A DNA stretch of 64,000 nt from Candidatus Gastranaerophilales bacterium (lineage in GTDB: Bacteria > Cyanobacteriota > Vampirovibrionia > Gastranaerophilales > Gastranaerophilaceae). Shown piece by piece: positions 1-64,000 of this stretch (position 1 is its first letter; each line of letters opens with the position of its first letter). The position numbers were made by a program, and so were the translations under genes. The stretch spans positions 1 to 64,000 of the forward strand of contig CALVAA010000010.1 in the NCBI GenBank assembly GCA_944325315.1, in the 5' to 3' direction. The notes beneath the pieces are model-generated. The model saw nothing but the letters and a program-made list of their open reading frames with translations. It did no database searches and had not been told where the DNA came from.

Positions 1-53
1 ATTTTCAATTTTACTTTGTTGGACTTTCACCCGTTGTCGGTATCCCACCCAGG

Positions 54-72
54 CCACCTGAGCTAATAGCCC
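54..72 (-). other. tRNA-like 5' half at the left edge, identity unresolved
   Basis: On the minus strand this 19-base stretch, GGGCTATTAGCTCAGGTGG, looks like the acceptor strand and D-arm start of an Ile- or Ala-type tRNA. What follows towards position 1 does not give an anticodon arm, a T-arm or a matching ATAGCCC acceptor strand, and the window ends there. It lies just downstream of argS in the same direction. It may be a tRNA fragment, part of another structured RNA, or chance. I cannot assign it. Confidence 0.25.
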
Positions 73-132
73 TTAATTAAATCTTGTTCAATTTGCATAA
101 ACTAGGTTATCATGAACAATTTTTAAAATCAA

Positions 133-1824
133 CTACATTTTTTCAACGGCTTCAACGCCAATTAAATTCAGCATTGTTGCCATTACAATTCTAAAGGAAT
201 TAACAATTGAAAGTTTCATCAAACTATCTTTTTTGTCTTCAGACAAAACTCTTGTATAATTATAAAAATGATGGAACGAATTTGCAAGCTCAAGCAAATA
301 CTTGCAAATCATATAAGGAGCTCTATATTTTACTGAATTATATAAAAGAGCCCTTCCTTCTTCAAGTTTAAGTATCAACTCTTTTATAGCATCAAAAGAA
401 TCACCACTTAAGTTATCAAACAAAGGCAAAATATCAGGTTGATTAAAAAATTCATCAATTTCATATTTGTGCAAAAAAGGCTCTAATTTTGTTTTATTGT
501 CTATATCTAATCTTGTTTCAACAGCTTTTCTTAATATTGAACAGGCTCTTGCATGAGCGTACTGAACATAGAAAACCGGATTTTTATCACTTTGTGATTT
601 TGCTAAATCAATATCAAAATCAATAGTTGTATCACTTGAACGCATAAGCATCCAAAACCTTGTAGCATCAACACCGACTTCATCAACTAAATCGTCAAGC
701 GTCACCATTTTTTTCCTTTTGCCCATTCTTTGCTGTTCGCCATCTTGAATTAAATTAACCAATTGACCTAAAAGTACTTCAAGCTTAGAGCTATCGTATC
801 CCAAGGCTTCAATTGCCGCTTTCATTCTGGGGATGTAACCGTGGTGGTCTGCACCCCATATATTAATCAAAAGGTCAAAACCACGATCGAGCTTATTTTT
901 ATGATAAGCAATATCAGCTGTTAAATATGTATTTTTACCGTCTGTTTTAATTAAAACTCTGTCTTGATCATCTCCAAAATCAGAACTTTTAAACCATACA
1001 GCTCCATCTTTTTCATATATTTTCCCGGATTTTTTAAGAGCATCCATACACTTATCTACTTCTCTATTTTTGTAAAGATCAAGTTCTGAGAAAAACAAAT
1101 CGAAGTGCGTTCTAAACTTTTCCAAAAGTTCTTTTTGAAGTCTCAACATATCCGCTTTTGCAAAATCGCCGTATGATAATCCTTTGTTATCATCTATATA
1201 TCTTTTAGCACAATCAATCAAATATTCTCCAGGATACAGACCTTCTTCAAGTTCAACTTTTTCACCTTTTAGCTGTCTTACTCTAATTTCCAAAGACTTA
1301 GCAAGTTTGTTAATCTGGTTGCCTGCGTCGTTAATATAAAACTCCTGAAAAACATCATACCCGCAATATTTCATAATATTAGCCAAAGCTGAGCCCAAAG
1401 CCGCCCAACGTCCATGACCGATATGAAAAGGGCCTGTTGGATTAGCGCTTACATATTCAATATTTACTTTTTTAAAATTGCCTATATTTGTCTGAAGATA
1501 ATTTTGTTTTTTGGATAAAATTTCTGCTACTATGTTATTTAAAAATTCTTTTTCGAGTTTAAAATTAATAAATCCGCTAACTACGCCAATACTAAAGTTT
1601 TCAGATTGTATGTATTTACAAATTGTTTGCGCTAAAACCAAAGGAGAAGTTTTTGCATAACGGCACAAAGAAGAAACATTTATTGCAAAGTCACCGAATT
1701 CTTTGTTTTTTGGCTTATCACATACAAAATCAATCTGTATATTTTTATCAATATTTAATTTTTTTTCATCTATTGCCTTATTCAAGGCATCTTTTGTAAC
1801 TTTAATAAAATAATCTTTTAACAT
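133..1824 (-). CDS. argS: Arginyl-tRNA synthetase
   Basis: Class I synthetase that charges tRNA-Arg with arginine in the cytoplasm. The 563 residues match the usual bacterial length. An N-terminal additional domain (about 1-110) is followed by the HIGH signature HIGHGR within SANPTGPFHIGHGR. The KMSK-like loop is the variant MGKRKKM, near residue 370, which is usual for ArgRS because the family often lacks a true KMSK. The C-terminal DALR anticodon-binding domain starts near YAHARAC and ends with the typical LLIGVEA-like tail (LNLIGVEAVEKM). The gene stands alone on the minus strand. No Shine-Dalgarno sequence precedes the ATG. An AATAAT hexamer lies six bases upstream (1831-1836), which may be a -10 box of a leaderless transcript. 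Confidence 0.97.
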   Translation of the reverse strand: MLKDYFIKVTKDALNKAIDEKKLNIDKNIQIDFVCDKPKNKEFGDFAINVSSLCRYAKTSPLVLAQTICKYIQSENFSIGVVSGFINFKLEKEFLNNIVAEILSKKQNYLQTNIGNFKKVNIEYVSANPTGPFHIGHGRWAALGSALANIMKYCGYDVFQEFYINDAGNQINKLAKSLEIRVRQLKGEKVELEEGLYPGEYLIDCAKRYIDDNKGLSYGDFAKADMLRLQKELLEKFRTHFDLFFSELDLYKNREVDKCMDALKKSGKIYEKDGAVWFKSSDFGDDQDRVLIKTDGKNTYLTADIAYHKNKLDRGFDLLINIWGADHHGYIPRMKAAIEALGYDSSKLEVLLGQLVNLIQDGEQQRMGKRKKMVTLDDLVDEVGVDATRFWMLMRSSDTTIDFDIDLAKSQSDKNPVFYVQYAHARACSILRKAVETRLDIDNKTKLEPFLHKYEIDEFFNQPDILPLFDNLSGDSFDAIKELILKLEEGRALLYNSVKYRAPYMICKYLLELANSFHHFYNYTRVLSEDKKDSLMKLSIVNSFRIVMATMLNLIGVEAVEKM

Positions 1825-1906
1825 AGTAAAATTATTCTAATATAAAAACAAAAAAAAATGAAGAAATGTAAAAAAATATAATTAAAAAAGAATTAATATA
1901 TCAATC

Positions 1907-1934
1907 TTGACTTTTGAAATGTTTTTCATATAAT
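1907..1934 (+). promoter_or_regulatory. Sigma-70-type promoter of the 69-residue small gene
   Basis: TTGACT (1907-1912) and a perfect TATAAT (1929-1934) are separated by 16 bases. An upstream ATG at 1933 lies inside the -10 box and so cannot be the translation start; the next in-frame ATG at 1963 is then favoured. Confidence 0.6.
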
Positions 1935-1962
1935 GGTTAATGCGCCCCAAAAAGAGAACAGT

Positions 1963-2172
1963 ATGGCAAGAATAAACGGACTAAATTTTAATATCGCAAG
2001 CAACGGAATGAATTTGTATACCAAAAGAACCTGTTCAGATAACTCCGAGTTATACATTACTTCCAAATTAAATATGTTATACAAACAGGCACTTTCAAGT
2101 AAAAACCAATTCAATAGCCGAAGAAATCTGAGAAAAATGGTTGAAGGAAACCATTTGGATGAAACAGTTTAA
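1963..2172 (+). CDS. Small hypothetical protein, 69 residues
   Basis: Short protein beginning MARINGLNFNIASNG, rich in Asn, Ser, Lys and Arg, without a signal peptide, membrane segment or recognised motif. The open frame extends upstream to an ATG at 1933, but that codon overlaps the -10 box of a good promoter (1907-1934). The start at 1963 is preceded by a purine-rich AAGAGA about six bases away, so I chose it. The gene is convergent with the unknown minus-strand gene ending at 2175, leaving two bases between the stops. I do not recognise a family. It is probably real because of the promoter and the ribosome binding site, but its short length leaves doubt. Confidence 0.5.
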   Translation: MARINGLNFNIASNGMNLYTKRTCSDNSELYITSKLNMLYKQALSSKNQFNSRRNLRKMVEGNHLDETV

Positions 2173-2174
2173 AA

Positions 2175-2702
2175 TTAAATTTTTTTCTTTAATTTAACCT
2201 GCAGTTCATTTGCATATTTCAGATATTCTATTAGATTCTGATAACGACTTTCAGATTCCCCGTAGGGAATAGTCTTATCTAATAGAACTTTAGCATCAAT
2301 ATTCAATTCCCTAAGCTTCACCATAGCGTCTTTTACCAGTTTTGCTTTATAAAGCTTAGGAAAAAAAGTGAACAAAAATTTTTCGATATTTATAAAATTG
2401 CTCTTTTGTGCTTTGTTTTCTTTAAAGTTTAAAAAACGCTTAATCAATTTAAAAGCAGAATTATCCATAGGGCTTTGTTTTGCTGCGTTTTCGAGCAAAT
2501 TAAAATCATAATTGTTTATTCTTTTGTGCAGAACTTTCTCATTTTCAACAGGATGACAGATAAAAGGAGAATTTGACATATCCTCTGCAGGAACAATTCC
2601 GTATAAATTTTCAATATTTTCCTGCTCATCTGAAAATTCGTTTTTAATGATTCCTGATTTAATTAATTTGTCTGTTAATGAATCGTATTGACTATTTTCC
2701 AT
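2175..2702 (-). CDS. Hypothetical cytoplasmic protein, 175 residues
   Basis: Unrecognised protein starting MENSQYDSLTDKL. The frame is open five codons further, to a TTG at 2717, but the ATG at 2702 is the more likely start. Neither has a Shine-Dalgarno sequence. A CATAAT hexamer sits six bases before the ATG. The sequence is charged and apparently soluble, with predicted helical stretches (FKLIKRFLNFKENK and a Lys-rich C-terminus), no signal peptide and no cysteine pattern. It is divergent from nifU, with under 100 bases between the starts. No function can be given. The length and normal amino acid make-up support a real gene. Confidence 0.6.
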   Translation of the reverse strand: MENSQYDSLTDKLIKSGIIKNEFSDEQENIENLYGIVPAEDMSNSPFICHPVENEKVLHKRINNYDFNLLENAAKQSPMDNSAFKLIKRFLNFKENKAQKSNFINIEKFLFTFFPKLYKAKLVKDAMVKLRELNIDAKVLLDKTIPYGESESRYQNLIEYLKYANELQVKLKKKI

Positions 2703-2760
2703 ATTTATATTATGCAATGAAATATAAAATTTTTTGCCATATACAAGTACGATTTTTAAG

Positions 2761-2769
2761 TGGTATAAT
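2761..2769 (+). promoter_or_regulatory. Extended -10 promoter of nifU-nifS
   Basis: TGGTATAAT is an extended -10 element (TGn plus a perfect TATAAT), 29 bases before the nifU ATG. No good -35 box sits at the usual distance, as is common for extended -10 promoters. An AAGG Shine-Dalgarno lies about six bases before the start. Confidence 0.5.
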
Positions 2770-2798
2770 GCAGATGTAGATGATAAATAAGGTAATTT

Positions 2799-3623
2799 AT
2801 GTGGGAATATTCAGATAAAGTAAAAGAGCACTTTAAAAACCCCAGAAATGTCGGGTCTATCGAAAATGCAGACGCTATTGGAGAAGCAGGCGCACTTTCA
2901 TGTGGAGATAAACTAAAATTATATTTAAAAATTGACAATAATGTTATTACAGATGCAAAATTCCAAACATTCGGCTGTGGTTCTGCTGTTGCGGCAAGCA
3001 GCGTATTAACAGAAATGCTCATCGGAAAAACAATAGAAGAAGCAAGAAAAATAACCAACAAACAAATAGCACAAGAACTGGACGGCCTTCCTCCCGAAAA
3101 AATGCACTGCTCCGTTATGGGCAGGGAAGCTCTTGAAGATGCGCTCAAAAACTACCTGCAGGAAGACTGGGAAGAATTATATGAAGATGACAAAAAAAAC
3201 GGCTCAATGATAATTTGCCATTGTTTTGGCGTTAGCGAAAAACAAATAATAGAAGCGATAAATAACGGCGCAAAAACCATGGAAGACATAACAAAAATGA
3301 CTTCTTCCGGGCTTGCATGCGGAAGATGTCGTGAAAATATAGAAAAAATTCTTAAAAAATATGTTATAAAAAATAAAAGAGAAAAGTTAAATCCTATTCA
3401 AAAAATTATAAAAATAAATAATATTATAGAAACAATAATCTCTCCCGAATTACAAAAAGACTTTGGAGATATTGAACTTGTAAATGTAGACGGCAACAAT
3501 GTGTATGTAAAGCTTAAAGGTCATTGTTCCAATTGTGCAAATGCAAAATTGACCCTGAAAAATTTTGTTGAAACAAAATTAAAAGAGCTTGTAGATGATG
3601 AAATTGTTGTTTTGGAAGAATAA
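2799..3623 (+). CDS. nifU: NifU-type iron-sulfur cluster scaffold, three domains
   Basis: Scaffold on which Fe-S clusters are assembled with sulfur from NifS, for delivery to apo-enzymes in the cytoplasm. The domains are those of full-length NifU. An IscU-like N-terminal domain (about 1-125) carries the three conserved cysteines in LSCGDK, FGCGSA and MHCSVMG. A Bfd-like [2Fe-2S] domain (about 135-185) has CHCFG and CGRCRENI. A C-terminal Nfu domain (about 205-274) has the CxxC in HCSNCANAK. The 274 residues are close to the family length. nifS follows after three bases, so the two are co-transcribed. There is no nitrogenase gene nearby, so this is probably the general Fe-S assembly system, as in some other anaerobes. 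Confidence 0.95.
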   Translation: MWEYSDKVKEHFKNPRNVGSIENADAIGEAGALSCGDKLKLYLKIDNNVITDAKFQTFGCGSAVAASSVLTEMLIGKTIEEARKITNKQIAQELDGLPPEKMHCSVMGREALEDALKNYLQEDWEELYEDDKKNGSMIICHCFGVSEKQIIEAINNGAKTMEDITKMTSSGLACGRCRENIEKILKKYVIKNKREKLNPIQKIIKINNIIETIISPELQKDFGDIELVNVDGNNVYVKLKGHCSNCANAKLTLKNFVETKLKELVDDEIVVLEE

Positions 3624-3626
3624 AAA

Positions 3627-4817
3627 ATGAAAAATATATATTTAGACAACAACGCAACCACAAAGGTCGACGAAAGAGTTTTAGAAAAAATGCTTCCTTT
3701 TTTAAAGGAAAATTATGCTAACCCTTCAAGCATGTACGATCCCGCAAGGTTAAGTGCTAAAGCAATTGAAATTGCAAGAAAACAAGTAGGTGATTTATTA
3801 GGGGTAAGTGACAGCAAAAATATTATTTTTACTTCATGTGCCACGGAAAGTGCTAACACTGCAATAAAAGGAGTTGTAGAAAAATTTGGCAACAGGAATA
3901 ATAAAAATCACATAATAACAACACAAGTCGAACACCCTTGCGTGCTTTCCGTCTATGAAAATTATGAAAAAAAGGGTTTTAAAACAACCTATCTTGGCGT
4001 AGATGAAAACGGAGATTTAGATATAGAAAATCTTTTATCCAAAATCACTCCCGAAACATTTTTAGTTTCAATAATGCATGCAAACAACGAAACAGGGGCT
4101 GTTTATCCTGTTAAAGAAATTGCAAAAGAAGTAAAAAAGATAAACAAAGAAATCAAATTTTTCACTGACGGAGTTCAAGCCGCAGGAAAAGTGCCAATAG
4201 AATTGGACGATAGTGAAATAGATTTTTATTCAATATCAGGCCATAAATTCCACAGCCCAAAAGGGGTTGGGGCGCTTTATGTTAAAAAAGGAAACTTATT
4301 TGAGCCTTTTATGCTCGGAGGACACCAGGAAAATTCTTTAAGAGCAGGTACTCAAAACACCCCTTATATTGTTGGGCTCGGAGAAGCTGCAAGACTTGCA
4401 AAAGAATATTTAAGCGAAGAATATAAAGTAAAAATATTGAGAGATAAACTTGAAAACGGAATTTTATCTGCATTGAAAAATGCACGTTTAAATTCAAGAA
4501 GCAAGCAAAGAGTTCCAAACACAACAAATATTGGTTTTGAATACATTGAAGGAGAATTAATACTGCTTTATTTAAACGACATTGGCATATATGCCTCATC
4601 AGGAAGCGCTTGTACTTCGGGCAGCCTTGATCCTTCACATGTTTTAAGAGCTCAGAAAGTGCCTTTTACAAGTCTTCATGGGTCAATCCGCTTCTCTCTT
4701 TCAAGATATACAACAGAAGAAGAGATTAACTATACAATAGAAAAAGTGCCTGAAGTAATAAAAAAACTGGCTAAAATTTCACCTTTTCAAAAAGAATTAA
4801 ATGAATTAGGTTTGTAA
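3627..4817 (+). CDS. nifS: Cysteine desulfurase NifS
   Basis: PLP enzyme that removes sulfur from cysteine as a persulfide and passes it to the NifU scaffold. The N-terminus has the family opening YLDNNATTK. The PLP lysine lies in SGHKFHSPKG (near residue 205). The persulfide cysteine lies in SSGSACTSG (near residue 328), in the short class I style loop typical of NifS/IscS. The 396 residues are normal. The gene starts three bases after nifU and ends three bases before the oppositely oriented AsmA-like gene, without an obvious terminator between. The pairing with a three-domain NifU favours NifS over IscS as the name. Confidence 0.95.
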   Translation: MKNIYLDNNATTKVDERVLEKMLPFLKENYANPSSMYDPARLSAKAIEIARKQVGDLLGVSDSKNIIFTSCATESANTAIKGVVEKFGNRNNKNHIITTQVEHPCVLSVYENYEKKGFKTTYLGVDENGDLDIENLLSKITPETFLVSIMHANNETGAVYPVKEIAKEVKKINKEIKFFTDGVQAAGKVPIELDDSEIDFYSISGHKFHSPKGVGALYVKKGNLFEPFMLGGHQENSLRAGTQNTPYIVGLGEAARLAKEYLSEEYKVKILRDKLENGILSALKNARLNSRSKQRVPNTTNIGFEYIEGELILLYLNDIGIYASSGSACTSGSLDPSHVLRAQKVPFTSLHGSIRFSLSRYTTEEEINYTIEKVPEVIKKLAKISPFQKELNELGL

Positions 4818-4820
4818 ATT

Positions 4821-7800
4821 TTACTCAAGTTCAACCTCTCCATCTATAGCATTGGTATTTTTATTTTTTATATTATCAATAATTCTACTTTGCAATTCAT
4901 TAATTTTTTGCTGCTTTTTTTCTTCCAAAGTATTTAATTTTTCATTTACCTTGTTTGTTATTTCTTGTCTTAACTGTTCTTTTTTTTCTTCGTTTTGTTT
5001 TTGAAACTCCAGAGCTTTTTGCTTGTTTGCCTCAATAATTTCATCCAATAACAGCTGTTTTACTTCAGGAGCAGTTGTGTCAATATTAAGAATCTTTTCA
5101 ACGCCGACTTTAACCTTGTTATTTACCTCATAATCATTTTGAAGTTTATCGATTAAAGCTTGTTTTGCCAGCAGTTCTTGTTCTTTAATATAGTTATCAC
5201 TAAATTCATTTGCCTTTTCAATATCTTCCTTTAAAGCCAGCCATTTAAACGACTTAACCAAGCTTAACGGTTTTGCAACATCACCGTTTAAAAGAATTTG
5301 AAATTTCGTGGCATTTTCATCAGTATGACTCGAAGCAAATGCAGGTATTTCATTAAAATCTTTTTCATCTACAACAACAGTAAAGACAGTAAACAGTTTT
5401 GCAGTTGCAACATTCAGTCCGGGAGTATTTTTAACAAGGTTAACCGGATTTGCCATAGCAACAGGCCCTAACAGGTCTGAAACGGCAGATGCCAGCCTTG
5501 CTCTTACAGATGAGTTAATGGTATTTGAAAGAAGATTAAAATCACCCTTAACAAGCAAACTTAAAACATTGCCTTGAGAAGTTATAGAATTTAAATATAC
5601 AATTCCGTTTTTAAAATTTACACTTCCCTTCAAAAGTTCAAAATGAGAACTGTCTATTGTTGCAAGCGGAGTTAAAATCACTCCTATTGTGTTTTTAAAA
5701 ATCGGATTTTCTCTTAGGTTTTCAGCCAAAAAGAAATTTTCCAATTTTGCAAAAGGTCCATATTGACCATCCTTTACTTCAAAAGAAACCGTTCCTGATA
5801 AAGATTTCATTTGTTCTTTATAGGTTGAGCCTTTTAGAGAAATATTTGTTTCAAATTTCAAAACGCCAAAAAGTGTATCTTTTAAATTTGCAGCCTCATC
5901 CAACATGGAATTCGCATCAATATTTTTACCTTTTAATCTTGCAGTAATTTTAGAATCTAAAGCATTAAGCGTAATATCACCCGATAACAAGCCTTTAAAT
6001 GCTTTTGAAGACAGTTTATTAATATATAAATTATTATTTTTAAATAAAATGTCTCCCATGGTATTTTCAAGTATAATTTTTCCGCTTTTAATTTTTTTAA
6101 TATTAAATTCCCCTCTCGCACTGACAGGAATGTCTTTAGCTGCAGCTGAAGTTTTTTTTGTTTGTTTTGTATTATTGGGTATGTATTTTGAAAGTTTATC
6201 TAAAACCATAATGCTTTTGTCAACATCAATAAAATCTGAATTCAGATAGATATCATCTGCCTGTAATACGCTTGAAGGAGTCAGGTTAACTTTTAAAGAC
6301 GCATCAATCTTTGATGAATTCAGATTGATTTGATTCAAATTCAAGCTTAGTTTATTTAAAAAGAAATCAAGATTTATAAGGTTTGTCTTGAATAAAATTT
6401 CAGGAATATTTAAATCCCAAATCTTTAGATTTCCGCTGTAATTTAAACTGTTAAATCTTCCGTTAAGAACAATTTTACCTTTTGTTTTAAAAGAGGAGTT
6501 TTTAAAAATTGCAATTTGTCCTTTAAGTTCTTTTAAAATATTGATTCTAAAAAGATTAAGGTGATTATTTTCGACAATTGCAGCTATATCAATAATTTTT
6601 GTTGAATCTTTTATGTTATCAGCTAAGGTATCACTGAAATTTGAAGATTTTTTAACAAAAAAACCCGAGTCAAACAATCTGATTTTTTTATTTTCAATTT
6701 TTGCACCGAGTGAAAAAATACAAGGTTTTCCATTAAAAATATTAAAATTAACAGGTGTAATGAAGTTGTTTGAATCACTATACAGCTGGGCTATAATATT
6801 TTGCTTTTTATAATCTCCGCTTAAAGAAGCCTTAAAGGGAATTTTGCCTTTTGAGCGAAAATAATATGAAATATCCTTTCCTAAAGTCCGATTTATGTTT
6901 TCAGTATTAACAAAACCGGACAAAAATATATTTAAATCAGGTGTTTTAAAATAGTTGTTGATTTCACCTTTAATCTTAATTGAAGAGTCCGAATTATATA
7001 TAAAATCAAAAGGATTAATAATAATTTTTTCATTATTTAACACAATATCCAAGGCATCAGCTTTTACACTTGAAGACATTTTAGGATAAGAAAGCAAAAA
7101 CCCTTTGTTTTTTATTTGTCCGTTGATTTCACTTAATTTTCCTTTAAAATCAATTGAATTAATTTGATTTTTTACAAATATTTCTTTTTTAGAATCCGAT
7201 GCTATAAAATTTCTAAGTTCTGTTTTAACATTTGTCTCCAAATTATTCAATTTACCCTTTAGGTAAATATCAAGTGACAAACTGCCGTCTGAAAGTATAA
7301 AGACTTTCTTTAAATCACTCGGAGCAAAAGCATTGAACAAAGGACGCAATTGAAGATTTTTTGTATTGATTTCAATATCTGTATTTAAATCATTATCAAT
7401 AAAACCCTTAAAAGTTAAAATTGAATCATTAATTTTTAAGCTCGAATTTTTAATGTCCATTCTGTTATTATCAAGCAAAATATTCAGCATAATGTCTTTA
7501 ATACCTATATTTGCTTCAGGATTAACAAAAAGACCTTCTTTTAAAGTAATACTGCCGTTTGACTTAATTTTTTTAAAATTTGTTTCAAACAAAGCATTGG
7601 CAGTCAAATATCCTCCTGCTTTTATTACTTTTAAGTTATTTTTAATGTTGAGACTATCCAAAAGCCCTTTTAAAAGTTCTTTAAGGTTCGAAAAACTAAT
7701 TTTTTCGCAAACAACATTTGTTCTGATTTTAGGGTGTTTTCCTGCCTTATAATAGCCCGAAAAAGAAGCTTTTTCCGTTGGACTTGCGTATATGTTGCTT

Positions 7801-8744
7801 TCATATTCAATTTTTTTGTTGAAAAATTTTGCATGTAAATAGCTGTCAGGCAGAATTACATCCGATAATTTTATGCTTAAATTATCAATGTTCAAATATC
7901 CATAAGCCCATGTTTGCTTGTCTTTTGTCCTTAATTTTAATTTTGAATCAACATTTGCTTTTAAATCGTATGTTTTGTACACATCAACTATATTTATAAA
8001 AGGAATTGCAATTCTTTCATCAGGATCTGTTTCTTGTTTTTGTTGTTTAAATTCAGGCAAAGACGAAGAAAAATCAACATTCAAAAAAAGATTTTTATTG
8101 TTATTTAAAAGAAGCTCTGAATTTGTAATAAGCCTAAAAGTATTATTTCTGCTATTATACCAAAGGGAAATTTTTTCTCCCTTAAAATTCAAAGAATTAT
8201 TTGTTTTTAAGTCTTTTATCAAAAGGGAGTGATTTTTAATTTCAAAGTTTGAAACTTTTATTTTAATTTTATTAATTAAGCTCTCAACAAAAGGATTCAA
8301 GGGCTCTTTTATTTCTTTTGGATTTTTAATACTTTCATTTATTATATCTTCAACAATTTTTACAACTTTATACTGTTCACCGTTTACAATTTCAAGATTT
8401 ATATCCGGATTTAAAATATGAGATTTGGAAGTTTTAACAGTCAAAGTTAATAAAGAAGGTAAACTGATTCCTGCTTTTATTTCAGGAGTTTTTAAAAGCA
8501 GCGAATTGTCCGGCAATTTTATTTCTATATCATTTACAATCAACCCTACAGATAAAAGAGGTGTTGTATAAAGCCTTGCTTTTGAATAATTAAGATTTAG
8601 TTTTGAAGTATCCGAAACTAACTTTTGAATATCTTTTTTATAGCCTTCAAGCTTTACAAAAAGAGGAAATATCAAAAAACAACAATATACTGCTACAACT
8701 AATGACAGTATAGCTACAGCCAGAGCAACAAAAAACTTTTTCAT
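4821..8744 (-). CDS. Giant AsmA/TamB-like envelope protein 1
   Basis: A 1307-residue protein with one N-terminal transmembrane anchor (MKKFFVALAVAILSLVVAVY, about 1-30) and a very long beta-rich periplasmic part. AsmA, TamB and YhdP relatives form long grooved beta structures thought to conduct phospholipid between inner and outer membranes. The N-terminal portion has the AsmA pattern of a helix followed by repeated strands with GEI/GDIxL motifs. Near the C-terminus lies a segment (LSGTVSFEVKDGQYGPFAKL) that is clearly repeated in the two other giant proteins of this window, as is the closing SFKW motif. Unlike them, it continues about 140 residues further as a Lys/Glu/Gln-rich probable coiled coil. 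The start has a GGGGGA Shine-Dalgarno and its own promoter. It lies 54 bases after the GT-C-like gene. The exact family label is uncertain. Confidence 0.8.
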   Translation of the reverse strand: MKKFFVALAVAILSLVVAVYCCFLIFPLFVKLEGYKKDIQKLVSDTSKLNLNYSKARLYTTPLLSVGLIVNDIEIKLPDNSLLLKTPEIKAGISLPSLLTLTVKTSKSHILNPDINLEIVNGEQYKVVKIVEDIINESIKNPKEIKEPLNPFVESLINKIKIKVSNFEIKNHSLLIKDLKTNNSLNFKGEKISLWYNSRNNTFRLITNSELLLNNNKNLFLNVDFSSSLPEFKQQKQETDPDERIAIPFINIVDVYKTYDLKANVDSKLKLRTKDKQTWAYGYLNIDNLSIKLSDVILPDSYLHAKFFNKKIEYESNIYASPTEKASFSGYYKAGKHPKIRTNVVCEKISFSNLKELLKGLLDSLNIKNNLKVIKAGGYLTANALFETNFKKIKSNGSITLKEGLFVNPEANIGIKDIMLNILLDNNRMDIKNSSLKINDSILTFKGFIDNDLNTDIEINTKNLQLRPLFNAFAPSDLKKVFILSDGSLSLDIYLKGKLNNLETNVKTELRNFIASDSKKEIFVKNQINSIDFKGKLSEINGQIKNKGFLLSYPKMSSSVKADALDIVLNNEKIIINPFDFIYNSDSSIKIKGEINNYFKTPDLNIFLSGFVNTENINRTLGKDISYYFRSKGKIPFKASLSGDYKKQNIIAQLYSDSNNFITPVNFNIFNGKPCIFSLGAKIENKKIRLFDSGFFVKKSSNFSDTLADNIKDSTKIIDIAAIVENNHLNLFRINILKELKGQIAIFKNSSFKTKGKIVLNGRFNSLNYSGNLKIWDLNIPEILFKTNLINLDFFLNKLSLNLNQINLNSSKIDASLKVNLTPSSVLQADDIYLNSDFIDVDKSIMVLDKLSKYIPNNTKQTKKTSAAAKDIPVSARGEFNIKKIKSGKIILENTMGDILFKNNNLYINKLSSKAFKGLLSGDITLNALDSKITARLKGKNIDANSMLDEAANLKDTLFGVLKFETNISLKGSTYKEQMKSLSGTVSFEVKDGQYGPFAKLENFFLAENLRENPIFKNTIGVILTPLATIDSSHFELLKGSVNFKNGIVYLNSITSQGNVLSLLVKGDFNLLSNTINSSVRARLASAVSDLLGPVAMANPVNLVKNTPGLNVATAKLFTVFTVVVDEKDFNEIPAFASSHTDENATKFQILLNGDVAKPLSLVKSFKWLALKEDIEKANEFSDNYIKEQELLAKQALIDKLQNDYEVNNKVKVGVEKILNIDTTAPEVKQLLLDEIIEANKQKALEFQKQNEEKKEQLRQEITNKVNEKLNTLEEKKQQKINELQSRIIDNIKNKNTNAIDGEVELE

Positions 8745-8765
8745 ATAATCCCCCGATTTTTTTTA

Positions 8766-8794
8766 ATTATACGCCAAAAAACAACTGTCTGCAA
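8766..8794 (-). promoter_or_regulatory. Sigma-70-type promoter of AsmA-like gene 1
   Basis: Reading the minus strand, TTGCAG (8789-8794) and TATAAT (8766-8771) are separated by 17 bases, directly before the GGGGGA ribosome binding site of the giant gene. The gene can therefore be transcribed separately from the membrane protein gene upstream. Confidence 0.6.
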
Positions 8795-8798
8795 TTTA

Positions 8799-10325
8799 TT
8801 AATCTATCCAATTTATATTTGTTAAAAATTTAGTTTTATTATAGTAATTTATATCCCTTGTCGGCTGCTTAAATTTTTGATTTTTAAACTTTTTATTTAA
8901 AAAAAGAGCAAAATTATCGTCTTCATAAGCTAAAAAATATTGTTTTTCTTTTTTAACTTTTTCAACAATAGGATAAGTTTTATCCAAAATTAAAATATCT
9001 ATATGATTATTTTTAAAGAATTCTTTATGATTAATTGCCAAAAAAACTTTTGCCATATCATTGATCAAATTGTTGTCGTAAACTTCCTCATATCTTCCGT
9101 CCATAAAAACTAAATTGTCAGGATAAAGTTTATAACTGATATAGCTTCCGTGATGAAAATTTGAAAAAATGTTTCCTTTAATTGAGTTAATCCTCAAAAA
9201 CTCAACGCAATAAACAGGATATAAAAAAGGCTTTGTTGTATTTGTAAATTTATACTGTAAAATATGCGAAACAAAAGAAACAAAAACCAAAAATAAAATT
9301 AAACTTTCTTTTATTGTATCAATTGTTTTTGGAAGTTTTTTGTTAAAAATATCATAAAAATCACAATAACAGTATGCTAAAACACTGAAAGCAAAAAACA
9401 CATGACATCGTAGTGCTTTTAGCGCAATAACCATGGTAAAAAATAAAACAAGATATTTAATTTTATCTGAATTTTTATAAAAAACAATAAAACCTTCTTT
9501 TTTAATTCTTTTTACTGTTGAATACAAAAACAAAAGAATTGTTATAAAAAAGAAAATTTTAAATTTTATCAGTGCAAAAGCAAAATTGCTGTCAAAAAAA
9601 GCGCTTTTCCATTCAACAATATAATTTCTGTTAAGCATAAAAGCATCAAATATATAATATAAATATTTAATACCGTATGGATTTATAAGACTTAAAAAAC
9701 AAGAAACAATAAATGTATAAAAATAATAAAGACAGTCTTTTGATTTAGAATTATTTAAAAATTGCCCTATAGAAAAAATAAAAATCAAAGCAAGGCCCAA
9801 AACAAATCCGCCATGCATATTCAACCAAATAATATTTAAAACGGGCAAACACCACAAAACCCTGTAGTTTTTTGTTTTTTGGGTAAAAATTAAAATATAA
9901 AGGTAAAAAACAAAAAAGAAAAAGGAAAAACTTTGACATCTAATAGTTGCAAATATTGTATAACAAATGCTTTGAATTACAAAAAAGAAAAACAGAAAGT
10001 TTAATTTTATTTTTGGTTTTATCAGTCTGATTATTTTTATAATAATGAAAAATGTCAAAAATATAATCAATACTTTAAATACATACAAGCCAATATCGTC
10101 AAATTTATTTTGAATGAGATAAAAAATAAGGCTTGAACCCCACTCATGGTCAATGAATTCATGGGTTTTACCCCAGGATTGAAAATCATTCAAAAAAAGT
10201 GAGTTTGTCTGAAAAAAACTCTTGCCGACAATCAAACGAGCCCAGAAATCAAAATCTATGTTTGTGTCGATGCTTGAAAATATAGCAATAAAAAGAAAAA
10301 GTGTTAAATAAAAAACAAAATCCAT
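8799..10325 (-). CDS. GT-C-like polytopic membrane protein
   Basis: A 508-residue protein with about ten hydrophobic segments from residue 1 to about 390 and a soluble C-terminal tail. The first loop has the pattern DFDFWARLIVGKSFF, then DHEWGSSLIFYL. This resembles a family of membrane proteins related to GT-C lipid-linked glycosyltransferases, in which a D-W-H/R pair in loop 1 is followed by HEW. The tail has HHGSYISYKL and FMDGRYEEVY, matching the G-G-Y ... DGR pattern of the same family. It probably transfers or handles sugars at the outer face of the inner membrane; this is inference. A TATAAT (10333-10338) ends seven bases before the ATG and no Shine-Dalgarno is present, so the transcript may be leaderless. 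Divergent from pheS. Confidence 0.65.
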   Translation of the reverse strand: MDFVFYLTLFLFIAIFSSIDTNIDFDFWARLIVGKSFFQTNSLFLNDFQSWGKTHEFIDHEWGSSLIFYLIQNKFDDIGLYVFKVLIIFLTFFIIIKIIRLIKPKIKLNFLFFFFVIQSICYTIFATIRCQSFSFFFFVFYLYILIFTQKTKNYRVLWCLPVLNIIWLNMHGGFVLGLALIFIFSIGQFLNNSKSKDCLYYFYTFIVSCFLSLINPYGIKYLYYIFDAFMLNRNYIVEWKSAFFDSNFAFALIKFKIFFFITILLFLYSTVKRIKKEGFIVFYKNSDKIKYLVLFFTMVIALKALRCHVFFAFSVLAYCYCDFYDIFNKKLPKTIDTIKESLILFLVFVSFVSHILQYKFTNTTKPFLYPVYCVEFLRINSIKGNIFSNFHHGSYISYKLYPDNLVFMDGRYEEVYDNNLINDMAKVFLAINHKEFFKNNHIDILILDKTYPIVEKVKKEKQYFLAYEDDNFALFLNKKFKNQKFKQPTRDINYYNKTKFLTNINWID

Positions 10326-10384
10326 AAGAATTATTATAGAACAAATTTTTTGTTTAAGCTATTATAACTTTAGGAGAATATAAA

Positions 10385-11422
10385 ATGGAAAATAGAATTC
10401 AACAGATAAAAGAAGAAGCTTTAAGCGAAATTAATAGCGCAAATGATTTAAAAACCCTTGAGGCAGCAAAAAACAAATATATTTCAAGAAACTCTGAATT
10501 TAACAACCTGAAAAAAGGACTAAAAGACCTGGATGCTTCACAAAAACCGATTATTGGAGCGCTGTTAAATAAAGTATCGAAAGAACTTGAAAATTTAATA
10601 AATGAAAAAAATGAACTCTTTTATAAAAAAGAACTCAACGAAAGGCTTTTAAACGAAAAAATAGATGTTACGCTTGATGGTGAATATATCCCTCAAGGAA
10701 AAGTTCACCCTTTAAGCAAGACAACAAATGAAATTGTTCAAATTTTTAACCACCTTGGTTTTTCTGTTGCCGAGCTTAAAAACTCTCCCGAGGTTGAAGT
10801 TGAAAAATTCAATTTTGATTTACTAAATGTTCCAAAAGAACATCCCGCAAGAGATGTACAAGACACATTCTATTGCAAAACAGCCCCAAACGTTATTCTA
10901 AGAAGCCAAACATCAAACTCTCAAGTAAGGCAAATGCTTGATTCTAAGCCTCCGATTAAAATAATATCTCCGGGAAGAGTTTACAGAAACGAGTCTGTTA
11001 GCGCAAGAAAAAACAATTTATTTCATCAAATTGAAGGGTTGTACGTTGACAAAAATGTTACAATTGCACAATTAAAAGGTGTTTTAAATGAATTTATAAG
11101 ACTATACTTTGGCTCAGGCAGACCAACAAGATATAGAAGCAGTTTCTTCCCGTTTACAGAACCTTCTGTTGAAATTGATGTTCAATGTATAATGTGTCAG
11201 GGGAAAGGCTGTTCCATCTGCTCAGGCACAGGTTGGCTTGAAATTTTAGGAGCAGGAATGGTTGATCCTAACGTATTAAAATCCGTAGATATAGACCCTG
11301 AAGTTTATTCCGGATTTGCTTTCGGCATGGGGGTTGAAAGACTTACAATGTTAAAATATGCTATTGACGATATCAGATTATTTTTCAATAATGATGAAAG
11401 ATTTTTAAAACAGTTTAATTAA
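10385..11422 (+). CDS. pheS: Phenylalanyl-tRNA synthetase alpha subunit
   Basis: Catalytic alpha subunit of the class II alpha2-beta2 enzyme that charges tRNA-Phe. A coiled-coil N-terminal arm (about 1-100) leads into the catalytic core, with HPLSKTTNEI, motif 2 around RVYRNESVSARKNNLFHQIEG, and motif 3 in GFAFGMGVERLTML. A four-cysteine insert (CIMCQGKGCSICSGTGW, near residue 270) is present, as in the Bacillus-type subunit, and may bind zinc. The 345 residues are normal. The beta subunit gene pheT is not next to it and is not in this window, which is less common. The ATG has GGAG about nine bases upstream. A hairpin terminator follows immediately. Confidence 0.97.
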   Translation: MENRIQQIKEEALSEINSANDLKTLEAAKNKYISRNSEFNNLKKGLKDLDASQKPIIGALLNKVSKELENLINEKNELFYKKELNERLLNEKIDVTLDGEYIPQGKVHPLSKTTNEIVQIFNHLGFSVAELKNSPEVEVEKFNFDLLNVPKEHPARDVQDTFYCKTAPNVILRSQTSNSQVRQMLDSKPPIKIISPGRVYRNESVSARKNNLFHQIEGLYVDKNVTIAQLKGVLNEFIRLYFGSGRPTRYRSSFFPFTEPSVEIDVQCIMCQGKGCSICSGTGWLEILGAGMVDPNVLKSVDIDPEVYSGFAFGMGVERLTMLKYAIDDIRLFFNNDERFLKQFN

Positions 11423-11448
11423 AAAGCGGTTCAGTCGAACCGCTTTTT
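11421..11448. terminator. Bidirectional terminator between pheS and the ankyrin gene
   Basis: The 12-base arms AAAAAGCGGTTC and GAACCGCTTTTT flank a four-base AGTC loop, with A and T runs on either side, so it can act in both directions. It ends pheS on the plus strand and includes the stop of the ankyrin gene on the minus strand. Confidence 0.85.
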
Positions 11449-12085
11449 AATCCTTTTCAAATAAATTGATAAGTTTTTTCTTTCTTATTAATATAGCAGA
11501 TTTTTTGTCTACATTTACACCTTTTTCAACAAGTTTTAACAAAACATCATCTAAATTATTTTTAAGAGTATAATACAAGATAGTGTTGCTTGTAATTGCA
11601 TCACTATAGTTAATTTTAGCGCCATTGTCAATTAAATAAAGTGCCATTTTGGAATTCTTGTGTTTTACCGCTTCAAACAATTCACTAAAAAAACCTCTGT
11701 CTAATTTTGCACCGTTTTCAACCAAAAGTTTAAGAATTTCAAACTCATTTTCTTTAGCGGCAATATAAACAGGATACTCACTCATATAGCTTGAATTCGG
11801 ATTAAGTTTTGCTTGAAGCAGCAAGTCAACATTTTCATAATTGCTTTTTTTAATCTGGTCAATTAAACATTTTGAATTTAAAAAAAGTTTTTTTGACTTA
11901 ATAAGCTCTCTTAATTCACTGTCTACTTCGTTTTTGTTGCCTTCAATTGCTCTTAAGATTGTCGAGCGGGAAGAAAAGTCACCAAATTCACTCATATCTA
12001 TAGCAAAAACTGTTGCTTTTTGGAGTGAAACAAAAAGCAACAAACAAAACATTAATAATAATTTATTTTTTTTAAAATTAAACAT
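11447..12085 (-). CDS. Exported ankyrin-repeat protein
   Basis: A 212-residue protein with a Sec-type signal peptide (Lys-rich start, hydrophobic KLLLMFCLLLFVSLQKATVFA, cleavage near residue 28) and about four ankyrin-like repeats from residue 65 to 200. Repeat signatures include YPVYIAAKENEFEILKLLVE with NGAKLD, then LFEAVKHKNSKMALYLI with NGAKIN. Ankyrin repeats bind other proteins, so it probably acts in the periplasm or outside the cell, but no partner is known. Its ATG shares one base with the fabG stop (TAATG), so it is the last gene of the rpmF-plsX-fabD-fabG operon. That is the place where acpP or fabF is normally found. Confidence 0.8.
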   Translation of the reverse strand: MFNFKKNKLLLMFCLLLFVSLQKATVFAIDMSEFGDFSSRSTILRAIEGNKNEVDSELRELIKSKKLFLNSKCLIDQIKKSNYENVDLLLQAKLNPNSSYMSEYPVYIAAKENEFEILKLLVENGAKLDRGFFSELFEAVKHKNSKMALYLIDNGAKINYSDAITSNTILYYTLKNNLDDVLLKLVEKGVNVDKKSAILIRKKKLINLFEKD

Positions 12086-12816
12086 TAAATAATCAAACCA
12101 CCATCGACTTCAAGAACCTGCCCCGTGATATATTGCGAATCAACTGCTAAAAATTTTACGGCACATGCAATATCTTGAGGAGATCCCAAGCGCTTTAAAG
12201 GGATTAATTTAAGCATCTCGTCAGTATTTGCAAGATTTTTTGTCATATCCGTTTCAATAAAACCGGGAGCTACCGCATTTACTCTGATATTTCTTGAACC
12301 TAATTCTTTTGCAAGAGACTTTGTAAACCCGATAAGTCCTGCTTTTGCAGCAGAATAATTTGCCTGCCCCGGGTTTCCATATACGCCGACAACGCTTGTG
12401 GTGTTAACTATAGAACCACATTTTTGTTTCATCATTAATTTTACAACAGGTTTTGTAACATAAAAAACAGAATTTAAATTTGTATTTATAACATCAGACC
12501 ATTTATCATCAGTCATTCTTATAAATAAATCGTCTCTTGTAATACCTGCATTATTTACCAAAACATCAATTCTTCCGTATTTTTCAATGATTGCACCAAT
12601 ATTTTTATTAACTTCATCAGGGTTTGATACATCAAATTTATATGCTTCAGCTTTGACATTAAAAGTTTTAATTTCCTCAACCGTTTTCAATGCAGCTTCA
12701 GTATTACCCGCATAATTTATTACAATATCGTATCCTGCTTTAGCCAGCTCTATAGCGCACGCTCTTCCTATACCACGTGAACCGCCGGTAACTAAAGCTA
12801 ATTTTTCACTTACCAT
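12085..12816 (-). CDS. fabG: 3-oxoacyl-ACP reductase FabG
   Basis: Short-chain dehydrogenase that reduces 3-oxoacyl-ACP with NADPH in each round of fatty acid elongation. The Rossmann motif is TGGSRGIGRA (near residue 10), the structural motif NNAGITRDD (near 90), and the catalytic Ser-Tyr-Lys set appears as NTTSVVG and YSAAKAG (near residues 137-155). The C-terminal VDGG is also typical. The 243 residues match the family. It begins two bases after fabD and overlaps the ankyrin gene by one base, so translation is probably coupled along the operon. Confidence 0.95.
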   Translation of the reverse strand: MVSEKLALVTGGSRGIGRACAIELAKAGYDIVINYAGNTEAALKTVEEIKTFNVKAEAYKFDVSNPDEVNKNIGAIIEKYGRIDVLVNNAGITRDDLFIRMTDDKWSDVINTNLNSVFYVTKPVVKLMMKQKCGSIVNTTSVVGVYGNPGQANYSAAKAGLIGFTKSLAKELGSRNIRVNAVAPGFIETDMTKNLANTDEMLKLIPLKRLGSPQDIACAVKFLAVDSQYITGQVLEVDGGLII

Positions 12817-12817
12817 A

Positions 12818-13765
12818 TTACACTCCTACCATTAACTCTTCTGTTGTACTGTTCAAACTTGCTGAATCAAAAACATTATAAGTCTTAATTTCACTCGAAA
12901 TTTTACGGTTAAGTCCTGCAAGCACTTTGCCGTTTCCAAATTCAATGAAAGTATTAACACCTTCTTCTATTGCTTTTTGTATAGACTGAACCCACATAAC
13001 CGAAGAATTTATTTGAGAGGGCATTTTAGTTCTAAAGTCTTCGGCACTAACTGTTACCTTAGCATCAATATTTGTGATAACAGGGGTTATTGCATTGTTA
13101 ATATTTAAATCTTTAACAAAATCAACAAAACCATCTTTAGCACTGTCCATTAATTTAGAATGAAATCCACCGGAAACAGCCAAGGGAACAATCCTTTTAG
13201 CACCTTTTTCTTTGATAAATTCGCAAGCTTTATTAACAGCCGGAATTTCACCGGTAATTACTGTTTGGGTTGGATCATTATAGTTTGCAACCTGCACAAG
13301 ACCAAATTCACCTGCTTTTTTAATCGAAGTTTCAATATTTTCGATACTTGCACCCAAAATTGCAGCCATTGTTCCTTTACTTGTTTTTGTTGCCTCATCC
13401 ATAAGTTCCGAACGCTTTTGTATTGCTCTTATTGTTGTTGTTAAATCCATAACGGAACTACAATACATTGCACAGTATTCACCTAAAGAATGTCCGAGAG
13501 TAAAATCCGGTTTTATATCCGGGCATTTAGCTAAAAAAGCGTTCAAGGCAGCTATTGAAGTGGTAACAATTGCACTTTGCGCATTGATTGTTTTTTTAAG
13601 TTCATCGTCAGGCCCATCAAAACAAATACTTGAGATTTTTTTTTCAAGAGTACTGTCTGCAATGTCAAAAACTTCTTTTGCTTCTTTAAAATTGTTGTAC
13701 AAATCCAATCCCATACCCGTGCATTGAGAGCCTTGTCCGGGAAATATAAAAGCAAATTTCTTCAT
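12818..13765 (-). CDS. fabD: Malonyl-CoA:ACP transacylase FabD
   Basis: Loads malonyl groups from CoA onto acyl carrier protein for fatty acid synthesis. The N-terminus FIFPGQGSQCTGMG and the active-site GHSLGEY (near residue 90) are diagnostic. The family Arg appears in KRSELMDEA and the catalytic His in SGGFHSKLM (near 200). The frame is open to an ATG at 13783 overlapping plsX, but the ATG at 13765 has an AGGA Shine-Dalgarno at good distance and gives the usual MKKFAFIFPGQ start, so I use it (315 residues). It sits between plsX and fabG; fabH, often found here, is absent. Confidence 0.95.
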   Translation of the reverse strand: MKKFAFIFPGQGSQCTGMGLDLYNNFKEAKEVFDIADSTLEKKISSICFDGPDDELKKTINAQSAIVTTSIAALNAFLAKCPDIKPDFTLGHSLGEYCAMYCSSVMDLTTTIRAIQKRSELMDEATKTSKGTMAAILGASIENIETSIKKAGEFGLVQVANYNDPTQTVITGEIPAVNKACEFIKEKGAKRIVPLAVSGGFHSKLMDSAKDGFVDFVKDLNINNAITPVITNIDAKVTVSAEDFRTKMPSQINSSVMWVQSIQKAIEEGVNTFIEFGNGKVLAGLNRKISSEIKTYNVFDSASLNSTTEELMVGV

Positions 13766-13782
13766 TTCATCCTCATTATTCA

Positions 13783-14832
13783 CTAGTTAATTATTTCAGC
13801 AATTTTTTTGTTAACACCTGTTTCAACGGCTTCTTTTGCAACACGGACCGCATTTTTAATTGCATAAGAAGAACTTCTGCCATGAGATATAACGGTTATT
13901 CCTTTTACACCCAGAAGAAGCGCACCGCCAAACTCTTCGTAATTGATTCTTTTGTAAATTCTTTTCATAAAAGGTTTAGCCAACAAACCAACAATTTTTG
14001 AAATCAAATCGCTTTTAAATTCTTGTTGTATTAATTTAAAAAGCATCATTGAACAGCCTTCAATTGTCTTTAAGGCAACATTACCGACAAAACCTTCGCA
14101 CACGACTATGTCAACATCACCCTGGAAAAGCTCTTTTCCTTCAATATTTCCGATAAAATTTAATCCTATGGTGTTTTCTTTTAAAAGTTTGTATGCATCT
14201 TTTACAAGAGGGCTTCCTTTTTCTTCCTCTTCACCGATATTTAAAACACCGACTCTCGGATTTTCTCTGTTGTACACATTTTTTGCAAAAGTCACACCCA
14301 TTGTTGCAAATTGCATAAGCATCTCCGGAGTGCATGAACTGTTTGCACCGGCATCAATAAGTATAACCGGCTCTTTTTTAGTTGGAAGAGTTGCAGCAAT
14401 TGCAGGACGTTCTATTCCCTTTAGCCTTCCCAATCCAAAAAGAGAACTTGCCATAGCAGCACCTGTAGAGCCTGCAGCCACAACTGCATCAGAGCTTCCT
14501 TTAGCAACAGCATCGACAGCTAAAACTATTGATGAATTTCTTTTTTTTCTGATTGCAACACCGGGAGCTTCGCCCATTTCAATTATTTCATCTGCCTGGG
14601 TAAGTTTGATATCCAGTTTAGACAAGTCCACCTTGATTTTTTTAACAAAATATCCGCCACGGTTTGATCTTATGCCCTTTCTTGCAATCTCATCAAGTAT
14701 TGGTTGAATTTTGTCAATTTGACCAACAAGTTCTATTGCAACATTATAATCTTGCGCTGCCCATACAGCACCTTTAACTATTTCTCCCGGAGCATAATCT
14801 CCGCCCATTGCATCAAGCGCAATTCTTGTCAT
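13783..14832 (-). CDS. plsX: Phosphate acyltransferase PlsX
   Basis: Makes acyl-phosphate from acyl-ACP, the first step feeding PlsY and glycerophospholipid synthesis; a peripheral membrane enzyme. The N-terminal ALDAMGGDYAP is the family signature. Further conserved blocks are AGSTGAAMASS, IDAGANS, NIGEEEEKG and CEGFVGNVALK, in the normal order. The 349 residues are typical. It lies between rpmF (28 bases upstream) and fabD, the arrangement found in many bacteria that links membrane lipid production with growth. Confidence 0.96.
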   Translation of the reverse strand: MTRIALDAMGGDYAPGEIVKGAVWAAQDYNVAIELVGQIDKIQPILDEIARKGIRSNRGGYFVKKIKVDLSKLDIKLTQADEIIEMGEAPGVAIRKKRNSSIVLAVDAVAKGSSDAVVAAGSTGAAMASSLFGLGRLKGIERPAIAATLPTKKEPVILIDAGANSSCTPEMLMQFATMGVTFAKNVYNRENPRVGVLNIGEEEEKGSPLVKDAYKLLKENTIGLNFIGNIEGKELFQGDVDIVVCEGFVGNVALKTIEGCSMMLFKLIQQEFKSDLISKIVGLLAKPFMKRIYKRINYEEFGGALLLGVKGITVISHGRSSSYAIKNAVRVAKEAVETGVNKKIAEIIN

Positions 14833-14860
14833 ACTAATATCCCCAAAATTAACTTATAAT

Positions 14861-15205
14861 TTATTCTTCAGCTTCTTTTTTTTCGTCTGCCGGCTCAGTT
14901 TTTTCTTCTACAGAAGCTTTTTTTGCTCTCGGTTTTCTTGTTTTTTTAACTTCTTTTTCTTCAACAGAAACTTCTTTTTGAACGGTTGTTTCTTCTTTTA
15001 GTTCGGTTTTAACTTCTTTTTGTTCTTCTTTCTTTTTAATTGATACAATTCCGTTTTTATAATATCCGCATTCCGGACATACTGTATGAGTCAAAACCAC
15101 AGCTTTACAATTAGGACAAGTCGTTGTAGCAGGAATAGTTCCTTTCCAGTTTGCCCTTCTGCTTGCTTGTGCTGCTTTTCCTGTTCTTTTCTTTGGTGTA
15201 GCCAT
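14861..15205 (-). CDS. rpmF: Ribosomal protein L32 with a long charged C-terminal tail
   Basis: Large-subunit ribosomal protein. Residues 1-56 are a normal zinc-type L32: MATPKKRTGKAAQASRRANW, then CPNC and CPECGYY as the zinc ligands, then YKNGIVSIKK. L32 usually ends there, at about 57-60 residues. This one runs to 114 residues with a Lys/Glu-rich tail that contains a basic KKTRKPRAKKAS patch and an acidic end. The tail is low complexity and probably disordered. No frameshift or second gene is visible. It heads the plsX-fabD-fabG operon. Confidence 0.9.
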   Translation of the reverse strand: MATPKKRTGKAAQASRRANWKGTIPATTTCPNCKAVVLTHTVCPECGYYKNGIVSIKKKEEQKEVKTELKEETTVQKEVSVEEKEVKKTRKPRAKKASVEEKTEPADEKKEAEE

Positions 15206-15268
15206 TTTTATTTCCTTTTCTATTATATATCTGTTTAATTCGAAATATTCGACTTAATTCTATTCTCT

Positions 15269-15310
15269 AAAAAAAAGAAGTCCTTGTCAACAACTTGCAA
15301 GGACTTCTTT
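15269..15310 (-). terminator. Terminator downstream of the winged-helix gene
   Basis: The 13-base arms at 15274-15286 (AAAGAAGTCCTTG) and 15298-15310 pair perfectly around an 11-base loop. Read on the minus strand, the hairpin is followed by a run of T. It ends the small winged-helix gene before rpmF transcription starts. Confidence 0.85.
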
Positions 15311-15329
15311 ATAAAATAATTTTTTAAAC

Positions 15330-15527
15330 TTATCTTAAGCTAATTTTTGTATATGAACCTTTTTTGCTAAAGTTAACTTTGTCTTCACGAGCTAACCAGC
15401 CAAGTCCCAAGCTTGTAAAGTTTTCATTAAGACCAAGGTCTTTGTTCATTTTTTTTGTTGTAACTTCACCGTTTTCATTAAGGTATTCCCAAATTTTTCC
15501 AGCTGTTTCGATGATTGTTTCTTGCAT
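15330..15527 (-). CDS. Small winged helix-turn-helix protein (DUF2582-like)
   Basis: A 65-residue protein that is almost entirely one winged helix: AGKIWEYLNENGEVTTKKMNKDLG forms the helix-turn-helix region and WLAREDKVNFSKKG the wing. It matches my memory of the DUF2582 family, small stand-alone winged-helix proteins presumed to bind DNA; no target is known. The start has a GGAG Shine-Dalgarno seven bases upstream. The gene stands alone, with its own terminator and a palindrome upstream (15572-15593) that could be its operator. Confidence 0.8.
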   Translation of the reverse strand: MQETIIETAGKIWEYLNENGEVTTKKMNKDLGLNENFTSLGLGWLAREDKVNFSKKGSYTKISLR

Positions 15528-15571
15528 TGTTTACTCCTTTTTATGTTGTATACAAGTACTACTGTTACCTT

Positions 15572-15593
15572 GAATTCACTCTTTAATGAATTC
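15572..15593. promoter_or_regulatory. Inverted repeat between winged-helix gene and leuD, candidate operator
   Basis: GAATTCA (15572-15578) and TGAATTC (15587-15593) form a perfect 7-bp inverted repeat with an 8-base centre. It lies in the divergent promoter region of the winged-helix gene and leuD. A second palindrome, TTGTATACAA (15546-15555), is closer to the winged-helix start. The role as an operator is inference. Confidence 0.35.
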
Positions 15594-15659
15594 CTATTTG
15601 CATAATTATATTAATTTATAATATAGTTATTGTATATAGTTTAAATGGATGAAATCAGT

Positions 15660-16145
15660 ATGAATAAAAATTGGATATATAAAGACAATGTTGATACGGA
15701 TGTTATCATACCGGCAAGATACCTAAATACTAAATCTCCCGAAGAACTCAGTAAGCATTGCATGGAAGATATTGATTCAAGTTTTTCAAAAGAAGTTAAA
15801 AAAAATGATTTAATTATTGCAGGCTACAACTTCGGATGCGGTTCTTCAAGAGAACATGCTCCCATTGCAATAAAAGCATGCGGAATTAAGGCGGTTATTG
15901 CAAAAACATTTGCAAGAATTTTTTACAGAAATGCAATAAATATTGGCCTTGTAATTATTGAAAACGATGAAATTCAAGACGACATCAATGAAGATGATAT
16001 TATAGAAATAAATTTAACTAACGGTACAATAATTAATAAAACAAAAAACAAAGAATACAAATTTTTACCGTATCCCAAAGAAATCAAAGAACTAATCGAA
16101 GCGGGCGGTCTTGTTGAATATACAAAAAGAAAAATCAGAGGTTAA
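15660..16145 (+). CDS. leuD: 3-isopropylmalate dehydratase small subunit
   Basis: Small subunit of the isomerase that converts 2- to 3-isopropylmalate in leucine synthesis. The family pattern is complete: [14 protein letters not shown] at the start, [12 protein letters not shown] (near residue 60) that shapes the active site, [14 protein letters not shown] and the closing EAGGLVEY. The frame is open to an ATG at 15645 that lacks a ribosome binding site. The ATG at 15660 follows GGATGA and gives the usual N-terminus, so I use it (161 residues). leuB follows one base after the stop. The large subunit leuC is not in the window. Confidence 0.93.
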
Positions 16146-16146
16146 A

Positions 16147-17235
16147 ATGAAAAATATTGCAATATTAACGGGTGATGGAGTTGCAGGAGAAATTCTTGCT
16201 TCGGCAATCAAAGTTCTTGATAGAATAAGTGAAGTTTATGATATTAAATTTAACTATAATTACGCCCCGATTGGAGGAAGAGCTTACGATGAAACAGGCT
16301 TTCCTCTACCTGATAAGACAATTGAAACAGCCTTAAAATCAGATGCCGTATTATTGGGAGCTGTCGGAGATTGGAAATATGATTCACTGGCTCCGGAATT
16401 AAGACCTGAGCGGGCTCTTTTAGGTATCCGAAAAAGATTAAATCTTTTTGCAAATTTAAGACCGATTAAAGTTTTTAATGAACTGTTATTTGCTTCTCCT
16501 CTAAAAGAAGAGGTCGCCCGTGATTGCGATATTATGATTGTAAGAGAATTAACGGGTGATGTATACTTTGGAGAGCCAAAAGGAATAATCAAAAAAACAA
16601 CTCTTGATAACAGAGAAATTAAAGTCGGATTTAACAATATGATTTATGATGAAGATGAAATCAGAAGAATAGCTATTGTTGCTTTTAAATCTGCTCAAAA
16701 AAGAAAAAAGAGGGTTTGTTGCGTAGATAAAGCAAATGTTTTAGATGTTTCAAGATTATTTAGGGAAATAACGGTTGAAGTATCAAAAGATTATCCGGAT
16801 GTCGAATTATCATTTATGTATATAGATAATTGCGCCATGCAACTGGTTCAAAACCCGAGACAATTTGATGTTATTTTAACAGGGAATATTTTTGGAGATA
16901 TTTTATCCGACGAAGCTTCAACAATATGCGGTTCTTTAGGTATGCTTCCTTCAGCGTCGTTATCGGACGGAAAGACTCCTTTTATGTATGAGCCAATCCA
17001 TGGAAGCGCTCCGGATTTAGCAGGCAAAAACTCCGTTAACCCAATTGCAACGATTCTATCTGCCGCTATGATGCTTGATTATTCATTTAATGAAAAATCA
17101 GCAAGCGATTCAATATATAGAGCCGTAAAAGAAGTTTTAAAGGAAGGCTATAGAACAAGAGATATCTTACAAAAAGATAATGAATTGACAACGACAACAA
17201 AAATGACTGATTTAATTATAGAAAAAATAAGATAA
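16147..17235 (+). CDS. leuB: 3-isopropylmalate dehydrogenase
   Basis: Oxidises and decarboxylates 3-isopropylmalate with NAD in leucine synthesis. Motifs include the N-terminal [10 protein letters not shown] (family GDGIGPE), [15 protein letters not shown] with the substrate arginines, [14 protein letters not shown], the lysine/aspartate pair around [19 protein letters not shown] with the metal aspartates, and EPIHGSAPD. The open frame reaches back to 16111 within leuD, but the ATG at 16147 has AGAGG a few bases upstream and the proper N-terminus, so the protein is 362 residues. It is co-transcribed with leuD. The VAGE and GDWKYD variants of usually GPE and GGPKWD are mild deviations. Confidence 0.93.
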
Positions 17236-17520
17236 TCATCTGTTTATTGTTTAAAACGCAAAGAATTAAACATCGCAAAAGTAATATTAATTGTGCATTA
17301 AAATTCTCATTTTTAGAATACATTAAAATTTTTTTGTTCAAATCCGATATGAAACCCTTATTTTTGTTGTTTTATTATCTTTTAATACAAACTTCACAAA
17401 ACAAATAGAGCACTTTGTGTTTTTAAAATTTTTACTTACATAAAAGAGTTTAAAATTAATTTTTAAATCAAATAAAAATTTTATGATAAAATTTTATTAA
17501 AAGAAAACACGAGGGAAGAT
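17236..17520. other. Long AT-rich leader region before thrS
   Basis: This 285-base gap between leuB and thrS is very AT-rich. I see no tRNA, no T-box consensus, no convincing open frame and no strong terminator. The only clear signal is the GAGGGAAG ribosome binding site just before thrS. Confidence 0.5.
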
Positions 17521-19299
17521 ATGGAAAAACAAGCTGATAATAAATTACAAATTCTTAGACATTCATGTGCGCATATCATGGCGCAAGCCGTGCAAACTCT
17601 ATACCCGCAAGCCCGTCTTGCTATAGGCCCTGCAATTGAAAACGGTTTTTATTATGATTTTGATATTGAAGGCGTTAGCTTATCAGATGAAAACTTAAAA
17701 GAAATCGAAAAAGTAATGAAAAAATTAATCAGTCAAAATCTTACTTTTGAAAAATATGTTATACCTGATATTGAAGCGCAGATTAAAGAATTCAAAAATC
17801 AGGGAGAAATATATAAAGCCGAACTTTTAGAAGAACATAAAAACGATAGTCCGACTTTATATCTTACAAAAGATAAAGACGGCAAAGTCTTATTTTCAGA
17901 CTTATGTTCAGGTCCTCATATTGAATCTACAAAAGAAATTAAAGCTTTTAAATTAATGTCAACTGCAGGAGCTTATTGGAGAGGAAACGAAAACAATAAA
18001 ATGCTCCAAAGAATATACGCTACCGCATTTCAGACAAAAGAAGAGCTGGATGAATATATAAACAGATTAGAAGAAGCAAAAAAAAGAGACCATAGAAAAC
18101 TTGGCACTCAGCTTGATTTATTCTCAGTAAGAGATGAAATTGGAGGAGGCCTTGTACTTTGGCATCCTAACCTTTACACCGTAAGAGAAGAAATTGAAAA
18201 TTATTGGAGGCAAGAGCACAGAAAAAGAGGCTATGTTATTGTTCAGACTCCCCAATTGGCAAAATCAAAATTATGGGAACTTTCAGGCCATATCGATCAT
18301 TATAAAGACAATATGTTTTTTATACAAAAAGATGACGAAAGCGATGAACAATACATTGTAAAACCCATGAATTGTCCTTTTCATATTTTAATATACCAAT
18401 CTCAACGCCACTCTTACCGTTCTTTACCTTTAAGAATGGCTGAGCTTGGAACTGTATACAGACGTGAAAAATCAGGAGCATTATCGGGTCTCACACGTGT
18501 TCAAGGTTTCACCCAGGATGATGCTCATATATTCTGTACACCGGAACAGTTGGTAGATGAAATTAATGCTATTATTGATTTTGTCTCAGACAGTATGAAA
18601 ATATTTGATATGAGTTTTGAAGTTGAACTTTCAACCAGACCTGAAAGTTTTGTCGGAGATATTAAAAACTGGGAACTGGCTGAAGCAGGCTTAAAAGAAG
18701 CCCTGAATAAACGTCAAATGAGCTACGAAATTAACGAAGGCGACGGAGCTTTTTATGGCCCTAAAATCGATTTCAAAATAAAAGATGCAATCGGAAGAAC
18801 ATGGCAATGCGCTACAATTCAATTAGACTTTAATTTACCGGAAAGGTTTGACATAAAATATCAAGACAAAGACGGCATCTTGAAAACCCCCGTAATGCTT
18901 CATCGTGTAATATTTGGTTCAATGGAAAGATTCCACGGAATTTTAATCGAGCACTACGCAGGAGCTTTTCCCGCATGGCTTGCGCCTCATCAAGTTGCAC
19001 TTGTTCCGATTGCAGACAGACATAATGACTATATGGAAACAATATACAACAAATTACGCTCAAAAGGCATAAGAGTAATTTTTGAAGAAAAATCTGAATC
19101 AATGAACTATAAAATAAGAGATTATCTTCAAAACCAAAAAGTGCCTTATGTTTTAATTGCTGGCGATAAAGAAATTGAATCAAATAAAATCTCGATAAGA
19201 AAACGAGGCGTCGGACAAATCGGAGAAATGATAATTGATGAGTTTATTGAAAAACTCGAAAATGAAATCAAAACAAAAGGAAAAGAAGAAATAAAATAG
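17521..19299 (+). CDS. thrS: Threonyl-tRNA synthetase lacking the TGS domain
   Basis: Class II synthetase for tRNA-Thr. The protein begins almost at the editing domain: LRHSCAHIMAQAV supplies the HxxxH zinc-like site and CSGPHIEST the second half. The catalytic core has motif 2 around GTVYRREKSGALSGLTRVQGF, the zinc ligands in MNCPFH and LHRVIFGSMERF, and motif 3 in GSMERFHGILIEHYAG. The anticodon-binding domain starts near APHQVALVPI. The 592 residues are short against about 640 in E. coli, because the N-terminal TGS domain is missing. The GAGGGAAG ribosome binding site fixes the start, and no open frame for a TGS domain exists upstream. A hairpin follows the stop. Confidence 0.96.
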   Translation: MEKQADNKLQILRHSCAHIMAQAVQTLYPQARLAIGPAIENGFYYDFDIEGVSLSDENLKEIEKVMKKLISQNLTFEKYVIPDIEAQIKEFKNQGEIYKAELLEEHKNDSPTLYLTKDKDGKVLFSDLCSGPHIESTKEIKAFKLMSTAGAYWRGNENNKMLQRIYATAFQTKEELDEYINRLEEAKKRDHRKLGTQLDLFSVRDEIGGGLVLWHPNLYTVREEIENYWRQEHRKRGYVIVQTPQLAKSKLWELSGHIDHYKDNMFFIQKDDESDEQYIVKPMNCPFHILIYQSQRHSYRSLPLRMAELGTVYRREKSGALSGLTRVQGFTQDDAHIFCTPEQLVDEINAIIDFVSDSMKIFDMSFEVELSTRPESFVGDIKNWELAEAGLKEALNKRQMSYEINEGDGAFYGPKIDFKIKDAIGRTWQCATIQLDFNLPERFDIKYQDKDGILKTPVMLHRVIFGSMERFHGILIEHYAGAFPAWLAPHQVALVPIADRHNDYMETIYNKLRSKGIRVIFEEKSESMNYKIRDYLQNQKVPYVLIAGDKEIESNKISIRKRGVGQIGEMIIDEFIEKLENEIKTKGKEEIK

Positions 19300-19310
19300 T
19301 TTATATAAGC

Positions 19311-19349
19311 AGCTAAAGGGTTTTTGCTGCAAATAGAAACCCTTTAGCT
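19311..19349. terminator. Hairpin between convergent thrS and ruvB
   Basis: The 13-base arms AGCTAAAGGGTTT (19311-19323) and its complement (19337-19349) surround a 13-base loop. No T run follows on either strand, so intrinsic termination would be weak, but its place between convergent genes suggests a bidirectional terminator. Confidence 0.55.
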
Positions 19350-19353
19350 ATAA

Positions 19354-20418
19354 CTAAAATAATCCCAATTGAGAAGTTTCAGCTTTTATTCCCAAATGTT
19401 CATAAGCCAGAGCGGTTACCTTTCTTCCTCTTGGGGTTCTCAGTATAAAACCTTTTTGAATTAAATAAGGTTCTAAGACATCTTCTATTGTCCTTATATC
19501 TTCTCCCAGTGCAACAGCAAGAGTTTCTATGCCCACAGGGCCACCGTCAAAAGAATTTATCATCAGCTTCAAAAGCGCTCTGTCTGTAACATCCAAACCA
19601 ATTTCATCAATATCAAGAGCGTTGAGCGCATCTTGTGCTATTTCTTTTGTAATTTTCCCGTCACCTTTAACAATAGCCCAATCAGCACTTCTTTTAACCA
19701 GCCTGTTTGCTATTCTTGGAGTAAATCTTGATCTTGATGCAATAACCATGGCACCTTCTTTGTCAATATCAAAGTTTAAAATTTTTGCTGTTCTTTTTAC
19801 AATCCTTGAAAGTTCTTCTGTTGTATAAAACTCAAGTCTGTGAATTATCCCAAATCGGTCTCTTAAAGGGCCTGACAAAGCTCCGGCTTTTGTTGTTGCA
19901 CCTATCAGAGTAAATTTTGGTATCGGTATTCGCATTGTTTTAACGCTTTGACTCTTTCCTGTTGTAAGATCAATTGAAAAATCTTCCATAGCCGGATAGA
20001 GAATTTCTTCGGCCACCTTGTTTAGTCGATGAATTTCATCTATAAACAAAACTTCGCCTTCTTTCATTTGCATCAAGATTCCTATTATATCCCTTGGACG
20101 CTCTATAGAAGGGGCACTTGTAATTTTAATTGAAGTTTTCATTTCATTTGCAATTATCGATGCAAGTGTTGTTTTTCCTAACCCCGGAGGACCGTAAAAA
20201 AGGAGATGATCAAGAAAAGTATTTCTTTTTTTGGCAGCTTCGATTGATATTTTAAGAGTTTCTTTAATTGAATTTTGGCCGATATAATCATCGAAATTTA
20301 AAGGACGGATATTTTTTTCATAATTATCATCATTATTGTTTAAAGAAGCACTCAAATCAGGGTTCAATCCTTTTTTGAGCGCTTTATTATTCTTTTTATT
20401 GCTATCATCAATTATCAT
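19354..20418 (-). CDS. ruvB: Holliday junction branch migration helicase RuvB
   Basis: AAA+ motor that with RuvA drives branch migration at Holliday junctions during recombinational repair. The N-terminal [10 protein letters not shown] is followed by the Walker A motif [11 protein letters not shown] (near residue 85), Walker B FIDEIHRL, sensor 1 in LIGATTKAG and the arginine finger region [10 protein letters not shown]-terminal winged helix ([16 protein letters not shown]) binds DNA. The 354 residues include a slightly longer, Asn/Asp-rich N-terminus. Its ATG overlaps the stop of the upstream permease gene by one base. ruvA and ruvC are not nearby. Confidence 0.96.
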
Positions 20419-21740
20419 TACTTAATTAAAAATCTAAAGTATATATAAACAGTTGATATCAAAAGAGATATCATAGTAATCATTATACCATATTTTAAAA
20501 ACTTCATAAATGAAATTGGATGCCCGGCTTTTGCCGCATTTTCCGAAACTATAACATTAGCTGCAGCACCAATTATTGTCATATTTCCGCCCAAACAAGC
20601 GCCAAGCGCCAAAGACCACCACAAAGGATGAGCATAAGCTCTACCCATTGTCTGTTCTATAGCCGCTATCATAGGAGTCATAGTGGCAGTGTAAGGAATA
20701 TTATCAATAATACCAGATAAAATGCCGGAAGCCCACAGAATTATCATTGAAGTTGCAGCTTGAGATCCTTTTGTAACTTCCAAAAGCCATTTTGCCATCA
20801 AAGCAATCCCGCCCGATGCCTCCAGACCGCCAATAATTATAAACAAACCTATAAAGAAAAATATTGTATTCCATTCAACTTCAACCAAAATTTCTGCAGG
20901 TTTTTCAAATATCAAAAGAATACTTGCACCTATCATTGCTATCAAAAACGTAGGAATATGTGTTAAATCATGGGTTACAAACCCAAGTATCACCAAGAAC
21001 AACACGATGCCTGCTCTTAAGGCAAGTTTCATATCCGTAATTGAAGTTGAATTATCTATTTTTGACACAAGCTCCATTTTTTCAGGAGATGATTTTAAAT
21101 CTTTTCTGTATATAAAAATTAAAAGTGCAATCACAACCGCCATTATAACAAATACAACACCGGTTAATTCTCTTACAAAGTCCATAAAGCTAAAGTTAGC
21201 AGCCGAACCAATAATTATATTAGGAGGATCACCTATTAAAGTTGCCGTTCCGCCAATATTGGAACAAAAAATTTCACTGACTAAAAACGGTATCGGATTT
21301 ATATCTAAAAGTTTACATGCTGCAAAAGTTATAGGCATTACAAGAATAACCGTAGTCACATTATCCAAAAACGCAGAAGCTACACCCGTAAATACAGCTA
21401 AAGCAGCAAGAACAAGTTTTGGCTTACCTTTTGTTTTTTTCAATATTTCATTTGCAAGCCAGGTAAACATGCCGGATTTTGATGCAATATGAACTATTAT
21501 CATCATTGAAACAAGTAAAAATATTACATTAAAATCAATGTATGAAATAAAATAATGCACAGAATCCGCCGGCGTTTTTTCTGTTGCCAAAAGTCCCAAA
21601 AACAAAGTTAAAGAACCGCCCAATAGAGCGATTACTACTTTTGAGATTTTTTCCCATGCAATAAATATATATGCAACTATTAAAATTATTGCAGATACCA
21701 TAATAGCATTGTCTGCAATAAGTTGGTGTAAATTTTCCAT
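20418..21740 (-). CDS. ArsB/NhaD-type ion permease
   Basis: Polytopic inner-membrane transporter of the ion transporter superfamily, 440 residues with about eleven hydrophobic segments. Two inverted signature blocks are clear: [15 protein letters not shown] with [16 protein letters not shown] in the first half, and [13 protein letters not shown] with [14 protein letters not shown] in the second. Family members export arsenite or exchange Na+ for H+, and the mammalian P protein is related. The sequence alone does not settle the substrate, and no arsenic gene is nearby. It is translationally coupled to ruvB by a TAATG overlap, which is probably only an operon of convenience. Confidence 0.85.
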
Positions 21741-21844
21741 TGTTCTCCCCTATTAACTACAATATGTTAATTTTATATTAAAAACATCTTAAGTAAAGTA
21801 ACAAATTTTAAGCTTTGTGTTAATATTAAATAAAAAGGAAAACT

Positions 21845-22714
21845 GTGAATAATATGCTAAAAATCGCTATTCCAAACAAAGGAAGACTTTCAAACAAAAT
21901 ATACGAACTTTTAAATGCAGCCGGATTAAAATTTGAATCAAAGGATGAAAGGTGCTTGAAAATAGACAGCAAAGACAAAAGTTTTCAATTAATTTTTGTA
22001 AGAGCGGCAGACATTCCTAATTTTTTAGATTCAAAAGTAGCAGACATCGGCTTTACCGGAAAAGATATTATAGCGGAAAAAGAAGTCAAAGTAGATATTG
22101 TAAAAGAATTTGATTTTGATAAGTGTAATATGGTTGTTGCAATTAAAGAGTCAGAAAATATTGAAGATGTCTCGCAACTAAAAGAAGAACTTACGGTTGC
22201 AACATCTTTTCCGAATATAGCAAAAAAATATTTTGATAAAATAGGGAAAAAAGCTAAAATATCTCAAATTTCAGGAGCTGTTGAAATTACTCCTTCTCTT
22301 GGTTTTTGTGATTGCATAGTTGATATAACTTCAACCGGAACAACTCTAAAATCCAACAGGTTGAAAATCATTGACAAAATTTTATCATCGTCAACAGTAC
22401 TTTGTGCAAGATGTGACCTTGAAAAAGAAAAGCAACTCAAACTCCGCTCGTTTATAAGAGCACTTGATTCGGTTTTGGATGCCAAGGCAAAAAAATACTT
22501 AATGGCACACATCCCAAAAGACAAAATCAATGAAGTAAAAAGTTTTCTTCCGGGATTATCATCACCAACAGTTATACCGCTTCACAATAATCCGGATAAA
22601 GTAGTAATTCATGTTGTAGTTGATAAAGACAAAGTCTACAGTGCAATAGATAATCTTAAACAAATCGGCGGAGGCGGAATTTTAATTTTAAGCGTAGATC
22701 AAATGGTGGAATAA
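21845..22714 (+). CDS. hisG: ATP phosphoribosyltransferase, long form
   Basis: First enzyme of histidine synthesis, joining PRPP to ATP, usually feedback-inhibited by histidine. The N-terminal catalytic part has IPNKGRLSNK and the PRPP-binding ITSTGTTLKSN (near residue 165). The C-terminal ACT-like regulatory domain (about 210-289) marks the long, HisZ-independent form. The start is a GTG at 21845 with AAGG six bases upstream; the ATG at 21854 would be too far from that site. mazG starts on the overlapping TAATG. The other his genes are not in this window. Confidence 0.94.
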   Translation: MNNMLKIAIPNKGRLSNKIYELLNAAGLKFESKDERCLKIDSKDKSFQLIFVRAADIPNFLDSKVADIGFTGKDIIAEKEVKVDIVKEFDFDKCNMVVAIKESENIEDVSQLKEELTVATSFPNIAKKYFDKIGKKAKISQISGAVEITPSLGFCDCIVDITSTGTTLKSNRLKIIDKILSSSTVLCARCDLEKEKQLKLRSFIRALDSVLDAKAKKYLMAHIPKDKINEVKSFLPGLSSPTVIPLHNNPDKVVIHVVVDKDKVYSAIDNLKQIGGGGILILSVDQMVE

Positions 22715-23481
22715 TGAACAAAGACTATTTAAAAGAACTTATAAATACCGTTAAAATTTTACGCTCACCTAATGGCTGCGAATGGGACAGGAAACAAACA
22801 CATTCTTCAATAAGACAAAATATGTTGGAAGAAGCTTATGAAGCTGTTGAAGCAATAGATGAAAATAGTCCCGAACATTTAAAAGAAGAATTGGGAGATG
22901 TTCTGTTGCAAGTTCTTTTGCATTCTCAAATTGCGGCAGATAACCATGAATTTAATATTCAAGATGTTGCTAAAATGTTGAATGATAAACTCATCCACAG
23001 ACACCCGCATGTTTTTGGAGAGCTTAAAACCAATGACACAAAAAAAATTCTTGAAAATTGGGAAAAATTGAAAGAAAAAGAAAAGAAAGAAAGAAAAAGA
23101 ACGCTGGATGGAATTCCAAAAACACTTCCTGCGCTTTTAGCTGCGATGAAAATCTCTAAAAAAGCAGTAAGAAAAGGGTTTGAATGGAAAAACTACAGTC
23201 AGTTGGAAGATTGCTTTTTGGAAGAAATTGATGAATTTAAAAATGCAGAAACCAACAAAAACAAAGAAGAAGAATTTGGGGATATTCTTTTTTGTCTTGT
23301 AAACATAGCCCGTTGGAATCAAATTGACCCCGAGATTGCTTTGGCTAAAGCAAACAAAAAATTCATCAAAAGATTTAATAAGCTGGAAGAATTATCTCAA
23401 AAGCCGTTAACTGAATTAAGTTTTGAAGAATACGAAAATTTATGGGAAAAAGCTAAAAAAATAACAAATACGGATAAATAA
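22714..23481 (+). CDS. mazG: Nucleoside triphosphate pyrophosphohydrolase MazG
   Basis: Hydrolyses (d)NTPs, including damaged ones, to monophosphates. The N-terminal MazG domain has CEWDRKQTHSSIRQNMLEEAYE and EELGDVLLQVLLH, carrying the EExxE and ExxD magnesium ligands. A second, weaker MazG repeat follows in the C-terminal half with EEIDEF and EEEFGDILFCLVN. The 255 residues match the two-domain family. The ATG overlaps the hisG stop and the ArnT-like gene begins two bases after its own stop, so the three form one operon. Confidence 0.93.
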   Translation: MNKDYLKELINTVKILRSPNGCEWDRKQTHSSIRQNMLEEAYEAVEAIDENSPEHLKEELGDVLLQVLLHSQIAADNHEFNIQDVAKMLNDKLIHRHPHVFGELKTNDTKKILENWEKLKEKEKKERKRTLDGIPKTLPALLAAMKISKKAVRKGFEWKNYSQLEDCFLEEIDEFKNAETNKNKEEEFGDILFCLVNIARWNQIDPEIALAKANKKFIKRFNKLEELSQKPLTELSFEEYENLWEKAKKITNTDK

Positions 23482-23482
23482 T

Positions 23483-25186
23483 ATGGAAAATAAAAATTTT
23501 AAAATACAACCGCCTTATGCCCTTATACTTTTTTTGGGATGTATTCTTTTTATCTTTTCAAACATTGGTATCTATCCTTTGATCGATATAGACGAAACAA
23601 GATACGTAAATATGAGCAAATATATGTATCTTACAAAAGAATATTTAACTCCCATATTAAACTTTGAGCCTTTTTTGGAAAAACCGCCACTTTATTTTTG
23701 GTTAAATGTTTTATCATACAAATTTTTTAATGCTCAAACAATTTTTGCAAGCAGATTTGCAACAGCCTTGGTTGGCAGTTTCGGAATCTTTTTTACTTAC
23801 TTTTTTGCAAAAAAGATTTCAAACGACAAATTATTCGGTTTTTTGTGTGCAAGTACGCTTTTAGGAAGTGCTTGGTTTCTGGTTTTTGTACATGTGGCAA
23901 TACTTGATTTAAACTTTATGACTTTTTCAATGTGTGCAATTTATTGCGCTATTTTACCTTTATTTTTGAAAAAGGAAAAAAGCAAAAAAATCGCCTGGTA
24001 TTTCGGCTACCTGTTTATGGCATTGTCAATTTTAGCCAAAGGCTTTATCGGGCTTGCAGTTCCCGCCGGCGTTGTGTTTTTTACATATCTTATTTTTAAA
24101 AAAACAAAAGAACTTTTTAAACCCTCATATCTGATACCGGGGCTTATCATTTTTCTTATCACAACCCTTCCCTGGCATGTTTTAATATATAAAGCTTACG
24201 GGATTGATTGGATAAATATGTATATTTTAAAACATCACTTTGCCCGTCTTTTGAATTCTGAAGGATTAGGAAGAAAACAACCGTTTTTGTTTTACCTTCC
24301 CATAATGCTAACAGGACTTATTCCATGGGCGTTTAATTTTATTAGTGTAGTTATTAAAGATTCCAAAAATTTTGCCTTAAAATTAAAGTCCAAAGAAGCA
24401 ATGAAGGATTTAATGAATTTAGATGTAAGGGATAAAAAAATTACCGCTTTTGCATATGTTTATTTAATATTTGTTTTTTGCTTTTTTTCAAGTGCTTCAA
24501 CAAAACTGCCCCCATACATCCTAACTGCATTTCCGGCTCTTTCTTTAATAATAGGAAACTTTTGGTACAAAGCAATAGTATATGGCGAAAATAAAAAAGA
24601 AATGAAGATTTCAAACTATATAAATTCTTTTTTATTTTTAATAATGTCGCTATCGGGTCTTATATTTGCTTTTGTATACAAACAAATATTGCCCGACAGT
24701 ATTGAATTTTACATTGATAATGCGATAATATTTGCAATTCCAGCTTTGATATATGTTTTAGTCATTGCGCTTTATTCTTTTATTTCTACAAAAAAAGAAA
24801 AATTTACACAAACATTCCTGCTAAACCTTGGCTTGATGCTTGCCATCGTATATATTACCTGCGATTTTGGCATTCCTTATTACACAAGTTTTGCGCAAGA
24901 TGAACTTGTAGAATATGCCGATTACATTTATCAGCAGAAAAACTCAAAAATTGTAACATATGGTTTTAGTGCTAAATATTCAATTTTAAATCCCAAAAAG
25001 AAAATTAAATATATAGTTACAAGAAATCAGGATGATTACAGACAGCTGGTAAAATTTGTTAAAAATAACAAGGACAAAAATATTTATGTCTTAACAAGAA
25101 TAAAAGTGCAAGATTTAGACAATAAAAAAGAATTCAAAAAAATAAAAGAAGGAAAGGTTTATAAAATATACACAGACACATTTTAA
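23483..25186 (+). CDS. ArnT-like GT-C glycosyltransferase
   Basis: A 567-residue inner-membrane protein with about twelve hydrophobic segments. The first periplasmic loop holds DIDETRYVNMSKYM and then FLEKPPLYFWL, the D-E-x-R-Y and K-P-P pattern of the PMT/ArnT family (GT83), which move a sugar from a polyprenyl-phosphate carrier to lipid A, a lipid or a protein at the periplasmic face. The acceptor cannot be told from sequence. It has a soluble C-terminal end with lysine-rich segments. It is last in the hisG-mazG operon. The family is confident; naming it arnT would be too specific. Confidence 0.85.
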   Translation: MENKNFKIQPPYALILFLGCILFIFSNIGIYPLIDIDETRYVNMSKYMYLTKEYLTPILNFEPFLEKPPLYFWLNVLSYKFFNAQTIFASRFATALVGSFGIFFTYFFAKKISNDKLFGFLCASTLLGSAWFLVFVHVAILDLNFMTFSMCAIYCAILPLFLKKEKSKKIAWYFGYLFMALSILAKGFIGLAVPAGVVFFTYLIFKKTKELFKPSYLIPGLIIFLITTLPWHVLIYKAYGIDWINMYILKHHFARLLNSEGLGRKQPFLFYLPIMLTGLIPWAFNFISVVIKDSKNFALKLKSKEAMKDLMNLDVRDKKITAFAYVYLIFVFCFFSSASTKLPPYILTAFPALSLIIGNFWYKAIVYGENKKEMKISNYINSFLFLIMSLSGLIFAFVYKQILPDSIEFYIDNAIIFAIPALIYVLVIALYSFISTKKEKFTQTFLLNLGLMLAIVYITCDFGIPYYTSFAQDELVEYADYIYQQKNSKIVTYGFSAKYSILNPKKKIKYIVTRNQDDYRQLVKFVKNNKDKNIYVLTRIKVQDLDNKKEFKKIKEGKVYKIYTDTF

Positions 25187-25248
25187 ACAAATCTTCCAAT
25201 TATAAACTATTTACTTTTTGCTTTGGTTTTATTATATTGATAATAGAT

Positions 25249-25335
25249 AGAGACGTGTCCGAGTGGTTTAAGGTGCAGTCCTGGAACGACTGTGCGGGGG
25301 CGACTCCGCCAAGGGTTCGAATCCCTTCGTCTCTG
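25249..25335 (+). tRNA. tRNA-Ser (anticodon GGA)
   Basis: A complete class II tRNA: acceptor arms AGAGACG (25249-25255) and CGTCTCT (25328-25334) pair fully, with discriminator G at 25335. The anticodon stem CAGTC/GACTG encloses loop CTGGAAC with anticodon GGA at 25283-25285. A long variable arm (GCGGGGGCGACTCCGC) marks a serine tRNA, and the T-arm is AAGGG TTCGAAT CCCTT. The CCA end is not encoded. A run of T follows. Confidence 0.95.
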
Positions 25336-25576
25336 TTTTTTAATTTATTATTGTAATGCTTGAAGCAAGTACTTTTGTATATAACAAATGGAGCAATTAT
25401 TTGGCTATAATGTTTTTAAGCCTTTTTACTTGTGTTTTAGAAAAATTAAGGCTTAGCGTAAATAATATGATTATTTTAGATAAATGAGTAAATTTGAATT
25501 TTTATCAACAACTGTTTTAAAATTTGTCTAAATTTACCAGGATTTTAAAATTAGCATAGATGAATAAATTAAAAGG
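25336..25576. other. Intergenic region after tRNA-Ser
   Basis: AT-rich. It contains an inverted repeat TAAGCCTT (25417-25424) and AAGGCTTA (25448-25455). A 43-codon open frame (25356-25487) has one hydrophobic stretch, but there is no ribosome binding site. I see no other gene here. Confidence 0.4.
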
Positions 25577-26023
25577 TTATAAAATTTTCTTTAAATAAAT
25601 CATATCTTTTAATTGTTTTCCGTCTTCAAAAATTGGATGTGAGTAATTTTCAATAAAAAAATTTTTTAGTTTGTGGGTTTCTTGAAAACCGTGTTTTTTA
25701 TAGAATTTCAATGTATTGATATTTTCTCCGGTTCCAAGGATTAAATATTTAAAATTTGTTTTATATTTATTGCATACAAAATCAATCAATGCTGAGGCAT
25801 TGCCTTCATTTCGATACTCCGGATAAGTTGCAAGATTTTTTATTTCAACAGTTTCATTATCTATTTCAGCTACGGCACAAATTGAGGCTAATACATTATT
25901 CTTATACAATGCATAAAGAGTAGATTGTTCCAGATATTTATTAATCATTTTTTTATCTTCATCACCGATTAACAGAATATCCGTATAATCCGTTTTATTC
26001 GTAGTTATTTCTTTAATTTGCAC
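25577..26023 (-). CDS. GNAT-family N-acetyltransferase
   Basis: A 148-residue GNAT protein. The acetyl-CoA-binding motif A appears as IKNLATYPEYRNEGNASALIDFV (the R-x-x-G-x-A turn, near residue 75), and the later NTLKFYKKHGFQE is the usual motif B with the Y-x-K-x-G-F signature. The substrate is unknown; the closest style is the small YvbK-like acetyltransferases. The start is a GTG. An extended -10 box (TGATATATT) ends six bases before it and no Shine-Dalgarno is visible, so a leaderless message is possible. It is divergent from the HxlR-like remnant. Confidence 0.85.
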   Translation of the reverse strand: MQIKEITTNKTDYTDILLIGDEDKKMINKYLEQSTLYALYKNNVLASICAVAEIDNETVEIKNLATYPEYRNEGNASALIDFVCNKYKTNFKYLILGTGENINTLKFYKKHGFQETHKLKNFFIENYSHPIFEDGKQLKDMIYLKKIL

Positions 26024-26131
26024 AAGTTAAATATATCACAATTGATACAAAACCGACACAACTCAATAACAATGTTACAATTTATTGTCTTTAGAGTTAA
26101 TGTATGCGTACAGCAATATTAAAGGGAATAC

Positions 26132-26145
26132 TTACTAAAAAGTAA
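26132..26145. promoter_or_regulatory. Candidate operator of the HxlR-like gene
   Basis: TTACTAAAAAGTAA is a perfect palindrome (TTACT, four A, AGTAA) placed 16 bases before the HxlR-like ATG. HxlR regulators usually bind such short palindromes in their own promoters. The assignment is inference. Confidence 0.4.
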
Positions 26146-26161
26146 ATTAGGGAGCATAATT

Positions 26162-26455
26162 ATGACAAAGCATAAAAAGGACGAATACAAATGCCCTCAT
26201 AAAGCAACTATGGATGTAGTCGGAGAAAAATACAAAGGAGTTATTATAGGACACCTTATAAATAAAACATTGAGATATAATGAGCTTCAAAAACTAATTT
26301 CACACGCTGCACCAAAAATGCTTATACAACAGCTAAAAGAGCTTAAAGCAGATGTCAAATATTTTTGCTCATCTAAAGTATCAGCGAGAAACTCAACCTT
26401 ATCTTTATCATACCTTGCCATATGGAAAGCATTAGCACCCATACAATTTGAATGA
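26162..26455 (+). pseudogene. Truncated HxlR-family regulator
   Basis: The first 64 residues are a clear HxlR winged-helix regulator: CPHKATMDVVGEKYKGVIIGHL, RYNELQKLISHAAPKMLIQQLKELKAD. These redox- or aldehyde-responsive regulators start with that conserved Cys. In intact members the wing follows directly (typically a D-G, a basic stretch, then V-P-P-x-V-E-Y). Here from about position 26354 the frame continues as VKYFCSS..., which is the reverse complement of another gene's coding sequence. The C-terminal wing and dimerisation helix are therefore lost. The start has an AGGGAG ribosome binding site. It may still be expressed as a 97-residue chimera. Confidence 0.75.
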
Positions 26456-26598
26456 AAACAACCTACTGCAATAGCAGGTTTTTGGTATTTACCGAAAGAA
26501 ACGGAATCAAAAGGATAAGGAGCAGTTTTTGTGTTATTTAAATTATTTTTATTATAACAATTCCCTGATTTAAAATTAAATACAGGTAAAATCTTCAT
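26354..26598 (-). pseudogene. Truncated hypothetical gene converging on the HxlR remnant
   Basis: Reading from the ATG at 26598, which has an AAGGATT Shine-Dalgarno, about 82 codons look like a real protein: MKILPVFNFKSGN, an Asn-rich stretch, FDSVSFGKYQK, then AVGCFHSNCMGANAFHMARYD. Near position 26354 the frame runs into the antisense of the HxlR gene and ends at 26287. I do not recognise a family. The N-terminal pattern (Asn/Lys-rich followed by V-S-F-G-K) resembles the start of the unknown protein at 45517-46299. Both this gene and the HxlR gene lost their 3' ends at one junction. Confidence 0.6.
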
Positions 26599-26647
26599 TA
26601 ATAATCCTTTCTTTTGTTTATACAAAGCTCAAAAAAAAGAATTTTTG

Positions 26648-27334
26648 TTATTTTATTAAATCTTTTACCACTTCACTTGCGATAATCAAACCGGCCACAG
26701 AAGGTACAAAAGCAATTGAAGCAATTTTTATGTCAGTATTCTCTATCTTTTTAGGGACTTCTTTTGAATAGACAACTTTTAGTTTTTTTACACCTCTTTT
26801 TTTCAGCTCCGTTCTTAAAATTCTTGCCAAAGGACAAACAGAGGTATTATAAATATCGCAAACTTCAAACTTGTTAGCATCCAGCTTGTTACCTGTCCCC
26901 ATTGAGCTGATTATTTTAATATTCAGTTTGTTTGCCGTTTCTATTAAAGCAATTTTTGTTTTTACGCTGTCTATACAATCAACAATATAATCGTATTTGG
27001 AAAAATCAAATTTTAAAACATCTTCTTGGCAAAAAAACTTTTCAATTGCATTTGTTTTAATTTTTGGATTTATATCTAAAATTCTATTCTTTGCTGTTTC
27101 AACTTTGCTTTTAGCTATAGTAGATTCAAGCGCAATAATTTGTCTGTTGATATTTGTAATATCAACCTTGTCACAATCAACCAAATCAATTTTTTCAATA
27201 CCGGATCTTGCAAGAGCTTCAAGAGCATAAGAACCAACACCGCCTATTCCGAATATTATTATTCTTGCCTTCCGTAGTTTTTCAAATTTTTCTTTACCGA
27301 TTAAAGCTTCTGTTCTTATAAAGCGCTTGGACAT
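26648..27334 (-). CDS. tcdA: tRNA cyclic t6A dehydratase TcdA (CsdL)
   Basis: E1-like ATP-dependent enzyme that cyclises t6A at position 37 of tRNAs. The nucleotide-binding GIGGVGSYALEALARSGI (near residue 30) and the DCDKVDITNINRQ block are diagnostic for the TcdA branch of the ThiF/MoeB superfamily. DCIDSVKTKIAL follows. The family usually has 230-270 residues; this one has 228. The C-terminal PSVAGLIIASEVVKDLI is also typical. No CXXC zinc pairs as in MoeB are seen. It is third in a minus-strand operon after the GH13 and acyltransferase genes, with no base between its start and the acyltransferase stop. Confidence 0.88.
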   Translation of the reverse strand: MSKRFIRTEALIGKEKFEKLRKARIIIFGIGGVGSYALEALARSGIEKIDLVDCDKVDITNINRQIIALESTIAKSKVETAKNRILDINPKIKTNAIEKFFCQEDVLKFDFSKYDYIVDCIDSVKTKIALIETANKLNIKIISSMGTGNKLDANKFEVCDIYNTSVCPLARILRTELKKRGVKKLKVVYSKEVPKKIENTDIKIASIAFVPSVAGLIIASEVVKDLIK

Positions 27335-28453
27335 TTAAACACCCAAAAACTCTCTTGTATTTATATCTTTATTAAACTTCAATAAAATAGTTTTTATTGC
27401 AAATAAAGACAATAAAGACAATATTGTAACTACAACAAAACGCAAAATTATTGTTACAAATACATCAAAATAGCTCCCGTTAAAAGGTGCTACGGTAGGG
27501 AGATTAAAAATTTGATTATATATAAAAAACCAATACCAATGAACAAAAAACAGCCCAAAACTGTATTTTGCGATAAAATCCAGAGTTTTATTTGTTTTTT
27601 TATGTGAAATTATAAAATCATCATAATGTTTTAAATAAGCAATAGCGAGCATAGTAAGAAAAATTTTGGAAACAGTGAAGTTTGAATAAGCAAATTTAAA
27701 GCTTATAACTATATCCAAAATGCTGAATAAAAGCATAAAAAACCAAAGCATAAATCTTTTATCATAAAATCTGTCGATTATATCTTTATTTTTCGAGCAA
27801 TACATTCCAAACACATATAATGATAAAAAATGCACAAAGTTTAGAAGAATATATTTTACATAAATCCAATATTTTAAAGCATAGCTTAAGCCTATCGTAT
27901 TTTCATATTCCGCAACACCCCTTGGCAAAAAAACCGTTAATAAAAATAACAAAGGTAAAAGCTTATATAGTATGTTTTTCTTTTCCAACTTTAAAAAAAG
28001 ATATGAAAAAATAAAAAATATAACAATCATAGGAATAAACCAGGTTGGAATATTATGCACACGACCAATTGTCAAATGAAGCGGAATTTGAATAAAAGGG
28101 TTTAATCCCGCAAAAGAATTTTTATACGCAACAGGACAATACAAACAAAAAAACAAACCCGGTATTGCCGTAATTAAATAAGGCATTATAACATTTGTCC
28201 ATTTTTTTTTCATATAATTTTTATACTCAAATTTATATGACAAATGTTGAAATAAAAAACCTGAAATAAATATAAAAAGCGCAGTTCCGCCACAAAAAAT
28301 TTCACAATCTATAATGTGAGCTAAACTGTTATTATCCCCAAACTGCATGGTATGCCCCATTATAATCAGCAAAATTGCAAGACCTCGAAATACGTTTATA
28401 TAGTTTAAAATTTTTGTTTTTTTTGGTTTTAATTCAATGGCATTTTCACTCAT
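27335..28453 (-). CDS. Acyltransferase 3 (OafA-like) membrane protein
   Basis: A 372-residue membrane protein with about ten hydrophobic segments. The N-terminal NVFRGLAILLIIMGHTMQF holds the R and catalytic H of acyltransferase family 3, which adds acetyl or other acyl groups to surface polysaccharides, peptidoglycan or antibiotics. SGFLFQHLSYKFEYKNYMKKK is the matching loop. The acceptor is unknown. It lies eight bases after the exported GH13 gene and directly before tcdA. An effect on an envelope glycan is likely given the context. Confidence 0.85.
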   Translation of the reverse strand: MSENAIELKPKKTKILNYINVFRGLAILLIIMGHTMQFGDNNSLAHIIDCEIFCGGTALFIFISGFLFQHLSYKFEYKNYMKKKWTNVIMPYLITAIPGLFFCLYCPVAYKNSFAGLNPFIQIPLHLTIGRVHNIPTWFIPMIVIFFIFSYLFLKLEKKNILYKLLPLLFLLTVFLPRGVAEYENTIGLSYALKYWIYVKYILLNFVHFLSLYVFGMYCSKNKDIIDRFYDKRFMLWFFMLLFSILDIVISFKFAYSNFTVSKIFLTMLAIAYLKHYDDFIISHKKTNKTLDFIAKYSFGLFFVHWYWFFIYNQIFNLPTVAPFNGSYFDVFVTIILRFVVVTILSLLSLFAIKTILLKFNKDINTREFLGV

Positions 28454-28460
28454 AACTCAC

Positions 28461-30512
28461 CTATAATTCAAGCCAAAGCGTCTGATAAGGCGCAAGTCTC
28501 AAATGCATGGTTCTATTTTGCAAAGAAATATCTACTTTAATATTATCATCATTTACAAGATTTTTTAAAGTTGTAATCCTTCCTTTGTTTTTAAATATAA
28601 CATCAGTCGGCAAACTTATGGTTGCAGTGATTTTATCTTTTGACAAATTATGCACAACAAGTATTTGGCTATCTTTGTCTTTTCTAATGTATGCAAAATT
28701 GTTCTTTGAAACCGTTTTTAACACTTCAAAAGAACCATCTGCAAGACAGGGCAATGTTTTTCTTAAATGTATAAGATTTTTTACTTTCTTATAAACTTTC
28801 GAGTTAAATTCATAGTATCCTTTTGTTGAACCGTAAAAGAGCTTTCTTGGTACATCACCCCTGTTAATGTCACGTGAGTCAAAATATGAAAGCAAATTGG
28901 AAAGTCCTTTTTTGCCTTTTTGTTCTTGCGCTCTTATTTTTGCAAATTTTTTAGCATTTTCAAAGTTATTTGCAACCCCTACTTCATCACCGTAATATAC
29001 GATAGGAATACCGGGCAGAGTTAAAAGAATTGAAAAAGCTTCCTCTATTCTATCCGGGTCTTTGTCCAAAAAATTAGCAAGCCTGCCTGAAACACCAAAA
29101 CCTTTTCTAAAACTTGCACCTTTATCAACAAGACTGTCAAAAACAATCTCCCTTACTTCCGGACTAACCATTTCTAAAGTTAATTCATCATGTACTCTTA
29201 AAAACATTCCCCAAGCAGTACTTTTTGGTGTTTCCGGAGTATTTTTCAAAGCATCTATGAAATATTTTTTGTCTTCGGTAACCAAGCTTGCCCAAATTGC
29301 AGGCATGTAGGGAAAATGATACGCAATTTGAGCTTCAGATGTTCTTTTTAGCGGTTTTTGTTCGCCATTTACTTCAACATTTACAGTTCTTTCTTTGCCA
29401 AAGTACTGCAGAATGTCTTTTGGACTTTGGCAAGCTTCTACCTGAATTACACTTGAAGGAGCTGAAAGTTGAATATAATTGCTTAGTATATTGATAATGC
29501 TGTGAGTTTTAGGTTGATTTTCCGCATTTGTTCCGGGTTCTTTTGAAAGATAAGGAATGGCATCCATTCTGAATATATCCACCCCGAGATTTGCCCAATT
29601 TGTAATAGTGTCAAGCACATAATAGAGAACATTCGGATTTTGCCAATTTATATCCGGTTGAAAAGGATAAAATGTGTGATAAATATAATAATCCTTATTA
29701 TTTACAGTTATTTTTCTGTAGTTATTTTCCGTAATTTCAGGGAATATTAAGCGTCTCTTTGAAATTTTACCGTCAGGTTCAGTGTATTCAATAACCGTGC
29801 CCAACTTTTCATCTTGATATTTTTTATACTCAGGCATAGTATCCGTCCAAATAAAATAATCAAGATACGAAGTATCGCCTGCTTCCAGTTTCTTAAACCA
29901 CTCATGGCTATCTGAAAAGTGATTCAAAACCAAGTCGGCTTTAATTTTAAATCCTCTTTTTTTAGCCTCACTAACAAAGTCTTTAAATTCAGCCATACCG
30001 CCAAGGTCACGTCTTACACTTTTAGGATTTTTGACATCAAAACCCGCATCTTTCATTGGACTGTCCGCAAAAGGAAGCATATAAAGGGTGGTAACACCTA
30101 AATCTTCCAAATAGTCAAACATTCTTGCGGTGTCTTTAAATGTATTTTGCTTATCCTTTTTTACAACACCGAACTGGTCGACATAAAACATGTATATAAT
30201 TTCATTTTTATACCAGTCATATGTTCTGTCTAAATCCTGTTTTTTCAAGTAATCAGGACGTGACTTTTTAGCCTTTTTAACATGTTCTATTAAATTGGCA
30301 TAAACTTCATCGGCTCTTTCTTTACCATATACAAAAGCAATTGAGTCTTTAAGTTCTTTTTTAATTTTTGAATCAATATCAAAATCAGCATCCGATTCAG
30401 TACTGTTTTTCTGTTGTAATTGAACAACTTCCCTAACTTCGGCAGCTTTTGAGTCATAATTAAGGTTTAGCGAAAATAAAATACAGAATAAAATTATAAA
30501 TACATTTTTCAT
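28461..30512 (-). CDS. Exported GH13 enzyme resembling trehalose synthase
   Basis: Alpha-amylase-family enzyme of 683 residues. A signal peptide (MKNVFIILFCILFSLNLNYDSKA) precedes a helical segment (about 35-105), then the barrel with LYMLPFADSPMKDAGFD, KADLVLNHFSDSHEWF, the nucleophile in FRMDAIPYL, the acid/base Glu in IQVEACQSP, and HDELTLEMVSPE. The last three blocks and the N-N-P-T-H-like ENQPKTH match the trehalose synthase branch (GH13_16), which converts maltose to trehalose; sucrose phosphorylase-like activity is an alternative. That branch is normally cytoplasmic, so export is unusual. A TATAAT ends six bases before the ATG and no Shine-Dalgarno exists, suggesting a leaderless message. 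Confidence 0.82.
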   Translation of the reverse strand: MKNVFIILFCILFSLNLNYDSKAAEVREVVQLQQKNSTESDADFDIDSKIKKELKDSIAFVYGKERADEVYANLIEHVKKAKKSRPDYLKKQDLDRTYDWYKNEIIYMFYVDQFGVVKKDKQNTFKDTARMFDYLEDLGVTTLYMLPFADSPMKDAGFDVKNPKSVRRDLGGMAEFKDFVSEAKKRGFKIKADLVLNHFSDSHEWFKKLEAGDTSYLDYFIWTDTMPEYKKYQDEKLGTVIEYTEPDGKISKRRLIFPEITENNYRKITVNNKDYYIYHTFYPFQPDINWQNPNVLYYVLDTITNWANLGVDIFRMDAIPYLSKEPGTNAENQPKTHSIINILSNYIQLSAPSSVIQVEACQSPKDILQYFGKERTVNVEVNGEQKPLKRTSEAQIAYHFPYMPAIWASLVTEDKKYFIDALKNTPETPKSTAWGMFLRVHDELTLEMVSPEVREIVFDSLVDKGASFRKGFGVSGRLANFLDKDPDRIEEAFSILLTLPGIPIVYYGDEVGVANNFENAKKFAKIRAQEQKGKKGLSNLLSYFDSRDINRGDVPRKLFYGSTKGYYEFNSKVYKKVKNLIHLRKTLPCLADGSFEVLKTVSKNNFAYIRKDKDSQILVVHNLSKDKITATISLPTDVIFKNKGRITTLKNLVNDDNIKVDISLQNRTMHLRLAPYQTLWLEL

Positions 30513-30518
30513 ATTAAG

Positions 30519-30546
30519 ATTATATAAAGAAAAAAAAATTTGTCAT
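30519..30546 (-). promoter_or_regulatory. Promoter of the GH13 gene, leaderless geometry
   Basis: On the minus strand ATGACA (30541-30546), a 16-base spacer and TATAAT (30519-30524) lie so close to the ATG (30512) that transcription would start at or next to it. There is no ribosome binding site. Confidence 0.45.
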
Positions 30547-30566
30547 TATTTTAATAAAACTACATA

Positions 30567-33500
30567 CTAATTCCAATTGAAACTTTTTATATAGTTTTCT
30601 TTATTAATATCTCCCAAAACCTTAACCGTGAAGAATCTTGGCTCTTGGCTTTCGTTTTCAATAGGAGGAATTTTTGAGAATCTTTCCAGATTTTCTTTCT
30701 GTTTTTGTTCTCTGTTCCTTTTTGGTGTAATTGAATTAATAAATTGATTTATTGAAGCATTACCTACTGCACCTAAAACATTTGAGATGTTTTGAGATAA
30801 TTTTCCGTATATATTTATGTCGGCAAAATTTTCAAAAATACTATAGCTGCCTTCAAGCAATAAACTTAAATTCTTGCCCTGAGTTTTGATTTCAAGTTTT
30901 TCAACCTCTCCGGCTGAAATTTTTAAGTTTCCTGAAATTTTTTCAAATTCACCTGTTTTATAAGGGGTTAAAACTTCAATAATATTATTCAAAGAAAGTC
31001 CCAAAATGCCGCTTTTGATCAAATTTCCCGCCCTTAAAAGGTATTCAAGCGAGCCTAATTTTGGCATTTTTCCGTTGTTTATCGAAAAATCAATATCCGA
31101 TTTTAAAGTTTTGATGGCAGAGGGGGTGTTTAAATTTTTAACATTCAAATTAATTGATCCGTTCATCTGTCCGAATATTTGATTTGAAAGATTAAGAAAT
31201 TGTTCCGTTAAAACATTGGAATCACAACCAAACATTTGTGCATATAGATTTAGTCCCGATGTTTTAAGCAAATATTTTCCTTTTGCTTCAACTTTTCCTT
31301 TTGCAATATTTAATGCGATATTATTTAAATCAAAGACATTGTCCTTATAAGAAAAAGTTCCTTTTAAATCTTTAGCATTAATTTTATCCCATACAACTTC
31401 CCTAAAGGCAAATTCTCCTTTTTTAACAAGTATATCGGCAGGGTTTAATATAATTTCCGGCTTCTTTTCAATATCTGCTTTAGGGGTATTTATATTTATA
31501 TTTTTTGAAATCTCTAAAACATCCAACATGTTTGATGAAATTCCTACATTTTCAATTATATAAGGAGGATTAAGCCTATTTTGCGCCTTAAATACAACAT
31601 CAAGATCGCTTTGTTTATTTTTTGCAATAACTTTTCCTTCTATAAATTTATCTGAAATATCAATTTTAATATCATTAATTTGAGTATTGTACAAAGGAAT
31701 ATCTAAATCATTCAGTAAAAATCTACCGTTTGCATTTGGAGAATTTACCAATCCGTTTAGGCTGATATTGCATTCAAAATTGCCTTTTTTGAGAATTGAT
31801 TTTTTGAATATCAAATTTAAAATTCGGACATTAATAGGTGTATTTGTAACTACTTTGAAGTTGTCAAAATACAAAGAATCATTTTTTTGGTTTATCTTAC
31901 CGGAAACTTTAAGAGCCGTTTTTGGATTTACCTTTTTATTTTGATTTTCTATATATTTTATAAGCCTAAAATTATCAATACTTGCACTGTTATCTTTTAC
32001 TACGATTTTTCCTTTCAATTCACGCTTATGGTTAATATCTCCCAGATTAGCACCCGAAAAATAAATGTCCGAGTCTTTTGGTACAGATGCACTTATATCA
32101 ATTGTATAATTTTCAAAACCGCCCTTAAACACCCCTTTTGCAGGTACTTCGCCTTTTATTTTTACCGGATAAGTTAAATAGGGGTTTATTATATTATCCA
32201 TTGTATTTTCATTTACAATAGTGGAAAAATCCGATTCAAAAACAGGTTTATGATATATATTTCTAATTTGTGCATTCAAAAACAAGGGCATTTTATTGCA
32301 GTCAATATTTAAAGAGGTGAGTCTTATATTTTCTCCCTTAAATGTAATCTCCCCGTTTTTTACAATAAACGGTATTTGTTTTACTTTTGAAATAACTTTT
32401 GAAATCTTTTGCAGATTAACATTTTTTATACTGATTTTTAAATCACCGTCAGGTGTTTTATCTAAAAAGTTATTTATTGAGCCTTTAGCTGCTACAGTAC
32501 CCGACATTAAAGAAGCATTGAATTTATCAAAATTTATTTTATTATTTTCAATTTTTATAATACCCGAATTAAAACGAACATTCGGTATTTCATTTGAATT
32601 AAGTCCGATTATATAGCCTTTATTTTTAAAATTGTTTAAATTGATATTGTTCAAAGAAACTTTTCCGGCAGATTCTATATTAGTTTTTAGATAAAAATTA
32701 ACGTCTTTAATTTCTCTAAGTATGCTTTTAAAGTTTTTATCGGTAAAAGAGGCATAACTAAGCATATTTACAATATCTTTGAATTGAATTTTATTAGAAA
32801 AAACCTTGGTTTTCAACTCAAATTCTTCGCCTTTTGCAATTTTTGTAAGCGGACAGTCAGAAAAAAAGCTCGAATTAAACTTTGAATTACCTAATGAAAA
32901 TTCAACGCTTCCGCTCTGTTTGTCTTTAAAATTCAATACGGCACTAACATCATTAAAACTTATATTATTTTTAAAAACTACCTTATTTTTCTTGAGAATA
33001 ATTGAAGCAAAAGGATTGAGCGAATTGAAAAATTCTTTATTTTCATAGTCCTTAATTGTACCTTTTAATTTGATATCGGCTTCAAAATCACCGGATAGAG
33101 CAACTATATCTTTTGTTAAATTCCTGTATGGTTTTGAAATTAAACTATTGTTAAAAATTTTTAAAATATTCGATGTTTTTGCATTTTTAATTTTAGTATC
33201 AAGTACAACCTCGCCTTTTGTATTTCCGACACCCGTCAAAAGAAAATCAGCACCTTGAAGTTTACCTTTAATTTGTTTAAAAATTAAATTTCTGTTATCA
33301 AAAATAAGCTCACAAACTCCGTTTTCAAGTTTAGCATCCAGCCCGTCAATTTTAGCACTTGCACTTTGCGCCTCAAATTCGCCGAATATCTGTGCATCAT
33401 CTAAAGTACCCTGGGTTTTAATATCTATGTTTCCATAACCTGAAATATCCATAATGGGAACAGGTCCAATGTTAAAGCCTATTATTTGCTGGATTGGAAC

Positions 33501-34979
33501 AAGGTAGAGTTTTGCAAAAGCCAAATCGATTTTTTTTGTTGATTTAACACTGTATTTACCCCAAAGAGAGTTATCAAGATTTGAGATGCCGTCAATATAT
33601 ACATATTCATTATAATCGGGAGTATAAACTCTTGTATACACTCTCATTTTGTCTTTCATAAAAATAACATTTACATCATTTTTTCTGCTTGATTTGGGAT
33701 ATCCCGGGATATATATATCAGATGCTTTAAGGTTACCCGTTATATCAACGGGTTCAATTGAAGACAATTTAACATCGGCATCTACCGTTGCAAAAAAATT
33801 AGATTTTTTTAATACGGGAATGCCTTTTGGCCTGTAGTATATCAGGTTATCCGGAAGAAAACAGATAAAATTATTAATTTGGGTATTCAAAACTTTAATA
33901 TTTAAATTTATACCCGGTTTTTTTGAAAAAGGCTTTTTGATATCTCCCGCTAAATCAACATTCAATTTGTCTGCTTTTACAAAAGCTTTTTCAATTTTTA
34001 ATACATCTCTGTTGATATCAAAATATCCTGTAATATCGATACCTTTTTTATATGGAGATATAGTTTTGTTTTCGGTTAATTTAAGTGTCGGATTTTGGAC
34101 TTTGATATTTAATTTTTGTTTTTTTTCTATAGAATTTTTATCTGTAAAAATATTGATATCAACAGTTCCTAATAAAGCTAAAATATCTTTTGATATATAT
34201 TTTCTTGCCAAATCATTAAATATATAAAGATTGATATTATCAAAATTAATTGCAAACTCGGGATGAGTATAGTTTTGGGTGTCAAAAGGATATTTTGACT
34301 TAATACTAATATTTAAATTTGCAGTTTGCTCTTTTGAATTTGCGCTTGTTTTAACAAAACCCTCCTGAGAATACTTAAAAGTTTTGTCTCTTTTTGATAC
34401 AAAAACATTATTATTTAAAAGATTAAGAGAAATTTTACTTTTTATTTTGTATTCATCATAAAAATCAATGTTTATTCTTTTAACTTTTGAGTTGATGTAG
34501 GTTGTATCGATTTTTTTGTTTTTTAAAAAATCAAAATCTTTAATTTTAAACTCATCAATAATATCTATTTTGCCTTTTTTATCTCTCAAAAGCACAATTT
34601 CAATCAGGTCGGCATCAAAGCAGGAAAAGTTTAGTCTTTTAAACAAAAGACTTACCGGCTTAAAGGACATATCCGGTTTGACAACTTTAACAAAGTGCTT
34701 TTTTTTATCTTTTGAAAAAACATTTACGCTGTCTGCTTTAAAATTCAAATTAAGCTTATAGTCAAAAGTAGTCTTAGGATTAACAAACTCGATTTTTAAT
34801 CCGGTAAATTCCTCTAATTTGTTTTCTAATGCAGTATATGAAAAATTAATTTTAAAAAGCAGCAAAAAACCAATTAAAAATAAAACAAAAAAAACAGATA
34901 CAAAAAGTGTTTTTTTGAAAAAACTTTTTGCTTCGAAATTAGTTATATACTTTTTTATACAATTCATCATTATTTTCAT
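30567..34979 (-). CDS. Giant AsmA/TamB-like envelope protein 2
   Basis: At 1470 residues this is the largest protein here. A short cytoplasmic stretch and one transmembrane segment (about 24-48, LFVSVFFVLFLIGFLLLFKI) anchor a long beta-rich periplasmic part. It has the AsmA-type start (ENKLEEFTGLKIEFVNPK) and repeated strand patterns with G-x-I/V-x-A-K-G motifs. The C-terminal 250 residues have the block shared with the other two giants (IDFSINNGKMPKLGSLEYLL), and the last residues are YIKSFNWN. Such proteins are thought to conduct lipids across the periplasm. The start could also be ATG codons two or three residues further in. The GH13 gene begins 54 bases after the stop. Divergent from the exported protein at 35062. 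Confidence 0.8.
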   Translation of the reverse strand: MKIMMNCIKKYITNFEAKSFFKKTLFVSVFFVLFLIGFLLLFKINFSYTALENKLEEFTGLKIEFVNPKTTFDYKLNLNFKADSVNVFSKDKKKHFVKVVKPDMSFKPVSLLFKRLNFSCFDADLIEIVLLRDKKGKIDIIDEFKIKDFDFLKNKKIDTTYINSKVKRINIDFYDEYKIKSKISLNLLNNNVFVSKRDKTFKYSQEGFVKTSANSKEQTANLNISIKSKYPFDTQNYTHPEFAINFDNINLYIFNDLARKYISKDILALLGTVDINIFTDKNSIEKKQKLNIKVQNPTLKLTENKTISPYKKGIDITGYFDINRDVLKIEKAFVKADKLNVDLAGDIKKPFSKKPGINLNIKVLNTQINNFICFLPDNLIYYRPKGIPVLKKSNFFATVDADVKLSSIEPVDITGNLKASDIYIPGYPKSSRKNDVNVIFMKDKMRVYTRVYTPDYNEYVYIDGISNLDNSLWGKYSVKSTKKIDLAFAKLYLVPIQQIIGFNIGPVPIMDISGYGNIDIKTQGTLDDAQIFGEFEAQSASAKIDGLDAKLENGVCELIFDNRNLIFKQIKGKLQGADFLLTGVGNTKGEVVLDTKIKNAKTSNILKIFNNSLISKPYRNLTKDIVALSGDFEADIKLKGTIKDYENKEFFNSLNPFASIILKKNKVVFKNNISFNDVSAVLNFKDKQSGSVEFSLGNSKFNSSFFSDCPLTKIAKGEEFELKTKVFSNKIQFKDIVNMLSYASFTDKNFKSILREIKDVNFYLKTNIESAGKVSLNNINLNNFKNKGYIIGLNSNEIPNVRFNSGIIKIENNKINFDKFNASLMSGTVAAKGSINNFLDKTPDGDLKISIKNVNLQKISKVISKVKQIPFIVKNGEITFKGENIRLTSLNIDCNKMPLFLNAQIRNIYHKPVFESDFSTIVNENTMDNIINPYLTYPVKIKGEVPAKGVFKGGFENYTIDISASVPKDSDIYFSGANLGDINHKRELKGKIVVKDNSASIDNFRLIKYIENQNKKVNPKTALKVSGKINQKNDSLYFDNFKVVTNTPINVRILNLIFKKSILKKGNFECNISLNGLVNSPNANGRFLLNDLDIPLYNTQINDIKIDISDKFIEGKVIAKNKQSDLDVVFKAQNRLNPPYIIENVGISSNMLDVLEISKNININTPKADIEKKPEIILNPADILVKKGEFAFREVVWDKINAKDLKGTFSYKDNVFDLNNIALNIAKGKVEAKGKYLLKTSGLNLYAQMFGCDSNVLTEQFLNLSNQIFGQMNGSINLNVKNLNTPSAIKTLKSDIDFSINNGKMPKLGSLEYLLRAGNLIKSGILGLSLNNIIEVLTPYKTGEFEKISGNLKISAGEVEKLEIKTQGKNLSLLLEGSYSIFENFADINIYGKLSQNISNVLGAVGNASINQFINSITPKRNREQKQKENLERFSKIPPIENESQEPRFFTVKVLGDINKENYIKSFNWN

Positions 34980-35061
34980 TATAAAATTATTTAAACAAAA
35001 AATCTAAAAATTCATACAATTAAAAGGTTGAAATCATTAAAAAATACATTAATATTGAATT

Positions 35062-35601
35062 ATGCTAAAAAAAACATTATTAATAATTTTAACATTCTTT
35101 TTTCTCTCCCCCGCTTTTGCTTGGCAGCCTTGCGTCACTAAAGGCTCACTGATTAAAGTTTTTACAAAAATTCCCCTTTCAACCGAAAATCTTCAAGAAG
35201 GCTCTCCTGTACATTTTATAGTACCAAACGATGTTTGGGTATTGGAAAATAAAGCAATAGCAAAAGGAGATATTTTTTATGGCTATGTTTCCATGTTAAA
35301 ACTTCCCATTCAAGGTGTAAATGCTGCTATGAGTATTAATATAACCGATTTAGTAAAAACAGACGGAACAAAAGTCAAAATTAAAGGAAGGATAATCTTT
35401 AACAGCTCGCCGGTTTTAGGCGGAAACTTAACAAATCCGGCCTCGTATAATAAAACCATACATCCCAGAAAAGTTTACGGAAACATTTGGGGAGGAACAC
35501 TGCAATATGTACCAAGCGGAGAATACGAATTCGGAAGACATGTTACGGTTAATTCCAGAAATAATTTGTTTGTTGAATTAAATGAAGATTTATATTTTTA
35601 A
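35062..35601 (+). CDS. Small exported protein, TrbI/VirB10-like strand pattern
   Basis: A 179-residue protein with a clear signal peptide (MLKKTLLIILTFFFLSPAFA). The mature part starts WQPCVTKGSLIKVFTK, then has EGSPVHFIVPNDVWV and KAIAKGDIFYGYVSML. That order (a lower-limit G-T-x-I start, a G-x-x-V 'set aside', then A-I-A-x-G-S-x-x-x-G-V) resembles the beta-barrel repeat seen in VirB10/TrbI and other envelope proteins. No catalytic residues are seen. It is the first gene of the cluster that contains tonB-exbBD, and the next gene has the same fold pattern. A -10 TAATAT ends six bases before the ATG and there is no Shine-Dalgarno. Function unknown. Confidence 0.65.
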   Translation: MLKKTLLIILTFFFLSPAFAWQPCVTKGSLIKVFTKIPLSTENLQEGSPVHFIVPNDVWVLENKAIAKGDIFYGYVSMLKLPIQGVNAAMSINITDLVKTDGTKVKIKGRIIFNSSPVLGGNLTNPASYNKTIHPRKVYGNIWGGTLQYVPSGEYEFGRHVTVNSRNNLFVELNEDLYF

Positions 35602-35666
35602 CAAATTTGTAAAAATAAATTTTGATGTGGTAAAATATCATTGAATTATTATTTGGTGAGGATTTT

Positions 35667-36365
35667 ATGAACAGCAAAAAATTTTTAACTGCAATGGTTT
35701 TAGCCGGTTTTGCTCTTGGAAGTATTTCAACTTCAACTTTGGCAAAATCAAATTACAACTATACTTCCAACATTCAAAACAACAATTCAAACCTCCAGGG
35801 ATATGCTCTTTTTGTACCGGCAGGGATTACTTGTCAAGCTGTTTTGTCTCAGGAAATAAACTCTCAAAGTGCTACCGTAGGACAAACAATCAACGCAATT
35901 TTAACACAGGATTTTATCTATAATAATCAAACAATTGCTCCTGAAGGCAGTGTTATTATGGGAAGTGTTGTACAAAATAAAAAAGCTGGCTTCGGAAACA
36001 GAAACGCACAAATGCAAATAAGATTTACAACAATAAGAACTCCATATAATAATATAGTGCCGATTAGTGCAACTATTGCAACATCCGATAACTCCGGAAT
36101 TTTGAAAGGCGGTGCAACACTGGACAGCGCTAAAGATTATGCAAAAAATACCGTCATAGGTGCAGGCTCGGGCGCTGCATTGGGAACTGCAATGGGAGCA
36201 CTTTCAGGAGGTTCCGTAGGAAAAGGTGCAGTATACGGAACAGCTGTTGGCGCAGGCATAGGTTTAATTAAAGGCGCTATCAACAAAGGAGAAAATATCT
36301 TAATTCCGGCAAACAGTCAAATTAATCTATATTTCGACCAGCCAATAACTTTAGGTGCTCAATAG
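35667..36365 (+). CDS. Exported protein with TrbI-like repeat and glycine zipper
   Basis: A 232-residue protein with a signal peptide (about 1-26). The middle has LFVPAGITCQAVLSQEINSQ, then TIAPEGSVIMGSVVQNKKAG, the same strand pattern as the neighbouring gene upstream. From residue 165 to 205 it carries a small-residue run (GAGSGAALGTAMGALSGGS, then GTAVGAGIGLIKG) typical of glycine-zipper membrane helices found in outer-membrane lipoproteins and pores. It has a GGTGAGG ribosome binding site. It is followed by tonB with about 70 bases between. It may form or stabilise a membrane pore, but this is inference. Confidence 0.65.
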   Translation: MNSKKFLTAMVLAGFALGSISTSTLAKSNYNYTSNIQNNNSNLQGYALFVPAGITCQAVLSQEINSQSATVGQTINAILTQDFIYNNQTIAPEGSVIMGSVVQNKKAGFGNRNAQMQIRFTTIRTPYNNIVPISATIATSDNSGILKGGATLDSAKDYAKNTVIGAGSGAALGTAMGALSGGSVGKGAVYGTAVGAGIGLIKGAINKGENILIPANSQINLYFDQPITLGAQ

Positions 36366-36438
36366 TTTATCCTTGTGGGGAATTTATAAAAATTATTATA
36401 TAAACAATAATCTATTTTAAGAAAAAAAAGAAAAAAAC

Positions 36439-37641
36439 ATGGCTCAAATTAGAAACAGATTCGATCTACAAAACTCACTTCAAGAAGACGAGGTAAAGAC
36501 ACAAAAAAAATTACCTGCCTTTTTTATGGAAAAAGATGAGCTGGGCTTTTTTAAAGGCATTAGTTTATCAACAATAGTCCATATAATTTTAGCCATACTT
36601 ATTATTTCAATTGCAGCAGTAAATGACTTATTTTTTTCATTTTTGCCAAAGCCCGAACTCCCCAAAAGAGATATAGAATTTAAACTCGTACAAGGGGAAT
36701 CCAAACCTCCAATAAATAAAAATACAAAAATAAGATCAGACAGAGATTCACAAGCAGGCGGAAAACATGACCCTAAAAAAGCAGTTTCGCAACCTTCAAG
36801 TTTGCCTGCAAAAAAACAAACACCAAAAACGCAACCCGCAAAACAGACGCCAAAGCCGGCCAAAGCTCAAAATAAACCAACAAAACAACCTGTAAAACAA
36901 CCGGTAAAACAACCGGTAAGACAACCTGTTAAACCACAACCAAAAACAGCTCAAAAACCGACTCCGATTAAAGCTCCTACAGCTAAACCAACGATAAAGC
37001 CAACATACAAACCAAATAAAATAAGTGCACCAAGCGCACCAAAAATCACAAACGCCCCAAAAAGCCCATTCAATATACCTGTTGCACCGACAAAAGCACC
37101 TGTGGGAACAACATACAAACCCCAAGGTTCAACTACAGGAGGGGTAGGTTCTTCAAGAGGAACATCAAACAGCGCCCCTGCACCAAAATTTAGCTCATCA
37201 GGAGGCTCAGGTTCAAGAGGAAGTTCTGCGGGCTCATCTGGACAAGGCTCAAGATACGCATCAAGAGGCTCAAGCGGAGGATATGGAGCAGGAAACCCAA
37301 GCCCCGGCAACCCAAACGGAGCACCGGGCATAGATGCCCTGAGACAACCAAACTGGGGCCCTTATATGAGAGATTTAGAACAAAGAATAAAAAGAAATTG
37401 GTCACCTCCCAAAGGCGACAGTTCAAAACGTGTAGTAATAGTTTTTTCAATAGGACGAGACGGCAGATTACTGTCTCACAAAGTTACCAAATCTTCAGGT
37501 GTACCTCTTGTAGACAGAGCAGCAATGAGTGCAATAGAATTAACTGCGCCGTTTAGACCGCTTCCTCCCGAATTTAAAGGACAGTCAGTTCCTATAGAAT
37601 TTACTTTTGATTACAATGTTCTAAACAGTATTTTAAGATAA
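36439..37641 (+). CDS. tonB: TonB/TolA-like energy transducer
   Basis: A 400-residue protein that links the inner-membrane ExbB/ExbD motor to something in the outer envelope. A cytoplasmic N-terminus (1-43) precedes a transmembrane helix (about 44-66, LSTIVHIILAILIISIAAV). A long periplasmic spacer follows: Lys/Pro/Thr-rich (about 100-205) with a KQPV repeat, then Gly/Ser-rich (about 215-295). The C-terminal domain (about 305-400) has RIKRNWSPPKGD, VVIVFSIGRDGRL, SGVPLVDRAAMSAI and PFRPLPPEF, all typical of TonB-family ends. No TonB box receptor is encoded in the window. It stands directly before exbB. Confidence 0.88.
   Translation: MAQIRNRFDLQNSLQEDEVKTQKKLPAFFMEKDELGFFKGISLSTIVHIILAILIISIAAVNDLFFSFLPKPELPKRDIEFKLVQGESKPPINKNTKIRSDRDSQAGGKHDPKKAVSQPSSLPAKKQTPKTQPAKQTPKPAKAQNKPTKQPVKQPVKQPVRQPVKPQPKTAQKPTPIKAPTAKPTIKPTYKPNKISAPSAPKITNAPKSPFNIPVAPTKAPVGTTYKPQGSTTGGVGSSRGTSNSAPAPKFSSSGGSGSRGSSAGSSGQGSRYASRGSSGGYGAGNPSPGNPNGAPGIDALRQPNWGPYMRDLEQRIKRNWSPPKGDSSKRVVIVFSIGRDGRLLSHKVTKSSGVPLVDRAAMSAIELTAPFRPLPPEFKGQSVPIEFTFDYNVLNSILR
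36883..36930 (+). repeat. 12-bp tandem repeat in tonB spacer
   Basis: Four consecutive near-identical 12-base units encode KQPV, KQPV, KQPV and RQPV in the extended Lys/Pro spacer of the TonB-like protein. Unit number may vary between strains. Confidence 0.7.
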
Positions 37642-37667
37642 CAAAATAGAAAAATGAGGATACAAAA

Positions 37668-38315
37668 ATGGATTTAATGTTGAAAGCAATTGCGCAAGAC
37701 TGGGCAGTGTTAACCCCGATATTCATTTGTTCAATCTTGGTTGTTTATGCGGCAATTAACAGGATAATGTACTACAAAAAAAATGAAAGAAATATTTCAG
37801 AATTCATTCCAAACTTACAAAAAGCTCTTGTTAAAAATAACATAGCAGCCGCTCAAAGATTATCGGTGCAGCTTGGCGGGATAATTTCCGAGATGGTAGA
37901 TGAAGCTTTAAGAATATACACGGAACAAAAGGCCGGATTCTCAAGAGCTTATGATATATCTGCTTCCCTTGCAACAAGAAAGCTTGAACGTCATTTAACA
38001 ATTCTTGGAACAATTGGCGGTGTTGCTCCGTTTTTAGGCTTATTTGGTACTGTTGTAAGAATTTTATACACTTTCCAGGATTTAGCAACACAAGGCAATC
38101 AATCAGCAGCGGTTGCAACAGGTATTGCTTCTGCACTTATTGCAACAGCTCTTGGCTTAGGGGTTGCTATTGTTGCGGTTATTTTATTTAACTATTTCCA
38201 AACGGTTGTTGCACGTTTTGAATCAGACTTCAAACTTATTAAACTTGTATTTTTAAGCTTTATTGACTCAGACGAGGAAGTAACCGTAGACAATAACAAT
38301 TCAATTGCTCTATAG
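37668..38315 (+). CDS. exbB: ExbB/TolQ/MotA-family proton channel
   Basis: A 215-residue inner-membrane protein with three membrane segments: about 15-35 (VLTPIFICSILVVYAAI), 115-135 and 145-175. The family block LGTIGGVAPFLGLFGTVVRILYTF is followed by ATGIASALIATALGLGVAIVAVILFN, the transmembrane pair that forms the pentamer around ExbD. It drives TonB-family transducers with the proton motive force. Overlaps and spacing place it in one operon with tonB and both exbD genes. Confidence 0.95.
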   Translation: MDLMLKAIAQDWAVLTPIFICSILVVYAAINRIMYYKKNERNISEFIPNLQKALVKNNIAAAQRLSVQLGGIISEMVDEALRIYTEQKAGFSRAYDISASLATRKLERHLTILGTIGGVAPFLGLFGTVVRILYTFQDLATQGNQSAAVATGIASALIATALGLGVAIVAVILFNYFQTVVARFESDFKLIKLVFLSFIDSDEEVTVDNNNSIAL

Positions 38316-38328
38316 ATAGAGGTAAGAA

Positions 38329-38796
38329 ATGAACTTTGTGCAAGAAGACGGCAAAAAGAAAACTTTTAATGAAATAAATATCACACCGCTAACCGATATT
38401 TTTCTTGTGCTGTTAATCATTATGATGGTAATAGCTCCAAGTTTTCAATCGATTGATAACAATATTGAAATGCCTCAAATAAACTCGGGGCTATCAATCG
38501 AAGAAAAGAATGTAACCGTATCAATTACTAAAGACGGCTCGTTTTACTTGAATAGCGAACGAATCAACCCCGACAATTTAGAAGGAAAACTTGCTCAAAT
38601 ATCAGGTTCTGAAACAGAAAAAAAAGAAGTTGTCGTAAGAGCAGACAAACAAACAAAAAGTTGCGAAATTATGAAAGTAATGAAAGCAGCTCAAAATGCC
38701 GGTTTTGAAAAATTAGTCGTAGCAGGCGAACCATTAAGCAAAAAAGAACAAAAATTATTACAGGAAAATAAAGATTCAAGCGAGGTTATCCAATAA
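38329..38796 (+). CDS. exbD: ExbD/TolR-family protein 1
   Basis: A 155-residue protein with a short cytoplasmic N-terminus, a single transmembrane helix that carries the conserved acidic residue (NITPLTDIFLVLLIIMMVIA, Asp near residue 22), and a small periplasmic domain (VTVSITKDGSFYLNSERI, VVVRADKQTKSCEIMKVM). The Asp is the proton carrier of the motor. It lies 13 bases after exbB. Its stop overlaps the start of a second exbD in TAATG. The tail (about 135-155) is Lys/Glu-rich. Confidence 0.95.
   Translation: MNFVQEDGKKKTFNEINITPLTDIFLVLLIIMMVIAPSFQSIDNNIEMPQINSGLSIEEKNVTVSITKDGSFYLNSERINPDNLEGKLAQISGSETEKKEVVVRADKQTKSCEIMKVMKAAQNAGFEKLVVAGEPLSKKEQKLLQENKDSSEVIQ
38362..38409 (+). repeat. 48-bp exact repeat, copy 1 (exbD1)
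   Basis: This 48-base stretch, coding for TFNEINITPLTDIFLV, recurs without a single difference at 38808-38855 in exbD2. Outside it the two genes differ in many codons. Confidence 0.9.
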
Positions 38797-39179
38797 TGAA
38801 AAGACAGACTTTTAATGAAATAAATATCACACCGCTAACCGATATTTTTCTTGTGTTGTTAATTTTAATGATGGTAATTGCTCCAATTTTGGACCAACAA
38901 GGACTATCGCTTGCCGTTCCTGAGTTTGTGAATGAAAATGACATAAGCAAAGAAAATAAAATTTTAACCGTAACGGTTGATGAAAACGGCAAATACATAA
39001 TTAATTCAAATGAAATACCCGAGGAGAGTCTTTTTGAAACATTAAAAGAAAATGCAAAAAATTATCCTGAGGGTCTATTAATTCAAGCAAACGGACAATC
39101 GGACCATCAAAGCGTGGTAAGCTTAATGGATAACGCCAGAAATGCCGGAATAACAAGTATTTCTATTGTTGAAATATAA
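38796..39179 (+). CDS. ExbD/TolR-family protein 2
   Basis: A 127-residue second ExbD with the same membrane helix and Asp (NITPLTDIFLVLLILMMVIAP) and a different periplasmic domain (LTVTVDENGKYIINSNEI, LLIQANGQSDHQSVVSLM). Two distinct ExbD genes beside one ExbB suggests a mixed ExbD pair in the pore of one ExbB ring. Its DNA is identical to exbD1 over 48 bases covering the helix start. The AsmA-like gene begins five bases after its stop, so co-translation is likely. Confidence 0.93.
   Translation: MKRQTFNEINITPLTDIFLVLLILMMVIAPILDQQGLSLAVPEFVNENDISKENKILTVTVDENGKYIINSNEIPEESLFETLKENAKNYPEGLLIQANGQSDHQSVVSLMDNARNAGITSISIVEI
38808..38855 (+). repeat. 48-bp exact repeat, copy 2 (exbD2)
   Basis: Second copy of the identical 48 bases found at 38362-38409. 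Spacing between copies is 446 bases, in the same direction. Confidence 0.9.
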
Positions 39180-39184
39180 TTTAG

Positions 39185-42100
39185 ATGATTTATTATAAAA
39201 AGAAAAGTTGGATTAAAAAATTAAAAAACGGAATTGAGAATTTAAACATACCTGAACTAAACGCATTCAAAGGTTTGTTTAAAAACTTTATTATTTTTAT
39301 TGTAGTTTTTTGTTTGGCTATATACTTTTCTTATCTTTTTATACTTCCAAAGTTTATAAACGAAAAAAATGTTGAAAACATCATAAACGCAGCTCTTAAA
39401 AAACAATCTGATATAGGTTTTGATGCCGTTAATTTAAAAATTAACCCGAAATACAATTTAAATATTAATCTTAGCGCAGACAAGATAAAAATTTTTCATA
39501 AAAACCAGGATAATATAACACTGAACAAAGCAGATATAGACATTAGTCTTATAACATTATTTTTTGGTTATTTGGATTTAAACAAAATAAAAGTTGAAAA
39601 AATAAGCATAAATTCGACTTTTACGAAACAGCATCGTTACTCGACTGCATCCTTTTTTAAAACAGAATTTAAAACAGAATCAAAAGGTAAGATAAAATTA
39701 AGAAATATACACATCATAGCAGACAAAATTATTTTAAAACTTTACGATGAAAATATAAACAAAAACTTTTACATTAAAACCGACAAAACAAAAATATACA
39801 TAAATAATGAAAACAAATATTCAAGAATCATTACAAAAGGAAGTATAGCATCAAATAAAAAACTTGCCGATATTAATCTTAACATATCTTTTAAAACAAG
39901 AAAAAATATTTTAAAAAAATACAAAGATATAACCGAGAAACTCAACTATAACCCTTTGTTTTACGCTGATAAGTTCAATTTTTATTCAGACATTAATGCA
40001 AATCTAAAAATCACTCCTTTAGAGAAAAAAACAGACATCATAGGAAAGGTAAATCTTAAAAATTATAGTTTTTCATTATCTGATTATAAACTTCCAAAAA
40101 ACAATTTAATGCTTATCTTTAAAGGAGACAGCATTTCAACTGACTGTGATTTTAAATTTATAAATAATCAATTCATAAAAATACAATCCAAAGCGTCAAT
40201 ATCGAAAAACAAATTTATAGAAGCTGAAATAAAATCAAATGAAATCAATCTTAAAGATTTAGATGAAATCTTAAAAGTATTTTGCAATATATTAAACTTA
40301 AAAATCGACACATCAGATTTTATCCTTTTGGGAAATATTAAGGCAAATTTATATATAAAAAGCAATTTTAAAAAAATCAACTCCAAAGGATTGCTGTTAA
40401 TTAAAAACGCCGGCTTGATACACAAAAAAACAAATTTAGCCCTTAAAAATATTAATTCAAATATAAATTTTAACAACAATAAAATAGATATCATAAATAC
40501 AAGCGCTTATATCGGTGAAGCTAAATTCTATTTAAAAGGCATTATTGACAATAACACAAACTTAAACATAGACATAAATTCAGATCTAATCAACATAGCA
40601 AAAATTATAAGCCTTGTAAAAAGCTTGCCTTTTGCGGATAAGATTAATCCGCAAATCGACAATTATTCCTTTAAAAGCGGACTTTTAAAAATCAATACGC
40701 AAATCAAAGGCAATTTGAATTTACCCGTTATTAAAACAAATTCACAGTTGAAAAACTTTAAAGTATTACTTAAAGAATACAATAATGAAATATCCCTAAA
40801 AGAAGCTTTGATAAGCATAAGCCCTCTAAAAAACAATACAGGTAACATTTTTATAAAAATACCCGGTTCGAGTATAGCTATAAATAGAGAAAATTTAAAT
40901 ATACATTCAGTAAAACTCAACTACAGCAAAGATAGTGTAACAATTGAAAAAACCCCTTTTGTTTTTAAAGGTTCTAATGGCACTTTTGAAGGAAATATTA
41001 AAACAAAACAAAAAGAATTAAATTTCAACATCCTGATAGATTCAATCAAAAACAACAAATTTATATCTTTAAACCAAAACAATCAAAGCCTTATTTCAAA
41101 TATAACATACAAAAACAAAAAGCTTTTTATTAACAGTTTAAATATTGCAGATTCTATTTATATAAACGGATTAGTAAATAATACAAATTCCAAAAATCCA
41201 AAATTTGAAAATATCAAAATTTTAATACCGAACAAAACAAGCATTAGCTTAAAAACACTCTGTACAACCCTTGATTTAAAAGGTCAAATAACACTAAATG
41301 GAAACATAAAAAACCCTTTAGCAGACGGTGAATTAAACGTATATAATTTATATAATCAAAAATTTAATTTAAAATTAAATGATGCGATTTTAAATTTTAG
41401 AAATTCAAATGTATATATAAATGCGATCAATGCAAAATTTTATGACACAAACTTCGACCTTACCGCTGAAGCAAAGTACGAAAACAATAAAATAATATTC
41501 AATTTTGTAAATATCATTGCAAATTACGTAAATCTTGATAAACTAAGCAGCTTTACAGTCAACAAAGATATTCAAAATATTGAATATGAAATAAATAATT
41601 TAAAAGGAAATATCACCTCCCTTGAAGGAGCAAATCTTCTTTTGGATTCGGTTATATTTGAAGGAAATATTAAAAATAATATTTTAAAAATCACAAATTT
41701 AAAAGCATTGGTATTCAACGGAATAATAAACGGTGAAGCGTATATTAATCTTAAAACCAACAAAGTTTTAGCGGATCTTATTTTAAAAGAGCTTAATGTA
41801 AGACATTTAACAACTGAATTTAAAGAACTTTCAATAGCTGCAAGCGGCAAATTGAGCGCACTTTTAAAAGTTGAATTTTCCGGTTTTGAATTTAGTGACA
41901 TTTTAAAAACAATCAAAGGTTATATCAAATTTAACATAGATAACGGCGAACTTTCCCAATTTGCAAAACTTGAAAGATATTTACAAGCAGGCAACATTCT
42001 TTCATCCAATATTCTTAAGTTAACTCTAAATTCGACTTTATCCGCTATAACAAAACAAAACACCGGGGATTTTAAAACAATTGAAGGAACGGTTAATTTA

Positions 42101-42502
42101 TCTGATTCCAAAGCAAGCATACAATACATTAAAACTCAAGGCTCAAATATGAGTACATATATAACAGGTAATTTTAATCTTATAAATCAATATGCAAATG
42201 TGAAAGTCTTGGGAAGAATTCCTTATTCAATGGTAAGCGTTTTTGGAAATATAGGAAAATTCAGCCTGAAAGATTCCGTAGACAAAATGAATGAAAATAC
42301 TAAAGATGTTATAAAAACAATAACCGTATCTCCTGTTGAAAAAATGATGTCTGTTGAAATTCCAAAAGAACAAACAGATAAGATTCCTCCGCTTGCATAC
42401 AAAGACCCGACGATTCCAACCAGGGAATTTATAGTATTTATAGACGGAAATATTAAAAATATAAGCTCAATAAAATATTTTAAATGGAATCTAAAAGAAT
42501 AA
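39185..42502 (+). CDS. Giant AsmA/TamB-like envelope protein 3, in the tonB-exbBD operon
   Basis: An 1105-residue protein with a basic cytoplasmic start, one transmembrane segment (about 35-58, FIIFIVVFCLAIYFSYLFIL) and a long beta-rich periplasmic part. The AsmA-like opening (NVENIINAALKKQSDIGFDAVNLKINPKYN) resembles that of protein 2. The shared C-terminal block is IKFNIDNGELSQFAKLERYL, and the protein ends with SSIKYFKWNLKE. It begins five bases after exbD2, which is the strongest evidence that it works with the TonB/ExbB/ExbD motor. A proposed role is force-driven movement of lipid or its regulation; this is inference. dnaJ follows after 65 bases. Confidence 0.8.
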   Translation: MIYYKKKSWIKKLKNGIENLNIPELNAFKGLFKNFIIFIVVFCLAIYFSYLFILPKFINEKNVENIINAALKKQSDIGFDAVNLKINPKYNLNINLSADKIKIFHKNQDNITLNKADIDISLITLFFGYLDLNKIKVEKISINSTFTKQHRYSTASFFKTEFKTESKGKIKLRNIHIIADKIILKLYDENINKNFYIKTDKTKIYINNENKYSRIITKGSIASNKKLADINLNISFKTRKNILKKYKDITEKLNYNPLFYADKFNFYSDINANLKITPLEKKTDIIGKVNLKNYSFSLSDYKLPKNNLMLIFKGDSISTDCDFKFINNQFIKIQSKASISKNKFIEAEIKSNEINLKDLDEILKVFCNILNLKIDTSDFILLGNIKANLYIKSNFKKINSKGLLLIKNAGLIHKKTNLALKNINSNINFNNNKIDIINTSAYIGEAKFYLKGIIDNNTNLNIDINSDLINIAKIISLVKSLPFADKINPQIDNYSFKSGLLKINTQIKGNLNLPVIKTNSQLKNFKVLLKEYNNEISLKEALISISPLKNNTGNIFIKIPGSSIAINRENLNIHSVKLNYSKDSVTIEKTPFVFKGSNGTFEGNIKTKQKELNFNILIDSIKNNKFISLNQNNQSLISNITYKNKKLFINSLNIADSIYINGLVNNTNSKNPKFENIKILIPNKTSISLKTLCTTLDLKGQITLNGNIKNPLADGELNVYNLYNQKFNLKLNDAILNFRNSNVYINAINAKFYDTNFDLTAEAKYENNKIIFNFVNIIANYVNLDKLSSFTVNKDIQNIEYEINNLKGNITSLEGANLLLDSVIFEGNIKNNILKITNLKALVFNGIINGEAYINLKTNKVLADLILKELNVRHLTTEFKELSIAASGKLSALLKVEFSGFEFSDILKTIKGYIKFNIDNGELSQFAKLERYLQAGNILSSNILKLTLNSTLSAITKQNTGDFKTIEGTVNLSDSKASIQYIKTQGSNMSTYITGNFNLINQYANVKVLGRIPYSMVSVFGNIGKFSLKDSVDKMNENTKDVIKTITVSPVEKMMSVEIPKEQTDKIPPLAYKDPTIPTREFIVFIDGNIKNISSIKYFKWNLKE

Positions 42503-42567
42503 TTCTAAATAGTTAAAAAATAATTAAGAACAAAGCTAAATTAAAATTTTAGTTTTATTATATAAAT

Positions 42568-43635
42568 ATGAAATACAAAGATTATTATGAAATATTATCC
42601 GTACCACGCTCGGCAAGTCAGCAGGAAATAAAATCCGCATACAGAAAACTTGCAAGAAAATATCATCCGGATGTTAACAAATCTCCTGATGCTCAAGCTA
42701 AGTTTAAAGATATAAACGAAGCTTACGAAGTTTTAGGGGATGAAAACAAAAGAAAAAGATATGACCAACTGGGCTCAGCTTGGCAACAAGGAGCAGAATT
42801 TACTCCGCCACCGGGGTTTGAAGGCTTTAATTTTTCAAATTTTGGCGGTGGTTTTTCAAGTTCACAAGGAGCACCCGGCGGTTTTTCAGACTTCTTTTCT
42901 GCAATTTTCGGCGATATAATGAGTCAACAAATGAATTCACGCCAGTCTTCACGTGCAAATTACAATAACTTTAGCGGCTTTGATTCTTTTTCAAATTACT
43001 CAGGGGGCTTCAGCAGTCAAAATCAAAGAGCAAAAACAGCGGAAAGCAAAAAAGAAGAGTCGCTCGACATTATTCAAAATGTTGTTTTAACCGTAAATGA
43101 TTTAATAAATTGCCCCAAAAAATCCGTTGTAATAAGTGCATATCAACCCTGCCAGGTATGCCACGGTTCAAAACAGGGGTTTTGCTCAAATTGTGCTGGC
43201 ACGGGAATTGAAAAGATAACAAAAAGTTTAACTTTTCAAGTGCCAAAGTTTGTTAAAGAAGGACAAAAAATCAGGTTAAAAAAAGAAGGCAAAAAAGACG
43301 CATACGGCAATATCGGTGATGTTTATCTTGTTGTAAAAATTGAAGATAAAAGCTATGAAATCAAAGATTACAATCTGATAAAAGATATTGAACTTCTGCC
43401 TTGGGAAGCAGTTTTGGGATGCGAAAAACAAATAGAAACACCAACCGGAAAAATTAAAATTAAAATTCCCAAAATGACTTCCACAGGAAAAAAACTCCGT
43501 CTGAAATCAATGGGATTACCCAAAAAAGACGGCACAAAAGGAGATTTTGAAGCAAGAATTAAAATTGTCCTAAAAGAAGATCTATCAAAAGAAGCTTTTG
43601 AATTGTATGAAAAATTAAAAAAATTAAACGCCTAA
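42568..43635 (+). CDS. DnaJ/CbpA-type co-chaperone with a reduced zinc finger
   Basis: Co-chaperone that stimulates DnaK. The N-terminal J domain (1-70) is complete, with [34 protein letters not shown] and the HPD triad. A Gly/Phe/Ser-rich stretch (about 75-155) follows. Instead of the four CxxCxGxG repeats of DnaJ there is only [19 protein letters not shown] (about 192-210), enough for one zinc. The C-terminal substrate domain has [17 protein letters not shown] and [18 protein letters not shown]. Length 355. It thus lies between type I DnaJ and type II CbpA. TATTAT ends six bases before the ATG and no Shine-Dalgarno is present. A large inverted repeat follows the stop. Confidence 0.88.
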
Positions 43636-43763
43636 TTTTTCCCTCTATTTAAAGTACTTTATTTTTATTATACTTTTGTCTATTATAAAGATAAGTTTAA
43701 AGTTGTATAATAAAATTACTTAGGTAGATTTTATTAGTACAACTGTCTAAATAGAGGGAAAAA
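43636..43763. repeat. Nested inverted repeat between dnaJ and the VKOR gene
   Basis: Outer arms TTTTTCCCTCTATTTA (43636-43651) and its exact complement (43748-43763) are 16 bp with no mismatch. Inner arms TTTTATTATAC (43663-43673) and GTATAATAAAA (43705-43715) are 11 bp. The left arm touches the dnaJ stop. The right arm holds the GAGGGA ribosome binding site of the VKOR gene and ends on the A of its ATG. The TATAAT at 43706-43711 could be an internal -10 box. It could be a translation switch or a small mobile-element relic; no target duplication is evident. Confidence 0.7.
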
Positions 43764-44977
43764 TGGAAAATAACCAATTAAAGTTTACAAAAATTCGCTT
43801 TTTTATTTTGCTATTTTTAATTATAGTAGGAATTGTTCTTTGTATAGATTTAGGCTACATATTCTATAAAACAAACTTTTTAGACACATTCATGCCGAGT
43901 TTTTGCTCTGTTTCAAATTTAATTGACTGTGACGGTGTAGCGCAAACGTCTTATGCTCTTTCGTTCGGTGTTCCTAATGCTTTATGGGGAATACTGTTAT
44001 ATTCTGTTATGCTTATGCTTTTATTTGTAGACAGAATTCAAATTGCTTTTAAAAATACTATTTTTGACGTGTTTAAAAATCCAAAAAGTTATATTGCAAC
44101 ATTAGGGATTTTATCATTCGCAATTTCAATGATTTTGGCTTTTATTTCAATATATAAAATAGAAAAAATTTGCGTTCTTTGTTTTATGACCTATTTTATT
44201 AATCTTTTTATAGCTCTTGTTGCTGCGGATTTAAAAAGTTTTTTTATAAACGATATAAAAACCACAATCGTTGATTTTGTAGACGGTGCAAAAAACCATT
44301 TTATTCTTTTTGTGGTAGTTTTAACCGCTTTTATACTAACTCTTGTATATCTGGAAGACAGCCTGATTCTTTCGCCAAAACTTAAAAAAGAACGTGCAAT
44401 GAAAGAGTTTTATGCAGATGAAAACAAATATGCAATAAAAGGAAATATTTTAGGAAAAGAAAATTCCAAAGTTACAATAAAAATATACAGCGACTTTAAC
44501 TGTCCGTTTTGCAAAGTTGTCAATATAATGCTTCATAAGCTTGCAAAAGAAGAAGATGTTTTTATTGAAGAAATACAATACCCTCTTGATACAAGTTGCA
44601 ACAAAAAAATCGGAGGAACCTTGGGCGGGCATGAAAATTCATGTTTATATTCAAGATATGCTATTGCTGCAAAAAAACAAGGAAAATACTGGGGCGCAGC
44701 CGATGTATTATTCTATAAACATCCCTATAGCGAAGATATGATTATTGAAGAATTTAAAAAAGCCCGCTTAAATCTTGATATTGAAAAACTTAAATCAGAC
44801 GCTAACAGTCCAAGTGTATATAGCGAACTCATTCAAGATATCGAAAAAACATTCTCGCAAAACATAAATGGTACACCAACCATAGATATAAACGGCGTAA
44901 TATATCCGGGTGCGCTGCCTTATGAAGAACTTAAAAGCAAGTCTGTTCTTGCTAAAAAAAGAGCGGAAAACAACTAA
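43763..44977 (+). CDS. VKOR-DsbA fusion protein for disulfide formation
   Basis: Oxidises periplasmic thiols and passes electrons to quinone. The N-terminal VKOR half has four or five membrane helices, the loop cysteines C48 and C56 (FCSVSNLIDCDG) and the quinone-side CVLC (137-140). The C-terminal half (about 215-404) is a thioredoxin-fold DsbA/DsbG-like domain with CPFC (247-250) and cis-Pro in GTPTID. This VKOR-plus-thioredoxin fusion is known from cyanobacteria. The fused domains mean one protein both makes and receives the disulfide. The ribosome binding site lies in the right arm of a 16-bp inverted repeat. queH follows seven bases later. Confidence 0.93.
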   Translation: MENNQLKFTKIRFFILLFLIIVGIVLCIDLGYIFYKTNFLDTFMPSFCSVSNLIDCDGVAQTSYALSFGVPNALWGILLYSVMLMLLFVDRIQIAFKNTIFDVFKNPKSYIATLGILSFAISMILAFISIYKIEKICVLCFMTYFINLFIALVAADLKSFFINDIKTTIVDFVDGAKNHFILFVVVLTAFILTLVYLEDSLILSPKLKKERAMKEFYADENKYAIKGNILGKENSKVTIKIYSDFNCPFCKVVNIMLHKLAKEEDVFIEEIQYPLDTSCNKKIGGTLGGHENSCLYSRYAIAAKKQGKYWGAADVLFYKHPYSEDMIIEEFKKARLNLDIEKLKSDANSPSVYSELIQDIEKTFSQNINGTPTIDINGVIYPGALPYEELKSKSVLAKKRAENN

Positions 44978-44983
44978 GAAGTT

Positions 44984-45520
44984 ATGGAAAAGATATTGCT
45001 ACATGCCTGTTGCGCACCATGTACGACTTATCCGATAAAAAAATTGATTTCGGAAGGATACAGGCCTGTAGTATTTTTTTATAATCCAAACATTTATCCT
45101 TTTAAAGAACACGAAAAAAGAAGATTGGAACTTAAAAATTATTGCAAAAAAATAGACATTGAATACATAGAAAGTCCTTATGAAATTAAAGAATTTTATA
45201 AAAGAATTAAGGGATTTGAAAAAGAAAAAGAAAAAGGAAAAAGGTGTTCAATTTGTTTTAATTTAAGACTTGAAAAAACGGCCAAAACCGCAAAAGAAAA
45301 TGGTATAAACTTTTTTACGACAACTCTAAGTGTTTCACCTCATAAAAATTCAAATCAAATATTTGAGCAAGGAAGAATTATAGCTAAAAATTTTCAGCTT
45401 AATTTTTTAGAATTTGATTTCAAAAAGAAAGACGGGTTTAAAATCTCAAGACAAATTGCAAACGAAAATAATATGTATAAACAAACCTGGTGCGGGTGCG
45501 AATTTTCAATAAGAAATTAA
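44984..45520 (+). CDS. queH: Epoxyqueuosine reductase QueH
   Basis: Reduces epoxyqueuosine to queuosine in the wobble base of tRNAs with GUN anticodons. QueH (DUF208) is the non-orthologous alternative to QueG and carries a metal cluster plus Fe. The signature cysteines are all there: HACCAPC (near residue 10), RCSIC (near residue 88) and WCGCEFS near the end. The 178 residues are typical. It follows the VKOR fusion by six bases. Its stop overlaps the stop of the opposite gene by four bases. Confidence 0.93.
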   Translation: MEKILLHACCAPCTTYPIKKLISEGYRPVVFFYNPNIYPFKEHEKRRLELKNYCKKIDIEYIESPYEIKEFYKRIKGFEKEKEKGKRCSICFNLRLEKTAKTAKENGINFFTTTLSVSPHKNSNQIFEQGRIIAKNFQLNFLEFDFKKKDGFKISRQIANENNMYKQTWCGCEFSIRN

Positions 45521-46299
45521 TCAACCGGGCAAATTCTTCCTTCTTTAACGGCAAATTCTCTTTCTTTACTAATAATGTTGTCTGCCGAATCCTTTTGAAT
45601 TCCATAAAGAACTTTTTTAACTTTTCTGTTTTCATCAAAGAAAAATCTTGAGTTTTTCATTTTTGTAGTGCTGTTATCATGTATAATACCGTCAGCATAT
45701 TGCAATTTATTGTTATCGTAATTTAATTTATACAAAACAGGCGAAAAAGAATCAAAGCCGGTATAAATCTGTAAAATTTCCCCGTCATATATATCTGCAA
45801 CAGTAAAACTGTGGTTATCATCTAAATTATATTCTGCAAAACTGTATTTAATCATGCCTTTATCGTTCCAGGGGGTTGTTTTTATAAATCCAAATTGCTG
45901 CGAAGTGTTTGGAATTTTACCTCCACTGTAGCCGTAATAATATCGTCTTGCATCAATTGGTATACCTTTATAATCTTGCTCAACCTGAATATTTAAAAAG
46001 TTATGAAGGCAAATATACTTCCTCCCTTTTGAATCAACAAATTTTCCGTTATTTTCACCTTTATTATCTTTCAAAAGCTTTCTTACAAAAGAATCGTATT
46101 CCAATAGTTCTTCTTCAATATTTGGACTTGCCATAATTTCAACTTCTTTTGTCATTTTTTCCAAAGCTTTTATTTTTCTATCATCAAAAATCTCTTTTCC
46201 TGTTGGTTTAATTGCCTTTTGAAAAGCAACATTATTTTTAAAATTATTTTTTTTATAATTCGAGCTTATATTAAAAGAATTTAGCTTTACTATATTCAA
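45517..46299 (-). CDS. Hypothetical protein, 260 residues
   Basis: I do not recognise a family. It begins with a TTG that has an AAGGA ribosome binding site about ten bases upstream. The N-terminal 30 residues are Asn/Lys/Ser-rich and end in NNVAFQK. The rest is soluble, with aromatic and Asp-rich patches such as YYYGYSGGKIPN, SFTVADIYDGEILQIYTGF and FFFDENRKVKKVLYG. The latter part resembles short YD-like beta hairpins that describe an input and a 'KKVLYG' output, but I would not assign a repeat. No signal peptide or membrane segment. The N-terminal pattern resembles that of the truncated gene at 26354-26598. It is convergent with queH. Confidence 0.7.
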   Translation of the reverse strand: MNIVKLNSFNISSNYKKNNFKNNVAFQKAIKPTGKEIFDDRKIKALEKMTKEVEIMASPNIEEELLEYDSFVRKLLKDNKGENNGKFVDSKGRKYICLHNFLNIQVEQDYKGIPIDARRYYYGYSGGKIPNTSQQFGFIKTTPWNDKGMIKYSFAEYNLDDNHSFTVADIYDGEILQIYTGFDSFSPVLYKLNYDNNKLQYADGIIHDNSTTKMKNSRFFFDENRKVKKVLYGIQKDSADNIISKEREFAVKEGRICPVD

Positions 46300-46487
46300 T
46301 TTACCAATTCCTTATTAGATATTCTATAACACGGCATATACAAAACTATAAAAAAAATTTTATTGCATTTATTTTATTAAACATAAAACACTAATACAAA
46401 AATACGATTTAAAACAAAGCGCCTACGTATTTTACACGATTTTTTTAAAATTTCAAGTCTTTTGTAAAATTTTATGAAGCCAAAATC
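46300..46487. other. Divergent intergenic region upstream of the rpo operon
   Basis: AT-rich region of the 348-base gap between the unknown gene at 46299 and rpoB. It contains the inverted repeat AAAATACG (46399-46406) and CGTATTTT (46426-46433). No open frame, tRNA or ribosomal protein gene is seen; in particular rplJ and rplL, often found before rpoB, are absent. Confidence 0.5.
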
Positions 46488-46515
46488 TTGACCCAAGCTA
46501 TTCAGCCCGTATAAT
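46488..46515 (+). promoter_or_regulatory. Promoter of rpoB-rpoC1-rpoC2
   Basis: TTGACC (46488-46493) and a perfect TATAAT (46510-46515) are 16 bases apart. Transcription would start near 46522 and leave a leader of about 125 bases, in which TGCATT (46537-46542) and AATGCA (46552-46557) could form a small hairpin. Confidence 0.7.
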
Positions 46516-46647
46516 TGTTAAAGTCTAATAAAATGTTGCATTATGGCATAAAATGCACTTTTTAAACAAAAGAAAGCCAAAAACAATAAAAAAACCATTT
46601 TGCACTATTTTAAATAAATTGTAATTACATATATTAGAGGTATTTAG

Positions 46648-49600
46648 ATGACAACAATGAAAAAAGCAAGCCGTGTTACTCCTCAAGGTATTCCAGCAAC
46701 CCGCCTTCAGGATTTGCCCGATTTGATTGAAGTACAAAAAAAATCATTCGAATCGTTTTTAAAAGAAGGCTTAAAGGAAGAATTACTGTCATTCAGTCCT
46801 ATCAAGGATTACACAGGCAGATTAGAGTTACATTTTTTACCGAATTATACTTTCGATAAACCCAAATACACAATAGAAGAGGCAAGAATTCACGATGCAA
46901 CATACGCTAAGCAACTTCGTGTTATGATGCGTCTTGTTAACCGTGACAGCGGTGAAATCAAAGAACAAGAGGTATATATTGGTGATATTCCTACAATGAC
47001 AGATAAAGGTACATTTATTGTAAATGGTGCTGAACGTGTTATTGTATCACAAATTGTTCGCTCACCCGGCATATACTATAAAAAAGAAGTTTCACCGACA
47101 GGAAAACGCCTTTATAATGCAACGCTAATCCCAAACCGTGGTGCTTGGCTAAAAATTGAAACGGATTCTAATGACCTTGTATACGTAAAAATTGATAAAA
47201 ACAGAAAAATTTTAGCAACTACTTTACTAAAAGCTTTAGGCATAACTCCTGTTGAGATGGAATCTTTATTTACACACTTTGACTTTTTAAAGAAAACTTT
47301 AGATAAAGATACAGCAGCTACAACAGACGAAGCCTTGGTTGAAGTTTATAAAAAACTTCGTCCGGGAGACCCTGCAACACCTGCAGGAGGAAGATCTATT
47401 TTGGAAGCAAGATTCTTTGATGAAAAGAAATATGATATAGGTAAAGTTGGCCGTTATAAACTTAATAAAAAACTCGGTTTAAATTTACCGGAAACACAAA
47501 GAACAATAACAATTCAAGATATCGTTGCAGGTATTGAATATTTAATAAATTTAACTTATGATGAAGGCACTCTTGATGATATTGACCATCTTGGAAACAG
47601 AAGAATAAGATCTGTTGGTGAATTATTACAAAATCAATTCAGAGTAGGCTTATCAAGAATCGAAAGAATTGTTAAAGAAAGGATGACCTTACAGGATTCT
47701 GAAACTTTAACACCTTTAAATCTTTTAAACACAAAACCATTAGTTGCGTCTTTAAAAGAATTCTTTGGCTCATCTCAATTATCTCAATTTATGGATCAAA
47801 CAAATCCCCTGGCTGAATTAACTCACAAACGTCGTATATCAGCTCTTGGACCTGGCGGTTTAATGAGAGAAAGAGCAGGTTTTGCAGTTCGTGATATTCA
47901 CCCTTCGCACTATGGTCGTTTGTGTCCTGTTGAAACTCCAGAAGGCCCGAATGCCGGCCTTATTAACTCTCTTGCAACACACGCCAGAGTTAATGACTAC
48001 GGATTTATTGAAACTCCGTTCTTTGTTGTCAAAGACGGACAAGTAACCGATGAAGTTCATTACCTGACAGCAGATGAAGACGAAAATTATCGTGTAGCAC
48101 CTGCCGATATTGAACTTACAAAAGATAGAAAAATAAAAGATTCATATGTTCCCGTAAGATACAGAAGTGAATTTACAATGGGTGAATCAACAAAAGTTGA
48201 CTATGTTGGTGTTTCGCCTATACAAATTATATCTGTTGCAACATCTTTAATCCCATTCATCGAACACGATGATGCTAACCGTGCATTAATGGGCTCAAAC
48301 ATGCAACGTCAGGCTGTTCCTCTACTGGTTACACAAAGACCGGTTGTAGGTACAGGACTTGAAGCACGTGTTGCAAAAGATTCAGGTATGGTGCTTGTAT
48401 CTGATATTGACGGTGTTGTTGTTAAAGTTATGGGTGAAGAAATCCACATTAAAGATTCAAAAGGCGATATTCACCAATATCAGCTTTTAAAATATGTTCG
48501 CTCAAACCAAGACACCTGCATAAACCAAAAGCCTATCGTCAAAGAAGGCGATGAAGTAAAAGCGGGCGATGTTATTGCGGATGGTGCTTCTACAAATATG
48601 GGTGAATTATCCTTAGGTAAAAATGTCCTGGTTGCTTATATGCCTTGGGAAGGATATAACTACGAGGATGCTATTTTACTTAACGAAAGATTAGTTTATG
48701 ATGATGTATTTACATCATTGCACATTGAAAAACTTGAAATTGATGCACGTCAGACAAAACTTGGGCCTGAAGAAATTACCCGTGAAATTCCGAATGTTTC
48801 AGAAGATTCTATTCGTCACTTAGATGAACGGGGTATTGTAAGAATAGGCGCAAGAGTTTATGCTGATGATGTATTGGTTGGAAAAATTACTCCAAAAGGC
48901 GAATCCGAACATCCGCCGGAAGAAAAACTTCTCCGTGCAATATTTGCAGAAAAAGCACGTGATGTTAAAGATAATTCTCTTCGTGTTCCTCACGGTGAAG
49001 GCGGTCGCGTAGTCGATGTTAAAGTATTTGACAGAGAAAAAGGCGATGAATTGCCGCCGGGAGCAAACACAGTAATCCGTGTATATATTGCACAAAAACG
49101 TAAAGTTTCCGTTGGTGATAAACTTTCGGGACGTCACGGTAATAAAGGTATTGTTTCAAGAATTCTTCCTAAAGAAGATATGCCGTTTTTGCCTGACGGA
49201 ACTCCTGTTGACATAGTATTAAATCCTCTTGGTGTTCCTTCACGTATGAATGTAGGTCAAACTTATGAACACTTATTAGGTCTTGCCGCATATCTGACCG
49301 GCAATCACTATGAATCTCCTCTGTTTGATGAAATGTACGGCGCAAACCAATCTGAAATCAACACAAGAGAAGAGCTAATCAAAGGTATTAAAGAAAAAGG
49401 TATTGACTGGGTTAGAGAAGACGGAAAAGTTACACTATACGACGGGCGTACGGGTGAACCTTTTGATGAACCGATTGCTGTTGGAATTTCATACATCTTA
49501 AAACTTGTTCACTTGGTAGATGATAAAATCCACGCACGCTCAACAGGCCCATATTCACTTGTTACACAACAACCATTGGGTGGTAAAGCACAATTTGGCG

Positions 49601-49962
49601 GACAAAGATTCGGTGAAATGGAAGTTTGGGCACTTGAAGCTTATGGTGCAGCTTATACTTTACAAGAAATGTTAACAATTAAATCAGATGATGTGAACGG
49701 AAGGTCCAGAGCTTATGAAGCAATTGTCAAAGGAGACAATATCCCAAGACCGGGTATTCCTGAATCATTTAAAGTTTTGGTTCGCGAACTTCAAAGTATA
49801 GGCTTAGATATTGCCGTATCTAAAAAGGGCGGCGAAGAAGTTGATTTGATGTCAGATACGGATGATTTAAGAAAGTCAGCTCCAAAAAGAGTATTATCCG
49901 ATATAGATTCAGAACTTTTGAATATTGACTTTTTTGACACAAGCGCAAGCTTTAAAGATTAA
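46648..49962 (+). CDS. rpoB: RNA polymerase beta subunit
   Basis: Core polymerase subunit, 1104 residues, close to the cyanobacterial length. Blocks include the rifampicin pocket ([29 protein letters not shown]) with the residues usual in sensitive enzymes, [44 protein letters not shown] and the C-terminal [24 protein letters not shown] lies about seven bases before the first ATG; a second in-frame ATG three codons later is less likely. rpoC1 follows after 36 bases. Confidence 0.98.
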
Positions 49963-49998
49963 TAATTATAAGATTTAATAAAAATCAAAGGAGAATAA

Positions 49999-51711
49999 AT
50001 GTCTACAAGTATTGATTATTTTGATTATATAAGAATTTCAATAGCATCGCCCGAAAGAATTCTGAAGTGGTCATACGGGGAAGTTACAAAACCCGAAACA
50101 ATTAACTATAGAACACTTAAACCGGAAAGAGACGGCTTATTCTGCGAAAAAATCTTTGGGCCAACAAAGGATTGGGAATGTTTTTGCGGAAAATATAAAA
50201 GAGTTCGCCATAAAGGAATTATCTGCGAACGCTGCGGTGTCGAAGTAACAGACTCTAAAGTAAGACGCCATAGAATGGGACATATTAAACTTGCAGCTCC
50301 TGTGTCTCATATCTGGTTTTTAAAAGGAATTCCTTCTTATTTGGGCCTTCTTTTAGATATGACTTTAAAGGATTTAGAACAAATTATCTACTTCAACAAC
50401 TATGTTGTAGTAGACGGCGCTGACAGTCCATTTAAAAAATTTCAACTTCTAACAGAAGAAGAATATGAAGACTATATAATGGAAAATGAGGATACCAAAT
50501 TAAAAGTAGGTATCGGCGCTGAAGTTATAAAAGAATTGTTATCTGAAATTAAACTCGAAGATTTGGCAAATGACATTAGAACCGAGCTAGATAATGTTGG
50601 CGGTTCAGTTCAAAAAAGAGCCAAGCTAATTAAACGTTTAAGGCTTGTTGAATCATTAATAGAATCAAAAACAGAACCAACTTGGTTTGTAATGGATATA
50701 TTGCCGGTAACTCCTCCGGATTTAAGGCCAATGGTACAACTGGACGGCGGAAGATTTGCAACTTCGGATTTAAACGATTTATACAGACGTGTAATCAACA
50801 GAAACAATCGTCTTTTAAGATTATTAGAAATGGGAGCTCCGGAAATTATCGTAAGAAACGAAAAGCGTATGCTCCAAGAAGCTGTTGATGCACTTATCGA
50901 TAACGGAAGACGAGGAAGAACGGTTGTAGGACCAAATTCAAGACCTTTAAAATCCTTGTCAAATATAATCGAAGGTAAACAAGGCCGTTTCAGACAAAAT
51001 CTTTTAGGTAAACGTGTGGATTACTCAGGCCGTTCAGTTATTGTTGTCGGACCGCAGTTGCAATTAAATCAATGTGGTTTGCCCAAAGAAATGGCTATCG
51101 AACTTTTTAAGCCGTTTGTAGTAAACAAATTAATCGAACGTGGTTTAGTACAAAATATTAAATCGGCTAAAAAGAAAATAGAACGTTCCGAAGCTGTTGT
51201 TTGGGATATTTTAGAAGAAGTGGTTGACGGACATCCGGTTATGTTAAACCGTGCTCCGACTCTCCACAGGCTTGGTATTCAAGCGTTTGAGCCTGTGCTT
51301 GTAGAAGGCAGAGCTATACAACTACACCCGCTTGTTTGTACGGCATTCAACGCTGACTTCGATGGTGACCAAATGGCTGTTCACGTACCGCTTTCAATTG
51401 AAGCTCAAGCAGAAGCAAGAATGCTAATGCTTGCAACAAACAATATTTTAGCTCCTGCTACAGGAAAACCGATTATAACACCAACTCAAGATATGGTATT
51501 GGGCATGTATTATCTTACTATCATCAAAGACCCCAACGCACCTTGCAAGGGATATTTCCACGATTTCACAGATGCAATGGCAGCCCATGCAACAGGGGTT
51601 ATTAAATTACACGATAAAATTATAGTAAGAGATGAAAACGGACACAGAATAGAAACAACACCCGGAAGAATAATCTTTAACGAGGCTGTTAGAAAATCCG
51701 TACTTTCGTAA
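49999..51711 (+). CDS. rpoC1: RNA polymerase beta-prime N-terminal half (RpoC1, gamma)
   Basis: N-terminal part of the split beta-prime subunit, 570 residues. The zinc-binding CFCGKYKR with CERCGVEV is near residue 60, and the catalytic [16 protein letters not shown], holding the three Asp of the active-site magnesium, is near residue 450. The protein ends after the conserved [11 protein letters not shown]. This is where cyanobacteria and plastids break the gene; other bacteria have one rpoC. rpoC2 begins 47 bases later with its own GAGG ribosome binding site, so the split is not a sequencing error. Confidence 0.97.
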
Positions 51712-51758
51712 AATATCCTGAGAATCGATAAATTAAACAAAATGAGGTAAAAAAATAT

Positions 51759-54700
51759 ATGACTACATTAACTCCTGAAAACTCAAAAAAGAAAAAACAC
51801 GTTGAGTTTATCAATAAGGTAATGAATAAAAAAGCTCTAAACCAATTACTTTCACAAGTTTACCTTGAATGGGGCGGAGCAAAAACAGCAGAACTTGCAA
51901 ATAACCTTAAAAACTTGGGTTATAAATATGCAACAAAATCCGGTACTACAATATCAATCCATGATTTGGAAGTACCTAAAGCTAAAAACCAACTTCTGCA
52001 AGAAGCTCAAGACGAAATTGCACGCTCGACTCGCAGATACTTAAAAGGTGAAATCACAGAAGTTGAAAGATACACTAAAGTTATTGACACTTGGAGTGAA
52101 ACAACTGCCAAATTAACGGAAAAAGTTGTTGAAAGCTTTAACAAACTAAACCCTGTTTATATGATGGCATTTTCAGGAGCTCGTGGTAACTTATCACAAG
52201 TATCACAATTAGTTGGTATGCGTGGTTTGATGGCAGATGCGCAAGGTCAAATTATTGACTTGCCTATTAAGTCAAACTTCAAAGAAGGCTTATCCTGCAC
52301 AGAATACGTGATTTCAAGTTACGGCGCAAGAAAAGGTCTTGTTGATACAGCTCTTAAAACTGCTGACTCCGGATATTTAACAAGACGTTTGGTTGACGTT
52401 GCACAAGATGTTATCATAAGAGAAGAAGACTGTCATACCGATAAATACATTAACTTAACCGCTATAACAGACGGGGAAGACGTAATAGTACCTCTTGAAG
52501 ACAGGCTTCTCGGAAGAACAGTTGCACAAGATGTTACGGATAAAGACGGTAATGTTCTTGTCAAAAAGAATACAACGGTAGATAGAGATGATCTTGAAAA
52601 AATTAAATCTCTTAATTTAAAAGAAATTAAAGTAAGATCAACTCTAACTTGCGAACTTGAATACGGAATTTGCCAAAAATGCTACGGTTGGTCTATGACA
52701 ACTCAAAAACCGGTTGATATCGGCGAAGCCATAGGTATTATTGCAGCCCAATCAATTGGTGAACCCGGTACGCAATTAACAATGAGAACATTCCATACGG
52801 GCGGCGTATTTAAAGGTTCAGGTGTTACCCGTCAGGCAAAAACAACAATCGAAGGTATTGTAAATACTGAAGTTAAAACAAGAGAACAAAGAACACGTCA
52901 TGGGGATGTTGTACAAATTGCAATAAAAGAGGCTGATGTTGAAATTAAAGGCGAAAAAGAATCAGAAAAAGTACACATTCCAATGGGTGCCAAGGTTTTA
53001 GTTAAAAAAGGCGATAAAGTTACAATAGGAACTGCAATTGCTGAATTTGAACCGGCATCAAAAGGGGATGGTTCACGTTTAACAGAAAAAGCCTTGAAAG
53101 ATATTACATCCGATATTTCAGGTGAAGTAGTATTCCAAGACTTTGTTGCAGACGAACGCAAAGACAGACAAGGAAACATCTCGAGAATTGCAAACAAACA
53201 AGGCATTGTATGGGTTTTGGGCGGAGATGTTTATGCGCTTCCTGCAGGATCTAAAGTTCTTGTCGAAGACGGACAAAAAATTAAAAAAGGCGAAAAACTT
53301 GCCGAAACTTTAATAATTTCTGAACACGGCGGCGAAGTTCGCGTTGGAGATAATCTTGAAATTAAAGAAGTGGATTTCGAAGGCAAAAAAATCAAAAAAA
53401 TCGTATCAGGAAAAGAATTAACAATTGTTATTGCTTCAATTCAAGCATCAAATGCTATATTTGAACAAACCAAAAAAGAACAATTGTGGACAGTTCCAAC
53501 CACCGGAGAAAAATATATTGTAAAATCTCCCGTTGATACAACTGTTGAAAACGGTATGATTATTGCAGAGCTAATTGATGAAACCTGCAAAGTTGAATCA
53601 TCAGGCGAAATTAGATACAACGGGCTTGAAGTTGATGAAAACCAAGTCGTAATAAAACCGGGTCAGTTGGTATTTATTCCTGAAGAAATTCATCAAATTT
53701 CAAAAGATTCATCTTTAAAACTTGTTGAATCCGGAACATACGTTGAGGCAGGCTGCGAAGTTGTAAAAGATATATATACACATATAGCCGGTATTGTTGA
53801 AATTAAAGAATTTAATGATATTATCCATGAAATTGTAGTTCGCCCCGGCGAATTACATACACTTGATTCGATTAACGACCTTAAAGTAGGCGAAGGCGAA
53901 GTAATAAAAGCAGGTACAACTGTTGCAGGAAAAATTAAAGCAAAAGTCGATTCTATTGTAACAATTGTTGAAAACGAATCGGATTTGATGGAATTAGACG
54001 AATTGGACGAAGAATTAAGCGAAGATTCTCTTGAAGATGATACATTAGAAGGAAAGCCTGTTCAAATTCTTATTCGTCCTATTCAAACTTTTGAAATTGA
54101 ACCAAAAGAAGTTTCAATTGAATTTAGTGCAACAGATGAAGCCATTGAACTTGTTCCAATAACACAAGTGCAATTCAAAGATGGCGCAAGGGTAAGAAAT
54201 CTTGATGGTGCAATTTTAACAAGAACTTCTCTTGTATTATCGATGTCAGGATACATTTCACACCTTAAAGGCATGGTTGAATTAGACAAAAATGGCGACT
54301 TAAAAATCGTTGTACTTGAAACATTAATCGTTCGTCGTGAACAAGAAGATTCTTCTCGTGGACTTTCATCCACACAAACAGAATTACTTGTTGAAAACGG
54401 TCAAATAATTGAACCCAAAACACCCGTTACCAAAACACAGGTTTTGGCTGTTAACGATTCAATTGCTTCAATCAATTCAAACAACAACGATTTAAGAAGA
54501 TTGCTTCTAATTTCGGATAACTACGAAGAAACTATCAACATTACTTCAAAACCTACGGTAAAAGCAGGTGATTATGTTACAGTTGATGAAAAAATATCCG
54601 AAAAAGAAACAACTCCATATTCAGGTAAAATTGTGAAAGCTGACAGTAAAAGCGTTGTGGTTCGTGTTGGAAGACCGCACTTAATTTCACCGGGCGCACT

Positions 54701-55607
54701 TTTACAGGTAGATAATTCAGCTCTTATTTTAAGGGGTGATTTGCTTGCAACTTTGGTATTTGAAAGACAAAAAACAGGCGATATCGTTCAAGGTCTTCCT
54801 CGTGTTGAAGAACTTTTGGAAGCAAGAAAACCGAAAGATTCCGCAATCGCAGCAGAAGAAGACGGAGTTGCAATAATAGAATATGAAGATGATATTCCGA
54901 GATTATTTATTGAGAACGAAAACGGCAGAGTTGAAATTAAATATCCAATCGAAGCCACCGTTATTGTTAACGATAAACAAAAAATCAAAAAAGGCGATGC
55001 TTTAACCTCAGGCCCTATGAATCCTCATGACGTAATCAGATTAAGAGGCGCTAATGCGGCCCAACAATATCTTGTAGACGAAGTACAGAGAGTGTATCGT
55101 TCTCAAGGTGTCGAAATTTCAGATAAACACGTTGAAGTTATTGTTCGGCAGATGATTAAAAAAGTAAAAGTTATAGATTCCGGTACAACAAAGCTTTTAC
55201 CGGGAGAATTGGTTGAACTTAAAGTAATAGAAGCGCAAAACGCTGAAGCACGTAAAAACAACGGTCAAGAAGCGACATACGAAGCTCTGTTACTTGGTAT
55301 AACCAAAGCTTCGCTAAACACAGAATCCTTTATTTCAGCAGCTTCCTTCCAAGAAACGACAAGAATTCTAACTGAAGCTGCCGTTGAAGGAAAGAAAGAT
55401 TTATTAAGGGGTCTTAAAGAAAATGTAATTATCGGTAGATTAATACCTGCCGGTACAGGATACTATCACTTAATAAATGCTTCCGAGGAGAAAGAAAAAG
55501 AAGCGCTTAAAAGGGCTCAAGCCAAACATCAATCAAGAAAACCTTCTGCAATATTAGAAGAAATTGAAGGTATGTTTGGTGTGGTTGATTCTGATATGCA
55601 ATTTTAA
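51759..55607 (+). CDS. rpoC2: RNA polymerase beta-prime C-terminal half (RpoC2) with large insertion
   Basis: C-terminal part of the split beta-prime subunit, 1282 residues. It starts FINKVMNKKALNQLLSQVY and continues as cyanobacterial RpoC2 does. The zinc site (CHTDK, CELEYGICQKC) and AAQSIGEPGTQLTMRTFHTGG (start of the trigger loop) occur by residue 355. The matching second half, GDIVQGLPRVEELLEARKP, comes only near residue 1010. Between them lie about 640 residues of repeated barrel-sandwich modules (VKKGDKVTIGTAIAEF, VEDGQKIKKGEKLAET, VKAGDYVTVDEKIS). This matches the SI3 insertion of cyanobacterial polymerases. A strong terminator follows. Confidence 0.96.
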   Translation: MTTLTPENSKKKKHVEFINKVMNKKALNQLLSQVYLEWGGAKTAELANNLKNLGYKYATKSGTTISIHDLEVPKAKNQLLQEAQDEIARSTRRYLKGEITEVERYTKVIDTWSETTAKLTEKVVESFNKLNPVYMMAFSGARGNLSQVSQLVGMRGLMADAQGQIIDLPIKSNFKEGLSCTEYVISSYGARKGLVDTALKTADSGYLTRRLVDVAQDVIIREEDCHTDKYINLTAITDGEDVIVPLEDRLLGRTVAQDVTDKDGNVLVKKNTTVDRDDLEKIKSLNLKEIKVRSTLTCELEYGICQKCYGWSMTTQKPVDIGEAIGIIAAQSIGEPGTQLTMRTFHTGGVFKGSGVTRQAKTTIEGIVNTEVKTREQRTRHGDVVQIAIKEADVEIKGEKESEKVHIPMGAKVLVKKGDKVTIGTAIAEFEPASKGDGSRLTEKALKDITSDISGEVVFQDFVADERKDRQGNISRIANKQGIVWVLGGDVYALPAGSKVLVEDGQKIKKGEKLAETLIISEHGGEVRVGDNLEIKEVDFEGKKIKKIVSGKELTIVIASIQASNAIFEQTKKEQLWTVPTTGEKYIVKSPVDTTVENGMIIAELIDETCKVESSGEIRYNGLEVDENQVVIKPGQLVFIPEEIHQISKDSSLKLVESGTYVEAGCEVVKDIYTHIAGIVEIKEFNDIIHEIVVRPGELHTLDSINDLKVGEGEVIKAGTTVAGKIKAKVDSIVTIVENESDLMELDELDEELSEDSLEDDTLEGKPVQILIRPIQTFEIEPKEVSIEFSATDEAIELVPITQVQFKDGARVRNLDGAILTRTSLVLSMSGYISHLKGMVELDKNGDLKIVVLETLIVRREQEDSSRGLSSTQTELLVENGQIIEPKTPVTKTQVLAVNDSIASINSNNNDLRRLLLISDNYEETINITSKPTVKAGDYVTVDEKISEKETTPYSGKIVKADSKSVVVRVGRPHLISPGALLQVDNSALILRGDLLATLVFERQKTGDIVQGLPRVEELLEARKPKDSAIAAEEDGVAIIEYEDDIPRLFIENENGRVEIKYPIEATVIVNDKQKIKKGDALTSGPMNPHDVIRLRGANAAQQYLVDEVQRVYRSQGVEISDKHVEVIVRQMIKKVKVIDSGTTKLLPGELVELKVIEAQNAEARKNNGQEATYEALLLGITKASLNTESFISAASFQETTRILTEAAVEGKKDLLRGLKENVIIGRLIPAGTGYYHLINASEEKEKEALKRAQAKHQSRKPSAILEEIEGMFGVVDSDMQF

Positions 55608-55614
55608 AAAACTC

Positions 55615-55646
55615 AGCAAGCCTCATAAATAGTGAGGCTTGCTTTT
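55615..55646 (+). terminator. Terminator of the rpo operon
   Basis: AGCAAGCCTCA (55615-55625) pairs with TGAGGCTTGCT (55633-55643) across a 7-base loop, followed by a T run. It ends rpoB-rpoC1-rpoC2. Confidence 0.92.
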
Positions 55647-55667
55647 AATATTATACTTAGTCTGGGA

Positions 55668-55715
55668 TTGGAGGTCGTAAAAAAAGCATTATAATTTATT
55701 ATTTACTAATGCTTT
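55668..55715 (+). promoter_or_regulatory. mutS promoter overlapped by an inverted repeat
   Basis: TTGGAG (55668-55673), 16 bases and TATAAT (55690-55695) form a plausible promoter. Perfect 9-bp arms AAAGCATTA (55683-55691) and TAATGCTTT (55707-55715) straddle the -10 box and the expected start point, so a regulator bound there would block it. Confidence 0.5.
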
Positions 55716-55724
55716 GATTGTATC

Positions 55725-58055
55725 ATGCTACTGGACATCAAACAGGTTGACAAAAGTAGATTAAAAAGCAATGTTTTAAAAGAGTACCTTGCTTTTAAAG
55801 AAGAAAACGCCGAAGCAATACTTTTGTTTCAAATAGGCGGATTTTGGGAAACCTTTTTTCATGATGCAAAAATATTTTCAGAAATTACAGGGGTGACTTT
55901 AGGCACAAGAAAAATAAAAGACACAGGCGAGATACTTCAAGCAGGAATCCCTCTGCACACACTTAACCTATATATAAAAAAAATTTTAAATGAAGACTAT
56001 AAGGTATGCCTTTGTGCGCAATTTCAAAACGATGATAACGAATTCTACAGAGAAATAATAAGAACATACACAAAAGGCACAATAATTGAAAACGAATTTT
56101 TAGATTCAACCGAAAATAACTATATTGCACTCATTTATAAAGAACAGGATATTTATCAGCTCATTTACGCAGATGTTTCAACCGGACAATTTTATAAAAC
56201 AAAGGGACATTTTGAACAAATTTCAATAGAAATTGAAAAAGTAGAACCAAATGAACTTTTAGTCTTTAAAGGCCAAGAGTCGATTTTTAAAGATATAATT
56301 TCAAAAAACAACACAACTTTTTTAGATGACCTTGAATACAAAGACTGTAAGAGTGAAAATGCACTTGTAAGGTATTATAAATTAAACCAAAAATCATACA
56401 GCGTAGAACTTGATAAAATAATAGAATATAATATTGAAAGCTTTCTTGCTATGGACCACATCACAAGGAGGAATCTTGAGCTTACCCGTACAAGAAGATT
56501 TTTAAAGAAAAAAGGCAGCCTGGTTTGGTTTTTAAACTATACAAAAACACCAATGGGAAGCAGACTACTGAAAAAATATGTATCTGAACCATTATTAGAT
56601 GTTGAAAAAATCAAAAAAAGGCAAGATGCAGTAGAAGAGCTTGTCTACAACAGAAGGCTTCTTGAAAGTACCGAGCAAATCCTTGAACATTTTTGTGACT
56701 TATCCAGAATGTGCGCTAAAATATCCAATTCTACAATTTTTCCCAAAGATTTATTCCAAATTGTAACAAACTCAAAAAATCTTGAAGACATATATAATAT
56801 ATGTACAAAGTTTAATTCGCCGCTTTTAAAAGTAAACAGAAACAAGCTAAGTGAAACTTTAAGACTTGCAAGCAAAATAAAATCAGCAATAAAAGAAAAT
56901 TCTCCCAATGAAATTACAAAAGGAGGAATAATAAACGAAGGATACGACGCACATTTAGACTATCTTAGAAGCAAATTAAACAATTCGTTTGAGGAACTCG
57001 ACAAATATGAAGCAAGCGAAAAAAAACGTTTAGACATTGAAAAACTAAAAATAGACTCTTCTAACGCTATAGGCTACTATATTGAAATTCCTGCTTCAAG
57101 AATAAACAAAGTACCAAAAGAATACCTCCGAAAACAAGCCCTTACAAGCTGTAGCAGATACACAACAGAAAAACTCAAAAAAATTGAAACTGAAATTTTT
57201 AATCTAAAATTTCAAATAAACGGACTTGAATATGACTTATACTGCGATATAAGAAAGCAGGCTGCAAAATTTGTTGAAATAATAAGAAAACTTGCAAACG
57301 ACATTGCAAGGATTGATGTATTGGCTTCATATTCAAGAGCTGCAATAATTAACGGACTTACGAGACCCGATTTCAACAGTGATGGTATTTTTATAAAAAA
57401 CGGATTTCACCCGAGCTTGATTAAGCTTAAAAATGAAGTTGTAAAAAATGATACAAATCTTTCTAACGGTTCTATGATAATACTTACAGGTGCTAATATG
57501 AGCGGAAAATCGACATATTTAAAGTACAATGCAATAATATGTCTTCTATCGCAAATCGGATCATTTATACCCGCAGATTCCGCAAATTTAACCATTACGG
57601 ATAAAATTTTTATAAGACAGGGTTCAACGGATGATATAATAAACAACAACTCAAGTTTTATGGTTGAGATGAATGATTTAAAATTTATTTTAGATAACAT
57701 TACAAATTCTTCCATAGTAATGCTTGATGAACCCGCCAAAAGCACAAACGCTCAGGAAGGAGGGGCAATTGCAAGAGCATTTTGCGAGTATCTGCTTTCA
57801 AAACACAGCGCAAAAGTTATTCTTGCGACCCATAATTGCGAATTAACAAAACTTGAAGAACAATTTCCTTCAAGAGCCTTAAATTACGTCATAGGAAATG
57901 CGGATTTATCCCAAATTACAATCAATGACAGAAAAATTAAACGTGGAATAATGAGCTCGAGTATGGCCATCAATACAGCAATACTTGCCAATCTTCCGGC
58001 GGAAATTATAAGTCATGCCAGAAACTATTTAAATCAACAAAAACAATTTATTTAA
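55725..58055 (+). CDS. mutS: MutS-family DNA mismatch protein with divergent ATPase motifs
   Basis: A 776-residue MutS1-type protein (E. coli MutS has 853). Domain I has GGFWETFFHDAK with the mismatch-reading Phe and Glu (F40, E42), and GIPLHTLNLYIKKI. The core ATPase has Walker A in TGANMSGKSTYLK (near residue 590) and SSFMVEMND. The Walker B region is LDEPAKSTNAQEG (near residue 665), where most MutS proteins have DEIGRGTST. A helix-turn-helix-like C-terminus is short. No mutL is nearby. The ATG lacks a Shine-Dalgarno. It probably acts in repair, but it may be a specialised paralogue. It overlaps manC by eight bases at the 3' ends. Confidence 0.85.
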   Translation: MLLDIKQVDKSRLKSNVLKEYLAFKEENAEAILLFQIGGFWETFFHDAKIFSEITGVTLGTRKIKDTGEILQAGIPLHTLNLYIKKILNEDYKVCLCAQFQNDDNEFYREIIRTYTKGTIIENEFLDSTENNYIALIYKEQDIYQLIYADVSTGQFYKTKGHFEQISIEIEKVEPNELLVFKGQESIFKDIISKNNTTFLDDLEYKDCKSENALVRYYKLNQKSYSVELDKIIEYNIESFLAMDHITRRNLELTRTRRFLKKKGSLVWFLNYTKTPMGSRLLKKYVSEPLLDVEKIKKRQDAVEELVYNRRLLESTEQILEHFCDLSRMCAKISNSTIFPKDLFQIVTNSKNLEDIYNICTKFNSPLLKVNRNKLSETLRLASKIKSAIKENSPNEITKGGIINEGYDAHLDYLRSKLNNSFEELDKYEASEKKRLDIEKLKIDSSNAIGYYIEIPASRINKVPKEYLRKQALTSCSRYTTEKLKKIETEIFNLKFQINGLEYDLYCDIRKQAAKFVEIIRKLANDIARIDVLASYSRAAIINGLTRPDFNSDGIFIKNGFHPSLIKLKNEVVKNDTNLSNGSMIILTGANMSGKSTYLKYNAIICLLSQIGSFIPADSANLTITDKIFIRQGSTDDIINNNSSFMVEMNDLKFILDNITNSSIVMLDEPAKSTNAQEGGAIARAFCEYLLSKHSAKVILATHNCELTKLEEQFPSRALNYVIGNADLSQITINDRKIKRGIMSSSMAINTAILANLPAEIISHARNYLNQQKQFI

Positions 58056-59439
58056 CCCTGCCATATATATCTTTATAGCGGATAATATCTTCTTCAACAA
58101 GCTTATCGCCCTTTTGGACTTCTATAATTTTTAATTCCGTATCATACGGGTTTGCAAGAGAATGAATTGCCTTTACAGGAATATCAATCGAAGAGCCGGC
58201 TTTTAACATAAATACTTTATCATCAAGCGTCACTCTTGCAATTCCGGATAAAACAACCCAATGTTCAGATCTGTGATTATGTGACTGTAAACTTAATTGT
58301 CCTTTTCTTGAAACACAAATCATTTTTGTTAAATATCCTTCACCCTGATTCAAAACGGTATAATAACCCCATGGGCGATACACTGTTGTATGAATTCTGT
58401 GGGCATCGTTTTTAATTTCTTTTAATTTTTCAAAAATGCTTTTAACCCCTTGTGTATCATTTTTATCACATGCTAAAATTGCATCCGGAGTCTCAATTAT
58501 AATAACATCTTTTAAGCCGACACCTGCAAGCAAGCGCTCAGATGAATAGAGCATGGAATTTTCACAATCTTTTTCTATAATATTTCCTATTTTTACATTG
58601 CCCTTTGAATCTTTTTGATTAATTTCGTAAACCGCATCCCAAGAACCCAAATCGCTCCAATCGCACATCATCTTAACCATTGCAATATTGTTTGCCCGCT
58701 CCATTACAGCATAGTCTATGGATATTGAAGGATATTTATCAAATGTCATATAATCAATGTCATCTTGAAGTGTAAAGTTAAAGCTTTGCGTAATTTCATA
58801 TATAACAGGTGCAGTTTTTTTAAGTGTTTCCATAAAAGTGCTTGCCTTAAAAACAAATATTCCTGCATTCCAATAATAGTCCGAACTACTAAAGTATTGC
58901 TCTGCGGTTTTTAAATCCGGCTTTTCTTTGAAACATTCAACCCTGTATGAATCTTGAGCCAACTTTTCTCCGGTTTTAATATATCCAAAACCGGAACTTG
59001 GTTTTATCGGCTTTACCCCAAGCGTTACAATATAGTTTTCATTTGCAAGCTTTTTTGCTTCATCAATTGTTTTTCTAAAAGCCTCGCAATCCTTAATCAA
59101 ATGATCTGATGGAACAACGATAATTACATCATCTTGCCCAAAATCAAGCAAATATTTAACACAAACAGCTATTGCCGGGGCAGTATTTTTTGCGGTAGGT
59201 TCAGATAAAACACAAACATCTTTTGAATACCTGCTCAATTGCATTTTTACATCGCTATAGTGCTTTGCATTGGTTACAGCAAGGATATTATCAACATCCA
59301 TTATCCCCATTAAGCGCTCGTAAGTACGCTCAAGAAGACTTTTATCGGAATTAACTTTCAAAAGCTGTTTAGGATAAAGCTCTCTTGATAATGGCCAAAG
59401 CCTTGAACCTGAACCGCCGGCTAATATAATCCCATGCAT
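58048..59439 (-). CDS. manC: Mannose-1-phosphate guanylyltransferase/mannose-6-phosphate isomerase
   Basis: Bifunctional enzyme that makes mannose-1-phosphate into GDP-mannose and isomerises fructose-6-phosphate to mannose-6-phosphate, feeding surface polysaccharides. N-terminal nucleotidyltransferase: LAGGSGSRLWPLSRELYPKQ, then VVPSDHLI, GYIKTGE and EKPD. C-terminal cupin isomerase (about 340-463): RPWGYYTVLNQGEGYLTKM, SLQSHNHRSEHWVVLSG, with the metal His residues. The frame is open to a GTG at 59451, but that lies on the AGGTG ribosome binding site of the ATG at 59439, which I use (463 residues). rfbD is 54 bases away in the same direction. Confidence 0.94.
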   Translation of the reverse strand: MHGIILAGGSGSRLWPLSRELYPKQLLKVNSDKSLLERTYERLMGIMDVDNILAVTNAKHYSDVKMQLSRYSKDVCVLSEPTAKNTAPAIAVCVKYLLDFGQDDVIIVVPSDHLIKDCEAFRKTIDEAKKLANENYIVTLGVKPIKPSSGFGYIKTGEKLAQDSYRVECFKEKPDLKTAEQYFSSSDYYWNAGIFVFKASTFMETLKKTAPVIYEITQSFNFTLQDDIDYMTFDKYPSISIDYAVMERANNIAMVKMMCDWSDLGSWDAVYEINQKDSKGNVKIGNIIEKDCENSMLYSSERLLAGVGLKDVIIIETPDAILACDKNDTQGVKSIFEKLKEIKNDAHRIHTTVYRPWGYYTVLNQGEGYLTKMICVSRKGQLSLQSHNHRSEHWVVLSGIARVTLDDKVFMLKAGSSIDIPVKAIHSLANPYDTELKIIEVQKGDKLVEEDIIRYKDIYGRVK

Positions 59440-59493
59440 ATAACACCTCACTAAATGATAATATAAAAATTATATCACAAAAAAAAGCATGTT

Positions 59494-60315
59494 TTATTTA
59501 CTTTTGACAGTCAAATACTCTCTTAAAGAACTTTCCCAATCAGGTAAAACATTTTCGCTATCTAAAACACAATACTTTGGTCTTTTTGCCGGACGAGGAA
59601 AATCACTTTTGTCTATAGCTAAAACTTCGACATTTCTGTTTTTAATTTCAAAAATTTTCTTTGTAAAATCTGACCAAGAAGCGCTGCCCGAAGAAGTTAT
59701 ATGATATATTCCGTATGGTTTATTTTCTTTTATAATTTCTATTATTTTTTCAGACAAATCATTCGCATTTGTAGGAGTGCCTATTTGATCATCCACAACG
59801 GAAATTTCTTTTCTAAAATTTGAAAAAGTAAGCATGGCATCAACATACCCGCCTGTGCCATAAAGCCAAGAGGTTCTTAGTATGTAGTATTTTTTTGTTG
59901 CTTTTATTATTTCTCTTTCGCCTGCTAATTTTGATTTGCCGTAAACATTTATCGGATTAACAGCATCTGTTGTTTTATATGGTATATTTGACGTTCCATC
60001 AAAAACATTATCCGTGCTCACATATAAAATTGGAATATTATGCTTTTTTGCAATACGCGCAATATTCCTTGTGCCCATCTGATTAACATTATAAGCTAAT
60101 TCCGGATTATCTTCCGCCTGGTCAATATTTGTATATCCTGCAAGATGAATAATAAAGTCAAGACTGATTTTATTCATAATTTCATTGACCATTTTTGTAT
60201 TTGTAACATCAAAAATTTTAGAATTACAAGCCCAATATTGAAAACCTTCTTCGGAAAGCTTAGGGCATAACGTTCTACCCAATAATCCCGATGCGCCTGT
60301 AACTAATATTCTCAT
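59494..60315 (-). CDS. rfbD: dTDP-4-dehydrorhamnose reductase
   Basis: Last enzyme of dTDP-L-rhamnose synthesis; reduces the 4-keto sugar. Rossmann GASGLLGRTL at the N-terminus, HLAGYTNIDQAED, STDNVFDG (usual STDYVFDG), the catalytic YGKSKLAGE and RTSWLYG are typical. The 273 residues are close to the family's 285-300. rfbA, rfbB and rfbC are not in this window. A TATAAT ends five bases before the ATG while AAGGA is too far upstream, so a leaderless start is possible. Divergent from the binding protein gene. Confidence 0.9.
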   Translation of the reverse strand: MRILVTGASGLLGRTLCPKLSEEGFQYWACNSKIFDVTNTKMVNEIMNKISLDFIIHLAGYTNIDQAEDNPELAYNVNQMGTRNIARIAKKHNIPILYVSTDNVFDGTSNIPYKTTDAVNPINVYGKSKLAGEREIIKATKKYYILRTSWLYGTGGYVDAMLTFSNFRKEISVVDDQIGTPTNANDLSEKIIEIIKENKPYGIYHITSSGSASWSDFTKKIFEIKNRNVEVLAIDKSDFPRPAKRPKYCVLDSENVLPDWESSLREYLTVKSK

Positions 60316-60407
60316 ATAATATTATATCCTTATTTATAAAAATTTAAGAGAAAAAATAACTCTACTTTAGACTTTTTATATCATTTAATTGTGATAAAAT
60401 CAATAAT

Positions 60408-62255
60408 ATGAAAAAATTTGCTTATTTAATCTTAATATTTTGTCTGATTATTGCTTTTTGTCTTTTGTTTTTTAAAAAAGACAAAGGATATGATACATAC
60501 CAACAAGCAAACTATGAACCTTTAAAAGGGGTGACTTATGATATTCCCGCTCCAAAAAACATCACAATAAATAATGTTGATTATTTGCAATCACAACTGC
60601 CCATAGGAAAATTTGGAGGCGTTTTTACTTCAAGCATATTAGGAGAACCCAAAACATTCAACCCATACAATGCAAACGATGCGACAAGCGCTGAAATATC
60701 CGAAATTATGTATGACGGGTTAGTGCAAACTAATCCCGTTAACGGCGAGGTTATACCAAAACTTGCGAAAAGTTTCGAAGTTTTAAAAGACAATAAAACA
60801 TATATAGTTCATCTAAGAAAAGGTATAAAGTGGTCGGATGGAGTTGAAATAACAGCAGATGATGTGTTTTTTACATACAATACAATAATTTTTCAAGGCT
60901 ATGGCGACGGATCAGCCAAAGATGTTATGAAAATCGACAACCAAATGCCAAAAGTAGAAAAAATAGATAAATACACGATAAAATTTACTACGCCAAAGCC
61001 ATTTGCACCATTTTTAAGAAATCTTTCGGCATCGATTGTTCCTGCGCATATATTTAAACAAGCAACAGATAAAGGAAAAGAATTTTTCCTTACTTATCAG
61101 GGAATTGATATAAAACCTAAAAATCTCGTAACATCAGGGCCCTTCAGATTGAAAGAATACATCCCCTCTCAAAGAGTAGTATATGAAAAAAACGCCAATT
61201 ACTACATGATAAATAAAAACAACCAAAAACTGCCCTACATTGATAAATGGGTAATGCAGATTACGGGAGATACAAATAATCAAACATTAAAATTTGAATC
61301 AGGCGCAATTGATGTTTTATCAATAAACGGTTCTTTGCTTGACAGATACAGGCAACTCCAAAAACACGGGGATTTTGACATATACAACCTTGGTGCAAGC
61401 ACAAACACCACTTTCCTTGTTTTTAATTTAAACAACAGAAAAAACAAAGAAGGAAAATACTATGTCTCAAAAACAAAACAATCCTGGTTTCAAGACAGAA
61501 ATTTCAGAAGCGCAATAGACTGGGCAATCAATAGAGACGATTTGGTTTTAAATATTTTTTCGGGACTTGCAGCACCCCTATACAGTGCCGAACCTATTAA
61601 CAGTATTTTTATAAACGAAAAAGTTGCAAAAGGACACAAGAGAGACTTAAATTATGCCAAAAATCTTTTAAAAAAGAGTGGATTTTACTATAAAAACAAT
61701 ATTCTATATGACAAAAACAATAACAGGGTAGAGTTTGAAATACTGACAAATGCAGGCAACACGCAAAGAGAGGCTACCGGAGTTTCAATAAAACAGGACC
61801 TTGAAGCACTTGGTATCAAAATTAACTTTAAAGCCGTTGAATTCAACAGCATGATAAACAGATTGGTAAACCTTGCAGACTATGACTGCATAATTATAGC
61901 CCTAACATCCAATATCAACGAACCAAACGCAGGATACAATGTTTGGACTCCTTACGGAGCACTTCATATGTTCAACAAAAGAACACCAAATGACCTAAAA
62001 GAAAGTGATAAAATACTGGATTTTGAAAAAGAACTTGAAACACTCTTTAAAAAAGGTGCTCTTGAACTTAACTTCAAAAAAAGAAAACAAATATATGATA
62101 AATACCAGGAAATTGTTGCAAAAGAAAACCCTATGGTATATCTTTATGCGCCTTTAAACATTATCGCAATAAGAAAAAAGGTTAAAAATATTTTCCCGAC
62201 AAAAACAATGGGGCTTATTCATTCAATGAGCGAACTTTATATTGATGAAAATTAG
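60408..62255 (+). CDS. Oligopeptide-type ABC transporter substrate-binding protein
   Basis: A 615-residue extracytoplasmic solute-binding protein of family 5 (OppA/DppA type). The N-terminus is a hydrophobic anchor or signal (FAYLILIFCLIIAFCLLFF), with no lipobox cysteine at a standard place beyond the C in the membrane segment. Family blocks are GEPKTFNPYNANDATSAEI, WSDGVEITADDVFFTYNTI, RNLSASIVPAHIF and DLVLNIFSGLAAPLY. Peptides, nickel or oligosaccharides are possible ligands. No permease or ATPase gene is next to it. Promoter: extended -10 TGATAAAAT ending seven bases before the ATG, without a Shine-Dalgarno. Confidence 0.88.
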   Translation: MKKFAYLILIFCLIIAFCLLFFKKDKGYDTYQQANYEPLKGVTYDIPAPKNITINNVDYLQSQLPIGKFGGVFTSSILGEPKTFNPYNANDATSAEISEIMYDGLVQTNPVNGEVIPKLAKSFEVLKDNKTYIVHLRKGIKWSDGVEITADDVFFTYNTIIFQGYGDGSAKDVMKIDNQMPKVEKIDKYTIKFTTPKPFAPFLRNLSASIVPAHIFKQATDKGKEFFLTYQGIDIKPKNLVTSGPFRLKEYIPSQRVVYEKNANYYMINKNNQKLPYIDKWVMQITGDTNNQTLKFESGAIDVLSINGSLLDRYRQLQKHGDFDIYNLGASTNTTFLVFNLNNRKNKEGKYYVSKTKQSWFQDRNFRSAIDWAINRDDLVLNIFSGLAAPLYSAEPINSIFINEKVAKGHKRDLNYAKNLLKKSGFYYKNNILYDKNNNRVEFEILTNAGNTQREATGVSIKQDLEALGIKINFKAVEFNSMINRLVNLADYDCIIIALTSNINEPNAGYNVWTPYGALHMFNKRTPNDLKESDKILDFEKELETLFKKGALELNFKKRKQIYDKYQEIVAKENPMVYLYAPLNIIAIRKKVKNIFPTKTMGLIHSMSELYIDEN

Positions 62256-62329
62256 TCAATTTTTTTTAAAAAAATGTTTTTATAATTCTATAAGAGTTAT
62301 TTTTTAACAGAATAAATAAGAGAGTAAAG

Positions 62330-63376
62330 ATGGAAAACTACACTATTCAAAGCGGCGATAGCCTTTGGAAAATAACAAAGGAATACTATAATAATACTTT
62401 ATCCGAAAGTGAAATTGCCCAAAAAGTAGACGAGCTTTCAATCTTTAACAACATTGAAAATCCAGCGAATATTTTAACAGGAAGCACTATTGACCTATCG
62501 TGTTTCGATACGGAAGACAAAATAAATACAACAGAAAAAGAAGAAAGCAAAACAGAAAACGAAAACGAAAGCTATTACACCGATTCCATGCATAAAAATG
62601 ATACGGAAAAGGTATCATTTAAAAGCAATGGTTTAGATGATTATGAATACAAAAGCAAAGAATTAAAAAAATATGCTCAGGCGCTATACGAAAAATCACA
62701 AAACAATGCAATATCAAACGAAAGACCAAGAACAGCTCCGAGTTTAGATGAAAACGGAAAAGTCATTACAAACCAAGAATTTTATGAATCAGATACCGAA
62801 GGAATGCTTTCCGGGCTAACCGTTATGGTAAATGCAGGTCATGGCGGATATGACCCTAACGGAAACAACTATGATCCGGGTGCAGTTAATGAAACTTACG
62901 GCGCAGAAGAATGGTCAATCAATCTCGAGTGGGCAGAGGATTTAACGGAAGAACTCTTAAACAACGGTGCAGATGTTTTGTTGACACAAGGACAATACAA
63001 GACCTTAAGCGACTGCGTAGATGAATTTGCGGAAGAATACGGAAAAGATAATAATAAAAATTTGAGGCTTATAAGCCTGCATTGCAACTCAGGCTCAAGC
63101 AGTGCAGAAGGAATAGTATATTTTAACTCTGACGGAAATAATGAACTTATAGAATCATTAAATCAAGCAGCAGAAGAAATGGAGCTTGAAATAAACGGAA
63201 CATCGCAAAAAAATACAAATATATGCCAAAGCGCTAATGAAAATAACATACAAAATGCTCTGGTTGAAATCGGTTTTATTTCAAACCCGCAAGAATTAGA
63301 CAAAATTTTAAATGATAACAACTTTAAACAAAGTTTTGTTAACTCAATAGTCAAAGGGCTTGAATACAGCCTTTAA
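62330..63376 (+). CDS. LysM domain plus N-acetylmuramoyl-L-alanine amidase
   Basis: A 348-residue cell wall hydrolase. The LysM domain (about 1-55: YTIQSGDSLWKITKEYY) would bind peptidoglycan. A charged linker of about 105 residues follows, rich in Lys, Glu, Asn and Ser. The C-terminal amidase_3 domain (about 163-348) has the zinc His H171 in NAGHGGYDPNG, a Glu in AEEWSINL, a His in SLHCNSG and the catalytic Glu in ALVEIGFISNPQ. It cleaves the amide between muramic acid and the stem peptide. There is no signal peptide at the start, so how it reaches the wall is unclear. AGAGAG is the ribosome binding site. Its 3' end overlaps the ligase gene by four bases. Confidence 0.9.
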   Translation: MENYTIQSGDSLWKITKEYYNNTLSESEIAQKVDELSIFNNIENPANILTGSTIDLSCFDTEDKINTTEKEESKTENENESYYTDSMHKNDTEKVSFKSNGLDDYEYKSKELKKYAQALYEKSQNNAISNERPRTAPSLDENGKVITNQEFYESDTEGMLSGLTVMVNAGHGGYDPNGNNYDPGAVNETYGAEEWSINLEWAEDLTEELLNNGADVLLTQGQYKTLSDCVDEFAEEYGKDNNKNLRLISLHCNSGSSSAEGIVYFNSDGNNELIESLNQAAEEMELEINGTSQKNTNICQSANENNIQNALVEIGFISNPQELDKILNDNNFKQSFVNSIVKGLEYSL

Positions 63377-64000
63377 AATTTGTTAATAGTCTTTAGCATT
63401 GCGATATTTGTCCAGAACAAGATTTGAAGCTGCGGTCTAAACCAAATTGTATCAAAAAAACCATGTCCAAAAACAGCCAACATCATAAGAAAAATACTTA
63501 ATGCCAAAATTTTATTATTTAAGCAGCTATCTGATTTACAAACTTTAAAACAAAACAAAAGAACGATAGCCACAAAACAAACAAAAGCACAAAGCGCAAA
63601 AATGCCGCTTTCAACCGCAATTTCCAAAGGAACACAGTATGAACCCAAAGCATCAAAGCCGGTTTTCATATAAAGGCCATATATTTCTCTAAAATTTTGA
63701 TTTCCGACACCTATTCCCAAAAACGGATTATCTAAAAACATTCTTATACACGATTCATAAACATTAAACCTGAAGGATATTGAACTGTCTTCCCTAAGGG
63801 CAAATATTGATTCAAATCGTTTTGTAAAAGCAGGGTCGCTCAATATAAAGAACAAAAGAGCAAATATTGAAGCAATGGTAATACTCTTATATCTTTTTTT
63901 AATGTTTTTTATGCTACCAAACTTTTTTTTGGAATAATATATCAAAGCTCCGAATAAAAACGGGAAGAAAAACAAAAGCCCAAGATAAGCCCCTCTTGAA
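63373..64000 (-). CDS. O-antigen ligase-like membrane protein (partial)
   Basis: Membrane protein of the Wzy/WaaL O-antigen ligase type, cut by the right edge of the window. The frame stays open to 64000: upstream of 63975 it reads SRGAYLGLLFFF, the S-R-G-A-x-L-G-L block typical of the family. About five hydrophobic segments and the periplasmic loop around FRFNVYESCIRMFLDNPFLGIGVGNQNF (the R-x-x-x-W/Y and G-x-G region) follow, then HGFFDTIWFRPQ near the C-terminus. It links or polymerises surface polysaccharide in the inner membrane. Only about 209 C-terminal residues are visible. Confidence 0.82.
   Translation of the reverse strand, partial: SRGAYLGLLFFFPFLFGALIYYSKKKFGSIKNIKKRYKSITIASIFALLFFILSDPAFTKRFESIFALREDSSISFRFNVYESCIRMFLDNPFLGIGVGNQNFREIYGLYMKTGFDALGSYCVPLEIAVESGIFALCAFVCFVAIVLLFCFKVCKSDSCLNNKILALSIFLMMLAVFGHGFFDTIWFRPQLQILFWTNIAMLKTINKF

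Follow-up and report, generated by a model that had tools for sequence, protein, structure and literature searches.

In the genome of a Candidatus Gastranaerophilales bacterium, the spacer between dnaJ and the downstream gene for a VKOR-DsbA/thioredoxin fusion protein (hereinafter VKOR) carries a long inverted repeat, one arm of which overlaps the ribosome-binding site (RBS) of VKOR. The question raised by this locus is whether the repeat prevents transcripts that read through from dnaJ from being translated into VKOR, or is a neutral by-product or a mobile element. We addressed this question by analyzing the 64,000-nucleotide stretch of DNA that contains the locus (hereinafter the window, to which all coordinates refer unless another locus is named), the genome to which it belongs (1.81 Mb, 34 contigs), and the genomes of its relatives.

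The dnaJ-VKOR locus and its inverted repeat

Four genes follow each other on the plus strand, namely, a gene for a large, putatively TamB-like protein (39185-42502, +) without a Pfam match; dnaJ; VKOR, which is separated from dnaJ by a 127-nt spacer; and queH (Table 1). Of the four CxxCxGxG motifs that DnaJ proteins usually have, the protein translated from this dnaJ ORF contains only two, CQVCHGSK and CSNCAGTG, and a Pfam search of this protein yielded no match to a zinc-finger family. In the VKOR fusion protein, PF07884 covers residues 15-154, and PF13462/PF01323 cover residues 227-392. The gap between VKOR and queH is only 6 nt, and queH is located immediately 3' of VKOR in genomes G027 and G010 as well; the two genes are likely cotranscribed. 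A 260-aa ORF without a Pfam match (45517-46299, -) faces queH and is divergent from rpoB. In G010 (L245), a divergent gene pair, 3093-3728 (-) and 1871-3091 (-), is located just 5' of the VKOR promoter; their sequences suggest that they encode, respectively, a peptidase regulator resembling LexA and a polymerase resembling UmuC.

The initial annotation of the window described a perfect 16-bp inverted repeat, with the left arm starting right after the dnaJ stop codon and the right arm including GAGGGA and the A of the VKOR ATG. The repeat is real and perfect, and the left arm does adjoin the stop codon, but each arm is 17 nt rather than 16 nt long, and the first base of the left arm is the final A of the TAA itself. 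The arms are 100% complementary and are separated by a 96-nt loop; the right arm contains GAGGGA as well as both the A and the T of the ATG (43763-43765). The nested 11-bp arms that had also been reported are weaker than described: the perfect nested pair is 9 nt long (43708-43716 / 43728-43736), and a second nested pair spans 14 nt at 93%. The longest perfect inverted repeat observed in the 1.59 Mb of the genome surveyed is found at another locus (L169 3202-3371, G000 contig C2) and consists of 24-nt arms, ACTTAACAATTTGAATAAAATGTT, with a 122-nt loop.

Table 1. Coordinates of the genes, repeat arms and promoter elements of the dnaJ-VKOR locus
Feature	Position	Strand	Basis
dnaJ, upstream gene	42568..43635	+	ORF; Pfam PF00226 and PF01556 (DnaJ, DnaJ_C domains)
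dnaJ stop codon TAA	43633-43635	+	ORF
Left (anti-RBS) arm ATTTTTCCCTCTATTTA	43635..43651	+	Perfect complement of 43748-43764; limited to this species
Conserved box TATACTTTTGTCTATTAT, 17-nt core ATACTTTnGTCTATTAT	43669..43686	+	28/28 genus genomes, at most 1 mismatch
Spacer, 19 nt, constant in length, variable in sequence	43687..43705	+	Genus comparison
-10 element TATAAT of the VKOR promoter	43706..43711	+	Invariant, 28/28 genomes
Predicted 5' leader of promoter-initiated mRNA	43718..43762	+	Putative start 6-7 nt after the -10 element
AACTGTCT, just 5' of the Shine-Dalgarno sequence	43741..43748	+	Alignments; ACTGTC recurs in most of the genus
Right arm TAAATAGAGGGAAAAAT	43748..43764	+	Shine-Dalgarno GAGGGA (43754-43759) and AT of ATG
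VKOR-DsbA/thioredoxin fusion, 404 aa, masked gene	43763..44977	+	Pfam matches
queH, epoxyqueuosine reductase	44984..45520	+	Pfam PF02677

Predicted masking of the VKOR start site in read-through RNA

The RNA comprising positions 43600-43800 folds with a predicted energy of -43.4 kcal/mol (z = -4.9). In the dnaJ-VKOR read-through RNA, the 17-bp helix is predicted with a mean pairing probability of about 0.95, which closes both the Shine-Dalgarno (SD) sequence and the AUG. The predicted probability that the SD sequence is unpaired is 0.005 in all sequence contexts, from 200 nt up to lengths of 1.8 kb and the whole of dnaJ-VKOR, and ranges from 0.003 to 0.01 at temperatures between 30 and 50 °C. 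The RNA initiated at the promoter located between the arms lacks the left arm, and the corresponding values are 0.58 when 40 nt of the coding sequence are included and 0.36 with longer sequences. Thus, at the level of modeled RNA structure, the original proposal is supported on both counts, namely, that transcripts reading through from dnaJ would fold over the SD sequence and the start codon, and that those from the internal -10 element would remain open.

When the 60 nt located 5' of the promoter box were shuffled, SD accessibility returned to 0.33, and none of the 60 shuffled sequences gave a value as low as the native one. Among 611 sampled SD-bearing long ORFs of the genome, each with 170 nt of upstream sequence, VKOR has the lowest SD accessibility. 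When the left arm was compared with 1188 start regions, its best partner was the VKOR RBS (-21.5 kcal/mol, compared to -17.5 kcal/mol for the runner-up). No Rfam family was detected at this site, the only match in the window that reaches the threshold being a tRNA elsewhere, and a known riboswitch, thermometer or leader family was rejected on these grounds. Likewise, no RNA consensus structure was obtained for the genus between the spacer and the ATG (energy of 0.0, RNAalifold on a MAFFT alignment).

A genus-wide promoter with a single target

The internal -10 element noted initially, TATAAT, belongs to a promoter that is conserved in every one of the 28 genomes analyzed for the genus. The pattern ATACTTTnnTCTATTAT-N19-TATAAT is found 5' of VKOR, with at most one mismatch, in 28/28 genomes, and is present in one copy per genome, at VKOR, with the single exception of G027, which contains one additional 1-mismatch site; a reversed control search produced zero matches. 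Across the genus, the distance between the box and the -10 element is fixed whereas the distance from the -10 element to the ATG varies, a pattern that fits a promoter rather than an RNA element. The box is retained irrespective of the identity of the upstream gene, be it dnaJ, the one for the TamB-like protein or another, and together with the conservation in 28/28 genomes, this indicates that VKOR, or VKOR-queH, has its own conserved promoter. Counted from the predicted start, the box occupies positions -49 through -32, and with TATAAT as the -10 element, the location of its centre at -40.5 suggests a class II activator position.

Outside the genus, few matches to the box were found, with 2-3 mismatches, and these were not above the control. 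A regulon controlled through this box was considered and rejected because, within the own genome, matches with 2-3 mismatches equal the reversed control. Two possible additional sites, G000:C1:98252 in front of a gene for a small membrane protein and G027:C14:15512 in front of a gene for a von Willebrand-type protein, were detected, neither of which is common to different species. The genus-wide, single-target VKOR promoter is a more robust finding than the masking of the RBS. In the literature searched, we found no promoter work on the regulation of disulfide-bond formation in Gastranaerophilales, and the conserved single-target box provides a sharp handle on the control of this process.

We further observed that, in about half of the genus, the -10 region AGACAGTTGTATAATAAA can form 7-11 bp with the sequence preceding the SD, TTTATTATACAACTGTCT (window 43687-43748, L025, L027, L028, L030-L033, L035-L037, L039, L040, L045, and L050). 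The register of this pairing differs by clade, and related rows do not count as independent cases. The promoter-initiated RNA would lack the 5' half of the pairing.

Terminators and RBS masking in related species

The left arm is absent from all 27 congeners, so the arrangement is not conserved. In 15 other species, dnaJ is located directly upstream of VKOR, and the longest complement of the RBS in the upstream sequence of these relatives is 0-8 nt, as opposed to 17 nt in the window. According to the initial annotation, loss of the arm in close relatives that keep the gene pair would argue against control; this objection applies in part, given that the arm is found in 0/15 of the dnaJ-linked relatives. 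What 11 of these 15 species possess instead is an intrinsic terminator between the dnaJ stop codon and the box, consisting of a perfect stem of 8-13 bp with a T-run behind it; the tail of this terminator is the T-rich edge of the box. No terminator-like site was found between dnaJ and VKOR in the window. Hence control by the arm would be, at most, a trait of a single lineage.

We then compared the predicted SD accessibility in read-through RNA between dnaJ-linked species with and without the terminator. In the five species that lack it (the window species and four others), accessibility is between 0.00 and 0.31, with a mean of 0.14, and in the 11 species with the terminator, it is 0.51. The association between the absence of the terminator and a masked RBS yields p = 0.001 in the Mann-Whitney test, but the species are not phylogenetically independent, and because the terminator species form two clades plus one unrelated case in the tree, and thus represent few independent events, this p value is not to be taken at face value. 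Among the five species without a terminator, only in the window species and in L026 is the occlusion significantly stronger than with shuffled upstream sequence. Several relatives display weaker occlusion through different 5' sequences, for instance the promoter box of L044, L046 and L038. In L044 and L046, the box TACTTTCGTCTATT forms 13/14 pairs with the VKOR RBS AATAGAGGAAAGTA (-15.8 kcal/mol). In these two species and in L038, the VKOR RBS has its complement in the box, and read-through RNA would mask the RBS with no added arm.

A putative translational insulator and the alternatives

Taken together, these observations are compatible with the following scenario. VKOR, probably along with queH, would normally be transcribed from its own promoter, box-N19-TATAAT, and these transcripts, which would start 3' of the left arm, would be translated. 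In RNA reading through from dnaJ, the 17-nt arms would form a long-range hairpin that closes the RBS and the start codon of VKOR. The left arm would then insulate VKOR, by acting on translation, against transcription coming from dnaJ, the role that the terminator would perform in the dnaJ-linked sister clades. We give close to an even chance to such a translational insulator of the T4 gene e type, in which the read-through RNA would be silent rather than terminated. This reading presupposes that the read-through RNA exists, adopts the predicted fold inside the cell, and has an effect that is under selection. If the scenario is correct, a chromosomal gene pair of an uncultured gut lineage has swapped a transcription terminator for a translational insulator, a type of replacement that is seldom sought because most operon predictions ignore the structure of read-through RNA.

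A broader version, which we regard as unlikely, is that selection acts in the genus to insulate VKOR from transcription arriving from upstream, and that lineages differ in whether they use a terminator or RNA that masks the RBS; the masking sequence would be a new anti-RBS arm in the window species and the promoter box itself in L044 and L046, with the box of VKOR-queH having a single target. Under this version, one DNA element in L044 and L046 would be both an activator site and an anti-RBS.

Nearly as likely as the insulator is a neutral origin, whereby the left arm is an inverted copy of the RBS that emerged by chance or by template switching in an unconstrained spacer crossed by little read-through transcription; VKOR would be expressed from its own promoter, and the hairpin would have no selected role. 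The restriction of the arm to one lineage is in line with this explanation, as are the fast evolution of the spacer between dnaJ and the promoter, the most rapidly changing part of the region, and the existence of a few further perfect inverted repeats of 16-24 nt in the genome. A survey that covered 1.59 of the 1.81 Mb of the genome revealed four perfect inverted repeats with arms of 17 nt or more and loops of 20-300 nt, compared to a mean of 0.53 expected under an order-2 Markov model. Against neutrality, only about 0.03 such repeats with at least 5 G/C in the arm are expected in 1.59 Mb, and an origin of the inverted repeat by chance is unlikely; furthermore, the arm falls exactly on the SD sequence and the start codon, in the sole dnaJ-VKOR spacer, and, judging from the folding models, an effect on any read-through RNA would be physically hard to avoid.

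Given that its first base belongs to the dnaJ stop codon, the left arm also could be part of a switch coupled to dnaJ translation: ribosomes finishing dnaJ would hold the left arm single-stranded, so that VKOR would be co-expressed with a well-translated dnaJ and shut off when translation drops. Indeed, a ribosome positioned at the dnaJ stop codon has the left arm within its footprint, and blocking positions 43620-43648 abolishes the predicted helix and raises the probability of an unpaired SD sequence from 0.005 to 0.35. The arm would, however, be covered only briefly by each ribosome, the arrangement is found in no relative, and the case comes from folding; we consider such a switch improbable. 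For the insulator, the same prediction implies that masking would be leaky when dnaJ is heavily translated.

Very little probability attaches to a role of the repeat as a pair of operator half-sites 113 bp apart or as an RNase processing site: two identical inverted 17-mers do flank the promoter, but the right arm is an ordinary RBS with a different counterpart in relatives, where the left arm, unlike the conserved box, is missing. Finally, the alternative raised initially, a 128-bp terminal-inverted-repeat element of the MITE type, suggested by the terminal repeats and the AT-rich interior, is refuted, because the paired arms are present in a single copy in this genome (the sole exact match; matches with up to 2 mismatches are not above the reversed control), in 1/286 genomes of the order, and in none of the viral contigs, because the interior is the VKOR promoter that is conserved throughout the genus without the arms, and because there is no target-site duplication (flanks CCTA on the left and GGAA on the right).

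Comparison with known systems

The closest parallel is the control of gene e (lysozyme), soc, 49 and I-TevI of phage T4, where early read-through RNA masks the RBS, and RNA from the late promoter lacks the 5' arm, with both the structure and its effect proven experimentally (PMC3014915). As in that class, the 5' strand of long upstream transcripts is predicted here to pair with the SD sequence and the AUG (17 nt, perfect; helix at about 0.95), and an internal promoter is located between the arms (-10 element and box in 28/28 genomes, with a predicted start site), the RNA from which would escape, so that only the read-through RNA would be silenced. In contrast to T4, the present case involves a bacterial chromosomal chaperone-oxidoreductase pair, with a 17-bp helix and a 96-nt loop in one species, and no temporal sigma switch is known at dnaJ-VKOR. 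Given that the arrangement is not kept in relatives (left arm in 0/27 congeners), the dnaJ-VKOR arm appears to work like the T4 class without being an established member of it. By analogy, this would be a known style of control, RBS masking of the T4 type, in a new place.

In the transposase genes of IS10 and IS50, RNA from external promoters forms a hairpin over the RBS, and RNA from the inner promoter does not. The predicted outcome at dnaJ-VKOR is similar, with masked read-through RNA and open inner-promoter RNA, but the arm of IS10/IS50 is part of the element and protects it at any insertion site, whereas the dnaJ-VKOR arm belongs to no mobile element and always has the same gene upstream. 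The intrinsic terminators of the sister clades occupy the same position as the left arm and presumably have the same outcome, namely, that dnaJ RNA yields no VKOR; the terminator acts on transcription, whereas past the dnaJ-VKOR arm, the RNA would continue and be translationally silent.
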